The notes: a model not told the origin generated them from the letters alone. Positions 1-64,000 are shown, counted from the first letter of the stretch. The stretch is 64,000 bases of DNA from Sorangium aterium (GCF_028368935.1 NZ_JAQNDK010000004.1:1178001-1242000); one strand, 5' to 3'. Translations and numbers: made by a program.

Positions 1-1650
1 GTGGCAGACTGGCTCGCCGAGCTCGTCGAGCGCGAGGTGATCGTCCAGAGGCGGCAGCCTGGCCGGGGCGGCGCGCACGGCGAGGGCTTCTCCTCCACGC
101 CGTCCGCGCGCGGGGGGCCCGAGCGCGACGCCTCGCCGGCGCGCCGGGCCGCGGCGCTCGATCCCGGCCCTCCGATCGAGGCGCGCGCGGACGATCCCGA
201 GTACAGCTTCCGGCACGGCCTCGTGCGGGAGGCGGCGTACGGGGCGCTGACGGAGTACGACCGGCGGCTCGGCCACCGGCTTGTGGCCGAGTGGCTCGAA
301 GGGGAGGGGAAGGGCGACGCGGCGGAGCTCGCGGAGCACTTCGAGCGCGGCGCCGAGCCGGGGCGCGCGGCGGCATGGTACCGGCGCGCGGCGGAGCAGG
401 CGCTGCGCGGCAACGATCTCCTCGCCGCGATTCGCCACGCCGAGCGCGGCCTCGCGTGCGGCGCGACCGGGGCAGAGGCGGGTGGGCTGCTCCTCGTCGA
501 CGCGGAGGCCCGCGTGTGGCGTGGCGATTTCGCCGTGGCCGAGCAGCGCGCGCTCGAGGCCGTCGCGCTGTTCGAGCCGGGCTCGCCGTCCTGGTACTCC
601 GCCGTGACCTGGGTGGTCATGGCCGCTGGCAAGCAGGGGGCCTTCGATCGCGTGGAGTCCTGGGTGGCGACGGCGCGGGGCGCGTCGCCCCGCGAGGGCG
701 CGCTGACCGGGAGGGACGTCTGCCTCGTCGAGGGGGCCAACTGGCTCGCCTTCGGCGGCCGCTACGCTGTGGCGGACGGGATCATCGAGGCCCTCGAGCG
801 CAGCGGGGAGGAGGAGCGGCCGCTCGACGTCGAGGTGCTCGCCAGGCTCTACGAGGCGCGCGCCATCCGCACCATGACCTCCGGCGATCTCGGCGCCTGC
901 CTCGACGGCATCGAGGCGGCGCTCGCGGTGTTCGAGCGGAGCGGCGATCGCCGCAACGCGTGCTCGCTGCGGGTGAACCTGGGCGCCATCACCATGGAGC
1001 TCGGGGACTACGAGGGGGCCGAGGCCGCGCTGCGCGCAGCGCTCCGCGCGGCGGAGCAGATGGAGCTCACGGATCTGGCCGCGTTCGCCCGCAGCAACCT
1101 GGGCAACGTGATGATCGCCCGCGGCAACCTCGACGAGGCCCGGCGGGTCGAGGAGGAGGCGATCGCGACGTTCCAGCGGCTGGGCGATCCGAGGGCCGAG
1201 GGGATCGCCCGCGCGTACCTCGGGAAGGCGGCGCTGCTCGCCGGCGATCTTGGCGCAGCCGAGGCCGAGGCCCGCGCGGCCGCGGAGCTCCTGCAGAACG
1301 CGCCGCCGCTGCGCGCGGCGGCGTGGGCCCTCTCCGCGCGCGTCCTGCTCCGGAAGGGCTGTCCCGAGGAGGCGCTCGCGCTCTCTGGCGACGCGCTCTC
1401 CCTCCTGGAGTCGCTCGGCGCGGTCGAGGAGGGCGAATCGCTGATCCGGCTCGTGCGGGCCGAGGCGCTCTTCGCGAGCGGCCGGCAGGACGAGGCGCTC
1501 GCCGCGATCGCGCAGGCGCGCCACAGCGTGATGTCCCGTGCCGGGCAGATCTCGAATCCTCGCTACCGGGATCAGTTTCTGTCTGCGCTCGACAACGGCG
1601 AGACGCTCGCGCTCGCGGCGCAATGGCTCGGCGACCGAGACGCTCCATGA
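1..1650 (+). CDS. C-terminal part of a large TPR-containing regulator (kinase/AAA-type ATPase family), truncated by the window edge
   Basis: The frame is open from base 1 to the TGA at 1648-1650, so the true start probably lies upstream. The first GTG could be chance. Around residues 68-100 the segment beginning YSFRHGLVREAAYGAL matches the end of the ATPase module found in large myxobacterial Ser/Thr kinases and LuxR/MalT-like ATPases, where a block of TPR helices follows. The rest (about residues 105-545) is Ala/Glu/Leu-rich paired helices with TPR-like spacing, for example SNLGNVMIARGNLDEARRVE and the copies around it. No kinase or DNA-binding domain is visible in this part, so the signalling output cannot be assigned. 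The family is inferred from the junction sequence and the TPR array. Confidence 0.65.
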   Translation: MADWLAELVEREVIVQRRQPGRGGAHGEGFSSTPSARGGPERDASPARRAAALDPGPPIEARADDPEYSFRHGLVREAAYGALTEYDRRLGHRLVAEWLEGEGKGDAAELAEHFERGAEPGRAAAWYRRAAEQALRGNDLLAAIRHAERGLACGATGAEAGGLLLVDAEARVWRGDFAVAEQRALEAVALFEPGSPSWYSAVTWVVMAAGKQGAFDRVESWVATARGASPREGALTGRDVCLVEGANWLAFGGRYAVADGIIEALERSGEEERPLDVEVLARLYEARAIRTMTSGDLGACLDGIEAALAVFERSGDRRNACSLRVNLGAITMELGDYEGAEAALRAALRAAEQMELTDLAAFARSNLGNVMIARGNLDEARRVEEEAIATFQRLGDPRAEGIARAYLGKAALLAGDLGAAEAEARAAAELLQNAPPLRAAAWALSARVLLRKGCPEEALALSGDALSLLESLGAVEEGESLIRLVRAEALFASGRQDEALAAIAQARHSVMSRAGQISNPRYRDQFLSALDNGETLALAAQWLGDRDAP

Positions 1651-1842
1651 GCTCGCGCTTCGCCGCACGTGGGATCTCCTGCTCGCAGCTCTTCCAGGAG
1701 CCGCGCGCCGCCCACGAGCGCGCCTGAACGGCCGTTTCCTCGCCGTTCTCACGACGTCGCCGCAGGTGCGGAATTTTAGGGTTCCTCCGGAAAAGTCGTT
1801 GAGGAAATTCCTGATGCGTGTTTCATTTGTGTGGAGGGGGCT

Positions 1843-2637
1843 ATGCAGTACCGTTTCAGACTCGCAATCTTGTTCCTGGGCCTGAGCGCCAACCATCTGC
1901 TGGCCTGTGTCGGCGAGGCGGACCCCCTGGAGGGAGACGGGGGCACGGCGGAGCAAGAGGTGGTGACGCGGAACGCGTTCACGAAGACAGCGCTCGTGGA
2001 GAGTGCGTTCGCGACAGACACGCTCGCCACGGAAGCGCTCACGGGCAACCCGCTGACGAGCGACGCGCTCGCGAGCAGCAGCGATGTCATGAGCGCGCTG
2101 CGCGATCCTCTGGCTCGCGAGTTCTTGACGTACGTGGCGGGCTGCGCGCTCCCGGAGGGGCAATCCGTGCAGGTCTCTCTGGACGGCGAGACGTATACCT
2201 TCGCGGGGAGTATCGGTCTCGCGCTCGAGTGGGGCCGAGCTCACGGGAAGTGCAACGCTCACTGTCAAGGCTGGGTCTCGGCCTGCATGCTGGCCAGGAT
2301 CAACCACCTCGGCGAGAGCGTGCCTATCTCGATGCGTGGCAAGCACAAGGCCCTCGACTCGGATCAAGCGGAGCGAGAGGCCTTTCCGAACCGAGAGGCG
2401 GCCTATTTCGGCGACCTCTTCGCGCCGGAGCAGCGCCGGTTCGCGTGCAAGTCGCCCGGCTCGACGCTCATCGGCCGCGTGTGCGGCGGGACGGGCGTCG
2501 ACACGCAGGGCTGCATCGTCGACGTCCTCGGCGACTGCGACGACATCTGCGGCGCTCCGACGTCGGACGGCAGCTTCCCGAACTGCGTTGGCGGTGGCCA
2601 TACGACCCCGACGACGGTGACCGTCTTCCGGGAGTAG
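1843..2637 (+). CDS. Secreted lipoprotein with seven pentapeptide repeats and a cysteine-rich C-terminal domain
   Basis: I do not recognise a named family. The ATG at 1843 is chosen because GGAGG (1833-1837) lies five bases upstream; a GTG at 1831 is also in frame. Residues 1-22 form a lipoprotein signal ending LLAC (Cys22). Residues 44-78 are seven uninterrupted five-residue repeats (NAFTK, TALVE, SAFAT, DTLAT, EALTG, NPLTS, DALAS), with Leu or Phe always at the third position. This is the A(D/N)LXX pattern of pentapeptide-repeat proteins. The remaining residues carry about eleven cysteines, including GKCNAHC and GDCDDICG, which suggests a disulfide-stabilised extracytoplasmic domain. Asn-Ala-Leu-Thr repeat lipoproteins of this kind are common in Sorangium-like genomes; their function is unknown. 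Confidence 0.75.
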   Translation: MQYRFRLAILFLGLSANHLLACVGEADPLEGDGGTAEQEVVTRNAFTKTALVESAFATDTLATEALTGNPLTSDALASSSDVMSALRDPLAREFLTYVAGCALPEGQSVQVSLDGETYTFAGSIGLALEWGRAHGKCNAHCQGWVSACMLARINHLGESVPISMRGKHKALDSDQAEREAFPNREAAYFGDLFAPEQRRFACKSPGSTLIGRVCGGTGVDTQGCIVDVLGDCDDICGAPTSDGSFPNCVGGGHTTPTTVTVFRE

Positions 2638-2860
2638 CGGGTCCTGGTTTCCGCCGCGTGGGCCTCGTCGGTGGCCAGCGCGACCGCCACGGGCTCCTCT
2701 CGGGTGCGTTCGCCAACGCGTGATTTTCCGGCAGCAGCAGCCGAGCCGGCTCCTCGACCGCGCCACCGCACGGTTCGCCGCCCGCTCCTTGCCACGGGCT
2801 GACGCGCTGCGGCCGCCTCCCCGCGACGGCTCGCCGCTTTCGTACTATGGTCGCGCCGCC

Positions 2861-4033
2861 ATGAAACGAAGGCTGCCTGCCCCGCTCGCCTGCCTGCTGC
2901 TCGCCGCCTGCGCCTCCTCGGAACCCCGACCGAAGGAGCCGCTCGGTCAGATCCCGGAGGCGACGACCACGGCGAAGCCAGAGTGGCTTCCCTTCCGCGT
3001 CCGCGCCGGCAAGAGCGTCGCCGCCGATCCGCGCGAGAAGCACTTCGCCGAGCTCCGCCAGCTCACCTTCGGCGGCGAGAACGCCGAGGCCTACTGGTCG
3101 CCCGACGGCAGGAAGGTCGTGTTCCAGTCGACCCGCGACGGGAACAGCTGCGACCAGCAGTACATCATGGATCTGGAGAGCGGCGAGGTGCGCCGGGTCT
3201 CGAACGGCCAGGGCAAGACCACCTGCGGCTACTTCCTCTTCCCTGCGCCCGCGGCCCCTGCCCAGGCGCGCGTCCTCTTCGCGTCCACGCACGCCGCCGG
3301 CGAGGCGTGCCCGCCGAAGCCCGACCACTCGCAGGGGTACGTGTGGCCGCTCGACGAGTTCGACATCTACACAGCGAACGCCGACGGCTCGGATCTCCGC
3401 CCCCTCATCCAGGGCAAGGGCTACGACGCCGAGGCGACCGTCGCGTTCGACGGCTCGCGCCTCGTGTTCACGAGCACGCGCGACGGGGACATCGACCTCT
3501 ACACCGCGAAGCTCGACGGCTCGGACGTCAAGCGCATCACGAGCACGCCCGGCTACGACGGCGGCGCCTTCTTCTCCCCCGACGCGACCAAGCTGGTCTG
3601 GCGGGCGAGCCGCCCCACCGGAGCGGCGCTCGACGACTACCGCGCGTTGCTCGCCAAGGGGCTCGTGCGCCCCAGCGCGCTCGAGATCTTCGTCGCGAGC
3701 GCCGACGGGCAGAACCCGCGCCCGGTGACGAGGAACGGCCGCGCCAACTTCGCGCCCTACTTCCTCCCGGACTCGCGGCGGATCCTCTTCGCCTCGGATT
3801 TCAGCACCCCGGTGGGCGCCCGGGGCATGCCCAACTTCGACCTCTACCTCGTCGACTCCGACGCGCCCCCGACGGCGGACGGCGTGCCGCCCGTCGAGCG
3901 CGTGACCTTCTACGAGGGCTTCGACAGCTTCCCGATGTTCTCGCCGACCGGCGAGCACGTCGTCTTCGCCTCGAACCGGTACGGCGCGAAGCCTGGCGAG
4001 ACCAACCTGTTCGTCGCCCGCTGGGTCGAATGA
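2861..4033 (+). CDS. TolB-like beta-propeller (PD40/WD40-like) lipoprotein
   Basis: A 390-residue protein starting at the ATG before MKRRLPAPLACLLLAACASS, a lipoprotein signal with lipobox LAAC. The mature part repeats the PD40 pattern of TolB propeller blades: YWSPDGRKVVFQSTRDG, FDGSRLVFTSTRDGDIDLY, FFSPDATKLVWRASR, FLPDSRRILFASD and FSPTGEHVVFASNRYG. Five or six blades can be counted. Known relatives are TolB itself and TolB-like lipoproteins that bind proteins or peptides in the periplasm; no enzymatic residues are evident. Its stop overlaps the start of the next gene (ATGA, 4030-4033), so the two are translationally coupled. It is not tolB proper, because no tol-pal genes are nearby. Confidence 0.85.
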   Translation: MKRRLPAPLACLLLAACASSEPRPKEPLGQIPEATTTAKPEWLPFRVRAGKSVAADPREKHFAELRQLTFGGENAEAYWSPDGRKVVFQSTRDGNSCDQQYIMDLESGEVRRVSNGQGKTTCGYFLFPAPAAPAQARVLFASTHAAGEACPPKPDHSQGYVWPLDEFDIYTANADGSDLRPLIQGKGYDAEATVAFDGSRLVFTSTRDGDIDLYTAKLDGSDVKRITSTPGYDGGAFFSPDATKLVWRASRPTGAALDDYRALLAKGLVRPSALEIFVASADGQNPRPVTRNGRANFAPYFLPDSRRILFASDFSTPVGARGMPNFDLYLVDSDAPPTADGVPPVERVTFYEGFDSFPMFSPTGEHVVFASNRYGAKPGETNLFVARWVE

Positions 4034-7000
4034 CCGCGTCGCCGTCGCGGACCCGCGCGCCGATCGCGCTCGCGTCGGCGTGCGCGCTCGCGGGCTGCTC
4101 GGGCGCCCCGGCGCAGCCGCCCCGCCCTGCCGCGGCCGCCCTCCCCTCGACGGACGCCGCGGGCGCGGCCTACACCTCGCCGGCGCGCTGGAGCTACCAC
4201 CCGGCGGCGCCCGACGCCGCGGTCGCGTGGGCGCCGTTCGCCGGTGCCGGCTGCGTCGTGGTCGCCCAGGGAGGGCAGCGATGGACGGTGACGCCCGATC
4301 CTCGGACGTCCGCGCCCCCGCCGAGCGCCGCCGGGCCCGCTGCGCAGGCCGAGCGCTGCGCCGGCCAGGGCAGGACGAGCGCCTCGCCCGCGCCCGAGGA
4401 GCTCACCGCGATCGTGCGGCGCTCGCCGGCCTCGTGGATGTTCGTCGGCGCGAGCGGCGCGATCTACGAGGCCTCCTCGCCGCTCGGCCAGCTCACGCGG
4501 GCGCTCTCTCCGCCCGAGCCGCTCCTGCAGGTCGCGGGCGCCGGCGGCTCGCTGATCGGGGTGACCCGGGGCGGCGGGCTGCTCCGGTGGCGCGAGGAGC
4601 TCGGCTGGAAGCCGGTCCTGCTCGACGGCGCCGCGGGGCAGGGCGGGGCCCAGCCGCGCGCCTTCGGCGTCGCCATGGCCGACGGCGGCCGCGCGCTCGT
4701 GCTCGCGCTGCCGGAGGCGCTGTTCGCCAGCGAGGACGGCGGGGGCACCTGGGCGCGCGCGCCGCTCCCGACGATGGGCCTCTCGCGGGTCGGCTCCCTC
4801 GGGGGCGAGCTCATCGCCGAGGGGCTCCTCGCGTCGGCGACCTGGGACCCACGGCGCACGCCTGCGTTCTCCCGCAGCGCGGCGACGCTCCCGCGGACGG
4901 ACGTCGAGCTCGACGTGACGATCCCGCGCGCCCCGTCCGCGTCCGCTGTGTCGCTCGGGCGGGCGGCGGTGAGCGGCGATCGCTACGTCGAGGCGGTCCG
5001 CCCGGAAGACGCCGGCGCGCCGTGGCTCTTCGCGAGCGGCCCCATCGAGGGGCCGCTCAAGGAAGCGGCCCTGCCGGGCACCGGCGACTGCGGGAGCATC
5101 AAGCTCGGCGCGAACGGCCGGCGCGTCGTCGCCGTGTGCGCCGAGCCGGACGGCGATCGCGTCGCGGCGCGGGTGCTCCGCAGCGACGATGGCGGCGGCG
5201 CGTGGTCGCCGGTCGCCACGCTGGAGACGCCCGACATCGACCAGGTCGGCGTCGCCGTGGCGCCCGAGGGCGCGGCGCTCCTGACCGGTGTCTGCAAGAC
5301 GAGCGACGGCGCGGACAGCTGCAAGCCGACCGCGCCGCTCCTCCTGACCCACGACGGCGCCCGCGAGGAGGATCGCGCCGCGGTCGTCCTCGCGGCGGCC
5401 CCCACGCTCAGCGCCCCCGCCGCGCTGCCCGCGTTCTCGGCGGACGGGCGCTCCGCGTATTTCCTCGGCTACCGCGGCAAGGACGAGCGCCTCGCGCTGT
5501 TCGTCTCGCACGACGGCGGCGAGACCTTCGCGCCGCGGCCGCTCGACGCGACCGCCGCGCCGCCGGCGCCGCGGGGCGACGGCGACGAGGACGAGGACGA
5601 GGACGCCGAGGGCGGGCCGGGCGACGGTCGATCGCCGGAGGGGTTCGAGATCGTCGAGGAGAGCGCGCTGCGCGCGGCGGAAGACGGCGCCGTCGGCCTG
5701 CTGCTCTCGGAGCGCGGCTCGCTCACGTACCTGACCGCCGACGAGGACGGCCGGGTGCTCACGGCGACGACCCCGCCGGCGGAGAGCGCGGCGCTCGCCG
5801 GCTTCGGGCGGCGCGTGCTCGCGCTCGCGTCGCGCGCGAGAGAGGGCGGCGACGATGTCGCGGCGCTCTGGGAGTCGCTCGACGGCGGCGTGAGCTGGGC
5901 GGAGCTCCCGGAGATGCCGGCGCTGTCGCGCGAGCTCTCCCAGGCCCAGCTCGCGATCGCGTGCTGCGCCGGCGGCTGCCTCTTCGGCGACGCGGCGACC
6001 CGCGTCGGCTGGGGCGGCCAGGCCGACGGCGCGCTGCCGCGCGCGCCGGAGCCGGCCCCGCGCGCGCAGCCTTCCGCGCGCACGCCCATCGTCTGCGAGA
6101 CGCTGCCGTCCTCGAAGTGGACGCGCGTCGACCATGTCGACTCGAGCGGCCTCGGCCTGCCCGACGGCGACGAGCTCTTGCGCGGCCGGTCGGTGTGGTC
6201 GTTGCTCACGCGCGCCCCGAGCGGCGCGGTCGACGTCGTCTCCGCGATGCTCCCCGAGTCCGGCGCCGGGGAGGCGCGGGTCGTCACGCGATCGCTGCTG
6301 CCCGCGGTGCCGGCGGGGCTCGGGCGAGCGCGGGTCGCGACCAACGTCACCTCCCAGATGGAGGGCTACGCCGTGGCGCGCCTGCGGATCCCGGGCGGCG
6401 CGGCGATGCCGGGGGCCCCGATGCGCAACGTCGAGGTCGCCTGGGAGAACTTCCTGGATGGCACCTCGGGCCGCGGCACGATCCTCGACGCCGGCCCGTT
6501 CGAGCTCGGCGACGTGAAGGTCATCCCCGACGCCGCGCGAAAGCCGCGCGCGGGCGCCCGCCCGCAGGCGGGCCCGGCAGGCGCCGCCTCGCGCCGCGCG
6601 CCGCCCCCCGACGACTTCTTCGATCCCGCGCTCCTGTCGGTCTCGCTGGGCGGGCTCTTCGTGAGGCCGCATTCCGCCAGCGCTCACTCGGCGCTCACGT
6701 TCTTCTACGAGCCGCCGGGGAAGCTCCGGCGCTTCGACTTCCCGTCCTGGCCCGCGTCGGGCCTTCACGGCAGCCTCGACGTGCGCGCCGACGCGGTCCT
6801 GGCGGACGGCCAGCCCTTCGGCGTGGGGATGGTCCGGCAGGCGTCGAACGGCCCGATGATCGGGATGCTGCTCGCCCACCGCCCGGCGCCTCCCGCCGGC
6901 GCGCCCGCCGCGCCGGGCCCGGGCGCCGAGTGGGCGGTCGACGCCGTCTCGGTCGCCCCGCCGGCGGATCGCGATCGGATCGTGCACACCGACTGGACCT

Positions 7001-7572
7001 ACGCTGGACGGTCGATCGGCGTGACGACGCTGGTCGCCGATCCAGGGCACGCGGTCGCGTGGTCGATCTTCCAGGCGTTCCGCGCGGATGGCACGCTCGG
7101 CCCCGCGCAGCCGCTGCCGACGCCGTTCGACCTCGGAGACGCGCCGCGCCCTTGCTCCGCCGCCGAACGCGCGGCGAGCGCGCGCCAGGAGGCGCCGTTC
7201 TTCCTCGGCAGCACGGCCTTGTTCCCGGGCACACGCCACCCGGTGCTCGTCGTCGATGCCGCTGGTCCCTCAGGCCCGCCCGAGGTCACGGTGCTCCTGA
7301 CCTCCACCCTGGTGCTCCACGGCACGCCTGCCGCGCCGTGCGTCGCGGGCTGGGAGGCGCGGGCGATCGGGCGGGCTCCCCGGTCCGCGATCATCCCAGG
7401 CGATCTCGCCCAGTCGTGGTTGTTCCGGACGGCGGCGGGCTCGGCTGCTGCTGCGGGCGGAGCGAGCGGCACGGCCGTCGAGCTCCGCCCGATGGTGTGC
7501 CGCTTCGATCCCGGCGCGGAGGTCCCGGAGGCGGTATGGAGTGAGCCGGGCATGGCGCGGCTCGCGCGTTGA
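4030..7572 (+). CDS. Very large lipoprotein with Asp-box (BNR/sialidase-like) repeats
   Basis: An 1180-residue protein whose ATG overlaps the stop of the TolB-like gene. The N-terminus MTASPSRTRAPIALASACAL leads to lipobox LAGC. Four Asp-box motifs (S-x-D-x-G-x-x-W/F) are visible near residues 234 (SEDGGGTW), 385 (SDDGGGAW), 493 (SHDGGETF) and 616 (SLDGGVSW). Such motifs sit in beta-propeller blades of sialidases, Vps10/sortilin-type and photosystem-assembly propellers. A run of Asp/Glu between 5581 and 5628 looks like a flexible acidic linker. No catalytic sialidase residues can be assigned, so a structural or binding propeller is more likely than an enzyme. It probably acts in the cell envelope with the TolB-like partner (inferred from coupling only). 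Confidence 0.8.
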   Translation: MTASPSRTRAPIALASACALAGCSGAPAQPPRPAAAALPSTDAAGAAYTSPARWSYHPAAPDAAVAWAPFAGAGCVVVAQGGQRWTVTPDPRTSAPPPSAAGPAAQAERCAGQGRTSASPAPEELTAIVRRSPASWMFVGASGAIYEASSPLGQLTRALSPPEPLLQVAGAGGSLIGVTRGGGLLRWREELGWKPVLLDGAAGQGGAQPRAFGVAMADGGRALVLALPEALFASEDGGGTWARAPLPTMGLSRVGSLGGELIAEGLLASATWDPRRTPAFSRSAATLPRTDVELDVTIPRAPSASAVSLGRAAVSGDRYVEAVRPEDAGAPWLFASGPIEGPLKEAALPGTGDCGSIKLGANGRRVVAVCAEPDGDRVAARVLRSDDGGGAWSPVATLETPDIDQVGVAVAPEGAALLTGVCKTSDGADSCKPTAPLLLTHDGAREEDRAAVVLAAAPTLSAPAALPAFSADGRSAYFLGYRGKDERLALFVSHDGGETFAPRPLDATAAPPAPRGDGDEDEDEDAEGGPGDGRSPEGFEIVEESALRAAEDGAVGLLLSERGSLTYLTADEDGRVLTATTPPAESAALAGFGRRVLALASRAREGGDDVAALWESLDGGVSWAELPEMPALSRELSQAQLAIACCAGGCLFGDAATRVGWGGQADGALPRAPEPAPRAQPSARTPIVCETLPSSKWTRVDHVDSSGLGLPDGDELLRGRSVWSLLTRAPSGAVDVVSAMLPESGAGEARVVTRSLLPAVPAGLGRARVATNVTSQMEGYAVARLRIPGGAAMPGAPMRNVEVAWENFLDGTSGRGTILDAGPFELGDVKVIPDAARKPRAGARPQAGPAGAASRRAPPPDDFFDPALLSVSLGGLFVRPHSASAHSALTFFYEPPGKLRRFDFPSWPASGLHGSLDVRADAVLADGQPFGVGMVRQASNGPMIGMLLAHRPAPPAGAPAAPGPGAEWAVDAVSVAPPADRDRIVHTDWTYAGRSIGVTTLVADPGHAVAWSIFQAFRADGTLGPAQPLPTPFDLGDAPRPCSAAERAASARQEAPFFLGSTALFPGTRHPVLVVDAAGPSGPPEVTVLLTSTLVLHGTPAAPCVAGWEARAIGRAPRSAIIPGDLAQSWLFRTAAGSAAAAGGASGTAVELRPMVCRFDPGAEVPEAVWSEPGMARLAR

Positions 7573-7732
7573 GCGACGGCGGAAAAACGACCGATGAAAC
7601 GAAGTCGACGGTGAGATGAAACGATCCCGGATCCTGGCTCGCGGTAACCTTCTAGCGACTCGCGTGTGCGCTTCGGTGCTTGCGTTCGCGGTCCCTGCGG
7701 CGATAGCCTGGCCTGCCTAAACGGGAGGCGGC
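7573..7732. other. Intergenic region upstream of pssA
   Basis: 160 bases without a credible gene. GATGAAACGA occurs twice (near 7592 and 7611). A GGGAGG ribosome binding site at 7723-7728 lies four bases before the pssA ATG. I see no clear terminator. Confidence 0.5.
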
Positions 7733-8551
7733 ATGATCCGGAAGCGACGGCGGTTCGAGCTCAGGAAGACGCTGTTCCTGCTTCCGAACCTGATCACGCT
7801 CTCATCGATCTTCTGTGGCTTCGACTCGATCCGGCGCTCCGCGACCGCGCAGTCGGAAGATGATTTCTACCGCGCCGCGCTGCTGATCGTCTTCGCGATG
7901 TTCTTCGACACCCTCGACGGGCGTGTCGCGCGGATGACGAAGACCCAGAGCGCCTTCGGCCTGCAGATCGACTCGCTGGCCGATATCGTCTCGTTCGGCG
8001 TGGCGCCGTCGATGCTCGTGTATCAGTGGACGCTGCACCGCTTCGATCTCGCGGGGCTGCTCGTGTCGTTCTTCTTCACCGCGTGCGGCGCGGTCCGGCT
8101 GGCGCGCTTCAACGTCCTCTCCATGGGTGAGGCGGGCAAGCCCACGAAGCCTTCGAAGTACATCGTCGGCCTCCCGATCCCGGGCGCGGCGGGCATCCTG
8201 GTCTCGATCGTGGTCGCGAACCACGCGGCCGCCGGCGAGATCGGCGGCGAGCGCTACGCGTCGGCGATCCTCGTCACCACGACGATCCTGTCGCTGCTGA
8301 TGGTCTCGACCATCCGGTTCCGCTCTTTCAAGGACCTCCGGCTCAACGTCCGGACGGTGCTCTTCGTGGCGTTCGCTGTCGGGTCGAGCGCGGTGATCTC
8401 GACGCAGCTGCAGCCTGCGTTCGTGCTCGTGTGGTTGCTCGGCTTCTACGTGCTGCTCGGGATCTTCGAGTCGCTCTGGCACCTGCCTGCGCGGCTCCGC
8501 GGCCTGCGGCGAGACTCGGTGCCTCCGCCCGGGGTACCCCCTGCGGCCTGA
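7733..8551 (+). CDS. pssA: CDP-diacylglycerol-serine O-phosphatidyltransferase
   Basis: A 272-residue integral membrane enzyme of phospholipid synthesis that joins CDP-diacylglycerol and L-serine to give phosphatidylserine, the precursor of phosphatidylethanolamine. The CDP-alcohol phosphotransferase signature DGxxARx8GxxxDxxxD is complete: it starts at Asp62 (DGRVAR) and ends with Asp80 and Asp84. The flanking hydrophobic segments fit six to eight membrane helices, and the short basic N-terminus followed by LLPNLITLSSIFCG is typical of type II PssA. The start has a GGGAGG site. The last codons and stop belong to a three-copy 16-bp tandem repeat that continues into the intergenic region. Confidence 0.93.
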   Translation: MIRKRRRFELRKTLFLLPNLITLSSIFCGFDSIRRSATAQSEDDFYRAALLIVFAMFFDTLDGRVARMTKTQSAFGLQIDSLADIVSFGVAPSMLVYQWTLHRFDLAGLLVSFFFTACGAVRLARFNVLSMGEAGKPTKPSKYIVGLPIPGAAGILVSIVVANHAAAGEIGGERYASAILVTTTILSLLMVSTIRFRSFKDLRLNVRTVLFVAFAVGSSAVISTQLQPAFVLVWLLGFYVLLGIFESLWHLPARLRGLRRDSVPPPGVPPAA

Positions 8552-8588
8552 AGCGCCTGCGGCCTGAGGCGCCTGCGGCCTGATGCGC
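8541..8588. repeat. Three 16-bp tandem repeats spanning the pssA stop codon
   Basis: CTGCGGCCTGA recurs at 8541, 8557 and 8573 with exact 16-base spacing; the units differ at one position (AAGCGC, AGGCGC, ATGCGC follow). The first copy contains the pssA TGA (8549-8551). This looks like a recent slippage-type expansion. Confidence 0.85.
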
Positions 8589-8664
8589 GTCGGCCCGGGC
8601 ACACCCCTGGCCGCCGGCATCGCGGCCCAACCGCTCCGGCTCATTTTTGAGTAGACTGCGGGAG

Positions 8665-9066
8665 ATGAAGAACCGCGTGTTCTTTCCGCAGGCCGCGCTC
8701 GACGACTGGATCGCGAGCGACCGCGTCGATCTGAACAACGACGAGCTTCTGATCAAGACCGAGGGCCGCCGCTACAAGATCATCGAGGCGATCCGCGTGC
8801 TCCGCGAGGTGACAGGCTCCGCGGACATCCACGAGGTCCTCGGAAGGGTCAAGACGCGCGCGTTCCTGCGGGAGCTCGGGGCGGAGATCCTCGAGGGGTC
8901 CATGATCATCGGCGACAACGCCTACGACGTGATCCCGGGGTTCATCGGCGCCCCGGTGGGCACGTTCGCCGAGCACCGCAAGGCCGCGCCGGCGGGGACC
9001 GCGACCAGCAGCAGCCCGACGAGCGACGAAGAGCTCCTGGCCGCGTTCCTCACCAGCAACCTGTAG
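8665..9066 (+). CDS. Conserved hypothetical cytoplasmic protein
   Basis: A 133-residue soluble protein that I do not recognise by name. It starts MKNRVFFPQAALDDWIAS; a TTG at 8647 in the same frame is a weaker alternative. The first 100 residues are well composed, with predicted helices and a segment IKTEGRRYKIIEAIRVLREV, then GDNAYDVIPGFIGAPVG. The last 25 residues are low-complexity Ser/Thr/Ala. There is no signal peptide or membrane helix. Codon use matches its neighbours, which supports a real gene. It lies between pssA and the haem operon, and nothing in the context fixes its role. Confidence 0.7.
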   Translation: MKNRVFFPQAALDDWIASDRVDLNNDELLIKTEGRRYKIIEAIRVLREVTGSADIHEVLGRVKTRAFLRELGAEILEGSMIIGDNAYDVIPGFIGAPVGTFAEHRKAAPAGTATSSSPTSDEELLAAFLTSNL

Positions 9067-9219
9067 CGGCGCCCCGCCCGGTTGCTTCGGCGCCTTCGCC
9101 GGCGCGCCGCGCCCGCCTCTCCCGGCGCTTCCGTGCTGTCGGGCCTGGGCCTACGAGAGTACGCCCCCACCGCTGCGGCCGGCGGGCCATCCCCGGTGAG
9201 GCAGGCTATAACGGGGGCC

Positions 9220-10131
9220 ATGCCCGAGGTCATCTCCGGGATCAGCTTCGCGCTCGCCCTGCTGTTCTACAGCGCTGCCAGCGCGCTCTTCTTCCTCGAC
9301 GTCGCGCGCAGCCGCGCGCGGCTCCCCTCCGCGGGCGACCTCGCGGGCCTCTTCGGCGCCGGGGGCCGCGTCCACGAACCAGGCGCTCGGCCGAGCGCTG
9401 CCCTTGCCGCCACCGCCTCGCGGCACGCGCCCCTGCTGCTCGGCCTGGGCGCCCTCGGGCACGCGACCTACGTCACGCTCGCCAGCTTCGTCGCGCGGGT
9501 CTGCCCGGTCCACTCGGTTCATTTCATGCTCTCGGTCGCGTCCCTCCTCGCGATCGGCGTTTACCTGGTCGCCCGCCGCCGCTTCCGCATCGACGCGCTC
9601 GGGCTCCTCATCGGTCCGCTCGGGCTCGCCTTCCTGCTCGGCACGTTCTTCCTCGGAAAGCCGCACCCCGAGCCGAAGTTCAGCCCGCTGTTCATCGCGG
9701 CCCACATCATGGCCAACCTGCTCGGGATCGCCCTCTTCCTGCTCGCCGGCGCCTCTGCCGCGCTCTACCTCGTGCAGGAGAAGCGGCTCAAGCAGAAGCG
9801 GCACGTGGAGCGCATGGGCAACCTCCCGCCGCTCGACACGCTCGACCGCGCGGTCCACCTCTTCCTGAGCGCCGGCTTCCCCTTGCTGACGCTCGGCATC
9901 GTCACGGGGACGTACTGGGCGCACCGGCTCGAGATGGGCAACACCGAGGAGGTGATGCGCGCCATCTTCGGCTACGCCACGTGGCTCCTCATCGCGCTCG
10001 TGCTGCTCTTGCGCGCCGCCGCTGGCTGGCGCGGCCGTCGCGCGGCGTACGGCACCATCGCGGGGCTCGCCTGCGCCGGGGCGGTGCTCGTCATCTATCT
10101 CGTCCGTCCCGCCGCGGGGCTCGGAGGCTAG
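9220..10131 (+). CDS. CcsA/HemX-like inner-membrane protein (cytochrome c assembly family)
   Basis: A 303-residue polytopic protein with about eight hydrophobic segments. The ATG at 9220 is chosen because the hydrophobic N-terminus MPEVISGISFALALLFYSAA fits this family. The central part, with HIMANLLGIALFLLAGASAA followed by a basic QEKRLKQKR loop, and the later GTYWAHRLE, resemble the CcsA/ResC/HemX family. Those proteins handle haem for cytochrome c maturation or modulate glutamyl-tRNA reductase. The position directly before hemA (stop 10131, next start 10137) favours the HemX role, but sequence alone does not separate it from CcsA. Confidence 0.8.
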   Translation: MPEVISGISFALALLFYSAASALFFLDVARSRARLPSAGDLAGLFGAGGRVHEPGARPSAALAATASRHAPLLLGLGALGHATYVTLASFVARVCPVHSVHFMLSVASLLAIGVYLVARRRFRIDALGLLIGPLGLAFLLGTFFLGKPHPEPKFSPLFIAAHIMANLLGIALFLLAGASAALYLVQEKRLKQKRHVERMGNLPPLDTLDRAVHLFLSAGFPLLTLGIVTGTYWAHRLEMGNTEEVMRAIFGYATWLLIALVLLLRAAAGWRGRRAAYGTIAGLACAGAVLVIYLVRPAAGLGG

Positions 10132-10136
10132 CGCAG

Positions 10137-11732
10137 GTGATCTTCGTCGGGCTCTCCCACAAGACCGCGCCCATCGACGTCCGCGAGCGGCTCGCGATCG
10201 GGCGGGATCGGCTTCCCGAGGTGCTCGCGCGCCTCACGGCTCACCCCGCCATCGGCGAGGCGCTCGTCCTCTCCACCTGCAACCGCGTCGAGATCTACGC
10301 CTCTCCCCGCCAGCAAGCGCTCGCGCCGTCCCGCCCCGGGAGCGCTCCGCCGCCTTCGGACGACGAGCTCTCGCGCGACAACGAGGCGCTGCGCGCCGCC
10401 GTCGCGACCCTCGTCGGCCTCGGCGGAGACGCCGTCCGCGGCCACCTCGCGGGCCGCGTCGGGAGCGACGCTGTCCTCCACCTCTTCCGCGTCGCCGCGT
10501 CGCTCGACTCGATGGTCGTCGGCGAGCCGCAGATCCTCGGACAGATGAAGGAGGCCATCGAGGCCGCCCGCGGGGCGAAGACCCTCGGCGTCCGGCTCGG
10601 CCGCGCGGCTCACCGCGCCATCAAGGTCGGCAAGCGCGTGCGCACGGAGACGGCGATCGGCGCCGGGCAGGTCTCGGTCTCCAGCGTCGCCATCGATCTC
10701 GCCCGCCAGATCTTCGCCGATCTCGCCGGTCACACGGCGCTGCTCATCGGCGCCGGCGACATGGCCGAGGCCGCCTCGAAGCTCCTCGTCCGCGCCGGCG
10801 CCCGCCTCATCGTGGTCAACCGCAGCCCGGACCGCGCCGCCGCGCTCGCCCGCGAGGTCGGCGGCGAGCCTCGCCCCTGGGCCGACCTCGAGCGGTCCGT
10901 CATCGACGCCGACATCGTGATCTCGTCGACCTCGAGCCCCAATTACGTGGTCACGCCCGACCTCGTCCGCCGAGCCCGCAAGGCCAGGAAGGGCAGGAGC
11001 CTGTTTCTCATCGACATCGCCGTCCCGCGTGACATCGACCCCGCCGTCAACAAGCTCGACAGCGTGTACCTCTACGACGTCGACGACCTCTCGCAGATCG
11101 TGGCGCAGTCGGTCGAGGGGCGCGCCGCCGAGGCGGCGCGGGCCGAGGCGATCGTCGCGGACGAGGCGCAGGCCTTCGAGGCGTGGACGCTCGAGCGCGC
11201 CCTGACGCCCACGATCGTGGGCCTGCGGGCCCGCACGCGATCCATCCTCGCGGCCGAGGTCGAGCGCAGCCTCTCTGGCAAGCTCCGGCACCTCGGCGCG
11301 GCCGAGCGCCAGGCCCTCGCGATGATGATCGACGCCGCCACGAACAAGCTGCTCCACGTGCCCACCACCCGGCTCCGCGCGATGGCCAGCGATCCCCGCG
11401 TCGCCGAGCACGTCGACTCGCTCCGGGAGCTGTTCGACATCGACGGCGCGCCGGCCGAAAATGCCCTCGCCTCGGCGCTCGCCGAGGGGGAGCTGCGCGG
11501 CGTGGTGGATGGGCCTCCCACGCCTCGGTCCGCGCGCGGGGCAGCGCCTCCCGCCTCCGGCGCTCGGGGCGGCACCTCGCCCCGGCACGCCGATCCGCGC
11601 CCCCAGGCTGCAGAGGACAACGGCGTTTACGCGCGGCAGCCCAGCGGGCGCCCCCAGCCCGCCGAGGCGGGCGTCATGGCCGTCGCGAATCCAGCCGCGG
11701 CCGTGAGCGCAGCTGGGCTAAAGGGAGCGTGA
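10137..11732 (+). CDS. hemA: Glutamyl-tRNA reductase
   Basis: First committed step of C5-pathway tetrapyrrole synthesis: NADPH-dependent reduction of glutamyl-tRNA to glutamate-1-semialdehyde. The GTG start at 10137 has GGAGG at 10123-10127. The nucleophilic Cys48 is in LSTCNRVEIYA. The NADPH-binding loop is GAGDMAEAASKLL, and the dimerisation domain follows. At 531 residues it is about 100 longer than usual. The excess is a low-complexity insertion soon after the catalytic loop (around residues 57-85) and a Pro/Ala/Arg-rich C-terminal tail of about 80 residues. Its stop overlaps the hemC start (TGATG). Confidence 0.95.
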   Translation: MIFVGLSHKTAPIDVRERLAIGRDRLPEVLARLTAHPAIGEALVLSTCNRVEIYASPRQQALAPSRPGSAPPPSDDELSRDNEALRAAVATLVGLGGDAVRGHLAGRVGSDAVLHLFRVAASLDSMVVGEPQILGQMKEAIEAARGAKTLGVRLGRAAHRAIKVGKRVRTETAIGAGQVSVSSVAIDLARQIFADLAGHTALLIGAGDMAEAASKLLVRAGARLIVVNRSPDRAAALAREVGGEPRPWADLERSVIDADIVISSTSSPNYVVTPDLVRRARKARKGRSLFLIDIAVPRDIDPAVNKLDSVYLYDVDDLSQIVAQSVEGRAAEAARAEAIVADEAQAFEAWTLERALTPTIVGLRARTRSILAAEVERSLSGKLRHLGAAERQALAMMIDAATNKLLHVPTTRLRAMASDPRVAEHVDSLRELFDIDGAPAENALASALAEGELRGVVDGPPTPRSARGAAPPASGARGGTSPRHADPRPQAAEDNGVYARQPSGRPQPAEAGVMAVANPAAAVSAAGLKGA

Positions 11733-12634
11733 TGCCCACGGAGCTCACCCTCGCGACGCGCCGCTCGGCGCTCGCCCTCGCCCAGTCCCGCGCCTTCGCT
11801 CGTTCCCTCGAAGCGGCGGTGCCCCATCTCTCCCTGCGCGAGCTCGAGGTGGTGACCTCGGGCGACAGGACGCAGGATCGCTCGCTCCAGGACATCGGCG
11901 GCAAGGGGCTGTTCATCAAGGAGCTCGAAGAGGCGCTCCTCGACCGGCGCGCCGACTTCGCGGTCCACTCGATCAAGGATGTCCCCGCCGAGATCGCCCC
12001 GGCGCTGTGCCTCGCCTGCATCCCCGCGCGGGAGGACCCGCGCGACGCGCTCGTCACCCGGAGCGGCGCCTTGCTCGCGGAGCTGCCGGCGGGCGCCCGG
12101 GTCGGGACCTCGAGCCTCCGCCGGGCGGTCGCGCTGCGCGAGGCGCGCCCGGATCTCGTGATCGAGCCGGTCCGTGGCAACGTCGACACCCGGCTCCGCA
12201 AGGTGTTCGACGGCGTGTTCGACGCGGTGGTGCTGGCGCTCGCCGGCCTGAAGCGGCTCGGCCTCGAAGGCCGCGCCACGGAGGTGCTGTCGCCCGAGGT
12301 GTCGTTGCCCGCGATCGGACAGGGCGCGCTCGGCATCGAGTGCCGCACGGCGGACGCCAGCGTGCGCGACGTCCTGGCGACGCTCGCGCACGCCGAGACA
12401 ACGACCTGCGTCTCCGCCGAGCGAGCCGTGATGGCCGCGGTGGAGGGCAGTTGCCGGACGCCGGTGGCCGCCTATGCGGTGCGGGACGGCGACGCGCTGT
12501 GGCTGCGGGCGCTCCTTGCCGAGCCCGACGGCTCCCGATTGCGAAGGGCGGAAAGGCGCCTGCCTTGGCCCGGAAACACGCACGAAGCCGAGCGCCTCGG
12601 AGCGGACCTCGGGGCGGAGCTCAAGAAGGGTTGA
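11732..12634 (+). CDS. hemC: Porphobilinogen deaminase (hydroxymethylbilane synthase)
   Basis: Polymerises four porphobilinogens into hydroxymethylbilane. The 300-residue length is normal. The N-terminus LTLATRRSALALAQS, the catalytic-region Asp in VHSIKDVP, the Arg-rich substrate segment GTSSLRRAVALR with PVRGNVDTRLRK, and Cys241 in EGSCRTPVAAY (attachment of the dipyrromethane cofactor) are all present. The ATG shares a base with the hemA stop, giving a coupled hemA-hemC pair. No hemD fusion is present. Confidence 0.96.
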   Translation: MPTELTLATRRSALALAQSRAFARSLEAAVPHLSLRELEVVTSGDRTQDRSLQDIGGKGLFIKELEEALLDRRADFAVHSIKDVPAEIAPALCLACIPAREDPRDALVTRSGALLAELPAGARVGTSSLRRAVALREARPDLVIEPVRGNVDTRLRKVFDGVFDAVVLALAGLKRLGLEGRATEVLSPEVSLPAIGQGALGIECRTADASVRDVLATLAHAETTTCVSAERAVMAAVEGSCRTPVAAYAVRDGDALWLRALLAEPDGSRLRRAERRLPWPGNTHEAERLGADLGAELKKG

Positions 12635-12723
12635 GGCGCGTCACTCGATTGGAAGGCTGCCGCGTCCAGGACATTTCTAGAATGGAATCGATAAGGGATC
12701 TCCGTACCGGGTTGAACGGTCGC

Positions 12724-12742
12724 CTGGCGATGTGATCGCCAG
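12724..12742. terminator. GC-rich hairpin downstream of hemC
   Basis: CTGGCGAT, loop GTG, ATCGCCAG: a perfect 8-bp stem 90 bases after the hemC stop. There is no T tract, so it could be a terminator, a processing site or a leader structure for the following gene. Confidence 0.4.
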
Positions 12743-12892
12743 CGCTCGGCGCGCCGGCGCCTCGAGGCGGAGCCCGTCGGCCCGCGCCTTGCGCGCCGCC
12801 CATGACGGGAGCACCTTCGCCGCACGCTTCCCGCGCAGGCGTGACCGTGCGAGACGACTGCCCGCCGGCGGTTTCCCGCCGCCCAGCGCTCC

Positions 12893-14494
12893 ATGCCGGG
12901 CCACGTCGCCCTCGTCCTCCACGCTCACCTGCCGTACGTGCGTCACCCGGAGCACGTCCGCTCTCTGGAGGAGCGCTGGTTCTTCGAGGCGCTCTGGGAG
13001 TGTTATCTCCCCCTGCTCGGGGTCCTCGATCGCCTCGCCGCCGATCGCGTCGTCGCCCCGCTGACCCTCTCCGTCTCGCCGTCGCTCCTCGCGATGCTGC
13101 GCGACGAGCTGCTCCTTCGCCGGTTCGAGGACCACCTCCGCCGGCTCACCGCGCTTGCGGCCCGGGTCGAGGCCCGCTTCGCCGGGAGCGGCTTCGCCGA
13201 GGCCGCCGCGTTCTACCGCGCGCGGCTCGCGGACGCGGCGAGCTCCTGGCAGGCGCTGGGCGGCGATGTCCCGGGCGCCCTGGTGCGCCACGCCGGGGCG
13301 GGCCGCGTCGAGCTCCTCACCACGGCCGCGACGCACGCGTACCTGCCCGGGCTGCTCGCCACGCCGGCGTCGATCCGGGCGCAGCTACGGCTCGGCCGCC
13401 GCGCCTTCGCGGCCTTCACCGGCGCGCCCGAGCCTCGCGGCCTCTGGCTGCCCGAGTGCGCTTACGCTCCCGGCCTCGACGCCGATCTCGCGGCGGCGGG
13501 CGTCCGCTTCACCGTGCTCGACGCCCACGCGCTCACGCTCGCCGCGCCGCCTGCGTCCGCCGGCGCCTCCGTCCCGGTGCTCTCGCCCGCCGGCCTCGCG
13601 TGCTTCGGGCGCGATCGCGACAGCGCGCGGGAGGTCTGGTCGCGCGACGCCGGCTATCCGGGCCACCCCGTCTACCGCGAGTTCTACCGCGACGTCGGGC
13701 TCGACCTGCCCGAGCGCGAGCTCGAAGGGGAGGTCGGTCCCGACGGCGCCCGGCTCATGACCGGCCTCAAGCTCCATCGCGTGACCGGGCCCGGCCCCGA
13801 CAAGGCCCCGTACGACCCGGCCCGCGCCTCCGCGCAGGCGCGCGCGCACGCCGCGGACTTCGTGGCCCGCCGCGAGGCCTCGCTCGCGTCGAGCCGCGGC
13901 GTGAGCGCCCCGCCGCCCATCTTGGTGGCCCCGTACGACGCCGAGCTCTTCGGCCACTGGTGGCTCGAAGGGCCCGAGTTCCTCGAGCACGCCCTGCGCC
14001 TGCTCGCGGCCTCGGATCGAGCCGTCCCGATCGCGCTCGGCGCATACCTGGAGCGCCATCCGCCCGTCGAGGTCGTGGAGCCTGCTCCCTCGACGTGGGG
14101 CGAAGGCGGGTTCGGCGCATTCTGGACGGGCCCGAGCGCGGCCTCCCTGTGGCGCCACGTGCACCACGCCGAGCGCGCCGTGCTGGGCGCGCTCTCGCGT
14201 TGCCGCCACGCGGGCGGGCTGCCCGGCCGCGCGCTGGACCAGGCGATCCGCGAGCTCCTCCTCCTTCAATCGAGCGACTGGGCCTTCATGATGTCGGCCG
14301 GGGAGATGGCCTCCTATGCCGAGGCGCGCGTCCACACCCACGCGACCCGCGCCCGCCGGCTCGCGTTCCTCGCCCAGCAGCCCACGGCCTCGCCCTCCGA
14401 CGTGGCCTGGCTCGATGCGCTTTGCGCGCTCGACCCTTTCCTCGCCGAGCTCTCGGGCCCTCCGCTCCGAGGCGCCTTCGACCCGTGGCGCTGA
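12893..14494 (+). CDS. Glycoside hydrolase family 57 protein, probable 1,4-alpha-glucan branching enzyme
   Basis: A 533-residue cytoplasmic enzyme. The N-terminus GHVALVLHAHLPYVRHPE is the GH57 strand-1 motif with its HAH. The nucleophile Glu188 is in LWLPECAYAP and the acid/base Asp349 is in APYDAELFGHWW; both contexts match the GH57 branching enzymes (Thermus and Thermococcus type, with the DUF1957-type C-terminal helices). The predicted role is to introduce alpha-1,6 branches into glycogen. No other glycogen genes are adjacent. A start at 12893 keeps the motif six residues from the N-terminus, as expected. Confidence 0.88.
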   Translation: MPGHVALVLHAHLPYVRHPEHVRSLEERWFFEALWECYLPLLGVLDRLAADRVVAPLTLSVSPSLLAMLRDELLLRRFEDHLRRLTALAARVEARFAGSGFAEAAAFYRARLADAASSWQALGGDVPGALVRHAGAGRVELLTTAATHAYLPGLLATPASIRAQLRLGRRAFAAFTGAPEPRGLWLPECAYAPGLDADLAAAGVRFTVLDAHALTLAAPPASAGASVPVLSPAGLACFGRDRDSAREVWSRDAGYPGHPVYREFYRDVGLDLPERELEGEVGPDGARLMTGLKLHRVTGPGPDKAPYDPARASAQARAHAADFVARREASLASSRGVSAPPPILVAPYDAELFGHWWLEGPEFLEHALRLLAASDRAVPIALGAYLERHPPVEVVEPAPSTWGEGGFGAFWTGPSAASLWRHVHHAERAVLGALSRCRHAGGLPGRALDQAIRELLLLQSSDWAFMMSAGEMASYAEARVHTHATRARRLAFLAQQPTASPSDVAWLDALCALDPFLAELSGPPLRGAFDPWR

Positions 14495-14583
14495 GCCGGC
14501 GTTTCTCCGCGCCGCTCGCCTCCGGCTCTCCCGCGCTCCACCGGCAGAAGATTTCTTTCCGGTAATAGAGAATCTGCTTACGT

Positions 14584-14608
14584 TGAAATATTCTGTGACG
14601 GTATTTCA
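14584..14608. promoter_or_regulatory. Inverted repeat TGAAATA-N11-TATTTCA in an AT-rich island
   Basis: Seven-base perfect arms at 14584-14590 and 14602-14608. Nested in it is TGTGA-N7-TCACA (14594-14610), which resembles a CRP half-site pair but with one base too many between halves. It is a candidate operator or promoter; no gene begins immediately downstream. Confidence 0.35.
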
Positions 14609-14834
14609 CATGATCGCCGACCCTCCGCGCCGCGGCGGTCGACTCGATGGGAGGGTGTGTGCGCTGCGCGGCGGTGCTCCGGCGCCTCTTTTCGGGAGCG
14701 TGACCCGCGATTCACCCGTCTGTTTCATGGCCGGCCGCCGGCCGCGCGACCCGGCGCACAGCTCCCAGCACGTTTTTCGCGGCCATGGCGGCATGAAGTG
14801 CGAGAGGGACGGAGACCTTGTCCGGAACACCCCC

Positions 14835-14864
14835 TTGATGACCGGCCGGTCAGCACCCTAGTGT
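14835..14864 (+). promoter_or_regulatory. Probable RND operon promoter with palindromic operator
   Basis: TTGATG (14835-14840), 18 bases, then TAGTGT (14859-14864). The spacer holds the perfect 14-base palindrome TGACCGGCCGGTCA (14839-14852), of the form bound by many TetR-family repressors of efflux genes. The efflux operon starts at 14931. No tetR gene lies next to it in the window. Confidence 0.5.
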
Positions 14865-14930
14865 GTTGCCCGCCAGCTTTGCTCCTGGACCGCACCGGCA
14901 GGCGCTGGCAAAGAACCGGGCGGACTCCCC

Positions 14931-16232
14931 ATGACACATCCTCCTTGCGGACCCGAGCGCCATATCGCTCGATGGGCTCTCGGCGCTCGTAGCGCCGCAA
15001 CGAATCACTCCCGCGCCGCCCTCGTCGCGGCGCTGCTCGCTGCGCTCGCGGTGCCTACGTTGACGGCCTGTAAGCGCCCCGAGGCGGACGCGCAGCCGTC
15101 GCCGGCGCGCGACACCGCCGCGCCACGCCAGAAGCCCGCGGTGCATTTCGGGAAGGTGACCGCGCGCCCGCTCGCGCAGACGCTCGACATCAGCGGTACC
15201 CTGGTCGCCGACGAGACGAGCGAGGCGGCGACGCAGGTCGGCGGCTTGGTCGTGAGCGTCGCGATCGACGTGGGCTCCCGGGTCAAGAAGGGCGATCCGC
15301 TCGTCGTGCTCGACGCGCGCAACGTCGCCCTCCAGTCGCAGGCCGCGTCCGCGGCCGTCGCGCAGGCGCGGGCCAAGCTCGCGCTGCAGGACGGCGCGTC
15401 GCCGAAGGGGATCGATCCCGACCAGGTCCCCGAGGTCCGGGCCGCGAAGCAGAGCATGGAGCTCGCGAAGTCCGAGGCCGAGCGCGTGAAGCAGCTCTAC
15501 GACCAGGGCGCCGTCCCCCAGTCGACCTGGGACGCGGCGCGCACGCAGGCCCAGAACGCGACTGCGCAGTACGAGGCCGCTGTCAACGGCATCCGCGCGA
15601 CCGTCGCGTCGCTCACGTCCGCGCAGGCGCAGGCGGGGCTCGCCTCGAAGGCGGTGTCCGACACGACGGTGCGGGCGCCCTTCGACGGCGCCGTCGCCGA
15701 GAAGCGGATCAGCGTCGGCGAGTACGCGAGCCCGGGCCGCGTCGTGGCGGTCGTGGTCCGCGACAACCCGCTGCGGCTGCGGATCGACGTGCCCGAGGCG
15801 GACATCGCGAACATCGAGGTGGGCAAGCCGGTCAGCGTCTCGGTCGCCTCCTTCCCCGGTCGCCTGTTCCCGGGCGTCGTCAAGCGGATCGGCGCGAGCC
15901 TGAAGGCCTCGTCGCGCACCCTGCCCGTGGAGGCCGAGTTCGACAACAGCGAGGGCAAGCTCCGCCCTGGCCTCTTCGCGCAGGGGGAGCTGACGCTGAC
16001 CGGCGAGTCAAGAACGGCGATCCTCGTCCCCGAGGCGGCGGTCGGCACCTCCGGGACGAGCGCGCGCGTGTTCGTGAAGGCGGGCGATCGCGTGACGGAG
16101 CGGCTCGTCAAGCCCGGCCGCAAGATCGAAGGCCTCGTCGAGGTCGTCGGTCCGCTCTCCGAGGGGGAGGAAGTCGCGATCGACAAGGTGAACGAGCTGG
16201 CGGATGGCATCGAGGTCGCGGCGGCGCAGTGA
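14931..16232 (+). CDS. RND efflux periplasmic adaptor (membrane fusion protein), lipoprotein
   Basis: A 433-residue AcrA/MexA-type adaptor. Residues 1-47 form a signal ending in lipobox LTAC, after an unusually long polar stretch. Two lipoyl-like half motifs flank a coiled-coil hairpin: GGLVVSVAIDVGSRVKKGDPLVVLD before it and VRAPFDGAVAEKRISVGEYA after it. The hairpin, about residues 130-240, is Ala/Gln-rich. A beta-barrel and membrane-proximal domain follow. It bridges the inner-membrane pump and an outer-membrane channel. The transporter follows after 43 bases; no TolC-type gene is present, so the channel must be encoded elsewhere. Confidence 0.93.
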   Translation: MTHPPCGPERHIARWALGARSAATNHSRAALVAALLAALAVPTLTACKRPEADAQPSPARDTAAPRQKPAVHFGKVTARPLAQTLDISGTLVADETSEAATQVGGLVVSVAIDVGSRVKKGDPLVVLDARNVALQSQAASAAVAQARAKLALQDGASPKGIDPDQVPEVRAAKQSMELAKSEAERVKQLYDQGAVPQSTWDAARTQAQNATAQYEAAVNGIRATVASLTSAQAQAGLASKAVSDTTVRAPFDGAVAEKRISVGEYASPGRVVAVVVRDNPLRLRIDVPEADIANIEVGKPVSVSVASFPGRLFPGVVKRIGASLKASSRTLPVEAEFDNSEGKLRPGLFAQGELTLTGESRTAILVPEAAVGTSGTSARVFVKAGDRVTERLVKPGRKIEGLVEVVGPLSEGEEVAIDKVNELADGIEVAAAQ

Positions 16233-16275
16233 GCCGAGCGCACGCGCGCCTCATTACTGAAGAAAGGTAGCGACC

Positions 16276-19200
16276 ATGCAATGGCTCGCGGCAATCTGCA
16301 TCCGTAGGCCGGTTTTCGCCTCGGTGATCGTCCTGCTCCTGACGGTGCTCGGGGCGTTCTCCTACTTCGGCCTCGGCGTGGACCGGTTCCCCAAGGTGGA
16401 GTTCCCGTTCATCGTCGTGACGACCGTTCTCCCCGGCGCCGCGCCCGAGGAGGTGGAGACCGAGATTTCCGACAAGATCGAGTCGGCGGTCAACACGATC
16501 AGCGGCATCGACGAGCTGCGCTCCGCGTCGGTCGAGGGGCTCAGCCAGGTCATGATCTCCTTCCAGCTCGAGAAGGACGTCGACGTCGCCGCGCAGGAGG
16601 TGCGCGACAAGGTCGAAGGCATCCTCGCGGATCTGCCGGAGGGGATCGATCCGCCGGTGGTCGGCAAGCTGGATCCGGACGCCGCGCCGATCCTCACGCT
16701 CGCCGTCTCGTCTCCGAAGGCGGACGTCCGCGCGGTGACGGAGTTCGCCGACAAGACGCTCCGGCGCGAGCTGGAGTCGCTCGCCGGGGTCGGACAGGTG
16801 CTGCTCATCGGCGGCCGGAGCCGGCAGATCAACATCTGGATCAACCCGGAGAAGCTCGAGAAGTACTCCCTGACCGGCGGCGTGGTGGCCCAGGCGCTGG
16901 CGAGCCAGAACGTCGAGATCCCGGCCGGCCGGATCGAGCAAGGGGGCAGGGCGCTCACCCTGCGGACGCGCGGCCGCGTGCAGTCGGTCCAGCAGATGGC
17001 GGACATCGTGCTCGCGAACCGCGACGGCTACTCCGTCCGGCTCGGCGACGTCGCGGAGGTCCAGGACGGCATGGCGGAGCCGGAGTCCGCGGGCTTCCGC
17101 GGCCTCGATCCTGCCGTGCTCCTCAGCATCCGCAAGCAGAGCGGGACGAACACCGTCGAGGTCATCGACGGGCTGAAGGCGCGGATCAGCGAGGTAGAGA
17201 AGCGCCTCCCCGAGGGGTACCACATCGCCGTCGCCCGCGATCAGTCGGAGTTCATCAAGAACTCGGTCCACGCCGTCAAGGAGCACCTCGTGCTCGGCGC
17301 GCTGCTCGCCGCGATCATCGTCGCGATCTTCCTCGCGAACGCCCGCAGCACGATGATCTCGGCGATCGCCATCCCGACGAGCATCATCTCCACGTTCGCC
17401 CTGATGAAGGTGGCGGGCTTCACGCTCAACGGGATCACGCTCCTCGCGCTGACGCTGGCGGTCGGCATCGTGATCGACGACGCGATCGTCGTCCTCGAGA
17501 ACTGCTACCGCTGGATCGAGGAGAAGGGCGTGAGCCCGTGGGAGGCGGCGCTCCAGGGCACGAAGGAGATCGGGCCCGCGGTGCTCGCGACGACGCTCTC
17601 GCTGATCGCCGTGTTCCTCCCGGTCGCGTTCATGAGCGGCATCGTCGGCCGCTTCCTGAACTCGTTCGGCCTCACCATGGCGTTCTCGATCCTGGTCTCG
17701 CTGATCGTGAGCTTCACGCTGACGCCCATGCTGTCGGCGCGATGGCTGAAGAAGCCGGCGAAGCACGACGCCGGCAGCTCCAAGGAGTCGCGCTTCTACG
17801 GGCCGATCGAGCGCGGCTACATGGCGATCCTCCGCTGGTCGATGGCGCACCGCTGGGTGATCGTGCTCGCCTCGCTCCTGGCGCTCGTCTCGATCCCGGT
17901 GCTGGGGAAGATGGCCAAGTTCAACTTCCTCCCGGTCGAGGACGAGTCGCAGTTCCAGGTCAGCATGCGCGCGCCCGAGGGCGTGAGCCTCGACGGGACC
18001 CGCGTCATCGCCACGCGGATCGCGTCGGACATCGAGAAGCTCCCCGGCGTCCTCTACACGCTGACGACGATCGGCGACGATCCGCAGAAGACGCCGAACC
18101 TCGCCACCATCTACGTGAAGCTCAAGCCGGCGGATCAGCGCGCGCTGTCGCAGCAGGACCTCATCGATCGCGCCCGGCGAGAGCTCAAGCCGCAGTTCGA
18201 CGCGGAGAAGCTGCGGGCGAACATCGGCGTCGTGCCCGCCTTCTCCGGCGGCCAGAGCACCCAGATCGCCTACCAGGTCCAGGGCCCCGACCTCCAGAAG
18301 ATCGGCCACTACTCCGACGCGCTGCTGCAGAAGCTCAAGGCGATCCCGGGCGTCGTCGATCCGGACACCTCGCTGCTCGTGGGCAAGCCGGAGATCCGCG
18401 TGGTCATCGACCGCAAGAAGGCCGCCGATCTCGGCGTTCAGGTCGGCGACGTGGCCAGCACCCTTCGGCTCCTGGTCGGCGGGTACAAGGTGTCGACCTA
18501 CAACGAAGGCGGGGAGCAGTACGAGGTGCGCGCGCGCGCGCTGCCGAGCTTCCGCTCCGACAAGGAGGGCCTCGCGAAGATCACGGTGCCGTCGACCAAG
18601 CTCGGCGCCGTGACGCTCGACAACGTGGTGTCGTTCTCCGAGGGGACGGGCCCGTCGCGCATCGAGCGGTACAACCGTCAGCGGCAGGTCATGCTGACCG
18701 CCAACCTCGAGGCGGGGTACTCGCAGCAGACGGTCATCCAGGAGCTCGACAAGGCCGTGTCGCAGATGAACCTCGCGTCCGGCTACTCCGCTGGCCCCGT
18801 CGGCGCGTCGAAGGAGCTCGTCAAGATGATGAAGAGCTTCCTCGTCGCCCTCCTCCTGTCGCTGGTCTTCATGTACCTCGTGCTCGCGGCGCAGTTCGAG
18901 TCGTGGCTGCACCCGATCACGATCCTCCTGTCGCTGCCGCTGACGGTGCCGTTCGCGTTCATCGCGGTCATCATCTTCCGGCAGTCGCTCAACATCTTCT
19001 CGCTGCTCGGCATCGTCGTGCTGTTCGGCGTCGTGAAGAAGAACTCGATCCTCCAGATCGATCACACGATCAAGCTGCGCGAGCACGGCTTGCCGCGGGC
19101 GCAGGCCATTCTGGAGGCGAACCGCGACAGGCTCCGGCCGATCCTGATGACCACGCTCGCGTTCGTCGCCGGCATGATCCCGCTCGTCGTCTCGAGCGGC

Positions 19201-19500
19201 GCGGGCTCGGGCACGAACCGCGCGACCGGCTTCGTGATCATCGGCGGGCAGACGCTGGCGCTCCTCCTGACGCTGCTCGCGACCCCGGTCGCCTACTCGC
19301 TGTTCGACGACGTCTCGTCGTGGCTCATGCGGATCCTGCCCTTCATGCGGGGCAGCGACGACCAGGGAGCGCCGCGCGGGACGGGGGAGGACGGCGCCGC
19401 TCCGGCGGATGGGGTCGTCGCGGCCGGGCATCGCGGCGCCGCGGTGCGCGCCGCCGTCGGGCACGATGCGGGCCGGCCGGCGCCGGCGCAGCTCGACTAG
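16276..19500 (+). CDS. RND-family multidrug efflux transporter (HAE1/AcrB-like)
   Basis: 1074 residues, normal for the family. The N-terminus has the first membrane helix (IRRPVFASVIVLLLTVLGAF), then the porter domain, a six-helix block, a second porter domain and a second helix block. The proton-relay aspartates are Asp401 and Asp402 in GIVIDDAIVVLEN, and the matching Lys921/Lys922 is in FGVVKKNSILQIDH. It exports substrates across both membranes using the proton gradient, with the preceding adaptor. The RBS GAAAGG (16262-16267) is well placed. Presence of the Asp pair favours drug or lipid export rather than metal export (CusA-type), but the substrate is unknown. Confidence 0.95.
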   Translation: MQWLAAICIRRPVFASVIVLLLTVLGAFSYFGLGVDRFPKVEFPFIVVTTVLPGAAPEEVETEISDKIESAVNTISGIDELRSASVEGLSQVMISFQLEKDVDVAAQEVRDKVEGILADLPEGIDPPVVGKLDPDAAPILTLAVSSPKADVRAVTEFADKTLRRELESLAGVGQVLLIGGRSRQINIWINPEKLEKYSLTGGVVAQALASQNVEIPAGRIEQGGRALTLRTRGRVQSVQQMADIVLANRDGYSVRLGDVAEVQDGMAEPESAGFRGLDPAVLLSIRKQSGTNTVEVIDGLKARISEVEKRLPEGYHIAVARDQSEFIKNSVHAVKEHLVLGALLAAIIVAIFLANARSTMISAIAIPTSIISTFALMKVAGFTLNGITLLALTLAVGIVIDDAIVVLENCYRWIEEKGVSPWEAALQGTKEIGPAVLATTLSLIAVFLPVAFMSGIVGRFLNSFGLTMAFSILVSLIVSFTLTPMLSARWLKKPAKHDAGSSKESRFYGPIERGYMAILRWSMAHRWVIVLASLLALVSIPVLGKMAKFNFLPVEDESQFQVSMRAPEGVSLDGTRVIATRIASDIEKLPGVLYTLTTIGDDPQKTPNLATIYVKLKPADQRALSQQDLIDRARRELKPQFDAEKLRANIGVVPAFSGGQSTQIAYQVQGPDLQKIGHYSDALLQKLKAIPGVVDPDTSLLVGKPEIRVVIDRKKAADLGVQVGDVASTLRLLVGGYKVSTYNEGGEQYEVRARALPSFRSDKEGLAKITVPSTKLGAVTLDNVVSFSEGTGPSRIERYNRQRQVMLTANLEAGYSQQTVIQELDKAVSQMNLASGYSAGPVGASKELVKMMKSFLVALLLSLVFMYLVLAAQFESWLHPITILLSLPLTVPFAFIAVIIFRQSLNIFSLLGIVVLFGVVKKNSILQIDHTIKLREHGLPRAQAILEANRDRLRPILMTTLAFVAGMIPLVVSSGAGSGTNRATGFVIIGGQTLALLLTLLATPVAYSLFDDVSSWLMRILPFMRGSDDQGAPRGTGEDGAAPADGVVAAGHRGAAVRAAVGHDAGRPAPAQLD

Positions 19501-19520
19501 CGGTACCCCGGCCGCCCTCC

Positions 19521-19548
19521 GGGGCCGCGGCGCGTCGCGCCCGGCCCC
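19521..19548. terminator. Strong hairpin between convergent genes
   Basis: GGGGCCG (19521-19527) pairs with CGGCCCC (19542-19548). GGCGC and GCGCC continue the stem inside with a one-base bulge and a 3-base loop, about 12 bp in total. It lies between the RND transporter stop and the convergent protease stop and could act in both directions. There is no T tract. Confidence 0.6.
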
Positions 19549-19573
19549 CTTCGCTACCGCGGCGAGGCGCCGC

Positions 19574-20728
19574 TCACTGCGCCTCGCCGTGGACCTTTCG
19601 CAGGATCACCTCGAGCAGCCCGTCGAACGCGTCGCGCATCGCCCAGGCCTGGGCGGCCTCGTCGTCGAGCCCGGCCGCCTTGCGCCGGCCCTCGACGAGC
19701 GCGTTCCTGGGGCCCCTGCACGCGGGGCCGAGCCGGCGCTCCATGTCGAGCGAGGCGCCCGCGTAGACGTGATAGCAAGACGCGAAATCCCCCTGGTTGT
19801 AGAGGGGTGAGCCGACCTGGATCGCGCCGTCCATCGTCCGCGCCAGCACGAGCAGATCCCCCTCGGTGCAGCCGCGGAGGATCGCGAGCGCGTGGTGAGG
19901 CACCGATCGCTTGACCGCCGGCAGCCCTCGCTCCTCGTCGGCCGTCTCGGCCGCGAACGTCGAGAGCGGGACGGGATCGGGGCGCACGAGCAGCAGCTTG
20001 AGGTAGTCGGCGGGCACGCCGAAGTTGAGGTTCTGCCCCTGCGTCGAGACCGCCGCGGCGACGCCGATCACCTCGCCGTGATCGTTGAACAGCGGGCCGC
20101 CCGAGGAGCCCGGCGCGATCGGCGCGGAGATCTGCAGCAGCGTCAGCTCCGGATCCACGACGCGCACGGCGCTCACGAGGCCGTTCGACACGGTGTCCGC
20201 GAGGCCGAGCGGATGGCCGATCGCGACGACCGGATCGCCGGGGCGGACCGCGCCGCTGTTGCCGAGGGAGAGCAGCGGGAGCCTCCGCGGCGCGTGGATC
20301 CGGACGATCGCGAGATCCCGGGCCTCGTCGAACGCGAGCACCTCGAGCACCGGGTGCTCGCTCTGATCCGCGAGGACCACCTTGAGGTCCGGCATCCCGG
20401 CGACGACGTGGAAATTCGTCGCGATCCAGCCGTCCTCGCGGACCAGGAAGCCCGCGCCGAGCGAGCCGTCGCCGCGGATCGTGACGACCGCCGGCATGGC
20501 GCGCGCGGCGATCTGCGCTGGCGTCATCGCGGCGGGCTGTGACGCCGAGAGCGCCGGCTGGTCGGCCGAGGTCGCGGCGCAGCCGAGCGCCGCGAGCGCC
20601 GCCGCGGCGAGGAGCGCCGAGGCGCGCGGCCAGACGGGCCGCCGTGGGGACTGGAGGCGCGATGGAGGAGCCGCGCAGGAGCGCTGGTCGTCGTCATGGA
20701 GCTCGCCTGGCAGGCTGCGGTGGTTCAT
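19574..20728 (-). CDS. Trypsin-like serine protease (S1C, DegP/HtrA-like), lipoprotein, no PDZ domain
   Basis: 384 residues. The N-terminus has a 35-residue polar lead, then a hydrophobic run ending AALGC (Cys50), which suggests a lipoprotein. The catalytic triad is complete: His107 (TNFHVV), Asp138 (ARDLAIVR) and Ser209 (APGSSGGPLF). The protease domain ends near residue 250. No PDZ domain follows. Instead there is a domain of about 130 residues with three conserved-looking cysteines, including NQGDFASCYHVYAG, which I do not recognise. The predicted role is envelope protein quality control or processing. It is transcribed divergently from the DUF885 gene, 94 bases away. Confidence 0.88.
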   Translation of the reverse strand: MNHRSLPGELHDDDQRSCAAPPSRLQSPRRPVWPRASALLAAAALAALGCAATSADQPALSASQPAAMTPAQIAARAMPAVVTIRGDGSLGAGFLVREDGWIATNFHVVAGMPDLKVVLADQSEHPVLEVLAFDEARDLAIVRIHAPRRLPLLSLGNSGAVRPGDPVVAIGHPLGLADTVSNGLVSAVRVVDPELTLLQISAPIAPGSSGGPLFNDHGEVIGVAAAVSTQGQNLNFGVPADYLKLLLVRPDPVPLSTFAAETADEERGLPAVKRSVPHHALAILRGCTEGDLLVLARTMDGAIQVGSPLYNQGDFASCYHVYAGASLDMERRLGPACRGPRNALVEGRRKAAGLDDEAAQAWAMRDAFDGLLEVILRKVHGEAQ

Positions 20729-20822
20729 GTCGCTCCCCGAGGCCGCCGCGTGAGCGACCTCCCTTCAGCAAGCGTAACGAAGACCCGACGGATCGTCTCG
20801 CGCGCCCGGAGAAAATCCGGTC

Positions 20823-22556
20823 GTGGCCGCATATGCTGTCGCGGTGAGCCAAGACCACGACGCGCGCGATCCGATCTTCGCCCTCAGCGACGAGTTCGTC
20901 GAAGCTTTTGCTGCCCGCTGTCCTGCCCATGCCACCCTCGCGGGCATCCCCTGCGACGAAGGCGCCTGGAACGACTGGAGCCCGAGCGGCACCGCGTCGT
21001 GGGCCTCCACGGTCGCGTCCTTCCAGGAGCGGCTCCGCTCGCTGCCGCCGCCGCGCCCCGGGGCGGAGGCGCGGTGGTGTCGCCTCGCACGCCGTGTCAT
21101 GGCGGATCACCTGGACGAGCGGCTCGACGATTTCCGTCACGGCGAGCACCTGCGCGATCTCAACAACATCGAGTCGGCGTTCCAGCACCTCCGGATGGTC
21201 TTCGACCTGATGGATGTCCACAGCGCCGCCGGCTGGGAGGCCATCGCGTCGCGCCTGGAGGGCCTGCCGCGCGCGTGCGACAGCTACCGCGCGTCGCTCG
21301 AGGAGGGGCGCCGGACGGGCCAGGTCGTCGCGCGTCGCCAGGTGTGCGCCGTGATCGAGCAGGCGCGTTACCAGGCGGGCGACGCGTCGTTCTTCCTTAC
21401 CCTGCCGGCCGCCTACGAGGCGTCGGGTCGCGGCGCGGACGCAGGTCGCGCGCGTGTCGCCGACGGCGTCGAGCGGGCGCGCGCCGCGTTCGGCGCGCTC
21501 GCCGGCTACCTGGAGCAGACGTACCTGCCGAGCGCGCGCGCCGCGGACGCCGTGGGAAAGGAGCGCTACCTGCGCCTCTCGCGCCGCTTCCTCGGCGCGA
21601 GCATCGACCCGATCGAGACCTATGCCTGGGGGTGGTCCGAGGTGCACGCCATCGAGGCCCAGATGGCGCGCCTCGCCGGCGAGATCCTCCCCGGCGCGTC
21701 GCTGCCCGAGGTGATCGATCTGCTCATGACCGACCCCGCCCGGTGCGCGCCGAGCGCCGACGAGTTCCTCCGCATCATGTCCGAGCGCCAGCGAAAGGCG
21801 CTCGCCGAGCTCGACGGCGTCCATTTCGACATCCCGGCGCCCATCCGCCACATCGAGGTGAAGCTCGCTCCGCCGGGCGGCGCGCTCGGCGCCTACTACG
21901 TGCCCCCGAGCGACGGCTTCAAGCGGCCCGGCACCGTCTGGTATGCGCCCGGCACGAAGCAGGCGTTCCCGCTCTACGAGGAGATCACCACGGCGTACCA
22001 CGAGGGCTTCCCCGGCCATCACCTGCAGTGCGCGCTCCAGGTGCACCTCGATGACCGGCTGAGCCGACTCCACCGCTTCCTGGTGACGAACTCCGGCCAC
22101 GCCGAGGGGTGGGCCCTCTACGCCGAGCAGCTCATGTACGAGCTCGGCTATTTCGAGCGCCCCGATTACGTGCTCGGGATGCTCTCGGGCAAGCTGACGC
22201 GCGCCTACCGCGTCGTCCTCGACATCGGCATGCACCTGGAGCTGCCGATCCCCCGGGACGCGCCGCTCCACGCCGGGGAGCCCTGGCGCTACGAGATCGC
22301 CGTCGAGTACCTCCACCGCCGGGCCTTCCTCCCGCTGGATCACGCGCACAGCGAGGCGACGCGCTACCTGGGCTGGCCGGGGCAGGCGATCTCCTACAAG
22401 GTCGGCGAGCGGGTCGTCCTGGAGCTGCGCGACACGCTGAAGCGCCGCCAGGGCGAGGCGTTCGATCTGAAGGCGTTTCACGCCAGGGTGATCGGCTCCG
22501 GGTCGGTCGGGCTCGATCACCTGCGCGAGATCGTGCTCGACGACGCCGCGCCCTGA
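20823..22556 (+). CDS. DUF885 family protein, putative zinc metallopeptidase
   Basis: 577 residues, the usual length for DUF885. A mainly helical N-terminal region leads to the family's metal-site motif YHEGFPGHHLQ (near residue 390-400), followed by HAEGWALYAEQL carrying a further Glu ligand. The fold is related to M2/M3-type gluzincins, but few members have a demonstrated substrate, so peptidase activity is inferred. No signal peptide is visible. The GTG at 20823 has GGAG at 20808-20811; a second GTG at 20844 is possible. Confidence 0.85.
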   Translation: MAAYAVAVSQDHDARDPIFALSDEFVEAFAARCPAHATLAGIPCDEGAWNDWSPSGTASWASTVASFQERLRSLPPPRPGAEARWCRLARRVMADHLDERLDDFRHGEHLRDLNNIESAFQHLRMVFDLMDVHSAAGWEAIASRLEGLPRACDSYRASLEEGRRTGQVVARRQVCAVIEQARYQAGDASFFLTLPAAYEASGRGADAGRARVADGVERARAAFGALAGYLEQTYLPSARAADAVGKERYLRLSRRFLGASIDPIETYAWGWSEVHAIEAQMARLAGEILPGASLPEVIDLLMTDPARCAPSADEFLRIMSERQRKALAELDGVHFDIPAPIRHIEVKLAPPGGALGAYYVPPSDGFKRPGTVWYAPGTKQAFPLYEEITTAYHEGFPGHHLQCALQVHLDDRLSRLHRFLVTNSGHAEGWALYAEQLMYELGYFERPDYVLGMLSGKLTRAYRVVLDIGMHLELPIPRDAPLHAGEPWRYEIAVEYLHRRAFLPLDHAHSEATRYLGWPGQAISYKVGERVVLELRDTLKRRQGEAFDLKAFHARVIGSGSVGLDHLREIVLDDAAP

Positions 22557-22633
22557 GCGCTCGTCCGACACGCGCGCGTCGCCCGGCCGCTTCGCGCCTC
22601 GACGCGCGGCCACGCGCGTGCCAATCGACGCGG

Positions 22634-23161
22634 GTGAGCTCTCCCCCAGCGAACGAGGCCCCCGAGGCGCGGCCGGATGGCTCGGACCTCTGCACCGCGT
22701 GCGGCCTCTGCTGCACGGGGCTGCTCTTCGACGTCGCGCCGCTCGAGGAGCACGAGCTCCCGCGGGCCGAGAAGCTGCGCCTGCCGCTCGCTTGCAATCG
22801 GTACCACGACGCCTTCAGCCTGCCGTGCCCCTGCCATCTCGATCGGAAGTGCACCGTCTACGAGATGCGCTTCTCCGTGTGCAGCAGCTACGAGTGCGGC
22901 CTGCTCCGGCGCTGCAAGTCGGGCGAGGTGCCGCTCGGCGAGGCGCTGTCCCGCGTCGAGCGCGTGCTGCGCCTGACGGACGCCGTGCGCGCGCGGGTGC
23001 CGCCGCTCGTGCCGCCGCGCCCGCTCTGGGACGAGGCCCGCGAGCACCTCCGCCGGCGTGACGCCGAGGCCCCGTCGCCGGCATGGCAGAGCGAGCGGGA
23101 GTCGCTCGTCGCCGCGCTCGGGGAGCTCCGGGTCGCGTGCAGGGAAGGGCTCGATCCGTAG
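22634..23161 (+). CDS. YkgJ family cysteine-cluster protein (zinc/iron-chelating)
   Basis: A 175-residue cytoplasmic protein starting at GTG 22634. The family motif CxxCGxCC is present (CTACGLCC, about residues 19-26). It is followed by CPCHLDRKCTVYEMRFSVCS, giving the conserved array of eight or more cysteines that binds Fe or Zn. The function of the family is poorly defined. No neighbouring gene clarifies it; the DUF885 gene ends 77 bases upstream. Confidence 0.83.
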   Translation: MSSPPANEAPEARPDGSDLCTACGLCCTGLLFDVAPLEEHELPRAEKLRLPLACNRYHDAFSLPCPCHLDRKCTVYEMRFSVCSSYECGLLRRCKSGEVPLGEALSRVERVLRLTDAVRARVPPLVPPRPLWDEAREHLRRRDAEAPSPAWQSERESLVAALGELRVACREGLDP

Positions 23162-23430
23162 CGCCGGCGCCCCGCGAGGGCTGCGGAGGCGCGGGAAATG
23201 GTCTTTCCCATGCCCGGGCTCCACTCTGCGGGCCGCTCCAACGTGCTTTGGAGATCTCCCTCTCTCTCTCCCGCAGCGATCTCCAGGGCCCCCAGGACAT
23301 CGACGAACGCGGAGACTCCCATGCTTCGTCCAGGCCGAGCGTGATCCGCCCTCGACTGCGCGCGCCGTACCCTCGTCAACATGCCTGTCTCGGCCTCGCG
23401 GCGGCTGGCTCCACGCCGTATATACGGCTC
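23162..23430. other. Intergenic region with a 14-base palindrome before the DUF697-like gene
   Basis: 269 bases without a convincing gene apart from a possible N-terminal extension of the next gene from GTG 23341. A CT-rich run sits near 23250-23270. The perfect palindrome GCCGTATATACGGC (23415-23428) ends two bases before the ATG at 23431. Confidence 0.5.
23415..23428. promoter_or_regulatory. Perfect palindrome GCCGTATATACGGC next to a start codon
   Basis: A 14-base perfect palindrome with an AT-rich core in GC-rich DNA, placed where a repressor or an mRNA hairpin could block translation from 23431. If the upstream GTG (23341) is the real start, this segment is coding and the case weakens. 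Confidence 0.35.
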
Positions 23431-23904
23431 ATGGAACCGACGATCCGCCGGCTGACCAACAAGTATTCTGCCGTCACTGCAGTGATCAGCTTCGTCACTC
23501 AGCCCATTCCCGGCGCAGATGAGTTGATCGTGGTTCCCATTCATTACTACTTCTCCGTGTCGCTGACCCGGCGCCGGGGCGTGCCGCTCCGCAGGGCTCC
23601 GTGGCTGCAGGTGAGCAAGATCATCTGGGGTGGAGCGGCCGTGAGGCTCTTCGCCAACTTCACGCTCGGCCTCGTCCCGGTCGCCGGTCTCTTCTCCAAT
23701 GCGGTCACCGCCGTCGCCTTGACGGAGTTCCTGGCCCGCTACCTCGACGCCGCGCTGAGCAGCAAGGCGCCGCCTCCCGCGGTCTCCCTCAGGGCCATCC
23801 GCGCTGCCCTGCGGAACCCAAGGCGAGCGCGGAGAGCTCAGCGGCTCTGGTCCAGGATCCGCCGCGCCGTCCAGGAATCCGTCCCTGCGCCGACTCCTGG
23901 TTGA
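23431..23904 (+). CDS. Small DUF697-like membrane protein
   Basis: 157 residues from ATG 23431; GTG 23341 in frame would add 30. The segment NKYSAVTAVISFVTQPIPGAD, a central hydrophobic stretch and FTLGLVPVAGLFSNAVTAVALTEFL resemble DUF697, a hydrophobic module often attached to or paired with GTPases (YcjF type). The C-terminus is Arg-rich. No GTPase gene is adjacent, so a partner is unknown. The family call rests on pattern only. Confidence 0.65.
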   Translation: MEPTIRRLTNKYSAVTAVISFVTQPIPGADELIVVPIHYYFSVSLTRRRGVPLRRAPWLQVSKIIWGGAAVRLFANFTLGLVPVAGLFSNAVTAVALTEFLARYLDAALSSKAPPPAVSLRAIRAALRNPRRARRAQRLWSRIRRAVQESVPAPTPG

Positions 23905-24167
23905 GGCGCCTTGTCGCGCTGGATGGGAAGAGCGGAGCTCGCGCGGCCTCGGGGCGTCCGGCGGTCGTGACGTGGTCCACCGCCAAGGAATCCGCGGCGC
24001 CGGGTCATCCGCCGCACCCTCTCCCGCCCGCGCGCCGCGTTGAAGAGCGCCTCGCCGGCGCGCCCGACGTGGGCCCGACGTGGAGCCGCCTCGGTCCGCC
24101 CGCGCGCGGCGGTCTCGCCTGGCGTCTCTCCTGGCGATCGCCGCCCAGATCGAATAGATCCCCCGCC
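23905..24167. other. Intergenic region upstream of prfB
   Basis: 263 bases; I see no gene, strong promoter or hairpin. No Shine-Dalgarno stands out before the prfB ATG at 24168. Confidence 0.4.
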
Positions 24168-25311
24168 ATGCTCTCCGAGACCCGCGAGAAAGTCCTGGAC
24201 ATCAAAAGGCGCTTTGAGGCGCTAAGGGGGCATCTTTGACGTCCCCAAGCTCGAACGGATGCTCCAGGACCTGACCCAGACGACGCTGTCGTCGGGGTTC
24301 TGGAACGATCAGGAAAAAGCCCAAGCCGTCCTCCGCAAGCGCGCCCAGGTCGAGTCGAAGCTCGAGGTGGCGCAGCGGCTCGGCCGCGAGATCGAAGATC
24401 TCGCGGAGTACCTCGAGCTCGGCGCTGCCGAGGGCGACGAGGGCGTCATCGCCGACGCCGACGTGCAGGCCGACGCCATCGCCGGGCGCCTGCGCAAGGT
24501 CGAGCTCGATCGCATGCTGTCCGGCCCCGCCGACCGCGGCAACGCCATCGTCAGCATCCACCCGGGCGCCGGCGGCACCGACGCGAAGGACTGGGCGTCC
24601 ATGCTCCTCCGCATGTACCTGCGCTTCTGCGAGCGCCGCGGGTACAAGACGGAGATCATCGACTACCAGGACGGCGACGAGGCGGGCATCGACGCCGTCA
24701 CCCTCACGGTGAGCGGCGACGCCGCGTACGGCTATCTGCGATCCGAGGCCGGGGTCCACCGCCTCGTCCGGATGAGCCCGTTCAACGCCGATCACACGCG
24801 CCAGACCGCGTTCGCCGCCGTCGAGGTCACCCCGGACAGCGACGACGAGATCAACATCCAGGTCAACGAGAAGGACATCGAGATCACGACGATGCGCGCC
24901 GGCGGCAAGGGCGGGCAGAACGTGAACAAGGTCGAGACCGCCGTTCGCCTGCGGCACCTCCCGACCGGCCTCAACATCGTGTGCCGCGCCGAGCGCAGCC
25001 AGCACCAGAACCGCGCGATGGCGATGAAGGTCCTCAAGGCGAAGCTGTACGAGATGGAGCTCCAGAAGCGGGACGCCGAGGTCCAGGCCTACAACGCCGC
25101 GAAGAGCGCCATCAACTTCGGCAGCCAGATCAGGAACTACGTCCTCGCGCCCTACCGGCTCGTCAAGGACGTGCGCACCTCCACCGAGGCCACCGACGTG
25201 GACGCCGTCCTCGACGGCGATCTCGAGGGCTTCATCGAGGCCTACTTGCTCGCCGCGGCCGGCGGTTCGCTCAGGAAGGGCGGCTCCGTCGCGGAGGACG
25301 ACGCTCCGTGA
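24168..25311 (+). CDS. prfB: Peptide chain release factor 2, expressed by programmed +1 frameshifting
   Basis: RF2 recognises UGA and UAA and triggers peptide release. The gene is in two frames: codons 1-23 (24168-24236) end at an in-frame TGA (24237-24239), and the rest reads from GAC at 24238 to 25311, 380 residues in total. The junction reads [14 protein letters not shown], matching the E. coli RF2 junction pattern. The stop-recognition tripeptide SPF is at residues 203-205 and the catalytic GGQ at 248-250, both RF2-type. The gene is autoregulated: low RF2 stalls the ribosome at UGA and favours slippage. Its stop overlaps the lysS start (GTGA), and prfB-lysS is a conserved pair in many bacteria. 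Confidence 0.97.
24225..24240 (+). promoter_or_regulatory. prfB: prfB programmed +1 frameshift site
   Basis: AGGGGG (24225-24230), a Shine-Dalgarno-like stimulator, three bases, then CTT TGA C (24234-24240). This matches the E. coli signal in every functional element: internal SD, 3-base spacing, slippery CUU, UGA, and C as the next base. Confidence 0.97.
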
Positions 25312-27029
25312 GCCAGCAAAAAGACAGACCGAACGACAAGAAGACCGAGCGGCTCGTGAAGGAGGCCGCCGAGGCCGCGCGCGCCGAGGAGACGCTGATC
25401 GCCACCCGCAAGGCGAAGGCGGCGCGCCTCCGCGCCCGCGGCGACAACCCGTTCGCCAACGACGTCACGGAGGGCGAGCCGCTCGTCGAGCTCGCGGCCG
25501 TCCGCGCCCGCTTCGACGGGGCGCGGGCCGCGGCCGAGCCGAGGCCCGAGGGCGCGGCGCCCGAGCGATCCGCCTCCGCGGCGGCGGATCGCTACGATCC
25601 GGCGCGCGTCGAGCCGGTCCCGTTCCGCGTCGCGGGCCGGGTCCTCTTCGTGCGCTCGTTCGGCGGCGTCACCTTCGTCCGGCTGCGCGACCGCACCGGC
25701 GAGCTCCAGCTCTACTGCGAGCAGGGGAGCCTCGCCGATTTCGAGCGGCTGGAGGACATCGATCTCGGCGATTTCGTCGAGGCCCGCGGCGTCGCGATGG
25801 CGACGCAGAAGGGCGAGCTCTCGATCCGCGCCGAGCGCCTCCGGCTGCTCACGAAGGCCTACCGCCCGCTGCCGACCAAGACGAGCTTCAAGGACGTCGA
25901 GTCGCGCTACCGCATGCGGTACGTCGATCTCGTGGCCAACCCGCACGTCGCGGGGGTCTTCCGCGCCCGCACCACGATCGTCGCCGCGCTGCGCGGGTTC
26001 CTCGACGCGCGCGGCTTCCTCGAGGTCGAGACGCCGACGATGCACACGCTCGTCGGCGGCGCGGCGGCGAAGCCGTTCAAGACCCACCACAACGCGCTCG
26101 ACCTCGGGCTCTTCATGCGCATCGCGCCGGAGCTCTTCCTGAAGCGGCTCGTCGTCGGCGGCTTCGAGCGCGTCTACGAGATCGCCCGCTGCTACCGGAA
26201 CGAGGGGCTGTCGACGCGGCACAACCCCGAGTTCACGATGCTCGAGTACTACCAGGCGTACGCGACGTACGAGACGCTGATGGACGCGACCGAGGCGATG
26301 CTCCGCCACGTCGACGCCCGCCTCGCCGAGCGGCTCCCGGCCGAGCACGCGGCCTGGTCCGCGCAGCGCACGTACTCGCTCGAGCGCTTCGAGCGCGTCC
26401 CCATGGCCGAGGGGATCGCCCGCGCCCTGGCGAAGTCGGGCCTGCCGGCCGACGTCCCGCAGCGCGTCGCCGCGGACGACGCCCCGATCAAGGAGTGGGC
26501 GAAGGCGGCGAAGGCGAGCGGGCGCGAGATCGACTGGACGAACTTCCGCGCGGGCGCGAAGAAGTGCGAGTCGCCCGGTGAGCTCGTCTTCTGCGCGTAC
26601 GAGTACGTGGTCGAGCCGTTCCTCACGAGGGACTACCGCACGGAGGCCGGCGACAAGAGCGTCCCTGTCTTCATCATCGACTATCCCTTCGAGGTCTCGC
26701 CGCTCGCGCGCAAGAAGGACAGCGATCCTTCGCTGGTCGACCGCTTCGAGCTCTTCATCGACGGCCGCGAGCTCTGCAACGCCTTCAGCGAGCTCAACGA
26801 CCCCGAGGACCAGGACGCGCGCTTCCGCGCGCAGGTCGAGAAGAAGTCGCGGGGCGAGGAGGAGACGATGGATTACGACGCCGACTACGTCCGCGCCCTG
26901 GAGCACGGCCTCCCGCCGACGGCGGGCTTCGGCATGGGGGTCGATCGCCTGACGATGCTCCTCACCGGCGCGACCTCCATCCGCGACGTCATCCTGTTCC
27001 CGCTCCTCCGTCCCGAGACCGACGCGTGA
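25308..27029 (+). CDS. lysS: Lysyl-tRNA synthetase (class II)
   Basis: Charges tRNA-Lys. 573 residues from GTG 25308, which overlaps the prfB stop. An N-terminal OB-fold anticodon-binding domain ([20 protein letters not shown]) precedes the class II core: motif 2 around [20 protein letters not shown] with [14 protein letters not shown], and motif 3 [15 protein letters not shown]. It is about 70 residues longer than the usual enzyme. A Glu/Arg/Ala-rich insertion before the OB fold (about residues 70-100) and an insert before motif 3 account for this. It is translationally coupled to the permease gene downstream. Confidence 0.96.
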
Positions 27030-29188
27030 TCGAGCTCTCCAGGTCGTTGCAGGCCGCGCTCCTCGCCGCCGTCGCTCTGGGCATCGTCCTGCTCGCCTGG
27101 CGGGGCTACACCCGCTTCGACAAGAAGGGCGAGCTGGAGCCGCGGCGCCCCGGCGTCGTGCGCGGCGGGGTCGTGGTCGCGCTCACGGGCGCCGGCCTGC
27201 TCGCGCTCACGCTCATCGCGTCGAGCGGGCGCGCGAAGGGCCTCGCGCTCATCGGCGCCTTCTTCTCCAGCAATACCGAGCTGATCGCCCAGCTCGTCGC
27301 CGCGCTGATCGTGGGCGGGGGTCTTCGGCTGTTCCGGGCCAGGACGACCGCGGACAAGGCCCGGTGGCTCTCCGGCAGGTGGGGCTCCAAGGCCCGCGCG
27401 GGGCTCCGGGTGCTCGGCGCGATGTCCCTGCTCGCCGCGCTCGCGATCGTCGTCCTCTGGGTCGCGGTCCTGCCCATCCAGCCGACCTTCCGGTGGATCC
27501 TTGGAGGGGTCCTGTTCGGCGCGGGCACGGGCTATCTGGTCGCCGGGAGCCGCCCTGTCCGCAAGGGGCTCTATCGCGCGCTCGGCTGGTGGTGGGGCGC
27601 GCTCGTGGGCGTGGCGTTCGGTGCCACCGCGACGCTCACGGCCAGGATGCCCGTCGGGAAGGGCGCGTCGTTCAACGCCACGGATCAGATCATCCGCTTC
27701 ACCGCGCTCGTCTCGAGCGTCGCCTTCCTGTTCTTCGTGCTGTCGGCGCTCCTGCCGATCGCCCTCGACGCGCTCGAGCGCCGGAGCTTCGTGCCCCACG
27801 TGGCCGCGCGCCACGTCCGCGCCTCGAAGAGCGGCTTTCTCACGGTCATCTCGGTCCTGTCGATGGCCGGCGTCGCCGTCAGCTCGTGCGCCCTGTGCTC
27901 GGTGACGAGCATCATGGGCGGCTTCGGCGCCGACCTGAAGCGCAAGATCCTCGGCAACAACGCGCACATGGTCGTCGACGCCTCCCGCCCCGGCGGCTTC
28001 GGCAACTGGGACGACAAGCTCACCCAGGTGCGCGTCGCGCTCGCGCCCTACGGAGGCGCCGCGACCCCGGTCGCGGCCGGCGAGGCGATGGGCTCCAGCG
28101 CCTCGAACACCGCGGGCGCCCTCGTCCGCGGCATCGATCCGGACACCATCGGGCAGGTCATCGACCTCCCCAAGAACATCGAGGTCGGCAGCTTCGACTA
28201 CCTGCGCGATCCCGAGAAGCTGACGAGCCTGCCTCCCGAGGAGGTCATCGGCCGAGGTCCGGGCGGGGAGCCGTACTTCAAGGGGCCGGACTTCCGCCAG
28301 CCAACGGACGTCGACCCGTCGGTGCGCGACTACCTGAAGCAGCAGACGCGCATCTACCCGGGCGTCATCATCGGCCGCGAGCTCGCGAAATCGCTCCACG
28401 TGCTCGTCGGGGACGAGGTGACCCTCCTGTCGCCGATGGGTGAGCTCGGCCCCACCGGCGTGATGCCGCGCTCCCGCAAGTTCCGTGTCGCGGCGATCTT
28501 CTATAGCGGCATGTACGAGTACGACGTCACGCACGCGTACGTCTTGATGGAAGAGGCGCAGAAGTTCTTCAGCCTCGACGACAAGATCACCCACATCGAC
28601 ATCCGGGTCCCGGATCCCGAGCGGGTGCAGGAGGTCCGCCCGGCCGTGGAGGCGGCCGTCGCCGCGAGCGCCGCGCTCGACGAGGCGCCGGAGGGAGGCA
28701 AGCCGCCGCCGCAGCTCCGCGTCCGCGACTGGATGGAGATGAACAAGAACCTCTTCAGCGCGCTCAAGCTGGAGAAGATCGCGACGTTCATCATCCTGTC
28801 CATCGCCATCGCGGTCGCGAGCTTCTGCATCGTGTGCACGCTGCTCCTCATGGTGACCGAGAAGGGCAAGGAGATCGCCGTCCTGAAGGCGCTGGGCGCC
28901 TCGGACAACGCGGTGATGCGCGTGTTCATGCTCGAGGGCGTGATCATCGGCGCCATCGGCACGATCTACGGTGTCGGCACCGCGCTCGCGGTCTGCACGG
29001 GCCTGTACTGGTTCGGTGTCCGGCTCGATCCGGACGTCTATTACATCGACCGGTTGCCCGTGAACGTGAACCTCTCCGACTACGCGATGGTCGCGGTCGC
29101 GTCGATGCTCATCTGCACCATCGCCACCATCTACCCGGCCCGCGCTGCCTCGAGGCTCTCTCCGGTCGACGGGCTCCGCTACGAGTAA
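27026..29188 (+). CDS. LolC/LolE-like ABC permease (FtsX superfamily) with a large extra N-terminal membrane domain
   Basis: 720 residues, where LolC/E proteins usually have about 400. Residues about 255-720 form a complete LolC/E permease: entry segment VAARHVRASKSGFLTVISVLSMAG with the first FtsX helix, a large periplasmic domain, and three C-terminal helices ending in IYPARAASRLSPVDGLRYE. Ahead of it are about 250 residues with some seven hydrophobic helices, which I do not recognise. The GTG start overlaps the lysS stop, and lolD follows after 7 bases, so this is the membrane part of a lipoprotein-release or related exporter. It may function as a homodimer, since no second permease is present. 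Confidence 0.87.
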   Translation: MIELSRSLQAALLAAVALGIVLLAWRGYTRFDKKGELEPRRPGVVRGGVVVALTGAGLLALTLIASSGRAKGLALIGAFFSSNTELIAQLVAALIVGGGLRLFRARTTADKARWLSGRWGSKARAGLRVLGAMSLLAALAIVVLWVAVLPIQPTFRWILGGVLFGAGTGYLVAGSRPVRKGLYRALGWWWGALVGVAFGATATLTARMPVGKGASFNATDQIIRFTALVSSVAFLFFVLSALLPIALDALERRSFVPHVAARHVRASKSGFLTVISVLSMAGVAVSSCALCSVTSIMGGFGADLKRKILGNNAHMVVDASRPGGFGNWDDKLTQVRVALAPYGGAATPVAAGEAMGSSASNTAGALVRGIDPDTIGQVIDLPKNIEVGSFDYLRDPEKLTSLPPEEVIGRGPGGEPYFKGPDFRQPTDVDPSVRDYLKQQTRIYPGVIIGRELAKSLHVLVGDEVTLLSPMGELGPTGVMPRSRKFRVAAIFYSGMYEYDVTHAYVLMEEAQKFFSLDDKITHIDIRVPDPERVQEVRPAVEAAVAASAALDEAPEGGKPPPQLRVRDWMEMNKNLFSALKLEKIATFIILSIAIAVASFCIVCTLLLMVTEKGKEIAVLKALGASDNAVMRVFMLEGVIIGAIGTIYGVGTALAVCTGLYWFGVRLDPDVYYIDRLPVNVNLSDYAMVAVASMLICTIATIYPARAASRLSPVDGLRYE

Positions 29189-29195
29189 TCACTCC

Positions 29196-29930
29196 ATGTC
29201 CACTCCGCTCGTCGTCGTCGAAGACCTCCGCAAGACGTTCGTTCACATGGGCCGCGAGCTCCACGTGCTCTGCGGCATCGACATCGTCATCAATCAGGGC
29301 GAGGTCGTGGCGTTCGTGGGCCCCTCCGGCGCCGGCAAGAGCACGTTCCTCCACTGCATCGGCACGCTGGACCTCCCGACGAGCGGCCGCATCCGCCTCG
29401 GCAACGACGAGCTCACCGGCCTCCCGGGCTCGCGGCTCGCGGCGATCCGGAACCGGACGATCGGCTTCGTCTTCCAGTTCCACCACCTGCTGCCGGAGTT
29501 CAACGCGGTCGAGAACGTGATGATGCCGGGCCTCATCCAGGGGAAGACCCGCCGCGAGATGGAGCCGCTCGCGCGCTCGCTGCTCGCCGAGGTCGGGCTC
29601 GCGGCGCGCGCCACGCACCGGCCGGGGGAGCTGTCGGGCGGCGAGCAGCAGCGCGTCGCCCTGGCGCGTGCGCTCGTCCTGTCGCCGAAGCTCCTCCTCG
29701 CCGACGAGCCGACCGGCAACCTCGACACCGCGACGAGCGACTCGATCCACCAGCTGTTCTTCGAGATGAACCGCAAGCACGGCACCACGATCGTGGTGGT
29801 GACGCACAACCTCAGCTTCGCCGAGTCGATGCCGCGCGTGGTGACCATGCGCGACGGGACGATCGAGAGCGATCGCATCGGCAGCGAGCGCGCCGCGGCC
29901 CTCGGGTACCGCGACGGCTCAGCCGGATAG
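29196..29930 (+). CDS. lolD: LolD-like ABC transporter ATP-binding protein
   Basis: 244 residues. Walker A GPSGAGKST, signature LSGGEQQRVALARAL, Walker B LLLADEPTGNLD and a switch His in VVTHN are all present. The spacing and the FVFQFHHLLPEFNAVENVMMP segment are typical of the LolD/MacB group that powers lipoprotein release from the inner membrane. It follows the permease by 7 bases. Its last 12 bases overlap the 3' end of the convergent GMC oxidoreductase gene. Confidence 0.92.
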   Translation: MSTPLVVVEDLRKTFVHMGRELHVLCGIDIVINQGEVVAFVGPSGAGKSTFLHCIGTLDLPTSGRIRLGNDELTGLPGSRLAAIRNRTIGFVFQFHHLLPEFNAVENVMMPGLIQGKTRREMEPLARSLLAEVGLAARATHRPGELSGGEQQRVALARALVLSPKLLLADEPTGNLDTATSDSIHQLFFEMNRKHGTTIVVVTHNLSFAESMPRVVTMRDGTIESDRIGSERAAALGYRDGSAG

Positions 29931-32000
29931 CCGCTCGCTCAGGAGCTCGGCCGCGCGCAGCGACATGGCCATGATGGTCATCTGCGGGTTCACGCCGAGC
30001 GACGAGGGGATCGCGCTTCCATCGCACACGTAGAGCCCGGCGACGTCGTGCGCCTGGTGGTCCGGGCCGAGGCACGACGACCGCGGATCCACCCCGATAC
30101 GGCACGTCCCGAGCGGGTGGAACGCGGCCACGTCGAGGTCGCCCGCCTGGATCTGCCGCGCCTTGAGCCGCTCCAGGTCCACGGGGCCGTTCACCTCGTC
30201 GCAGCCGGCGACGAGCGGCAGCACGCGCCGCGCCCCCGCGGCCAGGAACACCTCGCAGAGCAGCTCGACCCCGCGCTGCATCTTGGCGACGTCCTCCCGG
30301 TTCATCGTGTAGAGCACGAGCGGCGTGCCGCCGATCCCCGGCCTCACCTCGCCGCGGCTCGTGTCCTTGATCATGAACCCGAACGTCGCGAGGTGCGGGT
30401 ACCGCTCCATCAGCTCCGTGTAGCGGTGCCCCGTCCAGGGCACGGCCAGCGCGGCGACGTCGAACGGGAGCGAGCCTCCCTCGAACATCAGCCCTTCATC
30501 GGCGAAGTGGTCGATCTGGTAGCCCTGCGGGATGCCTTGCCACTGGTCGATCCGCTCATCGAAGAGCGCCATCACCTTCGAGGCCGGGTGGATCGAGAGG
30601 TTCTTTCCCAGCGCGCCGCTCGACAGGCACGCTCCGCTCCGGCGCAGGAGCAGCGGCGTCATCAGCGCGCCGCCGGCCACGACGACGGCCTCCGCCCTCA
30701 CCACGAGCCGCGGCCGCCGCCGTGCGCCGCTCGCCGCGCGGTCGCCGTTGCCTTCGGCCCTCGTATCTCCGCCGAGCACTGCAGTCGCCCCCCGCGCGCG
30801 GCCCGCCACGAGCTCGATCGTCCTGACCCGCGCCGCCGTGATGAGCTGCGCGCCCCGCTTCAGCGCCTCGGGCACGTAGCTCACGTCGGTCGAGCGCTTG
30901 GCCCCCGTGGGGCAGCCGAAGCAGCAGATCCCCTGTCCATCGCAGTCCGGCGCGTTGCGCTGGAGCGGCCCGTGCCGCAGGCCGAGCCGCTCCGCCCCGC
31001 GCCGGACGATCGGCCCGATCGCCCCGAGGTGGAGCGGGTCCGCGGGGGCGACCTGGAGCATGCGCTCGACGCGCTCGTAATAAGGAGCGAGCCCGCTGGA
31101 CGAGAACTCCGCCGGGAGCCCCATGCCGCCTCGCCACGACGCAAAGGTGCTCTCCGGAGCCCGGTAGCAAGTACCGGAGTTGATCACGGTGCTCCCTCCG
31201 ACGGCGCGCCCCGCGAACACGGGGATATTCACGTTGCCGAGCGTCATATCGAGCCCGTGGTCCCGGTACATCTCCCGGTACGCGCGCGCGGGCCGTCCGG
31301 TGAAGCTCGAGCGGCGGTGAAAGTCGCCCTCCTCGAGCATGAGCACCGCGTGACCGCGCGATGCGAGCTCGTAGGCCGCGGCCGCTCCGCCGGCGCCGGT
31401 GCCGATCACGAGGACCTCGCACTCGAGCTCCAGGTCCTCCTCGACCTCGCGCCCGTCCGTCACCTGCGCGAGCCAGCGGGGCGCCTCGTCGCGCACCGTG
31501 GGCAGCTCGTAGCGGCAGCCGACGTGCTTGAACATCTCGGGCCGGTCGTAGTGGACGAACCTGAGCGGCGTGAGCGCGGCGCGGAGCAGCGAGCGCAGCG
31601 TCCGCGCCCGGCTCTGCTCGAAGCCGCGGAGCACCTCCATCCGCTCCTCGAGCGGCAGTGCCGACAGCGGTCTGAGCCGGAAGGGCAGGGGGGCGAGCTC
31701 TATCGCCCACAGCGCCGCGCGCACTCCCTGCGCCAGGTGCGGCGGGATCGAGCCGAGCCAGGCCGCGAGCCGGCTGGCGGTCGCTGCGCCTGCGCCGTCG
31801 AGGAAGCGGCCGGGCGGCATCGCCGCCTCGGCGAGCGCGGCCGCGATACGCATCTCCCGCCCGGAAAGCCTGGGCTCCGCGCCGCCCTTTGCCGCGGGGG
31901 CCCTCTCCGCGCCGGCATCCTCCCTCGGTGTCCCGGGCCAGCGTTCCGTCCGCTCCAGCGCGGGCAAGCGCCCGAAATCGAGGTCCAATCCAAGGGTCAT
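29919..32000 (-). CDS. GMC family FAD-dependent oxidoreductase
   Basis: 693 residues. After a helical N-terminal region of about 190 residues comes the FAD dinucleotide motif VIGTGAGGAAAAYELASRGH. It is followed by GRAVGGSTVINSGTCYR, a cysteine-rich CDGQGICCFGCPTGAKRS segment, and the C-terminal catalytic and FAD region FHPLGTCRIG with VNPQMTIMAMSLRAAE. The Cys segment and the N-terminal extension fit the long-chain alcohol oxidase and cholesterol-oxidase-like branch rather than choline dehydrogenase; the substrate is not deducible. It may act on fatty alcohols or sterols. It ends inside the lolD 3' end. Confidence 0.88.
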   Translation of the reverse strand: MTLGLDLDFGRLPALERTERWPGTPREDAGAERAPAAKGGAEPRLSGREMRIAAALAEAAMPPGRFLDGAGAATASRLAAWLGSIPPHLAQGVRAALWAIELAPLPFRLRPLSALPLEERMEVLRGFEQSRARTLRSLLRAALTPLRFVHYDRPEMFKHVGCRYELPTVRDEAPRWLAQVTDGREVEEDLELECEVLVIGTGAGGAAAAYELASRGHAVLMLEEGDFHRRSSFTGRPARAYREMYRDHGLDMTLGNVNIPVFAGRAVGGSTVINSGTCYRAPESTFASWRGGMGLPAEFSSSGLAPYYERVERMLQVAPADPLHLGAIGPIVRRGAERLGLRHGPLQRNAPDCDGQGICCFGCPTGAKRSTDVSYVPEALKRGAQLITAARVRTIELVAGRARGATAVLGGDTRAEGNGDRAASGARRRPRLVVRAEAVVVAGGALMTPLLLRRSGACLSSGALGKNLSIHPASKVMALFDERIDQWQGIPQGYQIDHFADEGLMFEGGSLPFDVAALAVPWTGHRYTELMERYPHLATFGFMIKDTSRGEVRPGIGGTPLVLYTMNREDVAKMQRGVELLCEVFLAAGARRVLPLVAGCDEVNGPVDLERLKARQIQAGDLDVAAFHPLGTCRIGVDPRSSCLGPDHQAHDVAGLYVCDGSAIPSSLGVNPQMTIMAMSLRAAELLSERLSG

Positions 32001-32195
32001 GGTCCTCCGAACCGCTCGTGAAAACTTCTGTTAATTCTGTAGCAACAGAATCGTCGAGGTGCAAGGCGGCCTGATCCGCTGGTGGACCTGGCGCGCAGGC
32101 GGCCTGGTCCGCTGGCCTCGCGCGTGCTGGACGTGGCGCGCAGGCGGCCTGATCCGCTGATCTCGCGCGTGCTGGACGTGGCCGCAGGCACCCTG
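32001..32195. repeat. Imperfect direct repeats between two minus-strand genes
   Basis: AGGCGGCCTG recurs at 32064, 32097 and 32142. The stretch from 32097 and that from 32142 share about 40 nearly identical bases, including TCGCGCGTGCTGGACGTGG. The period is 45 after a shorter 33-base step. No gene is supported here; the GMC gene promoter must lie in or near this segment. Confidence 0.65.
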
Positions 32196-33239
32196 TCACG
32201 GCATGGGCAGGACCCAGATCGGCGAGCGAGGCTGAAGCTCGAGGTGCTTCCAGGCGTCCTCGGCGATCGCCATGCCGAGCTCTCCCTCATCGCGGAGGCT
32301 CGCGGAGACCGCGCGAAAATAAGGGGCGTCCGGGCGCTCGATCGCGAGAATGCCCTTCGGATCCGACGGGCTCGGGGTGAACGGGCGGCCCGCCTTCGCC
32401 CGGCGCGTATCGCTCACGAGCGAGATTTCGTCCATGCGGGCGGTGAAGTGCGGCCCTCCGTCGAACGGATCGACCCTGTGGGCGTAACGGAAGCCGACGC
32501 GGCGGAGCAGCTTCTCCACCCCACGGGTCTGCGATCCGACCTTGCCGATCACGCGCTGCGCGTCCTCGCGGAGCAGCGAGGCGTAGATGGTTCCCTCAGG
32601 GAAGAGCCCCTTGATGAACTCCTTGTTCTTCTTGGAGAGGAGATCCGCGTCGGCATAGCTCATGTCGGTGAACTTGCGCCCGAGCGCTTCCCAGAGGTGG
32701 CTTGTCCCATCCGGCTCGAGCGGGGGCATCAGCTCCGCGAGGATCTCCTCCTGGAACAGCGCGGATCGCGCGGCCATGTAGAGGAAGCGAACATAGGAGA
32801 TCATCGTGCCGAGCCGCTCGGGCCCCTGCCGGTACTCCGGCATGAGCACGAGCCCGCCGATCTCCGTGGGGCCGTTGTACGAGTAGCCGATGCGCAGCAC
32901 CGTATGATGGAAGTGCTTGTCGATCGTGGCCGAGTACTTCTCCTCGTCGAGCACGTCGAAGAAGATGTAGGGGACGCCGCGCCGGCCGAGCTGCGCGATG
33001 ATCATCGACGTCCCGACGATCATGCCCTTCTCGCCCTTCGTCAGGTCGACGAGGACGAAGACGTATTGGCGGAGGCGGGGATCCTGGATCGTCCCGTTGA
33101 AGCTCTTGTGGCTCTCGGCGACGATCTCGTGGATTGCGTCACGGTTGTTCGGCAGGTTGACCGAGTTCAGGTGGCGCGCGACATAGAGGAGCTGTTCCTC
33201 GTCGCCGGTCACGGCTGCGCGTATCTCGAACGAGACCAT
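32196..33239 (-). CDS. astA: Arginine N-succinyltransferase (AstA) family acyltransferase
   Basis: 347 residues from the ATG at 33239 (MVSFEIRAAVTGDEEQLLYV); an upstream extension reads into a tandem repeat and is rejected. The GNAT-like AstA signature is recognisable: residues for acyl-CoA binding around EIGGLVLMPEYRQGPERLGTM, then GRKFTDMSYADADLLSKKN and GLFPEGTIY. AstA transfers succinyl from succinyl-CoA to arginine, the first step of the AST pathway. No astB, astC, astD or astE gene is present, so either the pathway is dispersed or this protein has another acceptor. Confidence 0.83.
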   Translation of the reverse strand: MVSFEIRAAVTGDEEQLLYVARHLNSVNLPNNRDAIHEIVAESHKSFNGTIQDPRLRQYVFVLVDLTKGEKGMIVGTSMIIAQLGRRGVPYIFFDVLDEEKYSATIDKHFHHTVLRIGYSYNGPTEIGGLVLMPEYRQGPERLGTMISYVRFLYMAARSALFQEEILAELMPPLEPDGTSHLWEALGRKFTDMSYADADLLSKKNKEFIKGLFPEGTIYASLLREDAQRVIGKVGSQTRGVEKLLRRVGFRYAHRVDPFDGGPHFTARMDEISLVSDTRRAKAGRPFTPSPSDPKGILAIERPDAPYFRAVSASLRDEGELGMAIAEDAWKHLELQPRSPIWVLPMP

Positions 33240-33360
33240 CGCCGGAAGCCTACGCGTGGCGCCCGTCCTTGGCCATTGCTCCGGAGGCTGTGAGCACGGC
33301 GCAGAGCGGCGGTCGTCGCGCGGCCGGACAGCGCGAGCCTGACGCGGGACGTCGCGCGCA

Positions 33361-33470
33361 TCAGCCGAGCTGAGCGCGCAGCGCTTCGTCCATGGCGCCG
33401 AACGGCGGCTCCACGCGTCAGCCGAGCTGAGCGCGCAGCGCTTCGTCCATGGCATCGAGCGGCGGCTCCC
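33361..33470. repeat. Tandem duplication of the aroE 3' end (57-bp period)
   Basis: The segment starting TCAGCCGAGCTGAGCGCG at 33361 recurs at 33418. The first 36 bases are identical, and most of the next 17 match. The second copy holds the true aroE stop and last codons. The first copy lies just downstream of the aroE stop and is no longer part of the gene. Confidence 0.92.
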
Positions 33471-34263
33471 GCCCGGTGTACAGCCGGAACTGCTCTGCAG
33501 CCTGGTGGAGGAGCATCCTCCCGCCGTGAACGGCGGTCGCTCCGCGCCGCCGCGCCGCGGCCACGAGCTCCGTGATCATCGGCTTGTACACGATGTCCAT
33601 CACCAGGAGACCTTCCCGCAACGCCTCCTCCGGGACAGGGCTTCGCGGATCGACCTCGGCCATGCCGAGCGACGTGGCGTTCACGAGGACGCCGTGGTCG
33701 CGCGCGAGCGCCGCTGCGTCGAGCGGCGCGGCCGCCCCGCCGACTGCCGCCGCGAGCTGCCGCGCCTTCTCGAGATCGCGGTTCGCCACCGTGACGCGGG
33801 CGCCGCGCTCCGCGAGCCCGAACGCGACCGCGCGCGCCGCGCCGCCGGCGCCGAGGAGCAGCACCCGCGCGCCCCTGAGCTGCGTCACCTCCTCGAGCGC
33901 CCGCACCGCGCCGATCCAGTCGGTATTGTGGCCCCTGAGGCGCCCGTCATCGTTCACGATCGTGTTGACCGCCCCGATCCGCTCGGCGACGGGATCGAGC
34001 TCGTCGAGCAATGGAATTACCGCCTGCTTGTAGGGCATCGACACGCCGAGGCCGCGGATCCCGAGCGCGCGCATCCCGCGCGTCGCGCCTTCAACATCGG
34101 TCACCGCAAAAGGGATATAGGTAAAATCGAGTCCCAGCGCGCGGTAGCCGGCGAGGTGCATGGCGGCCCCTGTCGTTACCGGATGACGCGACATTGATCC
34201 GCAGAGTGTGAGGCGGCCCAGAGCTTGGGAGAGTGGTGCAGTCGATGAAGTGCAGCCGTGCAT
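33418..34263 (-). CDS. aroE: Shikimate dehydrogenase family protein (AroE-like)
   Basis: 281 residues. The catalytic Lys is in GVSMPYKQAVIPLLDELDP, followed by AVNTIVNDDGRLRGHNTDW, then the NADP motif GAGGAARAVAFGLAERGA and the C-terminal GGRMLLHQAAEQF. At the N-terminus the usual shikimate-binding HSLSPxMHN is replaced by RHPVTTGAAMHLAGYRALGLD. That places it in a divergent AroE subgroup, so shikimate may not be the only or true substrate. It starts 47 bases from the divergent lepB. Its 3' end is tandemly duplicated. Confidence 0.8.
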   Translation of the reverse strand: MHGCTSSTAPLSQALGRLTLCGSMSRHPVTTGAAMHLAGYRALGLDFTYIPFAVTDVEGATRGMRALGIRGLGVSMPYKQAVIPLLDELDPVAERIGAVNTIVNDDGRLRGHNTDWIGAVRALEEVTQLRGARVLLLGAGGAARAVAFGLAERGARVTVANRDLEKARQLAAAVGGAAAPLDAAALARDHGVLVNATSLGMAEVDPRSPVPEEALREGLLVMDIVYKPMITELVAAARRRGATAVHGGRMLLHQAAEQFRLYTGREPPLDAMDEALRAQLG

Positions 34264-34310
34264 GCAGCGAAGCTGGCTTGTCTCGAGCGCGGATGCTAGC
34301 CCCGCCAGAG

Positions 34311-35045
34311 ATGAGCGAGCCGAGCGTTCCCCAGCCGGCGGTGGAGGCCGCGGCGGTGTGCCTCCAGCCCGACAAGGCCGGACTTTTCATGCTTCGATCC
34401 GATCGGGCGTTCGCGCGGCGCGCCTACCAGAGGGTCGCGCCGTTCGGGCGGAGCCTCCTCAAGCTCCTCGCGGCGCTCGCGATCCTCACGCTGGGTCGCT
34501 CGACGCTCGCGGACCAGTACCACGTGCCCACCGGCTCGATGTGGCCGACGATCGCCCCGGGTGATCGCATCCTCGTCGACAAGGTCGCCTACGGGCTCCG
34601 CGTCCCGCTCATGGAGCATTACCTGTTCGAGCGCAGCGGGCCGAGCGCCGGCGACGTGGTGCTCTTCGCGGATCCGCGCGGCGGCCCCACCCTCCTCGTC
34701 AAGCGGGTGATCGCGCTCCCCGGTCAGACGGTGATGCTCCGGCGAGGCGTGCTGTACGTCGACGGCGCGGCGCAAGCGCTAGAGCAGCGCGGGGACGGCA
34801 CGAGGGTGGAGCACCTCGGCCAGGTCACGCACGCGGCCGGCGAGACCGACTTCGACGCGTTCGGTCCGGTCGTCGTCCCGCCGGACCACCTCTTCGTGAT
34901 GGGCGACAACCGCGCCGCGTCGCTCGACAGCCGAGCGATGGGCGCGGTGCCGAGAGAGCTCCTGCGCGGCCGTGTGCTCCGCGTCGTCTATCACTACGAC
35001 GCCGCGGGCTTCGATCTGTCACGCGCTCTGCGGAGCGTGGACTGA
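34311..35045 (+). CDS. lepB: Signal peptidase I
   Basis: 244 residues. One N-terminal membrane helix (residues about 48-66) is followed by the catalytic Ser76 in PTGSMWPTIAPGD and the general base Lys131 in LVKRVIALPGQ. Box E, MGDNRAASLDSRAMG, is complete. It removes signal peptides from exported proteins on the periplasmic face. The ATG at 34311 is preferred, since the signal-anchor then has a short cytoplasmic lead. It converges on ftsH with a 9-base gap. Confidence 0.95.
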   Translation: MSEPSVPQPAVEAAAVCLQPDKAGLFMLRSDRAFARRAYQRVAPFGRSLLKLLAALAILTLGRSTLADQYHVPTGSMWPTIAPGDRILVDKVAYGLRVPLMEHYLFERSGPSAGDVVLFADPRGGPTLLVKRVIALPGQTVMLRRGVLYVDGAAQALEQRGDGTRVEHLGQVTHAAGETDFDAFGPVVVPPDHLFVMGDNRAASLDSRAMGAVPRELLRGRVLRVVYHYDAAGFDLSRALRSVD

Positions 35046-35054
35046 GCGCCTCCT

Positions 35055-36878
35055 CTACGTTTCCCTCCTCGCCACCATCTCCCTGAGCTCATCGCCGCTC
35101 AGGGTCTCGACCTCGTAGAGCCGGGCGGCGACGCGCTCGAGCGTCGGCCGGTGCCCCTGGATCAACGCGCGCGCCCGCGCCTCCGCGTCCGCGAGGATGC
35201 GCGCGACCTCCGCGTCGATCGCGCGCGCGGTCGCGTCGCTGCACTCGCGCGGCCCTGCGCCGGACGGCATCGCGCCCTGCGCTTCGCCGAGGAACGACAG
35301 CGGCCGGCGCGGATCGAGCGCCGAGAGGCCGACCCCCTGGCCCATCCCGAGCTCGCGGACCATGCGACGCGCGAGCTCGGTCGCGTTGAGCAGATCGTCC
35401 TGCGCGCCGGTCGACAGGTCTCCGACGGCCTCCTCCTCGGCGACGCGCCCGCCCAGCAGCACGACCAGCCGATCGAGGATCTCCTGTCGGCTCCACAGGT
35501 AACGATCCTCGCGCGGCTGCTGGATCGTGTACCCGAGCGCGCCCGGCCCCCGCGGCACGATGGACACCTTGCGCACAGGATCCTGCGTCGGCAGCAGCGA
35601 GGCCGTCAGCGCGTGCCCCACCTCGTGGTAGGCGACGACGAGCTTCTCGCGCGCTCCGAGCCGCCTGCCACGGCGCTCTAGCCCCGCGAGCCCGCGCTCG
35701 ATCGCCGCCTCCAGGTCGCTGTGTCCCACCGCCGCCGCGCCGCGTCGCGCCGCGAGCAGCGCCGCCTCATTGACGATGTTCGCGAGGTCGGCGCCGACGA
35801 GCCCCGCTGTCTGCGCGGCCACGGCGTCGAGATCCGCGCAGGGATCGAGCGCCACCTTCTTCGCGTGCACCGCGAGGATCTCCTTCCGTTCGGCGAGGTC
35901 GGGCCGGTCGATGTGCACCCGGCGGTCGAACCGCCCTGGCCTGAGGAGCGCCGGATCGAGGATCTCGGCGCGGTTCGTCGCGGCGATCACGACCATGGCC
36001 GTGTGCGCGTCGAACCCATCCATCTCGGTCAGGAGCTGGTTGAGCGTCTGCTCCCGCTCGTCGTGTCCGCCGACGGAGCCGCCGAGGCCGCGCACCTTGC
36101 CGACCGCATCGAGCTCGTCGATGAACACGATGCAGTGCCCCTTCTCGCGTGCCTGGGAGAAGAGGTCGCGCACGCGCGCGGCGCCGACGCCGACGAACAT
36201 TTCGACGAACTCCGACCCGCTCGCGCTGAAGAAGGGGACGCTCGCCTCTCCCGCGATCGCCCGAGCGAGCAACGTCTTGCCCGTGCCGGGCGGCCCCACG
36301 AGGAGCACCCCTCTGGGCATCCGCCCGCCGAGCTTCTCGTAGCGCTCGGGCGCCTTGAGGAAGTCGACGATCTCGCCGAGCTCCGTCTTCGCCTCGGCGT
36401 TGCCGGCGACATCGCGGAACGTCGCGATCGCGCCCCGCTCCTCGTAGAGCCGCGCCTTGTGCTTGCCGAAGGCGGTCGCGGCGCCCGAGATGGTCCCTGC
36501 CGTCGCCGCGCGGCGCGACGCGAGGTGGCCCATCGCGACCAGACCGGCGAGCGGCAGCAGCAGCCAGAGGTACGGCGGCAACCCCAGCTCGTCCGCGACG
36601 CGCGTGTACGGGATCCGTCGCCGGTCGAGATCGGCGAGCAGATCCTTCTCGGTCTGCTCGATGCGCCCCGTGCGGTAGCTCTGCGGCGCGCGCGCGCTCA
36701 GGCCGGGCACCGCGCGCCCGATGTACACGTCGTCCCGGATCTCGATCTCGGCGAGCTCTCCGCTCTCCGCGAGCGAGCGGAAGCGCGCGTACGGGATCCG
36801 GCCGTCGGACGCCGCCATCACCTGAAGCAGCAACGCCGAGCCGAGCACCAGGACGAGAACAATCCAGAGCGACCGCAT
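35055..36878 (-). CDS. ftsH: ATP-dependent zinc metalloprotease FtsH
   Basis: 607 residues. An N-terminal membrane helix (residues 4-22), a small periplasmic domain, and a second helix (about 102-118) anchor it. The AAA module has Walker A GPPGTGKT (195-202), Walker [11 protein letters not shown] and the second region of homology [11 protein letters not shown]. The protease domain has zinc ligands HEVGH (418-422), with the third acidic ligand in [16 protein letters not shown]. It is a membrane-bound quality-control protease. Upstream, GGAGGCGGGAGC provides the ribosome binding site. Confidence 0.96.
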
Positions 36879-37080
36879 GCTCCCGCCTCCGCACGGACAG
36901 GCGACATGGTCGGTGAGGCCGACCTGTCGTCACGGTGCGCCCTGCACGGAGCCTGCCAAGGCGGCCCGTGCACCTTCGCGGCAAGCGCGGCAGGCCGAGG
37001 GGTCGCTCGATCCGCCGCGCAGCGCCGAGCGCGCCCGGCGCGGCATGGACGCCCGGCGCGAGCCGATCAACCCTCGCTGC

Positions 37081-37599
37081 ATGGGGAGAGCTCTTTTCTT
37101 GATCATGGTCACGGGTCTGCTGTCGACGTCGCTGCTCGGGTGCGGAGGGGCCTCGCCGCCTCCGATCGAGCAGCCCGAGCCCGCGCGCCCGGAGGAGCCG
37201 TCGCCGACGGCCGAGCCCACGAACGATGCCGCCCAGGGCGCCGCGGCGCGGGAGGCAGACGCCCCGCCCGACGCGCCGGCGCCGCCGCGTCGCGACGACT
37301 CGGTGCCCGACGACTATGCGCTGATGCATGGCGACTGCGTGGAGCTCGGCAAGCGGCTCACGGTGCTCACGCGCTCGGATCAGGTCGCGGCGCTCAGCGC
37401 CAAGCTCACGGCGGAGCAGCGGGGCGAGACCGAGAAGAAGATCGACGCCGTCGCGGCCACGCTGGGGGAGCAGTACGCGCGGTCGTGCGAGCAGAACGTC
37501 GGCAAGAGCGTGGATCCGAGGTCGCTCAAGTGCGCGTTCGACGCGCGGACCGTCAGGGCGTTCGAGGCCTGCCTCAACGCCTCGCCGCCGGGCCAATGA
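37081..37599 (+). CDS. Small lipoprotein of unknown function
   Basis: 172 residues from ATG 37081. The signal MGRALFLIMVTGLLSTSLLGCGG ends in lipobox LLGC. A Pro/Glu/Ala-rich linker (about residues 25-75) precedes a helical domain with three cysteines (HGDCVELGK, RSCEQNV, LKCAF; a fourth is in EACLNA). I do not recognise the family. It is not obviously coupled to its neighbours. Confidence 0.75.
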   Translation: MGRALFLIMVTGLLSTSLLGCGGASPPPIEQPEPARPEEPSPTAEPTNDAAQGAAAREADAPPDAPAPPRRDDSVPDDYALMHGDCVELGKRLTVLTRSDQVAALSAKLTAEQRGETEKKIDAVAATLGEQYARSCEQNVGKSVDPRSLKCAFDARTVRAFEACLNASPPGQ

Positions 37600-37664
37600 C
37601 GCCTCGGCGATGCGGCGAGCGGCGGATGACGGCGCGCTCTGTGGAGATATACTGGCCGTCACCC

Positions 37665-37907
37665 ATGGACGCTTCGCTCCTCGATGACCCCTGGATCGCC
37701 GCTCAGGTCGACGCCGCCGTGGCGCCCTACGTGGGGCGCCTGCCCGCGCACGAGATCGCGTGGATGCGCGAGCAGCTCGCGGAGGTGCTCCTGCACGACG
37801 AGGAGGCGAGCCGCCTCCTGCGGCGCGCGCATCCGCGCGAGGTCGACGAGAGCGGCGAGCGGGCGTTCGGGGTGCTCGGCGCAGCGGGGCGCGCCAAGGC
37901 GGGATAG
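37665..37907 (+). CDS. 80-residue hypothetical protein coupled to a sigma factor gene
   Basis: A small acidic, helical protein (MDASLLDDPWIAAQVDAAV...) with no signal or membrane helix. An alternative ATG at 37626 would add 13 residues. Its stop (37905-37907) is two bases before the GTG start of the sigma factor gene, so translation is probably coupled. The size and position suggest a partner or regulator of that sigma factor, but no anti-sigma motif is recognisable. Confidence 0.65.
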   Translation: MDASLLDDPWIAAQVDAAVAPYVGRLPAHEIAWMREQLAEVLLHDEEASRLLRRAHPREVDESGERAFGVLGAAGRAKAG

Positions 37908-37909
37908 CG

Positions 37910-38578
37910 GTGCGCACTCCGGAAGACCGGCTGCTCGCCGAGGGGCTCGACCTGCTTCAGCTGGTCGCGAAGCGCATCGCGCGCCGTCTGGGCCGCCGCA
38001 TCCCGGTGGAGGACCTCGTCGCGCTGGGGCACCCGGCGCTGCTCGAGATCGTGCGGACCCACGATCCGAGCCGATCCACCTTCGAGGCCTACGCCAAGAG
38101 GAAGCTCCGGTGGGCCATCTTCGACGGCGTCCGGAGGGAGACGCGCTGGCGTTCCGCGGCCGCGCGGGCCAGCGCGCTCGCTGCGTCGGCGCGCTTCGCC
38201 GAGGGGCGCGGGGCGGAGGACGACGCCGACGCGCCTGCCACGCAGGAGGCCTACGCCGCGCGGCTCGGCGATCTGCTCGCAGGCCACGCGGCCGCGATGG
38301 CGCTCGGCCTGCTCTCGAGCCACGGGGACGTCGCCGCAGTCCCCGACGCCGCGGACGACCCGGAGGAGCGCGCCTCTCGCGCCGAGCTCGCGCAGGCCGT
38401 GCGTCACGCCGTGAGCGAGCTCCCGGAGCGCGAGCGCGCCCTCGTGGAGCGCCACTACTTCGACGACGAGCGCTTCGATCAGATCGCGCAGGATCTCGGG
38501 ATCAGCAAGAGCTGGGCGAGCCGGTTGCACAGCCAGGCCATCGAGCGCCTGGGCGAGCTGCTCCGCACAGCGCGCTGA
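37910..38578 (+). CDS. Sigma-70 family RNA polymerase sigma factor, FliA/WhiG-like
   Basis: 222 residues from GTG 37910. Region 2 is seen around LVALGHPALLEIVRTHDPSRSTFEAYAKRKLRWAIFDGVRRE, close to FliA-type factors. Region 4, with its helix-turn-helix, is LVERHYFDDERFDQIAQDLGISKSWASRLHSQAIERL. The middle, where region 3 should be, is Ala-rich and diverged. It directs transcription of an unknown regulon; no flagellar genes are nearby, so a flagellar role is not supported. Confidence 0.87.
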   Translation: MRTPEDRLLAEGLDLLQLVAKRIARRLGRRIPVEDLVALGHPALLEIVRTHDPSRSTFEAYAKRKLRWAIFDGVRRETRWRSAAARASALAASARFAEGRGAEDDADAPATQEAYAARLGDLLAGHAAAMALGLLSSHGDVAAVPDAADDPEERASRAELAQAVRHAVSELPERERALVERHYFDDERFDQIAQDLGISKSWASRLHSQAIERLGELLRTAR

Positions 38579-38606
38579 GGCGCGGGCGCTCGCTGGCGGA
38601 TGCCGG

Positions 38607-39026
38607 TCAGCGCTGCCGGCTCTGCAACGAGCGGAGATACGGGGCCCGCTCCTCGTCGCTGACCGGCTCGTTGCTGATCACCCGGTGGTCGCGCGGCAGG
38701 AAATACACGAGCCGGACCGTCATGTGGTCCTTCGCGACGGTCAGCTTCCCCCTGCGACGGAGCTCCGCGGCCTCCTGGAAGCTCTGCGCCTTCGGATCGT
38801 AGGCGATCATGTGCAGATCTGACCCGAACGGCGCGGGCAGCTCTTCCACCTCGACGATCTTGTAGATGCGGAGCCCTCCGCTCTGCTCGGCGGCCGCGAC
38901 CACGGCGCCGATCACCAGATCCTTGCCCGTCGGATCGGAGGTCTCGGGCACCGGGGGGGTGCGGTCACATGCAGGCGCGAGCGTCAGGATGCCGGCGCAC
39001 ACGGCGGCGAGCGCGATCGACCTCAT
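38607..39026 (-). CDS. Small lipoprotein of unknown function
   Basis: 139 residues starting MRSIALAAVCAGILTLAPAC, a lipoprotein signal with lipobox APAC. The mature domain of about 120 residues has mixed strands and helices (LRIYKIVEVEELPAPFGSDL, AKDHMTVRLVYFLPRDHRV). No known domain is recognised. It converges with the sigma factor gene, 28 bases apart. Confidence 0.75.
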   Translation of the reverse strand: MRSIALAAVCAGILTLAPACDRTPPVPETSDPTGKDLVIGAVVAAAEQSGGLRIYKIVEVEELPAPFGSDLHMIAYDPKAQSFQEAAELRRRGKLTVAKDHMTVRLVYFLPRDHRVISNEPVSDEERAPYLRSLQSRQR

Positions 39027-39225
39027 GGGCGCTGAATAACATCGATGCCACCCGGCGCAAGCGGCGGTCGCGCGGGTCGCCCGCGTTACGCGGGGCCCTG
39101 CACGCCGGGCGGGGGTCGCGGGCGTTGGTTGCGCGTTGCGACGTCGTCCGCCGCCTCGCGGCTGTGTCGTGGTAGACGGCGCGCTCGACACGGTGATCGG
39201 GAGCGATCCCTGGAGGAGTGCGATC

Positions 39226-39990
<765 letters not shown>

Positions 39991-40134
39991 CGCCTTCGCG
40001 CGGCCGATCGCTCCGCGGTGGGCGGGCGTTCGCGCCTCGCCTCCTCGCCCGCCAGCCCGCGCTCGCGCGGCGTCATCTTCCGCCGGTCTGACCGGCTCCA
40101 TCCCTGCCCGATCCCTCTTCCCGGAGCTCCTGCG

Positions 40135-40229
40135 GCGCTCGACTCACCGAGCGTTGCTCGGCGCGCTCGCGCGCTCGACCGGCCGAGCGCTGCTCGGCGC
40201 GATGGATCGAGCGCTTCTGGCTCGATCCA
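40135..40229. repeat. Two-copy hairpin repeat plus a third hairpin
   Basis: Copies at 40135-40165 and 40171-40201 (36-base period) each contain a hairpin: CCGAGC-GTT-GCTCGG (40147-40161) and CCGAGC-GCT-GCTCGG (40183-40197). A third hairpin has a 10-bp stem, TGGATCGAGC (40203-40212) with GCTCGATCCA (40220-40229). They may terminate or stabilise the SDR transcript. Confidence 0.7.
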
Positions 40230-40282
40230 AGGCGATTTCGGATCACGTGCCGACTCGACAATCCGCCCAGGCGACATTCCCC

Positions 40283-40317
40283 TTGACGCTTCGATATTGA
40301 AAGCTATGTTCAATATC
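40283..40317 (+). promoter_or_regulatory. bfd promoter overlapped by a 25-base inverted repeat
   Basis: TTGACG (40283-40288), 16 bases, TATGTT (40305-40310). A perfect inverted repeat, GATATTGAA (40293-40301), 7 bases, TTCAATATC (40309-40317), covers the spacer and the -10 element. A repressor bound here would block polymerase. Given the downstream bfd and bfr genes, an iron or Fe-S sensing regulator (Fur or Rrf2 type) is a reasonable guess, but the sequence is not a canonical Fur box. Confidence 0.55.
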
Positions 40318-40348
40318 AATCCCACCCGTTCCGTAGCCGGGGTTCTGC

Positions 40349-40561
40349 ATGTACGTCTGCCTCTGCATGGGCGTCTGTGATCGAGAGATTCGCGAAGCGA
40401 TGAGTGAGGGCGCCTGCTCTGTTTCGCAGGTGATGGAGTGCACGGGCGCCGGCACGCGCTGTGGCTCCTGTCGGTCGACGATCGCCGAGCTTGTCGGTGA
40501 GCGCGACGGGGCCTCGACGCCGCGCCGCCTGGTGATGGCGCCGGTCTCCAGCGCAGCTTGA
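40349..40561 (+). CDS. bfd: Bacterioferritin-associated ferredoxin
   Basis: 70 residues. Cys4, Cys6, Cys38 and Cys41 occupy the same positions as the four [2Fe-2S] ligands of E. coli Bfd (MYVCLCMG and TRCGSC). Three further cysteines (10, 23, 31) are extra. Bfd reduces the haem of bacterioferritin so that stored Fe(III) leaves as Fe(II). The bfr gene follows after 199 bases, which supports the assignment. Confidence 0.93.
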   Translation: MYVCLCMGVCDREIREAMSEGACSVSQVMECTGAGTRCGSCRSTIAELVGERDGASTPRRLVMAPVSSAA

Positions 40562-40705
40562 TTCTCCGGACTGGCCGGCAACACGCTGAACGCCTTGGTT
40601 TCCGTCGGGAGCGACGGCATCGCCGCCTATTTCCTTAGAAACTTCTTGCGCACCTCCACGGACCTTGCGCATTTGTGCGGGGCGCTGGCGCTCCAGTCAG
40701 CGTCC

Positions 40706-40726
40706 CCCCGCCCAACAGGGGCGGGG
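40706..40726. terminator. Hairpin between bfd and bfr
   Basis: CCCCGCCC (40706-40713) pairs with GGGCGGGG (40719-40726) through a 5-base loop: an 8-bp all-GC stem 34 bases before the bfr start. It could terminate bfd messages or set the ratio of the two products. There is no T tract. Confidence 0.4.
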
Positions 40727-40760
40727 CCAGCACGACAGGCATGAGCGCGAGAGGGATTCG

Positions 40761-41231
40761 ATGAAGGGTGCAAAAGACGTCGTTGATGCGTTGAACGAGG
40801 TGCTTGCAGCAGAGCTCGTCGCGATCAACCAGTATTTTCTGCACGCGAAGATGTGCTCGCACTGGGGCTTCGTCACGCTCGCTGCGCGCGGGCGCGCCGA
40901 GTCGATCGACGAGATGAAGCACGCCGATGCGATCATCGAGCGCATCCTCTTCCTGGACGGGCTGCCCAACCTGCAGCGCCTGGACACCCTGCACATCGGG
41001 CAGAGCGTGCCGGAGCAGCTCAAGAGCGACCTCGATCTCGAGTACAACGCGGTCAAGCGGCTCAACTCCTCGATCGCGCTCTGCCGCGACAGGGGCGATC
41101 GCACCAGCGAGGAGCTCCTGGCCAGGATCCTCGAGTCCGAGGAGGAGCACATCGACTGGCTCGAGACACAGATCGGGCTGATCGAGAAGCTCGGCGAGAC
41201 AGCCTACCTCGCCCAGCAGATCCGCGAGTAG
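40761..41231 (+). CDS. bfr: Bacterioferritin
   Basis: 156 residues. The haem ligand Met52 and the ferroxidase residues Glu18, Glu51, His54, Glu94, Glu127 and His130 all fall at the canonical E. coli Bfr numbers, so both haem and di-iron sites should be functional. It forms a 24-subunit shell that oxidises and stores iron. GAGGG at 40751-40755 is the ribosome binding site. It works with the upstream bfd. Confidence 0.97.
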   Translation: MKGAKDVVDALNEVLAAELVAINQYFLHAKMCSHWGFVTLAARGRAESIDEMKHADAIIERILFLDGLPNLQRLDTLHIGQSVPEQLKSDLDLEYNAVKRLNSSIALCRDRGDRTSEELLARILESEEEHIDWLETQIGLIEKLGETAYLAQQIRE

Positions 41232-41234
41232 GGG

Positions 41235-41280
41235 AGGGTGGGGGACGCCCCTCGCGCAGAGGGCATCCCTCGTGCACCCT
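41235..41280. terminator. Extended hairpin after bfr
   Basis: Outer arms AGGGTG and CACCCT (41235-41240, 41275-41280) enclose GGGACGCCCCTC and GAGGGCATCCC (41242-41253, 41259-41269) around a short loop. A likely terminator four bases after the bfr stop; no T run. Confidence 0.5.
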
Positions 41281-41442
41281 TCTGGCGGCGGAGGTCGTGC
41301 TTGACGTACGATGCTATGGACGCATGTCCAAGGCGCCGCGGACGACCGTGCTCGCGCGCTTACGCGCCAGCGCGGTACGTCGGTCGTGATCGTCGCGCCG
41401 CGCTCGTCCCCCGGAGAAGGATGAGCGCGGCGGGGGAAATCC

Positions 41443-42798
<1,356 letters not shown>

Positions 42799-43224
42799 AA
42801 CGGCGCCGAACAGCCGAGCGCCTTCCATCGCCTGCCCAGCCGGGCTCAGCAGCCCGCTCCCACGGCACACAGCGACCTCAGGCGGACCGCGCTCGATGGG
42901 TCGTGCTCCCCCGGCACCGCGCCCTGCTGCCCGTCGAGCTCAGCCTGCATTCCTCCGTTCGGGTCGTAGGGAAGCGGCCTCTCGATCGGAGCAAACCACC
43001 TGACTCAGCAGTGAATCGGGGGAGCTAGCCTACGCGAGATTGCATCTTTGCAATGATGCAGCGTCGGGATTTGCCTTAGTGCAATGAGGCGCCCGATGTA
43101 GACTGTGCTCTTCTGTTTCACTTTAGCGTCGGCAACCGCAACGCGTCGATTCGGGAACTTGGCCCGACGATTGCTAGACAGATAGGCGTATTGAATGGCG
43201 GCGATCGCCGCAGGAGGACGCTTA
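42799..43224. other. 426-base intergenic region containing a sigma-54 promoter
   Basis: No gene seen. A small hairpin TGCATC-N8-GATGCA lies at 43041-43060, in a more AT-rich stretch (43030-43200) that may hold activator sites. The sigma-54 promoter is at 43159-43175. Confidence 0.6.
43159..43175 (+). promoter_or_regulatory. Sigma-54 (-24/-12) promoter for the orphan receiver gene
   Basis: TTGGCCCGACGATTGCT matches the consensus TTGGCACG-N4-TTGCW with one mismatch. GG (43161-43162) and GC (43173-43174) have the obligatory spacing. The expected transcription start is about 43186, 39 bases before the ATG at 43225. Confidence 0.75.
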
Positions 43225-43602
43225 ATGGCCCGCATGCTGATCGTGGACGGTGAGAATTCCCAGCGTCGCGCTCTTTCGGCAGGGCTAAGCGTCGAGGGGT
43301 TCGAGGTCGTGTTCGCCGCCTCGTTCCAGGATGCGATGTTCACCCTCGGCTCGTCTCCGGTCGACGTGGCGATGATCGACCTGATGATGCCGGACCTGAA
43401 CGGCCTCGAGCTGGCGCGGCACATCCGGCATGCATTCCCGAGGGTGCGGGTCGTGCTCTCCAGCGCCTATCACCTCTCCGCGCGCCAGGTCGAGCGCGCC
43501 GACTGCGGCGCGGTGGCCTTCGTCCCCAAGCCTTATCAGGTGGGCGAGATCTGTCGCTTCCTCCGCGCCAAGACGAGCGTGCTCGCGCCCGCGTCGTGCT
43601 AG
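43225..43602 (+). CDS. Single-domain response regulator (orphan receiver)
   Basis: 125 residues; AGGAGG (43212-43217) fixes the ATG at 43225 over one at 43195. It has the receiver landmarks: phosphorylation Asp in VAMIDLMMPDLNG, Ser in VVLSSAYH and Lys in FVPKPYQ. The N-terminal acidic pair is altered to VDGEN, leaving Asp and Glu separated by Gly. There is no output domain, so it probably works by protein-protein contact or in a phosphorelay. It is driven by a sigma-54 promoter. Confidence 0.88.
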   Translation: MARMLIVDGENSQRRALSAGLSVEGFEVVFAASFQDAMFTLGSSPVDVAMIDLMMPDLNGLELARHIRHAFPRVRVVLSSAYHLSARQVERADCGAVAFVPKPYQVGEICRFLRAKTSVLAPASC

Positions 43603-43611
43603 TAGCGCGGC

Positions 43612-45899
<2,288 letters not shown>

Positions 45900-46222
45900 C
45901 CCTACATCGTCGCCATGGCCGCTTCGATGCGCACGGAGCGGGCGCAGAGGGCGCCTTCGCGCCGCGGGCGCATCGCCTGCGCTGCCGGGAGGGTTCCGGA
46001 GTACCATGGGCGGATGGTGAGCTCTCGCCTCTGGCGCCGGGACGCGCGCTCGGATCCGCGCGCATCGGGCGGCGTTCTGGCCGCGCTCGACCCGGCCGTA
46101 TGCCCGAGCCGCCGGCGCACGGGCCCGAGCCGGTCGTGTCGGTCGGACGGCCGACTTCGCGCGCGGGTCGCGTGCTTGCCCGCGCATTCCTCGTCCATTA
46201 GCCTTCGAACTCGGCCCGCGGA
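45900..46222. other. 323-base intergenic region, no supported feature
   Basis: Open frames cross it, but none shows the third-position bias or composition of a protein here. No promoter, hairpin or repeat stands out. Confidence 0.4.
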
Positions 46223-47923
46223 ATGACGCAAGACGCCAACAAGAAGCCGCTCGGACGCATCCTCCTGCAGCAGAGGGCGGTCACCCAGCCCCAGCTCGAA
46301 CAGGCGCTCCTCGATGCGCGCGCGAAGGGGGTGCCCCTCGCCACGAACCTCATCGAGAGCGGCACCGTCTCCGAGGTCGCTGCGCTGAAGGCCCTCTCCG
46401 AGCAGAGCGGCGTTCCTGGCATCGATCTCAACCAGGTCTGCATCAAGCTGAGCGACCTCTCCATCCTCCCCCGCGAGATCGCCGCCAAGCACAAGCTCCT
46501 TCCCGTGCTCGTGCGCGAGGATCGCATCCTCGTGGCCATGGCCGCGCCCGCCGACAAGAAGGTGATCGACGAGCTCGAGTTCGTGACCGGCAAGCGCGTC
46601 TTCCCGTACATCGCGCTCGCGGGCCCCCTCGTGCGGACCATCGCGGCCGCCTACGACATGAAGGAGCAGGGCGAGCCGTTCTACGTGGGCGCCAAGTGCC
46701 CGCCCGAGGTGCTGAAGCGGGCCGGGCTCGGCTCCACCACGTCGTCCGCTTCCGAGGCGCCGCCCGCGCCCCCGCCCGCCCCTGCACAGCCTGCACAGCC
46801 TGCACAGCCTGCGCCGCGCCGACCTGCGTCCGCCGTGCCCCCGGCGACGGCGGCCCAGGCCCCGGTGGCCCAGGCCCCTGCGGCGCCTGCTCCCAGCGCC
46901 GCCCCGCCGCCGCCGCGGTCCGCGCCGGAGCGCCCGCGTGACGACGCGGAGATCTCGTTCGCGGATCTCACCGACGAGCCGAGCCCGCCTGCTGCCACGT
47001 CGCCGGCCCGCCTCTCCTCGGCGGGGCCGCCGCTCGTCGTCGACGACGCCATGCGGAGGGCGGCGGCGGCCGACGAGCTCACGGACACGGATTTCGGCAC
47101 CGCAGACCGCGATCTGTCCGTCGTCGAGTCGCTCCCGGGCGCAGGCAAGGCGCCGCAGGGCGATCAGACGACGATCCTGGTCGTCGACGACGAGCCGGAG
47201 ATCCGGAAGCTGCTCCGTCGCATCTTCGAGGAGCGCGGGTACCGCGTGGAGGAGGCCGATCGCGGGCTCCTCGCGCTGCGCATGGTCAAGGAGAATCCGC
47301 CCGACGTGATGATCCTCGACGCCATGCTGCCGGAGGTGCACGGCTTCGACATCGCCCGCCGCATGAAGGGCACCCAGCGCTACGGCCACATCCCGATCAT
47401 CATGATCTCGGCCGTCTACCGCGGGTGGCGGTTCGCGGAGGACCTGAAGTCGAGCTACGGCGTCGAGGCCTACATCGAGAAGCCCTTCCGCGTCGCCGAT
47501 GTCGTCGCCGCCGTGGAGAACGCGCTCCAGGCGCGCTCGATCCGCGGCGATCAGGACCGGATCTCGGCGGAGGCGGAGCGCCTCCTCGCCGCGGGGATCG
47601 CGGCGTATCGCGCGGGCGATTTCGACAAGGCCGTGCGGCACCTGCGCGAGGGCACGGCGATCGACCCGCTCGCGTACCGGCTGCACTTCCACCTCGGCCT
47701 GCTCTACGGCAAGCAGGGGCAGCTCTACGACGCCATCCAGGAGCTGGAGACGGCGCTGCACATCAACGGCAAGCACTTCCCCGCGCTGAAGAACCTCGCC
47801 GTGCTCTATCAGAAGGCCGGGTTTCGCAACAAAGCCATCGAGACCTGGGAGCGCGCGCTGGGCGTCGCCCCCGATGACCCGACGCGGCAATCGATCAAGG
47901 AGCACTTGCTCGGGCTGCTCTGA
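46223..47923 (+). CDS. MshEN-like / receiver / TPR fusion protein
   Basis: 566 residues in three parts. Residues 8-150 resemble the GspE/MshE N-terminal (MshEN) domain, with two helical repeats (PLGRILLQQRAVTQPQLEQA and PLATNLIESGTVSEVAALKA). A Pro/Ala-rich linker (about 175-270) contains three PAQ repeats from a 9-base DNA repeat. A receiver domain (316-435) has Asp322/Asp323, phosphorylation Asp366 and Lys420. TPR helices fill 450-560. MshEN domains can bind c-di-GMP, but the usual first Arg of each motif is Pro here, so binding is doubtful. No ATPase domain follows, so it is not a secretion ATPase. The GltJ-like gene is 71 bases downstream. Confidence 0.83.
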   Translation: MTQDANKKPLGRILLQQRAVTQPQLEQALLDARAKGVPLATNLIESGTVSEVAALKALSEQSGVPGIDLNQVCIKLSDLSILPREIAAKHKLLPVLVREDRILVAMAAPADKKVIDELEFVTGKRVFPYIALAGPLVRTIAAAYDMKEQGEPFYVGAKCPPEVLKRAGLGSTTSSASEAPPAPPPAPAQPAQPAQPAPRRPASAVPPATAAQAPVAQAPAAPAPSAAPPPPRSAPERPRDDAEISFADLTDEPSPPAATSPARLSSAGPPLVVDDAMRRAAAADELTDTDFGTADRDLSVVESLPGAGKAPQGDQTTILVVDDEPEIRKLLRRIFEERGYRVEEADRGLLALRMVKENPPDVMILDAMLPEVHGFDIARRMKGTQRYGHIPIIMISAVYRGWRFAEDLKSSYGVEAYIEKPFRVADVVAAVENALQARSIRGDQDRISAEAERLLAAGIAAYRAGDFDKAVRHLREGTAIDPLAYRLHFHLGLLYGKQGQLYDAIQELETALHINGKHFPALKNLAVLYQKAGFRNKAIETWERALGVAPDDPTRQSIKEHLLGLL

Positions 47924-47994
47924 CCGCCTACCCCATGTCGTCTGGGGCCAAGCTGTCGTAGACTGCGCCATTCCACCGGCAGGCGCGTCCCTGG

Positions 47995-50100
47995 ATGAAA
48001 TTCATCTGCGATAACTGCAAGGCCAAGTACCAGATCGGCGACGAGAAGGTCGCCGGCAAGATGGTGCGGATGCAGTGCCGGCGATGCGGGCACCTCATTC
48101 AGGTCAGCGCGAGCGTCACCGAGAGCTCCGTGGCGCGTGCTCTCCCCGTCGAGCCGCCGCGCGAGGCGGGCGACGATGCGCACGTCGCCCCTCCGAGCGA
48201 CGAGGCGCCGGCGGCGGACGCGGGGGCGGCGAGCCCGTTGAAGCCGCCGCCGGCTTCGTCGCTGGGCCAGGGCGCCGCGCCGGCGCCGCCCCGGCCGACA
48301 TCCCAGGCCCTGCCGCGCCCGGCGGGCGCTCCTCGACCTCCGGTCGCGCCGCGCGCCGTCCCCGGACCGGCGTCGAGCCCGCGTCCGGCGACCGCGCCGC
48401 AGGCGGCCCCTGCGGCCCGGGCCGTGCAGCCGGCGCCCGCAGCGCCGGCGCGTTCCCCTGCGCCTGCCGCCAGGGCGGCGGAGCCCGCGCCCCCGGCGGG
48501 GGCCGCCGGCGCGTTCACGCGCGCGATGTCCAATGACCGCCCGCTCGGGAAGGCGCCGGCCGTGCGCGCCACGGCGAGCGAGGACTGGTACGTCGGGGTC
48601 GGCGGCGTCCCGCTCGGCCCGGTGCGCCTCTCGGTCATTCGCGACAAGGCGCTTGCCGGCGCGGTGGACGGCGAGTCGCTCGTCTGGCGCGAGGGCTTCG
48701 ATGAGTGGCTGCCCCTCAAGAACTTCCCGGAGCTGCTCGAGATCGTCACGCAGGCTCAGTCCACCCGTCTGTCTCCGCCCGCGCGCCGCATCAGCACCAC
48801 GGGCTCCTCTGTCGGTCAGCCGCAGGCGTCTCCGTCGGCGAAGGCGCCCTCCTCGTCGAGGATCCCTGCGCTCGCAGGGGCCGCGCCCGCGCGCCCGGCG
48901 ACGCGCGAGCCGGAGCCTCCTGGCCTGAACGAGCAGGCGCCGGCCGTCGCCGCCTTCACCGCGGCGGGGATGCCCGGTGCATCGACGCCGCTGCCCGCGC
49001 CTGTCGCGTCAGCTACGTCCGTTGCGTCCGTCGCGCGCGTCACGCCGGGGGTGCCAGCCGCGAGCGCGCCGGCCGCATGGCCAGGCGCGCCGACAGGCGC
49101 CGTGCGGACCCACGCCGCGGGCGCTGCGCCGGTGGAGGTGCTCGCCGATCCCTTCGCGGCCGATCGAACGGCCCCCGTCGCGTTCGCGCCCGGACCCGAG
49201 CTGCCCGCGTCCGCCTCGACCGAGCTCGCTCGTGGGGCCGGCGGCCTGGCCGCCGGCGGGTCGCTCGCCGCGGCGGCGCCCGCGGGCGGAAGGCTGACCG
49301 CGGGGGCCTCGTCCGCCGCGCCGGCAGGGGCCCTCGCCGCGGCGGAGCCCGCGCCTCTGGTGGCCACGCCTGGCAGCCTGGTGGAGACGGTCGCGCCAAG
49401 GCGGCGGTCGGGCATGAGCCCGCTCGCTTACGCCTTCATCGCCATGGCAGCGGCGTTCGGTGGCGTCTCCGCGTTCGTCCTGCTCTCCCCGAAGCCGCAG
49501 CCCGTGCAGGTCGTGACCGCCCCCCCGCCGCAGAGCCAGCCGGCGGATTTGCCCACGGCGGCCCCGCCGCCACCGCCGAGCGTCGAGCCAGACGCGCCTG
49601 CGCCAGCCGAGACGGCCTCCGCCCGTCCAGAGGTCGCTTCGACGGGCAAGGCGGGCGGCGTCGCGAGCCAGCGCCCTCCTCCTGACAAGCCGGCCGCTCC
49701 GCCGGCCTCTGCCTCTGCCCAGTTCGACCGGTCCGGGTTCGGCGCTGGGGTCCCAGGCCCCTCGTCAGGACCGGGGAGCCAGGGGGCCGGCGCCGGCTTG
49801 AGCCCGCTCTCCCAGGGGGAGATCTCCGGCGTCGTCGAGTCGAACCGCCCCAGCGTCCGGCGCCACTGCTGGCAGCCCGCCCTCGACGCGCGCGCCAGCA
49901 ACGCGGCCAGCACCGCGAGGGTCTCCGCTTCGGTGGTCATCGCCGCCTCGGGCGCCGTCCAGTCCGTCTCGGCCGGCGGGTCGGAGAAGGATTACCCCGG
50001 CCTGTCGAGCTGTATCGCCTCCCGGATCAAGTCCTGGCGGTTCCCTCCTTCCTCGGGTTCCACCCCCGTGACCATTCCGTTCGTCTTCGCCGCGCAGTAG
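47995..50100 (+). CDS. GltJ/AgmX-like protein: zinc ribbon, GYF-like domain, membrane helix, TonB-type C-terminus
   Basis: 701 residues. An N-terminal zinc ribbon (MJ0042 type) has Cys5, Cys8, Cys28 and Cys31. A GYF_2-like domain (about 195-250) begins [18 protein letters not shown]. Long Ala/Pro-rich linkers follow, then one membrane helix (about 474-497, [20 protein letters not shown]) and a periplasmic Pro-rich stretch. The C-terminal TonB/AgmX-type domain is at about 605-700 ([19 protein letters not shown]). The domain order equals that of the Myxococcus gliding protein GltJ (AgmX), whose cytoplasmic zinc ribbon and GYF domains contact the motility machinery. Paralogues with this order exist in myxobacteria, so a motility role is inferred, not shown. 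Confidence 0.82.
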
Positions 50101-50197
50101 GGCCCGCTGCTCGGCAGGGACACACCCGCGGAGCGAAGGCCGCTCGAGCGGGCGCTTGGCTTTACGTCTGCTCAGGCAGACGGTAATCGACGCGCTC

Positions 50198-50602
50198 ATG
50201 GCAGAGCGCAAAGTCCGAATCCTCGTGGCGAAGCCCGGCCTGGACGGCCACGACCGCGGCGCGAAGGTGGTCGCCAGGGCACTCCGCGATGCGGGGTTCG
50301 AGGTGGTCTACACGGGCCTGCACCAGACCCCCGACATGATCGCCTCCGCCGCCGTGCAGGAGGACGTCGACGCCGTGGGGCTGTCGATCATGTCCGGAGC
50401 GCACAACACCCTCTTCCCCGCGGTGATCGAAGCGCTCCGCAACCACGGGGCCGAGGACATCGTGGTGTTCGGTGGGGGCATCATCCCGGATGAGGACATC
50501 GCGCGGCTCCAGCACGCCGGCGTGAAGGGCGTCTTCACCCCCGGGACCACCCTCAAGAGCATCGTGGAGTGGGTCCAGACCAACGTGACCCCCCACGGCT
50601 GA
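50198..50602 (+). CDS. Stand-alone cobalamin-binding subunit, methylmalonyl-CoA mutase C-terminal domain type
   Basis: 134 residues from ATG 50198. The B12-binding motif DxHxxG is at Asp16-Gly21 (DGHDRG, His18 as lower cobalt ligand), with the supporting [10 protein letters not shown] and VVFGGGII. The protein equals the small or C-terminal domain of acyl-CoA mutases. No catalytic large subunit is next to it, so it may serve a distant mutase (methylmalonyl-CoA or isobutyryl/2-hydroxyisobutyryl type). Confidence 0.9.
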
Positions 50603-50633
50603 CCGCCGCCGCGTCGCTCCTCCCCACTCTCCC

Positions 50634-50707
50634 CCACCGCGCTCCTCCCGCTGGGCCACCACGGTCGGGCCACCGCGCTCCTCCTCCCCAGGCCACCGCG
50701 CTCCTCC
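50634..50707. repeat. Three direct copies of CCACCGCGCTCCTCC
   Basis: Identical 15-base units at 50634-50648, 50670-50684 and 50693-50707, separated by 21 and 8 bases, in pyrimidine-rich DNA. Confidence 0.8.
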
Positions 50708-51002
50708 CCACCGGGCTTCCCCCCGGCAAAGGGCTCGCTGAGCCCGTCCGGTAACCCGGATACGCACCCGTTCGTCCGGCTGCGAATCGACGTGCCCAAC
50801 GGCGGCGATCCGCCTTGCCTGCTTTCCGTCTTGCCAGCGTCCGCCGGACGCGTTCCAGCCCACCTCCCAGCGGCTCCCCACTTCCTCCCACGGACCTGCT
50901 CGGGGACGATTTGTCGATAAATCACGCTGTTTTTCTGGGTGCGACCTTGAGGGCATATGTCCTACATAGGTGGTGGATGAGGTCCAGAAATCTCCCAAAC
51001 TG

Positions 51003-51031
51003 TTGACACTCGGCACCTCACTCCGTAGCGT
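51003..51031 (+). promoter_or_regulatory. Probable mraZ (dcw) promoter
   Basis: TTGACA (51003-51008), a perfect -35, 17 bases, then TAGCGT (51026-51031), a weak -10. Expected start near 51038, about 105 bases before mraZ. Confidence 0.6.
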
Positions 51032-51042
51032 GGCGGAGCTTC

Positions 51043-51057
51043 GTGGGAAGAAGTGGC
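51043..51057 (+). promoter_or_regulatory. Candidate MraZ-binding repeats
   Basis: GTGGG at 51043-51047 and GTGGC at 51053-51057 are spaced 10 bases apart, just downstream of the mraZ promoter. A third GTGGC is at 51030-51034, 13 bases away. In E. coli, MraZ binds TGGGN repeats with 5-base gaps and represses its own operon, so autoregulation is a reasonable inference. Confidence 0.4.
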
Positions 51058-51142
51058 AGAGAATGTCACGACGCGGCGTGCGCCCGGTGGAGCAACGCGT
51101 CGCCAACCCCTCGGCGGGACGGACCAGCCGGAGCTGGGGTCG

Positions 51143-51601
51143 ATGAGCACGATGTTTCGCGGTCACTTCGAGCACGCGATCGACGCGAAGGGGCGCACGA
51201 GCCTCCCTTCGCGCTTTCGCGATGTGCTCGCGGCCGCGAACGACCTGCGGATGGTCATCACCCCGGCCCTCTTCGACCCCTGCCTGCACGCGTACCCGAT
51301 GAAGGCATGGGAAGAGCTGGAGGCGAAAATTGCAGCACTTCCGCAATTTGATTCGAACGTTGTCGCATTCCGGCGCCGTTACCTGTCCGCGGCCGTCGAG
51401 TGTGACCTTGACAAGCAGGGCCGGATCCTCATCCCGCCGTCCCTCCGCGAGCACGCGGACCTCACGAAGGACGTGCTGTGGGCGGGCATGGGCCAGACGA
51501 TCGAGCTCTGGTCGCAGGAACGGTGGAAGGCCGCTCAGCAGATGAGCGAGGTCGAGCTTCAGAGCTTCAAGAACGCAATCGCGGAGCAGTTCCGCCTATG
51601 A
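51143..51601 (+). CDS. mraZ: Transcriptional regulator MraZ
   Basis: 152 residues from ATG 51143 (MSTMFRGHFEHAIDAKGRTSLPSRFR). It contains two SpoVT/AbrB-like half domains; the second is LDKQGRILIPPSLREHADL, with the DxxGR signatures present. It is a DNA-binding repressor of the dcw operon and its first gene. The stop overlaps the rsmH start (ATGA). Confidence 0.95.
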   Translation: MSTMFRGHFEHAIDAKGRTSLPSRFRDVLAAANDLRMVITPALFDPCLHAYPMKAWEELEAKIAALPQFDSNVVAFRRRYLSAAVECDLDKQGRILIPPSLREHADLTKDVLWAGMGQTIELWSQERWKAAQQMSEVELQSFKNAIAEQFRL

Positions 51602-52545
51602 ACGTCGTCAATGTAGTCCCCATGCACCTGCCTCCTCCGCCGCCGCGCCCGCGCGGCGAGCAGCACGTCTCCGTCCTCGGCCGCGAGGTGCTCGCCGCGC
51701 TCTCGCCGGTCAGCGAGGGCGTCTACGTCGACGCCACCCTCGGCGCCGGCGGCCACACAGCGACGATCCTCGAGACGCCCGGCGCAAGGGTCATCGGGAT
51801 CGATCGCGACGAGCGCGCCCTCGCCATCGCGCGCGCGCGGCTCGCCCGCGCGGGGGAGCGGGTGACCTACGTTCACGGCGAGTTCTCCGAGATCGAGCGG
51901 CACCTCGCGGCCCTCGGCGTCCCGCAGGTGGACGGCCTCGTGGCCGACATCGGCGTGAGCTCCATGCAGCTCGACGACCCGGCCCGCGGCATGAGCTTCC
52001 GCGCGGAGGGGCCGCTCGACATGCGGATGGACCCGAGCCGCGGCGAGACGGCGCTCGAGCTCATCGAGCGGCTCAGCGACGAGGAGCTCGCGGACCTCAT
52101 CTACCGCTACGGCGAGGAGCGCCGCAGCCGGAGGGTCGCGCGTTGCATCAAGCAGGCGGCCGACAGCGGCGAGCTCGCGACGACGCTCGACCTGCGGCGC
52201 GCGGTCGTGCGCGCCGTCGGGCCGGCGCGCATCGGCGGCGTCGATCCGGCGACGCGCACGTTCCAGGCCCTGCGCATCGCGGTGAACGGTGAGCTCGATC
52301 AGCTCGAGGCGCTGCTCGAGGCGGCGCCCAGGTTCATCGCGCCGGGCGGCGTGCTCGCCGTGATCTCGTTCCACTCGCTGGAGGACCGCATCGTCAAGCG
52401 CGCGCTGCGTGAGCCGGAGATCTGGGAGCCGCTGACGAAGAAGCCGGTGACCGCGGGCGACGACGAGGTCGAAGGCAACCCGAGGGCCCGCAGCGCGAAG
52501 CTCCGCGCCGCGAGGCGCGTGGGCGGGGCGGAGGCGCTCGCGTGA
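51598..52545 (+). CDS. rsmH: 16S rRNA (cytosine(1402)-N(4))-methyltransferase
   Basis: 315 residues. It begins with a Pro-rich lead, then HVSVLGREVLAAL, the SAM motif VDATLGAGGHTATIL, GIDRDERAL, DIGVSSMQLDDPARGMSF and the C-terminal VISFHSLEDRIVKRAL. It modifies C1402 in the ribosomal P site. It overlaps both neighbours by 4 bases. Confidence 0.96.
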   Translation: MNVVNVVPMHLPPPPPRPRGEQHVSVLGREVLAALSPVSEGVYVDATLGAGGHTATILETPGARVIGIDRDERALAIARARLARAGERVTYVHGEFSEIERHLAALGVPQVDGLVADIGVSSMQLDDPARGMSFRAEGPLDMRMDPSRGETALELIERLSDEELADLIYRYGEERRSRRVARCIKQAADSGELATTLDLRRAVVRAVGPARIGGVDPATRTFQALRIAVNGELDQLEALLEAAPRFIAPGGVLAVISFHSLEDRIVKRALREPEIWEPLTKKPVTAGDDEVEGNPRARSAKLRAARRVGGAEALA

Positions 52546-52895
52546 CGCAGCAGCGTCCGTTCCTGATCTTGTGGACGCTCGCGGTGGCCGCGACGGTGGC
52601 GGCGTTCATCGTGCACCTCGCGCTGCGAGGGCGCACGGTCGACCTGGGCTACAAGCTCGGGCGAGCGCGCGCAGAGCAGGCGCGGCTGCGCGAGGTCAAG
52701 CGGGTGCTCTCGCTCGAGGCGGCCAGCTACGAGACGCCGCAGCGCGTGGAGATGGTCGCCCGCTCGCTGCTCGGCATGACGCCGCCCCCGCCCGAGCGCG
52801 TGATCCCGGTGCGGGGCTACTCGGCGCCGCCCGGCGAGCGCGAGCCCGACGGCGACGAGTCCGGCAGCGCGCCGCCGAGCGGAGGGCAGCCGTGA
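52542..52895 (+). CDS. ftsL: Cell division protein FtsL-like
   Basis: 117 residues from GTG 52542. A short cytoplasmic start, one membrane helix (residues 7-28), then a coiled-coil segment (LGYKLGRARAEQARLREVKRVL) and a Pro-rich tail. Size, topology and place between rsmH and ftsI identify FtsL, which joins FtsB and FtsQ at the division site. Sequence identity in this family is low, so the call depends on context. Confidence 0.85.
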   Translation: MTQQRPFLILWTLAVAATVAAFIVHLALRGRTVDLGYKLGRARAEQARLREVKRVLSLEAASYETPQRVEMVARSLLGMTPPPPERVIPVRGYSAPPGEREPDGDESGSAPPSGGQP

Positions 52896-54979
52896 AGAAC
52901 CTCGATCCCCGGCGCGCGCGGTGGATCCGCATCCGCATGGGGCTGCTCTGCGGCCTCATGGCGCTCGGCCTGGGAGGCGTCGTGTCCGGCGCCTACCGCA
53001 TCGAGGTCGAGGACGGGGACGCGTGGTACGACCTCGCCGAGCGGCAGCGCCAGCGGCGGCTCCACATCACGCCGAAGCGCGGCACCATCTACGACAGGAA
53101 CGGCGCGCCGCTCGCGGAGAGCGTCGAGGTGCCCAGCGTCTCCGTGGACGCGGTCGAGATGCTCCGCGGCATCGAGGAGAAGTACGTCCCGATGCGGATC
53201 CAGCAGTACGCCGAGCGCGTCGCGCAGGCGCTCTCGCTGCCGCTCGAGGAGGTCGTGGAGAAGCTCAGCCGGCGGCGCCGCTTCGCGTGGCTCAAGCGCC
53301 GCATCTCCGAGCAGGAGGTCGAGAACGTCCGCGCGCTCGGGGACAGGACGCAGCGCTACCCGGTGCGCGGGCTCGTGATCGAGGGCGAGGGGCGCCGCTT
53401 CTACCCGAACCGCGAGCTCGCCGGCCCGCTGCTCGGCTTCGTCGCCACCGACGGCGAGGGCAAGGAGGGGATCGAGCTCAGCCTGGAGCACGAGCTCCGC
53501 GGCAACGCGTCGGAGGTGCGCGGGCTCCGCGATCGCTCGGGCCGGCTCATCTTCTCGGAGGGGATCGAGGACGAGCAGGCGCTCGCCGGGCACAACGTCC
53601 ACCTGACGATCGACAAGGGTATCCAGTTCACCGCGGAGCGCGAGCTCGAGGCGGCGATGAAGACCTACGAGGCGCTCGGCGGGTCGATCGTGGTCGTCGA
53701 TCCGGAGAGCGGCGAGATCCTCGCCATGGCGAGCGCTCCGGGCTTCAACCCGAACGACTACTCGCAGAGCGATCCGGGGTCCCGGCGCAACCGCTGCGTC
53801 GTCGATCGCTTCGAGCCCGGCTCCACGATGAAGGTGTTCGCCATCGCGAGCGCGATCGCAGCGAAGAGCGTCTCCCCCAGCGCGACCATCTACTGCGAGG
53901 AGGGGAACATGGCGATCGACAACGTCGTGATCCACGACACGCACGTGCACAAGTGGCTGACGTTGCCGCAGATCCTCGCCCAGTCGTCCAACATCGGCAC
54001 GGCGAAGATCGCGCTCGGGCTCGGCGAGCAGCGGCTCTACGAGGGCTTCCGTCGGTTCGGCTTCGGAGACCTGACGGGCGTGCCGCTGCCGGGCGAGTCC
54101 GTGGGCGTGCTGCGGCCGCGCGGCCGCCCCTGGGTCCAGGTCGAGACGGCGGCGGCCGCGTTCGGGCAGGGGATCAGCGTGACCACGCTCCAGCTCGCGA
54201 TGGCCATGGCGTCGGTCGCCAACCACGGGCGGCTGCTCGAGCCGATCCTGATCAAGCGGGTCACCGACGGCACCGGCGTCACGCTGTCGGAGGCGTCGCC
54301 GCGCGTGCGCCGCGACGCGGTGCCTGCGCCGATCGCGCGGATGATGTCGGAGATGCTCGTCGCGGTGACGGAGGGGGACGGGACCGGCGTCGAGGCCGCG
54401 ATCCCTGGGTTCCGCGTCGCGGGGAAGACGGCCACCGCGCAGAAGATCGATCCCGCGACGGGCAAGTACACCGACACCCACTACGTGGCGTCGTTCGTCG
54501 GGTTCGTCCCGGCCGAGCGGCCTCGGCTCACCATCGCGGTGGTGCTCGATGAGCCGATGGGCGGCACGTACGCCGGCGGCTCGGTCGCGGCGCCCGTCTT
54601 CCGTCGGGTCGGTGAGATGGCGCTGCGCTACCTGGGCGTTACCCCGCGCGGGAGCGTGCCGATGAAGCTGTCGGAGATCAGCGAGCAGTCGGGGGAGGAC
54701 CTCGCGGCGAGCACCTACCAGGTGCTGAGCGAGGCGCGCGCCGCGGCCGCGCCGATCTCGACGGGGGTGGTCACGCCGTCCGCGCCGCTCAAGGCGGGGG
54801 AGCTGCGCGTGCCGGATCTGACGGGGCTACCGCAGCGCGAGGCCGTGAAGAGCGCCGCGGCGCTCGGGCTCGATCCGAGCGTCGAGGGCACGGGCCGGCT
54901 CGCGCGCCAGGAGCCTCCGGCCGGGACCGTGCTGCCGAAGGGATCGCCCCTGAAGCTCATCTTCGAGCCCCCCACATGA
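52892..54979 (+). CDS. ftsI: Division-specific peptidoglycan transpeptidase (PBP) with one PASTA domain
   Basis: 695 residues from GTG 52892. One membrane helix (about 17-37), the PBP dimerisation domain, then the transpeptidase: nucleophile Ser311 in FEPGSTMK and the SSN motif in QSSNIGTAK. The third motif, normally KTG, reads Lys512-Thr513-Ala514 (AGKTATAQK). A C-terminal PASTA domain (about 635-695, LRVPDLTGLPQREAVKSAA) may bind peptidoglycan. It crosslinks septal wall with FtsW. Overlaps with ftsL and murE show tight coupling. Confidence 0.95.
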   Translation: MKNLDPRRARWIRIRMGLLCGLMALGLGGVVSGAYRIEVEDGDAWYDLAERQRQRRLHITPKRGTIYDRNGAPLAESVEVPSVSVDAVEMLRGIEEKYVPMRIQQYAERVAQALSLPLEEVVEKLSRRRRFAWLKRRISEQEVENVRALGDRTQRYPVRGLVIEGEGRRFYPNRELAGPLLGFVATDGEGKEGIELSLEHELRGNASEVRGLRDRSGRLIFSEGIEDEQALAGHNVHLTIDKGIQFTAERELEAAMKTYEALGGSIVVVDPESGEILAMASAPGFNPNDYSQSDPGSRRNRCVVDRFEPGSTMKVFAIASAIAAKSVSPSATIYCEEGNMAIDNVVIHDTHVHKWLTLPQILAQSSNIGTAKIALGLGEQRLYEGFRRFGFGDLTGVPLPGESVGVLRPRGRPWVQVETAAAAFGQGISVTTLQLAMAMASVANHGRLLEPILIKRVTDGTGVTLSEASPRVRRDAVPAPIARMMSEMLVAVTEGDGTGVEAAIPGFRVAGKTATAQKIDPATGKYTDTHYVASFVGFVPAERPRLTIAVVLDEPMGGTYAGGSVAAPVFRRVGEMALRYLGVTPRGSVPMKLSEISEQSGEDLAASTYQVLSEARAAAAPISTGVVTPSAPLKAGELRVPDLTGLPQREAVKSAAALGLDPSVEGTGRLARQEPPAGTVLPKGSPLKLIFEPPT

Positions 54980-56580
54980 CGGAGCGCGATCACAAGGAAG
55001 CCAGCCTGGCCGAGGTCGAGCTCGCGCTCCGCCTCGGCGACGTGCTGCGCGAGATCCCGGGCGCCGCGCTCTCTCCGGCGGGCGCCGCGGACATGGTCGT
55101 GACGGGCGTGCACCTCGACTCGCGCAAGGTGGGGCAGGGGGACATCTTCGTCGCGCGCGCGGGCGCGCGCGCTCACGGCGAGCGCTTCATCCCCGAGGCC
55201 GTGGCGCGCGGCGCGCGCGCCGTGATCCTCGCCCGCGGGAGCGCGGCCGACACGCTCGGCGCCGCGCGCGTCGAGGTCCCCGACGTGCCGCTCGCGCTCG
55301 CGCAGGCCGCCGCCGTGGTCTACGGACACCCGACCTTCACGCTCGAGGTCGTCGGCATCACCGGCACGAACGGCAAGACGACGACGGCCCACCTCGTCCA
55401 GGCCTGCATCGATCGGTGCGGTGGCCAGGCCGGGATCGTCGGGACGCTCGGCTACCGCTTCGGCGATCTCGATGTCCACGCCTCGCACACGAGCCCCGAA
55501 GCGGACGAGCTCGCCCGCGTCGCCGCCGCGATGGTCGCCCGCGGCGCGACGCACCTCGTGATGGAGGTGTCCTCGATCGCGCTCGCGGCGAAGCGCGTCG
55601 ACGCGGTCCGGTTCCGGATCGCCGTCTTCACGAACCTCACGCAGGATCACCTCGACTACCACGGCACGATGGAGGCGTACGCGGCGGCCAAGGCGCGCCT
55701 GTTCGTGGATCTCGGCCCCGGCGCCGCTGTCATCAACGTCGACGATCCCTTCGGGCGGCAGCTCGTCGAGATGCTCGCCCCGGGCGGGCTCTCGCGCCCG
55801 ACCGCGGCGACGCTCGCGCGCTACTCGGCGGAGGTGGGCGCGCGCCCGGACGCGGCGGAGATCGCGCCCGTCGAGCTCGCGCACAGCGCGAGCGGCACGT
55901 TCATCCGCGCCCGCACGCCCGCCGGCGAGGTCACCATCCGCTCCCACCTGCTCGGCGCGCACAACGCGTCGAACCTGCTCGCCGCCCTCGCCGTGGCCTA
56001 CCTGCTCGGGTTCGACGTCGGTGACGCCGCCGCGGCGCTCTCGTCTCCGATCCAGGTCGCGGGTCGCCTGGAGCGCTGCGACACCCCGGGCTCCGACGAT
56101 GTGATCGTGCTCGTCGACTACGCGCACACGCCGGACGCGCTGGCCCGCGTGCTCGCGAGCGTCCGCGCCCTCGGCGGCGGGCGCACCCTCTGCGTCTTCG
56201 GGTGCGGCGGCGATCGCGATCCGCTGAAGCGGCCGCAGATGGGCGAGGCGGTCGGCCGCGCCGCCGACGTCGCCGTCGTCACCAACGACAACCCGCGGAG
56301 CGAGGACCCGCGCGCGATCGCCGACGCCATCCTGCCGGGGCTCGCCGCGGGGCGCGCGCGCGTCGTCGTCGAGCTCGATCGAGCGCGCGCGATCGAGCGC
56401 GCGGTGCTCGACGCCGAGCCGGGGGACGTGGTCCTCATCGCCGGCAAGGGCCACGAGCCGTACCAGATCATCGGCGGCGCCACGCTGCCGTTCGACGATC
56501 GCGACGAGGCGCGGCGCGCGCTCGCGGCGCGCCGCGCGCGGGCCCTCGGCGACCAGCTGCCGCACGGAGGTGCGGGGTGA
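54976..56580 (+). CDS. murE: UDP-MurNAc-L-Ala-D-Glu:meso-diaminopimelate ligase
   Basis: 534 residues. ATP loop GITGTNGKTTTAHLV, carbamylated-Lys region and HTSPEADELARV are present. DNPR in VVTNDNPRSEDP selects meso-diaminopimelate rather than lysine. It adds the third residue of the wall peptide. The frame overlaps ftsI and mraY by 4 bases each. The expected murF gene is missing downstream. Confidence 0.97.
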   Translation: MTERDHKEASLAEVELALRLGDVLREIPGAALSPAGAADMVVTGVHLDSRKVGQGDIFVARAGARAHGERFIPEAVARGARAVILARGSAADTLGAARVEVPDVPLALAQAAAVVYGHPTFTLEVVGITGTNGKTTTAHLVQACIDRCGGQAGIVGTLGYRFGDLDVHASHTSPEADELARVAAAMVARGATHLVMEVSSIALAAKRVDAVRFRIAVFTNLTQDHLDYHGTMEAYAAAKARLFVDLGPGAAVINVDDPFGRQLVEMLAPGGLSRPTAATLARYSAEVGARPDAAEIAPVELAHSASGTFIRARTPAGEVTIRSHLLGAHNASNLLAALAVAYLLGFDVGDAAAALSSPIQVAGRLERCDTPGSDDVIVLVDYAHTPDALARVLASVRALGGGRTLCVFGCGGDRDPLKRPQMGEAVGRAADVAVVTNDNPRSEDPRAIADAILPGLAAGRARVVVELDRARAIERAVLDAEPGDVVLIAGKGHEPYQIIGGATLPFDDRDEARRALAARRARALGDQLPHGGAG

Positions 56581-57707
56581 TCTACGAGCTCTTCTACCCG
56601 CTCAAGTTCCACTACGGCTGGCTGAGCTGGCTCAACGTCCTCCGCTACATCCCGTTCCGCACGATCATGGCGACGATCACCGCCATGGTGCTGACGTTCG
56701 TGCTCGCGCCGTGGTTCATCCGCGAGCTCCGGCGCAAGCAGATCGGGCAGGTGGTCCGCGCCGAGGGGCCGGAGACGCACAAGATCAAGGCGGGCACGCC
56801 GACGATGGGCGGCGCGCTCATCCTGCTCTCCCTGCTGCTCCCCACCGTCCTGTGGGCCGACCTCAGGAACCCCTTCGTCCTCGCGACGACGGCCGTCACC
56901 GCGGGCTACGGCGTCATCGGCTACCTGGACGACTTCCTCAAGATCAAGCGGCGGAACAGCGGCGGCCTGCCCGGGCGCTACAAGCTCATCGGCCAGGTGC
57001 TCATCGGCGGCGCGGCCGTGGCCTACACGTTCCTGCTCGCGTCCAAGCTCCCGCCGGACTGGGCGGAGATCAGGACGCGGCTCGCGATCCCGTTCGTCGC
57101 CTTCTCGAAGTACCCGATCGAGCTGCCGCTCTACGTGTACATCCCGTTCGCCGTCTTCGTCGTGGTCGCCACGTCGAACGCGGTGAACCTCACCGACGGC
57201 CTCGACGGCCTCGCGATCGGCCCGGTGATCATCAACGCGGGGACCTACCTCATCCTCGCGTACATCGTCGGCGCCTCCATCGCGAGCTTCTCGCTCGCGA
57301 CCTACCTCGACATCCCGGCGATCGCGTCGGCCGGCGAGCTGTCGGTGTACTGCGGCTCGGTCATCGGCGCGGGGATCGGCTTCCTTTGGTACAACACGTA
57401 CCCCGCCCAGGTCTTCATGGGGGACGTCGGGTCGCTCGCCCTCGGAGGCGGGCTCGGGATGCTCGCCGTCTTCACCAAGAACGAGCTCCTGTCGATCATC
57501 CTCGGGGGGATCTTCTTCATCGAGACGGTCAGCGTCATCACGCAGGTCCTCTCGTTCAAGCTCACAGGCAAGCGCGTCTTCTTGATGGCGCCGATCCACC
57601 ACCACTACGAGAAGAAGGGGTGGGCGGAGCCCAAGATCATCGTCCGCTTCTGGATCATCTCCATCCTCCTGGCGCTGGTCTCCCTGGCGTCGATGAAGCT
57701 GCGGTGA
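56577..57707 (+). CDS. mraY: Phospho-N-acetylmuramoyl-pentapeptide transferase
   Basis: 376 residues from GTG 56577, with about ten membrane helices. Catalytic segments are GYLDDFLKIKRRNSGGLPGRYKL, SNAVNLTDGLDGLAIG and APIHHHYEKKGWAEPK. It attaches the wall precursor to undecaprenyl phosphate to form lipid I in the inner membrane. Confidence 0.97.
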   Translation: MIYELFYPLKFHYGWLSWLNVLRYIPFRTIMATITAMVLTFVLAPWFIRELRRKQIGQVVRAEGPETHKIKAGTPTMGGALILLSLLLPTVLWADLRNPFVLATTAVTAGYGVIGYLDDFLKIKRRNSGGLPGRYKLIGQVLIGGAAVAYTFLLASKLPPDWAEIRTRLAIPFVAFSKYPIELPLYVYIPFAVFVVVATSNAVNLTDGLDGLAIGPVIINAGTYLILAYIVGASIASFSLATYLDIPAIASAGELSVYCGSVIGAGIGFLWYNTYPAQVFMGDVGSLALGGGLGMLAVFTKNELLSIILGGIFFIETVSVITQVLSFKLTGKRVFLMAPIHHHYEKKGWAEPKIIVRFWIISILLALVSLASMKLR

Positions 57708-57711
57708 GGGC

Positions 57712-59082
57712 ATGATGGACGTCCGCGGGCGAACAGTGATCGTCGTGGGGCTCGGCCGGAGCGGCGTCGCGGCCGCGCGCCTCCTGAACGCGGGTGGCGC
57801 GCGCGTGATCGCGAACGACGGCGCGCCGCGCGAGCGGCTCTCCGCCGCGGCCGTGGCCCTCGAGGGCGAGGGCGTCGCCCTCGCGCCGGGAGGGCACGAC
57901 CCGGCGCTGTTCGACGGCGCCGACCTCGTGGTCGTCTCGCCGGGCGTGCCGTCGTTCTCGGCGCTCGACGCCGTCGCTCGCTCCGGGCGCGAGGTCATCG
58001 GCGAGATCGAGCTCGCGTCGCGCTTCGTTTCGGCGCCCATCGTGCTCGTCGGCGGGACCAACGGCAAGAGCACGACGACGGCGCTCACGGGCGCGATGCT
58101 CGAGCGGGCCGGCCTGCGCACGTTCGTCGGCGGCAATTTTGGGACTCCCCTCGCCGAGGTCGTCGACCAGGCGTGGGACGTCCTCGTCCTCGAGATCTCG
58201 AGCTTCCAGGCGGAGCGCGTCCCGACGCTGCACGCCCGCGCCCACGCGCTGCTGAACATCACGGACGATCACCTCGACCGCTACCCGAGCTTCGCGGCGT
58301 ACGCCGACGCGAAGGGCAACCCGTTCGAGCGCATGACGCCCGACGACGTCGCGGTCGTCCCCCTCGGCGACGAGCTCGTCGCCCGCCAGGCGGCGCGCGG
58401 GCGCGCTCGCGTCGTGACGTTCAGCGCGCGCGACGCCCGCGCGGACGTGAGCGCCGCGGGTGACGCGATCGTCGATCGCGTCGCCGGCGCGAGCTACCCG
58501 CTGGATCGCGTGCGGCTCACGGGCGCGCACAACCTCGCGAACGCCTGCGCCTCCGTCGCGCTCGCCGCCGCGCTCGGCGCCCCCGCGGCGGCGATCGGCG
58601 ACGCGCTCTCGAGCTTCGAGGGGCTCGCGCACCGGACCGCGCTCGTCGCGGACGTCGACGGGGTCCGCTATTACGATGACTCGAAGGGGACCAACGTCGG
58701 CGCCTCCGTCGCCGCGCTCTCTGGCCTGCGCGAGGCGAAGGCCGTCCTGATCGCGGGCGGGCGCGACAAGCTCGGCGACTACGCCCCGCTCGTCTCGGCG
58801 CTGCGCGAGCGGGGGCGCGCCCTCGTCGTCCTCGGCGAGGCCGCGGACCGCATCGCCGCTGCGGCCGCCGGCGCCCTGCCGATCGCGCGGGCGGGCTCGA
58901 TGGAGGAGGCGGTCCTCGCGGCGCGCTCCCTGGCGCGGCCGGGCGACGCAGTGCTGCTCAGCCCCGCGTGCTCCAGCTTCGATATGTTCCGCGACTACAA
59001 GGACCGCGGCGACGCCTTCGTCCGCGCGGTCCGCGAGCTCCAGGGAGCTGCCGGCGGGGCCGCCGGGGAGGTGGCGTCGTGA
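57712..59082 (+). CDS. murD: UDP-N-acetylmuramoylalanine-D-glutamate ligase
   Basis: 456 residues; a second ATG at 57715 is equally possible. The Rossmann-type start VVGLGRSGVAAARLL, the ATP loop GGTNGKSTTTAL and the conserved DSKGTNVGASVAALSG are clear. It adds D-Glu to UDP-MurNAc-L-Ala. The stop shares a base with the ftsW start. Confidence 0.96.
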   Translation: MMDVRGRTVIVVGLGRSGVAAARLLNAGGARVIANDGAPRERLSAAAVALEGEGVALAPGGHDPALFDGADLVVVSPGVPSFSALDAVARSGREVIGEIELASRFVSAPIVLVGGTNGKSTTTALTGAMLERAGLRTFVGGNFGTPLAEVVDQAWDVLVLEISSFQAERVPTLHARAHALLNITDDHLDRYPSFAAYADAKGNPFERMTPDDVAVVPLGDELVARQAARGRARVVTFSARDARADVSAAGDAIVDRVAGASYPLDRVRLTGAHNLANACASVALAAALGAPAAAIGDALSSFEGLAHRTALVADVDGVRYYDDSKGTNVGASVAALSGLREAKAVLIAGGRDKLGDYAPLVSALRERGRALVVLGEAADRIAAAAAGALPIARAGSMEEAVLAARSLARPGDAVLLSPACSSFDMFRDYKDRGDAFVRAVRELQGAAGGAAGEVAS

Positions 59083-60404
59083 TGTCGTGGAGCGGGGCGT
59101 TCGGCGCGCGCGGCGATGCACCCAAGAACCGGCACGTCGGTCCCCCGGACCAGGACAAGGCGGCGCCGGGCGGGATCGCGGCGGCCGCCGAGGCCTTCTG
59201 GAAGGTGCGATCGAGCCCGTCGGGGCCGGTCGACGCCCTGCTCGCGGCGGTCGTCACGGCCCTCATCGGCTTCGGCGTGGTGATGGTCTACAGCGCGAGC
59301 GCCGTCGAGGCGACGGTGCGCTACAAGGACGCCCAGTTCTTCCTCAAGCGTCAGGCGGTCTACGCGGTCCTCTCGGTCGCCGCGATGTGGATCACGAGCC
59401 GCATCGATCACCGCCGGCTCAAGGTCCTCACGTACCCGGTGCTCATCACCGTCACGGCGATGCTCGTCGCCTGCGTGGCGGGGCTCGGCCACAAGGCCGG
59501 CAACGCCTACCGCTGGATCTCGCTCGGCCCGGTCCACGTGCAGCCGGCCGAGGTGGCCAAGCTGGGCATCGTGCTCTGGCTCGCCTACTCGCTGTCGAAG
59601 AAGGCCGAGCGCATCAAGTCGTTCTCCGTCGGCTTCCTCCCGCACCTCCTCGTCGTCGGGCTCTTGATGCTCCTCTGCCTCAAGCAGCCCGACTTCGGCA
59701 GCGCGGTCGTGCTGCTCTTCCTGACCTTCACGCTGCTGTTCGTGGCGGGCGCGCGCGTCCCGTACATCGCCGCGTTCTCCATGCTGCTGGCGCTCGCCGG
59801 CGCCGCGCTCGTTCGCTTCAGCGGCTACCGCTACGCGCGCTACCTCGCGTGGATCGACATGGACAACAACCGCGCGGACCTCGCCTACCAGCCGTTCCAG
59901 TCGGTCATGAGCTTCGGCTCGGGCGGGCTCTTCGGCCTCGGCCTCGGGCGAGGGCTGCAGGTGCTCTACCTGCCGGAGGCGCACACCGATTTCGTGTCCG
60001 CGATCGTCGGCGAAGAGCTCGGCTTCGTCGGCATCGTCGGCCTGTGCGCGGCCTACCTCGTCATCGTCTCGCGGGGCGTGAAGATCGCCCTCGAGGCGGC
60101 CGACGACTACGGCAGCTTCATGGCGTTCGGCATCGCGACGCTCTTCGGGGTGCAGGCGATGACGAACCTCGCCGTCGCGATGGCGATCCTCCCCACGAAG
60201 GGGCTCACGCTGCCGTTCCTCAGCTATGGCGGCTCCTCGTTGCTCGTGAACGCCGTGGCCGCAGGCATCCTGCTCAGCATCAGCCGGTCGCGGACCGTCG
60301 TGGCGCCCGAGAAGAGCGGCGAGGCGGGCGCTGCGCCGATCCCGCACGCGCCGAGCGCGTCGGCCGTGGTCGCCGCGTCGGCCGAGGAGGGCGGCACATG
60401 GTGA
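59082..60404 (+). CDS. ftsW: Septal peptidoglycan polymerase FtsW
   Basis: 440 residues of the SEDS family, with ten predicted helices after a polar N-terminal lead of about 45 residues. Signature parts are [59 protein letters not shown] and [11 protein letters not shown]. It polymerises lipid II for the septum with FtsI. A Ser/Ala-rich C-terminal tail of about 35 residues is cytoplasmic. It overlaps murG by 7 bases. Confidence 0.96.
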
Positions 60405-61609
60405 CCGTGCTCATCGCTGGAGGCGGCACCGGCGGCCACGTCTTCCCGATGATCGCCGTGGGCGACGCCGTCCGCGCCGCGGCGCCCGACGCGCGCGTCG
60501 TCTACGTCGGCACCGCGCGCGGCATCGAGGTGCGCGTGATGGGCGAGCGCGGCGACAGCCTCGAGCTGCTCCACGTCCTGCCGCTCCGCGGGGGCGGCCT
60601 CTCCGGCTTCGTGCGCGGCGCTGCCCGCGCGGGCAGCGTCCTCCCGGAGGCGAGGCGGCTCGTCGAGCGGCTCGACGCCCGCGTGGCGCTCTCGCTCGGC
60701 GGGTACGCCGGCGGACCGGTCTCCCTCGCGGCCCGCTCGCTCGGCGTGCCGGTCGCGATCCTGGAGCCGAACAGCGTCCTCGGGCTCTCGAACCGGCTGC
60801 TCTCGCCCATCGTCGACCGCGCGTACGTCGCCTTCCCGGAGACGGCGCGCGCGCTGCGCCCCAGCACCGTGCGCCTCTTCGGCGTCCCCCTCCGGCGCGC
60901 CTTCGCCCGCGCCCCGTACGCGCCGCGCGGAGGCGCGCTCCGCCTGCTGGTGCTCGGCGGCAGCCAGGGCGCGCTGGCGCTGAACGACGTCGTCCCTCGC
61001 GCGATCGCGCGAGGCCGCGAGCGCGGCGTCGAGATCGAGGTGGTGCACCAGACGGGCAGGGATCGCGAGGCCGCGGTCCGGTCGCTCTACGCCGAGCTCG
61101 GCCTCGCAGGGCGCGCGCATGTCGTCCCGTTCATCGACGACGTGGCGGAGGCGCTCGCCGCGGCCGACGTCGTGATCGCCCGCGCGGGCGCGTCGACGCT
61201 CGCCGAGCTCTGCGCCGTCGGGCGCCCTTCAATCCTGATTCCCTACCCGTTCGCGGCCGACAATCACCAGCTGAGGAACGCGCAATCCCTCGAGCGGGCC
61301 TCCGCCGCGGTCCCGATCGCCCAGGGCGACGCCACCGAGGCGCGCCTCGCCGACGAGATCGCCCGGCTCGCGGCCGCCCCGGCGCTCCGCGCCCGCATGG
61401 CGGACGCCGCGGCGGCCTTCGGCACGCCGGACGCCGCGGCGCGCGTCGCCGCCGATCTGCTCGAGCTCGCGCGGGCTCCGCGCCACCGCGCGCTGCGCTT
61501 CCCCGCCCTCGGCGCTCGCGGCGAGCGCGTCGACGAGGCGCAGCGCGGCGTCGTGACGAACCAGGCCGCGCCGCTCGGCGCTGGCCTCGGTTGGGAGGAG
61601 GCAGGCTGA
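60398..61609 (+). CDS. murG: UDP-N-acetylglucosamine-N-acetylmuramyl-pentapeptide transferase
   Basis: 403 residues. The GT28 N-terminal loop [10 protein letters not shown], the lipid-binding [29 protein letters not shown] and the donor site [23 protein letters not shown] are present. It makes lipid II from lipid I. A 40-residue Arg/Ala-rich C-terminal extension is unusual. The start is ATG 60398, with GTG following directly. Confidence 0.96.
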
Positions 61610-63018
61610 TGTTCCGCGGTCGCGTTCGCCACGTCCATTTCGTCGGCATCGGGGGCGTCGGGATGAGCGGCCTCGCCGAGATCCTGCGCTCGCTCGAGTT
61701 CGAGGTCTCCGGCTCGGATCTCAAGGAGAGCTCGACGACGCGGCGGCTCACGTCGCTCGGCGTCCGGATCGACATCGGCCACCGCGCCGAGAACGTCCGC
61801 GGCGTCGATGTCGTCGTGTACTCGAGCGCCATCCGCCCCGAGAACCCCGAGCTCACCGAGGCGCGCGCGCTCGGCACCCCGGTGATCGGGCGCGCGGAGA
61901 TGCTCGCCGAGCTGATGCGCGTGAAGTACGGCGTCGCGATCGCGGGCTCGCACGGCAAGACCACGACGACCTCCCTGGTCGCCACCGTCCTGCGCGCCGC
62001 CGGCCTCGATCCCACCGTCGTCGTCGGCGGAAAGATGGCGGCGCTCGGCACGAACGCGCGGCTCGGCGCCGGTGACCTGCTCGTCGCCGAGGCCGACGAG
62101 AGCGACGGATCGTTCCTGCGGCTCACCCCGACGATCGCGGTGGTCACCAACATCGACCCCGAGCACCTCGATCACTACGGCACGCACGAGCGCATCAAGG
62201 ACGCCTTCGTCGAGTTCGCCGCGCGCGTCCCCTTCTACGGGCTCGCCGTGCTCTGCCTCGACCACCCGCACGTCCAGGATCTGCTCCCGCGCATCCCGCG
62301 CCGCCACGTTACGTACGGCGTCTCGCCGCAGTCGGACTACTCGGCGCGCGGCATCCAGTTCCGCGGCCTCGAGACGAGCTTCAACGCGTACCGCCGGGGG
62401 GAGCCGCTCGGCGGCTTCACGGTGAAGATGCCGGGCGCGCACAACGTCCTCAACTGCCTCGCCACCATCGCGGTCGCGGACGAGCTCGAGGTGCCGCTCG
62501 ACGTCACCAAGCAGGCGCTGGCCACGTTCGGCGGCGTCGCTCGCCGCTTCACGGTCGTCGGATCGATCGGCGGCGTCACGATGATCGACGACTACGGCCA
62601 CCACCCGGCCGAGATCCGCGCCACCATCGACGCGGCCCGCCGGGCGTTCCCCGGCGAGGATCACCGCGTCGTCGTGGCCTTCCAGCCGCACCGGCACACC
62701 CGCACGCGCGATCTCTTCGACGAGTTCACGCGCGCCTTCAACCAGGCCGACGTCCTGCTCGTCACGGACATCTACGCCGCGGGCGAGCCGCCGATCCCCG
62801 GCGTCACCGCGGACCGCCTCGTCCAGTCGATCCGGGAGCACGGCCACCATGACGCGCGCTTCATCGCCGACAAGGCCGACCTCCCGGAGGCCCTCGAGAA
62901 GATCGTCCGGCCCGGCGACGTGGTCATCGCGCTCGGCGCGGGCGACGTGAACGCGTGCGTGCGAGGGCTCAAGGCGCGGCTCGAGGCGAAGTCGCCGCCG
63001 CAGGAGGGCAGCTCATGA
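61609..63018 (+). CDS. murC: UDP-N-acetylmuramate-L-alanine ligase
   Basis: 469 residues. N-terminal [17 protein letters not shown] binds the uridine nucleotide, [16 protein letters not shown] is the ATP loop, and [12 protein letters not shown] with [12 protein letters not shown] completes the ligase signature. It adds L-Ala to UDP-MurNAc. TGATG couples it to murG, and ATGA to ftsQ. murB, often next, is absent. Confidence 0.97.
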
Positions 63019-64000
63019 CCGAGCGTCCCAGCGCGCCCCCGCCGAACCGCCGCCGCTCGCTGCCCTCGGTGCCCGCGGCGCCGCCGGTCCGGGCGGCCTC
63101 CGCGCGCGGCTCGAAGCCCGAGCCCGTCGCGGCGGTGCCGCCGAAGAACGAGCGCGTGCGCGCGTCGACCCCGTCGTCTCACGAGTCGCCGGCCCCGCCC
63201 GCGACGAGCGTCTCGGTGCGCCCGCCGCGCCTGCCGGCGAAGGACGGCGCGCCCCCGGCGGCGCGCCCTCGGCGCCCGATCGCGCGCCACCTCCGCGCGC
63301 TGCAGCTGCTCGCGGGCGCCGCCGTCGTGCTCGTCGCCTCGACCGCCGTCGCGTGGGGCGCGCGCCGCTACATCGTGTCGAGCCCTCGCTTCGCCGTGCG
63401 CACGGTGCTCGTCGACGGCGTCCAGCGCCGGACCGCTGAGCAGGTGGCCAGCTCCGGCGGCATCGAGGTGGGCAAGAACATCTTCACGCTCGATCTCGAG
63501 CTCGCCGGCGCCTCGATCGCCGCCGACCCCTGGATCGAGAAGGCGACGGTCACGCGCAGGCTCCCCTCGACGATCCACGTCGACGTCGTCGAGCGGGAGG
63601 CGCAGGCCATGGTCGCGATCGGCGGCGATCTCTACCTCGCGACGCGCGACGGCGAGCTCTTCAAGGAGCTCGCCGAGGACGACCCTGTCGACCTCCCCAT
63701 CGTCACGGGGATCACCGGCGAACAGGTGGCGCGGGATCGCCCCGGCGTCGTCATCGCGGTCCGGAGCCTGCTCGACGTGGTCGAGGACCTGGAGCGCGCC
63801 GGCGTCGCGCGCCGCTATCCGACCCAGGAGCTCCACGTCGAGCGGGACGGGTCGATCGTCGTCACCATCGGAAAGGAGGCGATCTCGCTCCACCTCGGGC
63901 AGCCGCCCTACCGGGACAAGGTCGCCCAGGCGTCGCGGGTGCTCACCGAGCTCGCCCAGCGAAAGGCGAGCGCGTCGGTGATCTTCCTCGACAACGACGC
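63015..64000 (+). CDS. ftsQ: Cell division protein FtsQ (truncated by the window edge)
   Basis: 328 codons are visible; the frame is open at the end. A long Pro/Arg/Ala-rich cytoplasmic lead (about 95 residues) precedes one membrane helix ([20 protein letters not shown]). The POTRA domain begins [22 protein letters not shown] and shows [21 protein letters not shown] with [18 protein letters not shown], both typical of FtsQ/DivIB. It links FtsL/FtsB to the divisome. The start overlaps the murC stop. Confidence 0.93.

Follow-up and report, generated by a model that had tools for sequence, protein, structure and literature searches.

A conserved gene pair from Sorangium aterium that may link a receiver-TPR protein to a GltJ-architecture envelope protein

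GltJ-type proteins connect a cytoplasmic switch with the envelope and, to our knowledge, have been studied only in the gliding machine of Myxococcus. Myxobacteria also have non-transcriptional response regulators and TPR effectors, such as RomR, FrzS and SgmX, which act on localised envelope machines and not on DNA; receivers switch upon phosphorylation, and both TPR and GYF domains bind proteins. We know of no such regulator that combines an MshEN domain, a receiver and TPRs, or that is encoded beside a GltJ-type protein. In M. xanthus, gltJ (MXAN_4862) adjoins the TPR gene gltI (MXAN_4863), and gltJ is listed among the genes of the Myxococcales, Sorangium included (PMC3169522).

Here we have analysed two neighbouring genes, called A and B, in a stretch of 64,000 nucleotides of Sorangium aterium (GCF_028368935.1, NZ_JAQNDK010000004.1:1178001-1242000; the window), which belongs to a genome of 13.5 Mb. 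Positions are counted from the first nucleotide of the window, and all features of A and B are on the plus strand.

The two genes and their products

Gene A (46223..47923) codes for a protein of 566 aa and gene B (47995..50100) for one of 701 aa; the original prediction of two genes on the same strand, 71 nt apart, is confirmed. In the gap between them (47924..47994) the scan found neither a terminator-like nor a sigma-70-like site, and the terminator-like stem located 3΄ of B (50141..50154) is weak, with one seen against 0.8 expected by chance. No histidine kinase was recognised among the annotated neighbours of A-B. An NtrC-type activator (41443-42798) and a stand-alone receiver (43225-43602) are encoded upstream of queA. 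Directly downstream of B (50198-54979) are the gene of a 134-aa protein, assigned to the B12-binding type by reading its sequence, and then the division-cluster genes mraZ, rsmH and ftsI, an arrangement common to the Sorangium window and to Polyangium.

Protein A matches the Pfam families MshEN (residues 63-148, E 1.3e-15) and Response_reg (318-431, E 1.7e-23), followed by TPRs (451-559), and AlphaFold2, run on an alignment of 75 orthologues, predicted three confident modules and a disordered linker. The first module (residues 7-150, 46241..46672) belongs to the MshEN family by its confidently predicted fold and its PF05157 match; its PDB relatives are PilB, PilF and MshE, with a Foldseek match to 5htl_B (E 2.5e-7), and both of its 24-residue c-di-GMP motifs are degraded. 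A Pro/Ala-rich, poorly conserved linker (residues 174-312, 46742..47158; pLDDT mostly <50) precedes the receiver (PF00072; residues 318-431, 47174..47515), where the phospho-acceptor Asp366 (47318-47320) is kept in 75/75 orthologues and the quintet of acidic pair, phospho-Asp, Ser/Thr and Lys is full in 69 of the 75. The orthologues that have lost receiver residues while keeping the Asp (L067, L068, L071, L148, L149 and L150) are still adjoined by B. The C-terminal TPR block (residues 449-565, 47567..47917) closes with the strongly conserved stretch FPALKNLAVLYQ...WERAL..APDD, and the last 52 residues are among the best conserved segments of the 75 orthologues. The Pfam domain search found no DNA-binding output domain in A.

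Protein B carries, in this order, the modules of the GltJ-type architecture: a zinc ribbon, a GYF domain, one transmembrane helix and an AgmX/PglI tail. The sequence matches Zn_ribbon_4 (residues 1-35, E 8e-10), GYF_2 (198-247, E 7e-14) and the AgmX/PglI C-terminal domain NF033768 (606-698; 49 bits, above the cut-off of 40), and the AlphaFold2 model, based on 57 orthologues, shows the same four elements with disorder between them. Its best PDB matches by sequence are the two solved domains of M. xanthus AgmX/GltJ, namely the ZnR structure 7zok for the N-terminal zinc ribbon (47995..48114, E 2e-8) and the GYF structure 7z3c for residues 195-260 (48577..48774, E 3e-8). Cys5, 8, 28 and 31 of the zinc ribbon, which is also similar to the zinc finger of the polarity protein ZitP, and the GYF signature W198, G208-P209, W231 and W238 are kept in 57/57 orthologues. 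The transmembrane helix (residues 476-497, 49420..49485), found both in the model and in a hydropathy and charge census, has an Arg-rich flank on its N-terminal side and is followed by a disordered linker (49486..49800; family median 102 residues) and by the C-terminal domain (residues 603-701, 49801..50097), with Cys625 and Cys673 invariant in the 57 orthologues. The model of this tail matches the Neisseria TonB C-terminal domain 9dc4_T in VIA-align (Z 8.4, rmsd 2.7 over 85 residues), as well as 1xx3 (Z 7.2) and 1lr0 (Z 7.4).

The domains originally proposed for A and B are thus confirmed by the Pfam and NCBIfam matches and by the predicted folds. Calling the tail of B TonB-like is right as to its TonB/TolA fold, but it should not be extended to function: the His of TonB-type transmembrane helices is absent from the window B and lies within the transmembrane stretch in only 8/57 orthologues, so TonB-like energising, or coupling to ExbB-ExbD, is unlikely, and contact of B with the outer membrane is putative. 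Classical TonB energising of B was rejected for this reason.

Conservation of the pair, and B without A

Orthologues of A were first sought with the MshEN part in 30 relatives. The TPR block was then run against 377 genomes from the phylum, of which 73 were positive at E<=1e-15, and against a named collection, from which 80 A loci were kept, in Sorangium, Minicystis, Byssovorax, Polyangium, Labilithrix, Sandaracinaceae and others. For the adjacency count the set was thinned to 88% identity, which gave 84 loci with enough downstream sequence, and B was scored by its zinc ribbon. B lies directly downstream of A and on the same strand in 78 of these 84 testable non-redundant orthologues, separated from it by 7-278 nt (median 90 nt); conserved adjacency, by which the original prediction proposed that the pair be judged, is therefore found. 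The pairing spans the order and other families of the class, and it persists down to ~27-35% identity in A and ~24-27% in B. The upstream genes queA-tgt provide an internal control, as they are inverted in L057, L155, L162 and L167 and absent in other families while A-B is unchanged. The adjacency is far beyond chance, and the pairing itself is near certain.

The other six A loci comprise two with a trimmed B (Polyangium), one with a convergent B-like gene (L119) and three without B. The trimmed Polyangium B has a divergent zinc ribbon and has lost GYF, but keeps the transmembrane helix and the tail, and A is intact. In the Polyangium loci L163, L165, L166, L172 and L199, B is without GYF, and a shortened zinc ribbon, the transmembrane helix and the tail remain; a small gene on the opposite strand lies between A and B in L163, L166, L172 and L199. 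By sequence reading, a small membrane protein resembling FliQ is encoded downstream of A, at a distance of 1.4-2.5 kb, in L063, L134, L137, L147, L156 and L173. A-like MshEN-receiver-TPR proteins without B are found in other families (f38, f15 and f13; L120-L128 and L151-L153), and some of their genes adjoin what reads as a proS-like, 2-epimerase-like or CarD-like gene.

The GYF profile of B has a match in 93/96 genomes of the order, some of them A-less. At least 12 smaller genomes have B but not A, and the full form of B (zinc ribbon, GYF and tail) is present in the A-less G016, G017, G165, G245, G028 and G019 and in genus g18, where two contigs stop short of the tail. Apart from G342, in which A is cut by the contig end, none of the order-level genomes listed as lacking A exceeds 6.3 Mb. 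In eleven of the genomes with B and without A, B is directly preceded by a lipoprotein gene (150-190 aa; at least nine g18 genomes, G019 and G028). Members of this family share an invariant Cys of lipobox type and match SnoaL/NTF2-like profiles, and the sequence is marked by IPNTxVEDTxENR... and by a C-terminus ILSGM. Outside the Polyangiaceae, 27 loci carry such a gene before A. The loci listed for the family are L059:10655-11188 (+), L150:11100-11654 (-) and 25 further ones, and its gene adjoins A or B in many families. An NtrC-type gene recurs upstream of the lipoprotein, A and B genes in many families, being of a different type outside the Polyangiaceae.

The lipoprotein gene occurs in 200/377 sampled genomes, nearly always as a single copy; as many of these genomes have no A, only position links it to the A-B module. 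In the Polyangiaceae it is unlinked to the pair, and in Sorangium it lies on contig C1 at ~2769404-2769862 (~2.769 Mb). The lipoprotein as an obligate third component was consequently rejected. From these distributions, it looks as if B, perhaps with the lipoprotein, were the more widespread core, and A a cytoplasmic input gained or lost by lineage. Since B occurs without A, A would be an added regulator; the pair, originally presented as a unit, is conserved as an adjacency but is not the minimal unit.

A possible route to the envelope and its alternatives

How could the two proteins work? From the established domains, predicted folds, conserved residues and adjacency, we infer the topology, the contact, the phosphorylation, the direction of the signal, the phenotype and the partner in the periplasm. 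A and B probably work together to carry a signal from the cell interior to the envelope, as far as their sequences tell. Our tentative proposal, to which we give slightly less than an even chance, is that they are a conserved module of the Polyangiales for signalling from the cytoplasm to the envelope, in which A acts on B. B would span the inner membrane, its zinc ribbon and GYF facing the cytoplasm and its TonB/TolA-like domain held on a periplasmic tether of ~100 residues. A would be a cytoplasmic adaptor with three parts: a pseudo-MshEN domain for docking, a receiver that can be phosphorylated and a surface of TPRs. An unlinked histidine kinase would phosphorylate A, and phospho-A would bind differently, by its MshEN or TPR surface, to the ZnR/GYF head of B. 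This binding could set the position of B or the partner of its periplasmic end, for which the NTF2-like lipoprotein is a candidate.

The pairing kept amid changing neighbours, the gap free of terminator-like sites, the conserved receiver residues with the invariant Asp366, the invariant signature residues of B, the likeness of its head to the GltJ ZnR and GYF domains, the fold of its tail, the lipoprotein gene directly before B in A-less genomes and the lack of a DNA-binding output in A support such a module. Against it are the 6/75 A orthologues that have lost receiver residues other than the Asp and retain B, the occurrence of B without A, the A-like proteins of other families without an adjacent B, the many genomes with the lipoprotein and without A, and the fact that no kinase gene was recognised among the annotated neighbours. 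The Polyangium loci, where A is intact and B lacks GYF, indicate that GYF is not the sole docking site. The Pro-rich linker of A was considered as the ligand of GYF and dropped, as many orthologues have a linker that is short or low in proline. A more specific version, in which a DNA-independent receiver directly drives a TonB-like trans-envelope protein made of GltJ-type parts, independently of gliding and with the lipoprotein as periplasmic partner, seems to us rather unlikely.

Could the module instead be part of the gliding machinery, with B as the Sorangium GltJ counterpart encoded outside the glt cluster and A as a lineage-specific partner? We regard this, the main alternative, as unlikely, and yet several observations speak for it. 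The Sorangium genome has a Glt-like cluster (L077; contig C3 ~232-242 kb) that codes for a GltG-like protein and for a large protein with TPRs, but no GltJ-type gene is found inside it, and among 19 tail-domain matches in the genome only B was found with the full zinc-ribbon-GYF-transmembrane-tail architecture; B could therefore be the unlinked counterpart. The PDB matches of B are GltJ domains, the TPR-GltJ layout of gltI and gltJ in M. xanthus is similar to that of A-B, and Sorangium is included where gltJ is listed (PMC3169522). On the other hand, B scores 62 bits with the GltJ equivalog model NF033761, whose cut-off of 450 none of the 377 sampled genomes passes, so by that model B is GltJ-like in architecture and not GltJ. 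Moreover, B is in no glt cluster among the loci read, and no glt genes were recognised among the recurring neighbours of A-B. Many other genomes of the order carry, in addition to B, a second zinc-ribbon-GYF-tail subfamily with other surroundings, which is about equally close to the M. xanthus GltJ domains: GYF slightly favours B as the relative (71 bits for B, 51 for the second subfamily) and the zinc ribbon scores are level (53 and 56). Members of this subfamily (L316:9104-10963, L318:8743-10458, L324:9337-11079 and similar), which are marked by the sequence MKIVCDSCGAKYSIADEKVAGK..., are unlinked to A or glt genes in L316, L318 and L324 and are preceded there by a 420-510 aa gene of unknown family. 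As for the statement that no other glt/agl genes are present, it was borne out within the window, where the TonB-tail, GltG and GltJ models match B alone. The related statement that the pair is separate from the known motility cluster holds for its location outside the glt cluster, but separateness from the motility system is unproven, given a Glt-like cluster without a linked GltJ and B as the sole protein of GltJ architecture found in the genome.

The position of the pair just upstream of mraZ, rsmH and ftsI, together with the resemblance of the zinc ribbon to that of ZitP, would suit an operon for envelope biogenesis or cell division and not for motility, in which B places a factor of the periplasm or the peptidoglycan and A connects it to the signals of a cell-cycle phosphorelay; these neighbours are found in Sorangium and Polyangium only, with others elsewhere, and we consider this role improbable. 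It is still harder to credit that A is a c-di-GMP receptor relaying the level of the second messenger, and not phosphorylation, to B. The MshEN fold is predicted with confidence and matches c-di-GMP-bound MshE, and imperfect motifs may bind as well (PMC5013675); however, of the two 24-residue RLGxx..G..L..L..Q motifs described (PMC5013675), intact copies are not present in A across the 75 orthologues, where the Arg and the Gly-10 of motif 1 are each found in 1/75, the Gly-3 of motif 2 in 3/75, and Leu-17 of motif 2 is mostly Ala. This degradation makes c-di-GMP sensing by A doubtful, and its systematic character led us to reject it as the first-choice role. Finally, the adjacency could be frozen synteny with no functional coupling, since neighbours can be linked by descent and the lipoprotein gene still precedes B where A is missing; other neighbours, queA-tgt among them, flip or vanish while A-B stays, even where A orthologues have diverged as far as described above, and this explanation is very improbable indeed.

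Relation to described systems

We found no description of the A-B pair in the open-access literature that was searched. The parts and their folds are already known; their combination and its conservation appear to be new. A conserved module that pairs a receiver protein with a GltJ-type protein would point to a use of the same parts in phospho-signalling throughout an order that has little molecular genetics of motility, and it offers a concrete two-gene target in Sorangium, with the lipoprotein named as a candidate partner.

When compared with GltJ/AgmX of M. xanthus gliding, B has the like order and kind of modules and significant matches to both solved GltJ domains, but it differs in its equivalog score, in its location outside the glt cluster, in having A as a partner and in the existence of trimmed forms without GYF. 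The N-terminus of A shares its fold and Pfam family with MshE, PilB and PilF, but lacks the c-di-GMP motif residues and an attached ATPase domain. Like RomR, FrzS and SgmX, A is a receiver/TPR protein that would act on an envelope machine and not on DNA. The tail of B, in turn, has the fold of the TonB and TolA C-terminal domains, from which B is distinguished by an invariant Cys pair, by the lack of a conserved transmembrane His, and by a large, presumably cytoplasmic head in place of a short N-terminus.
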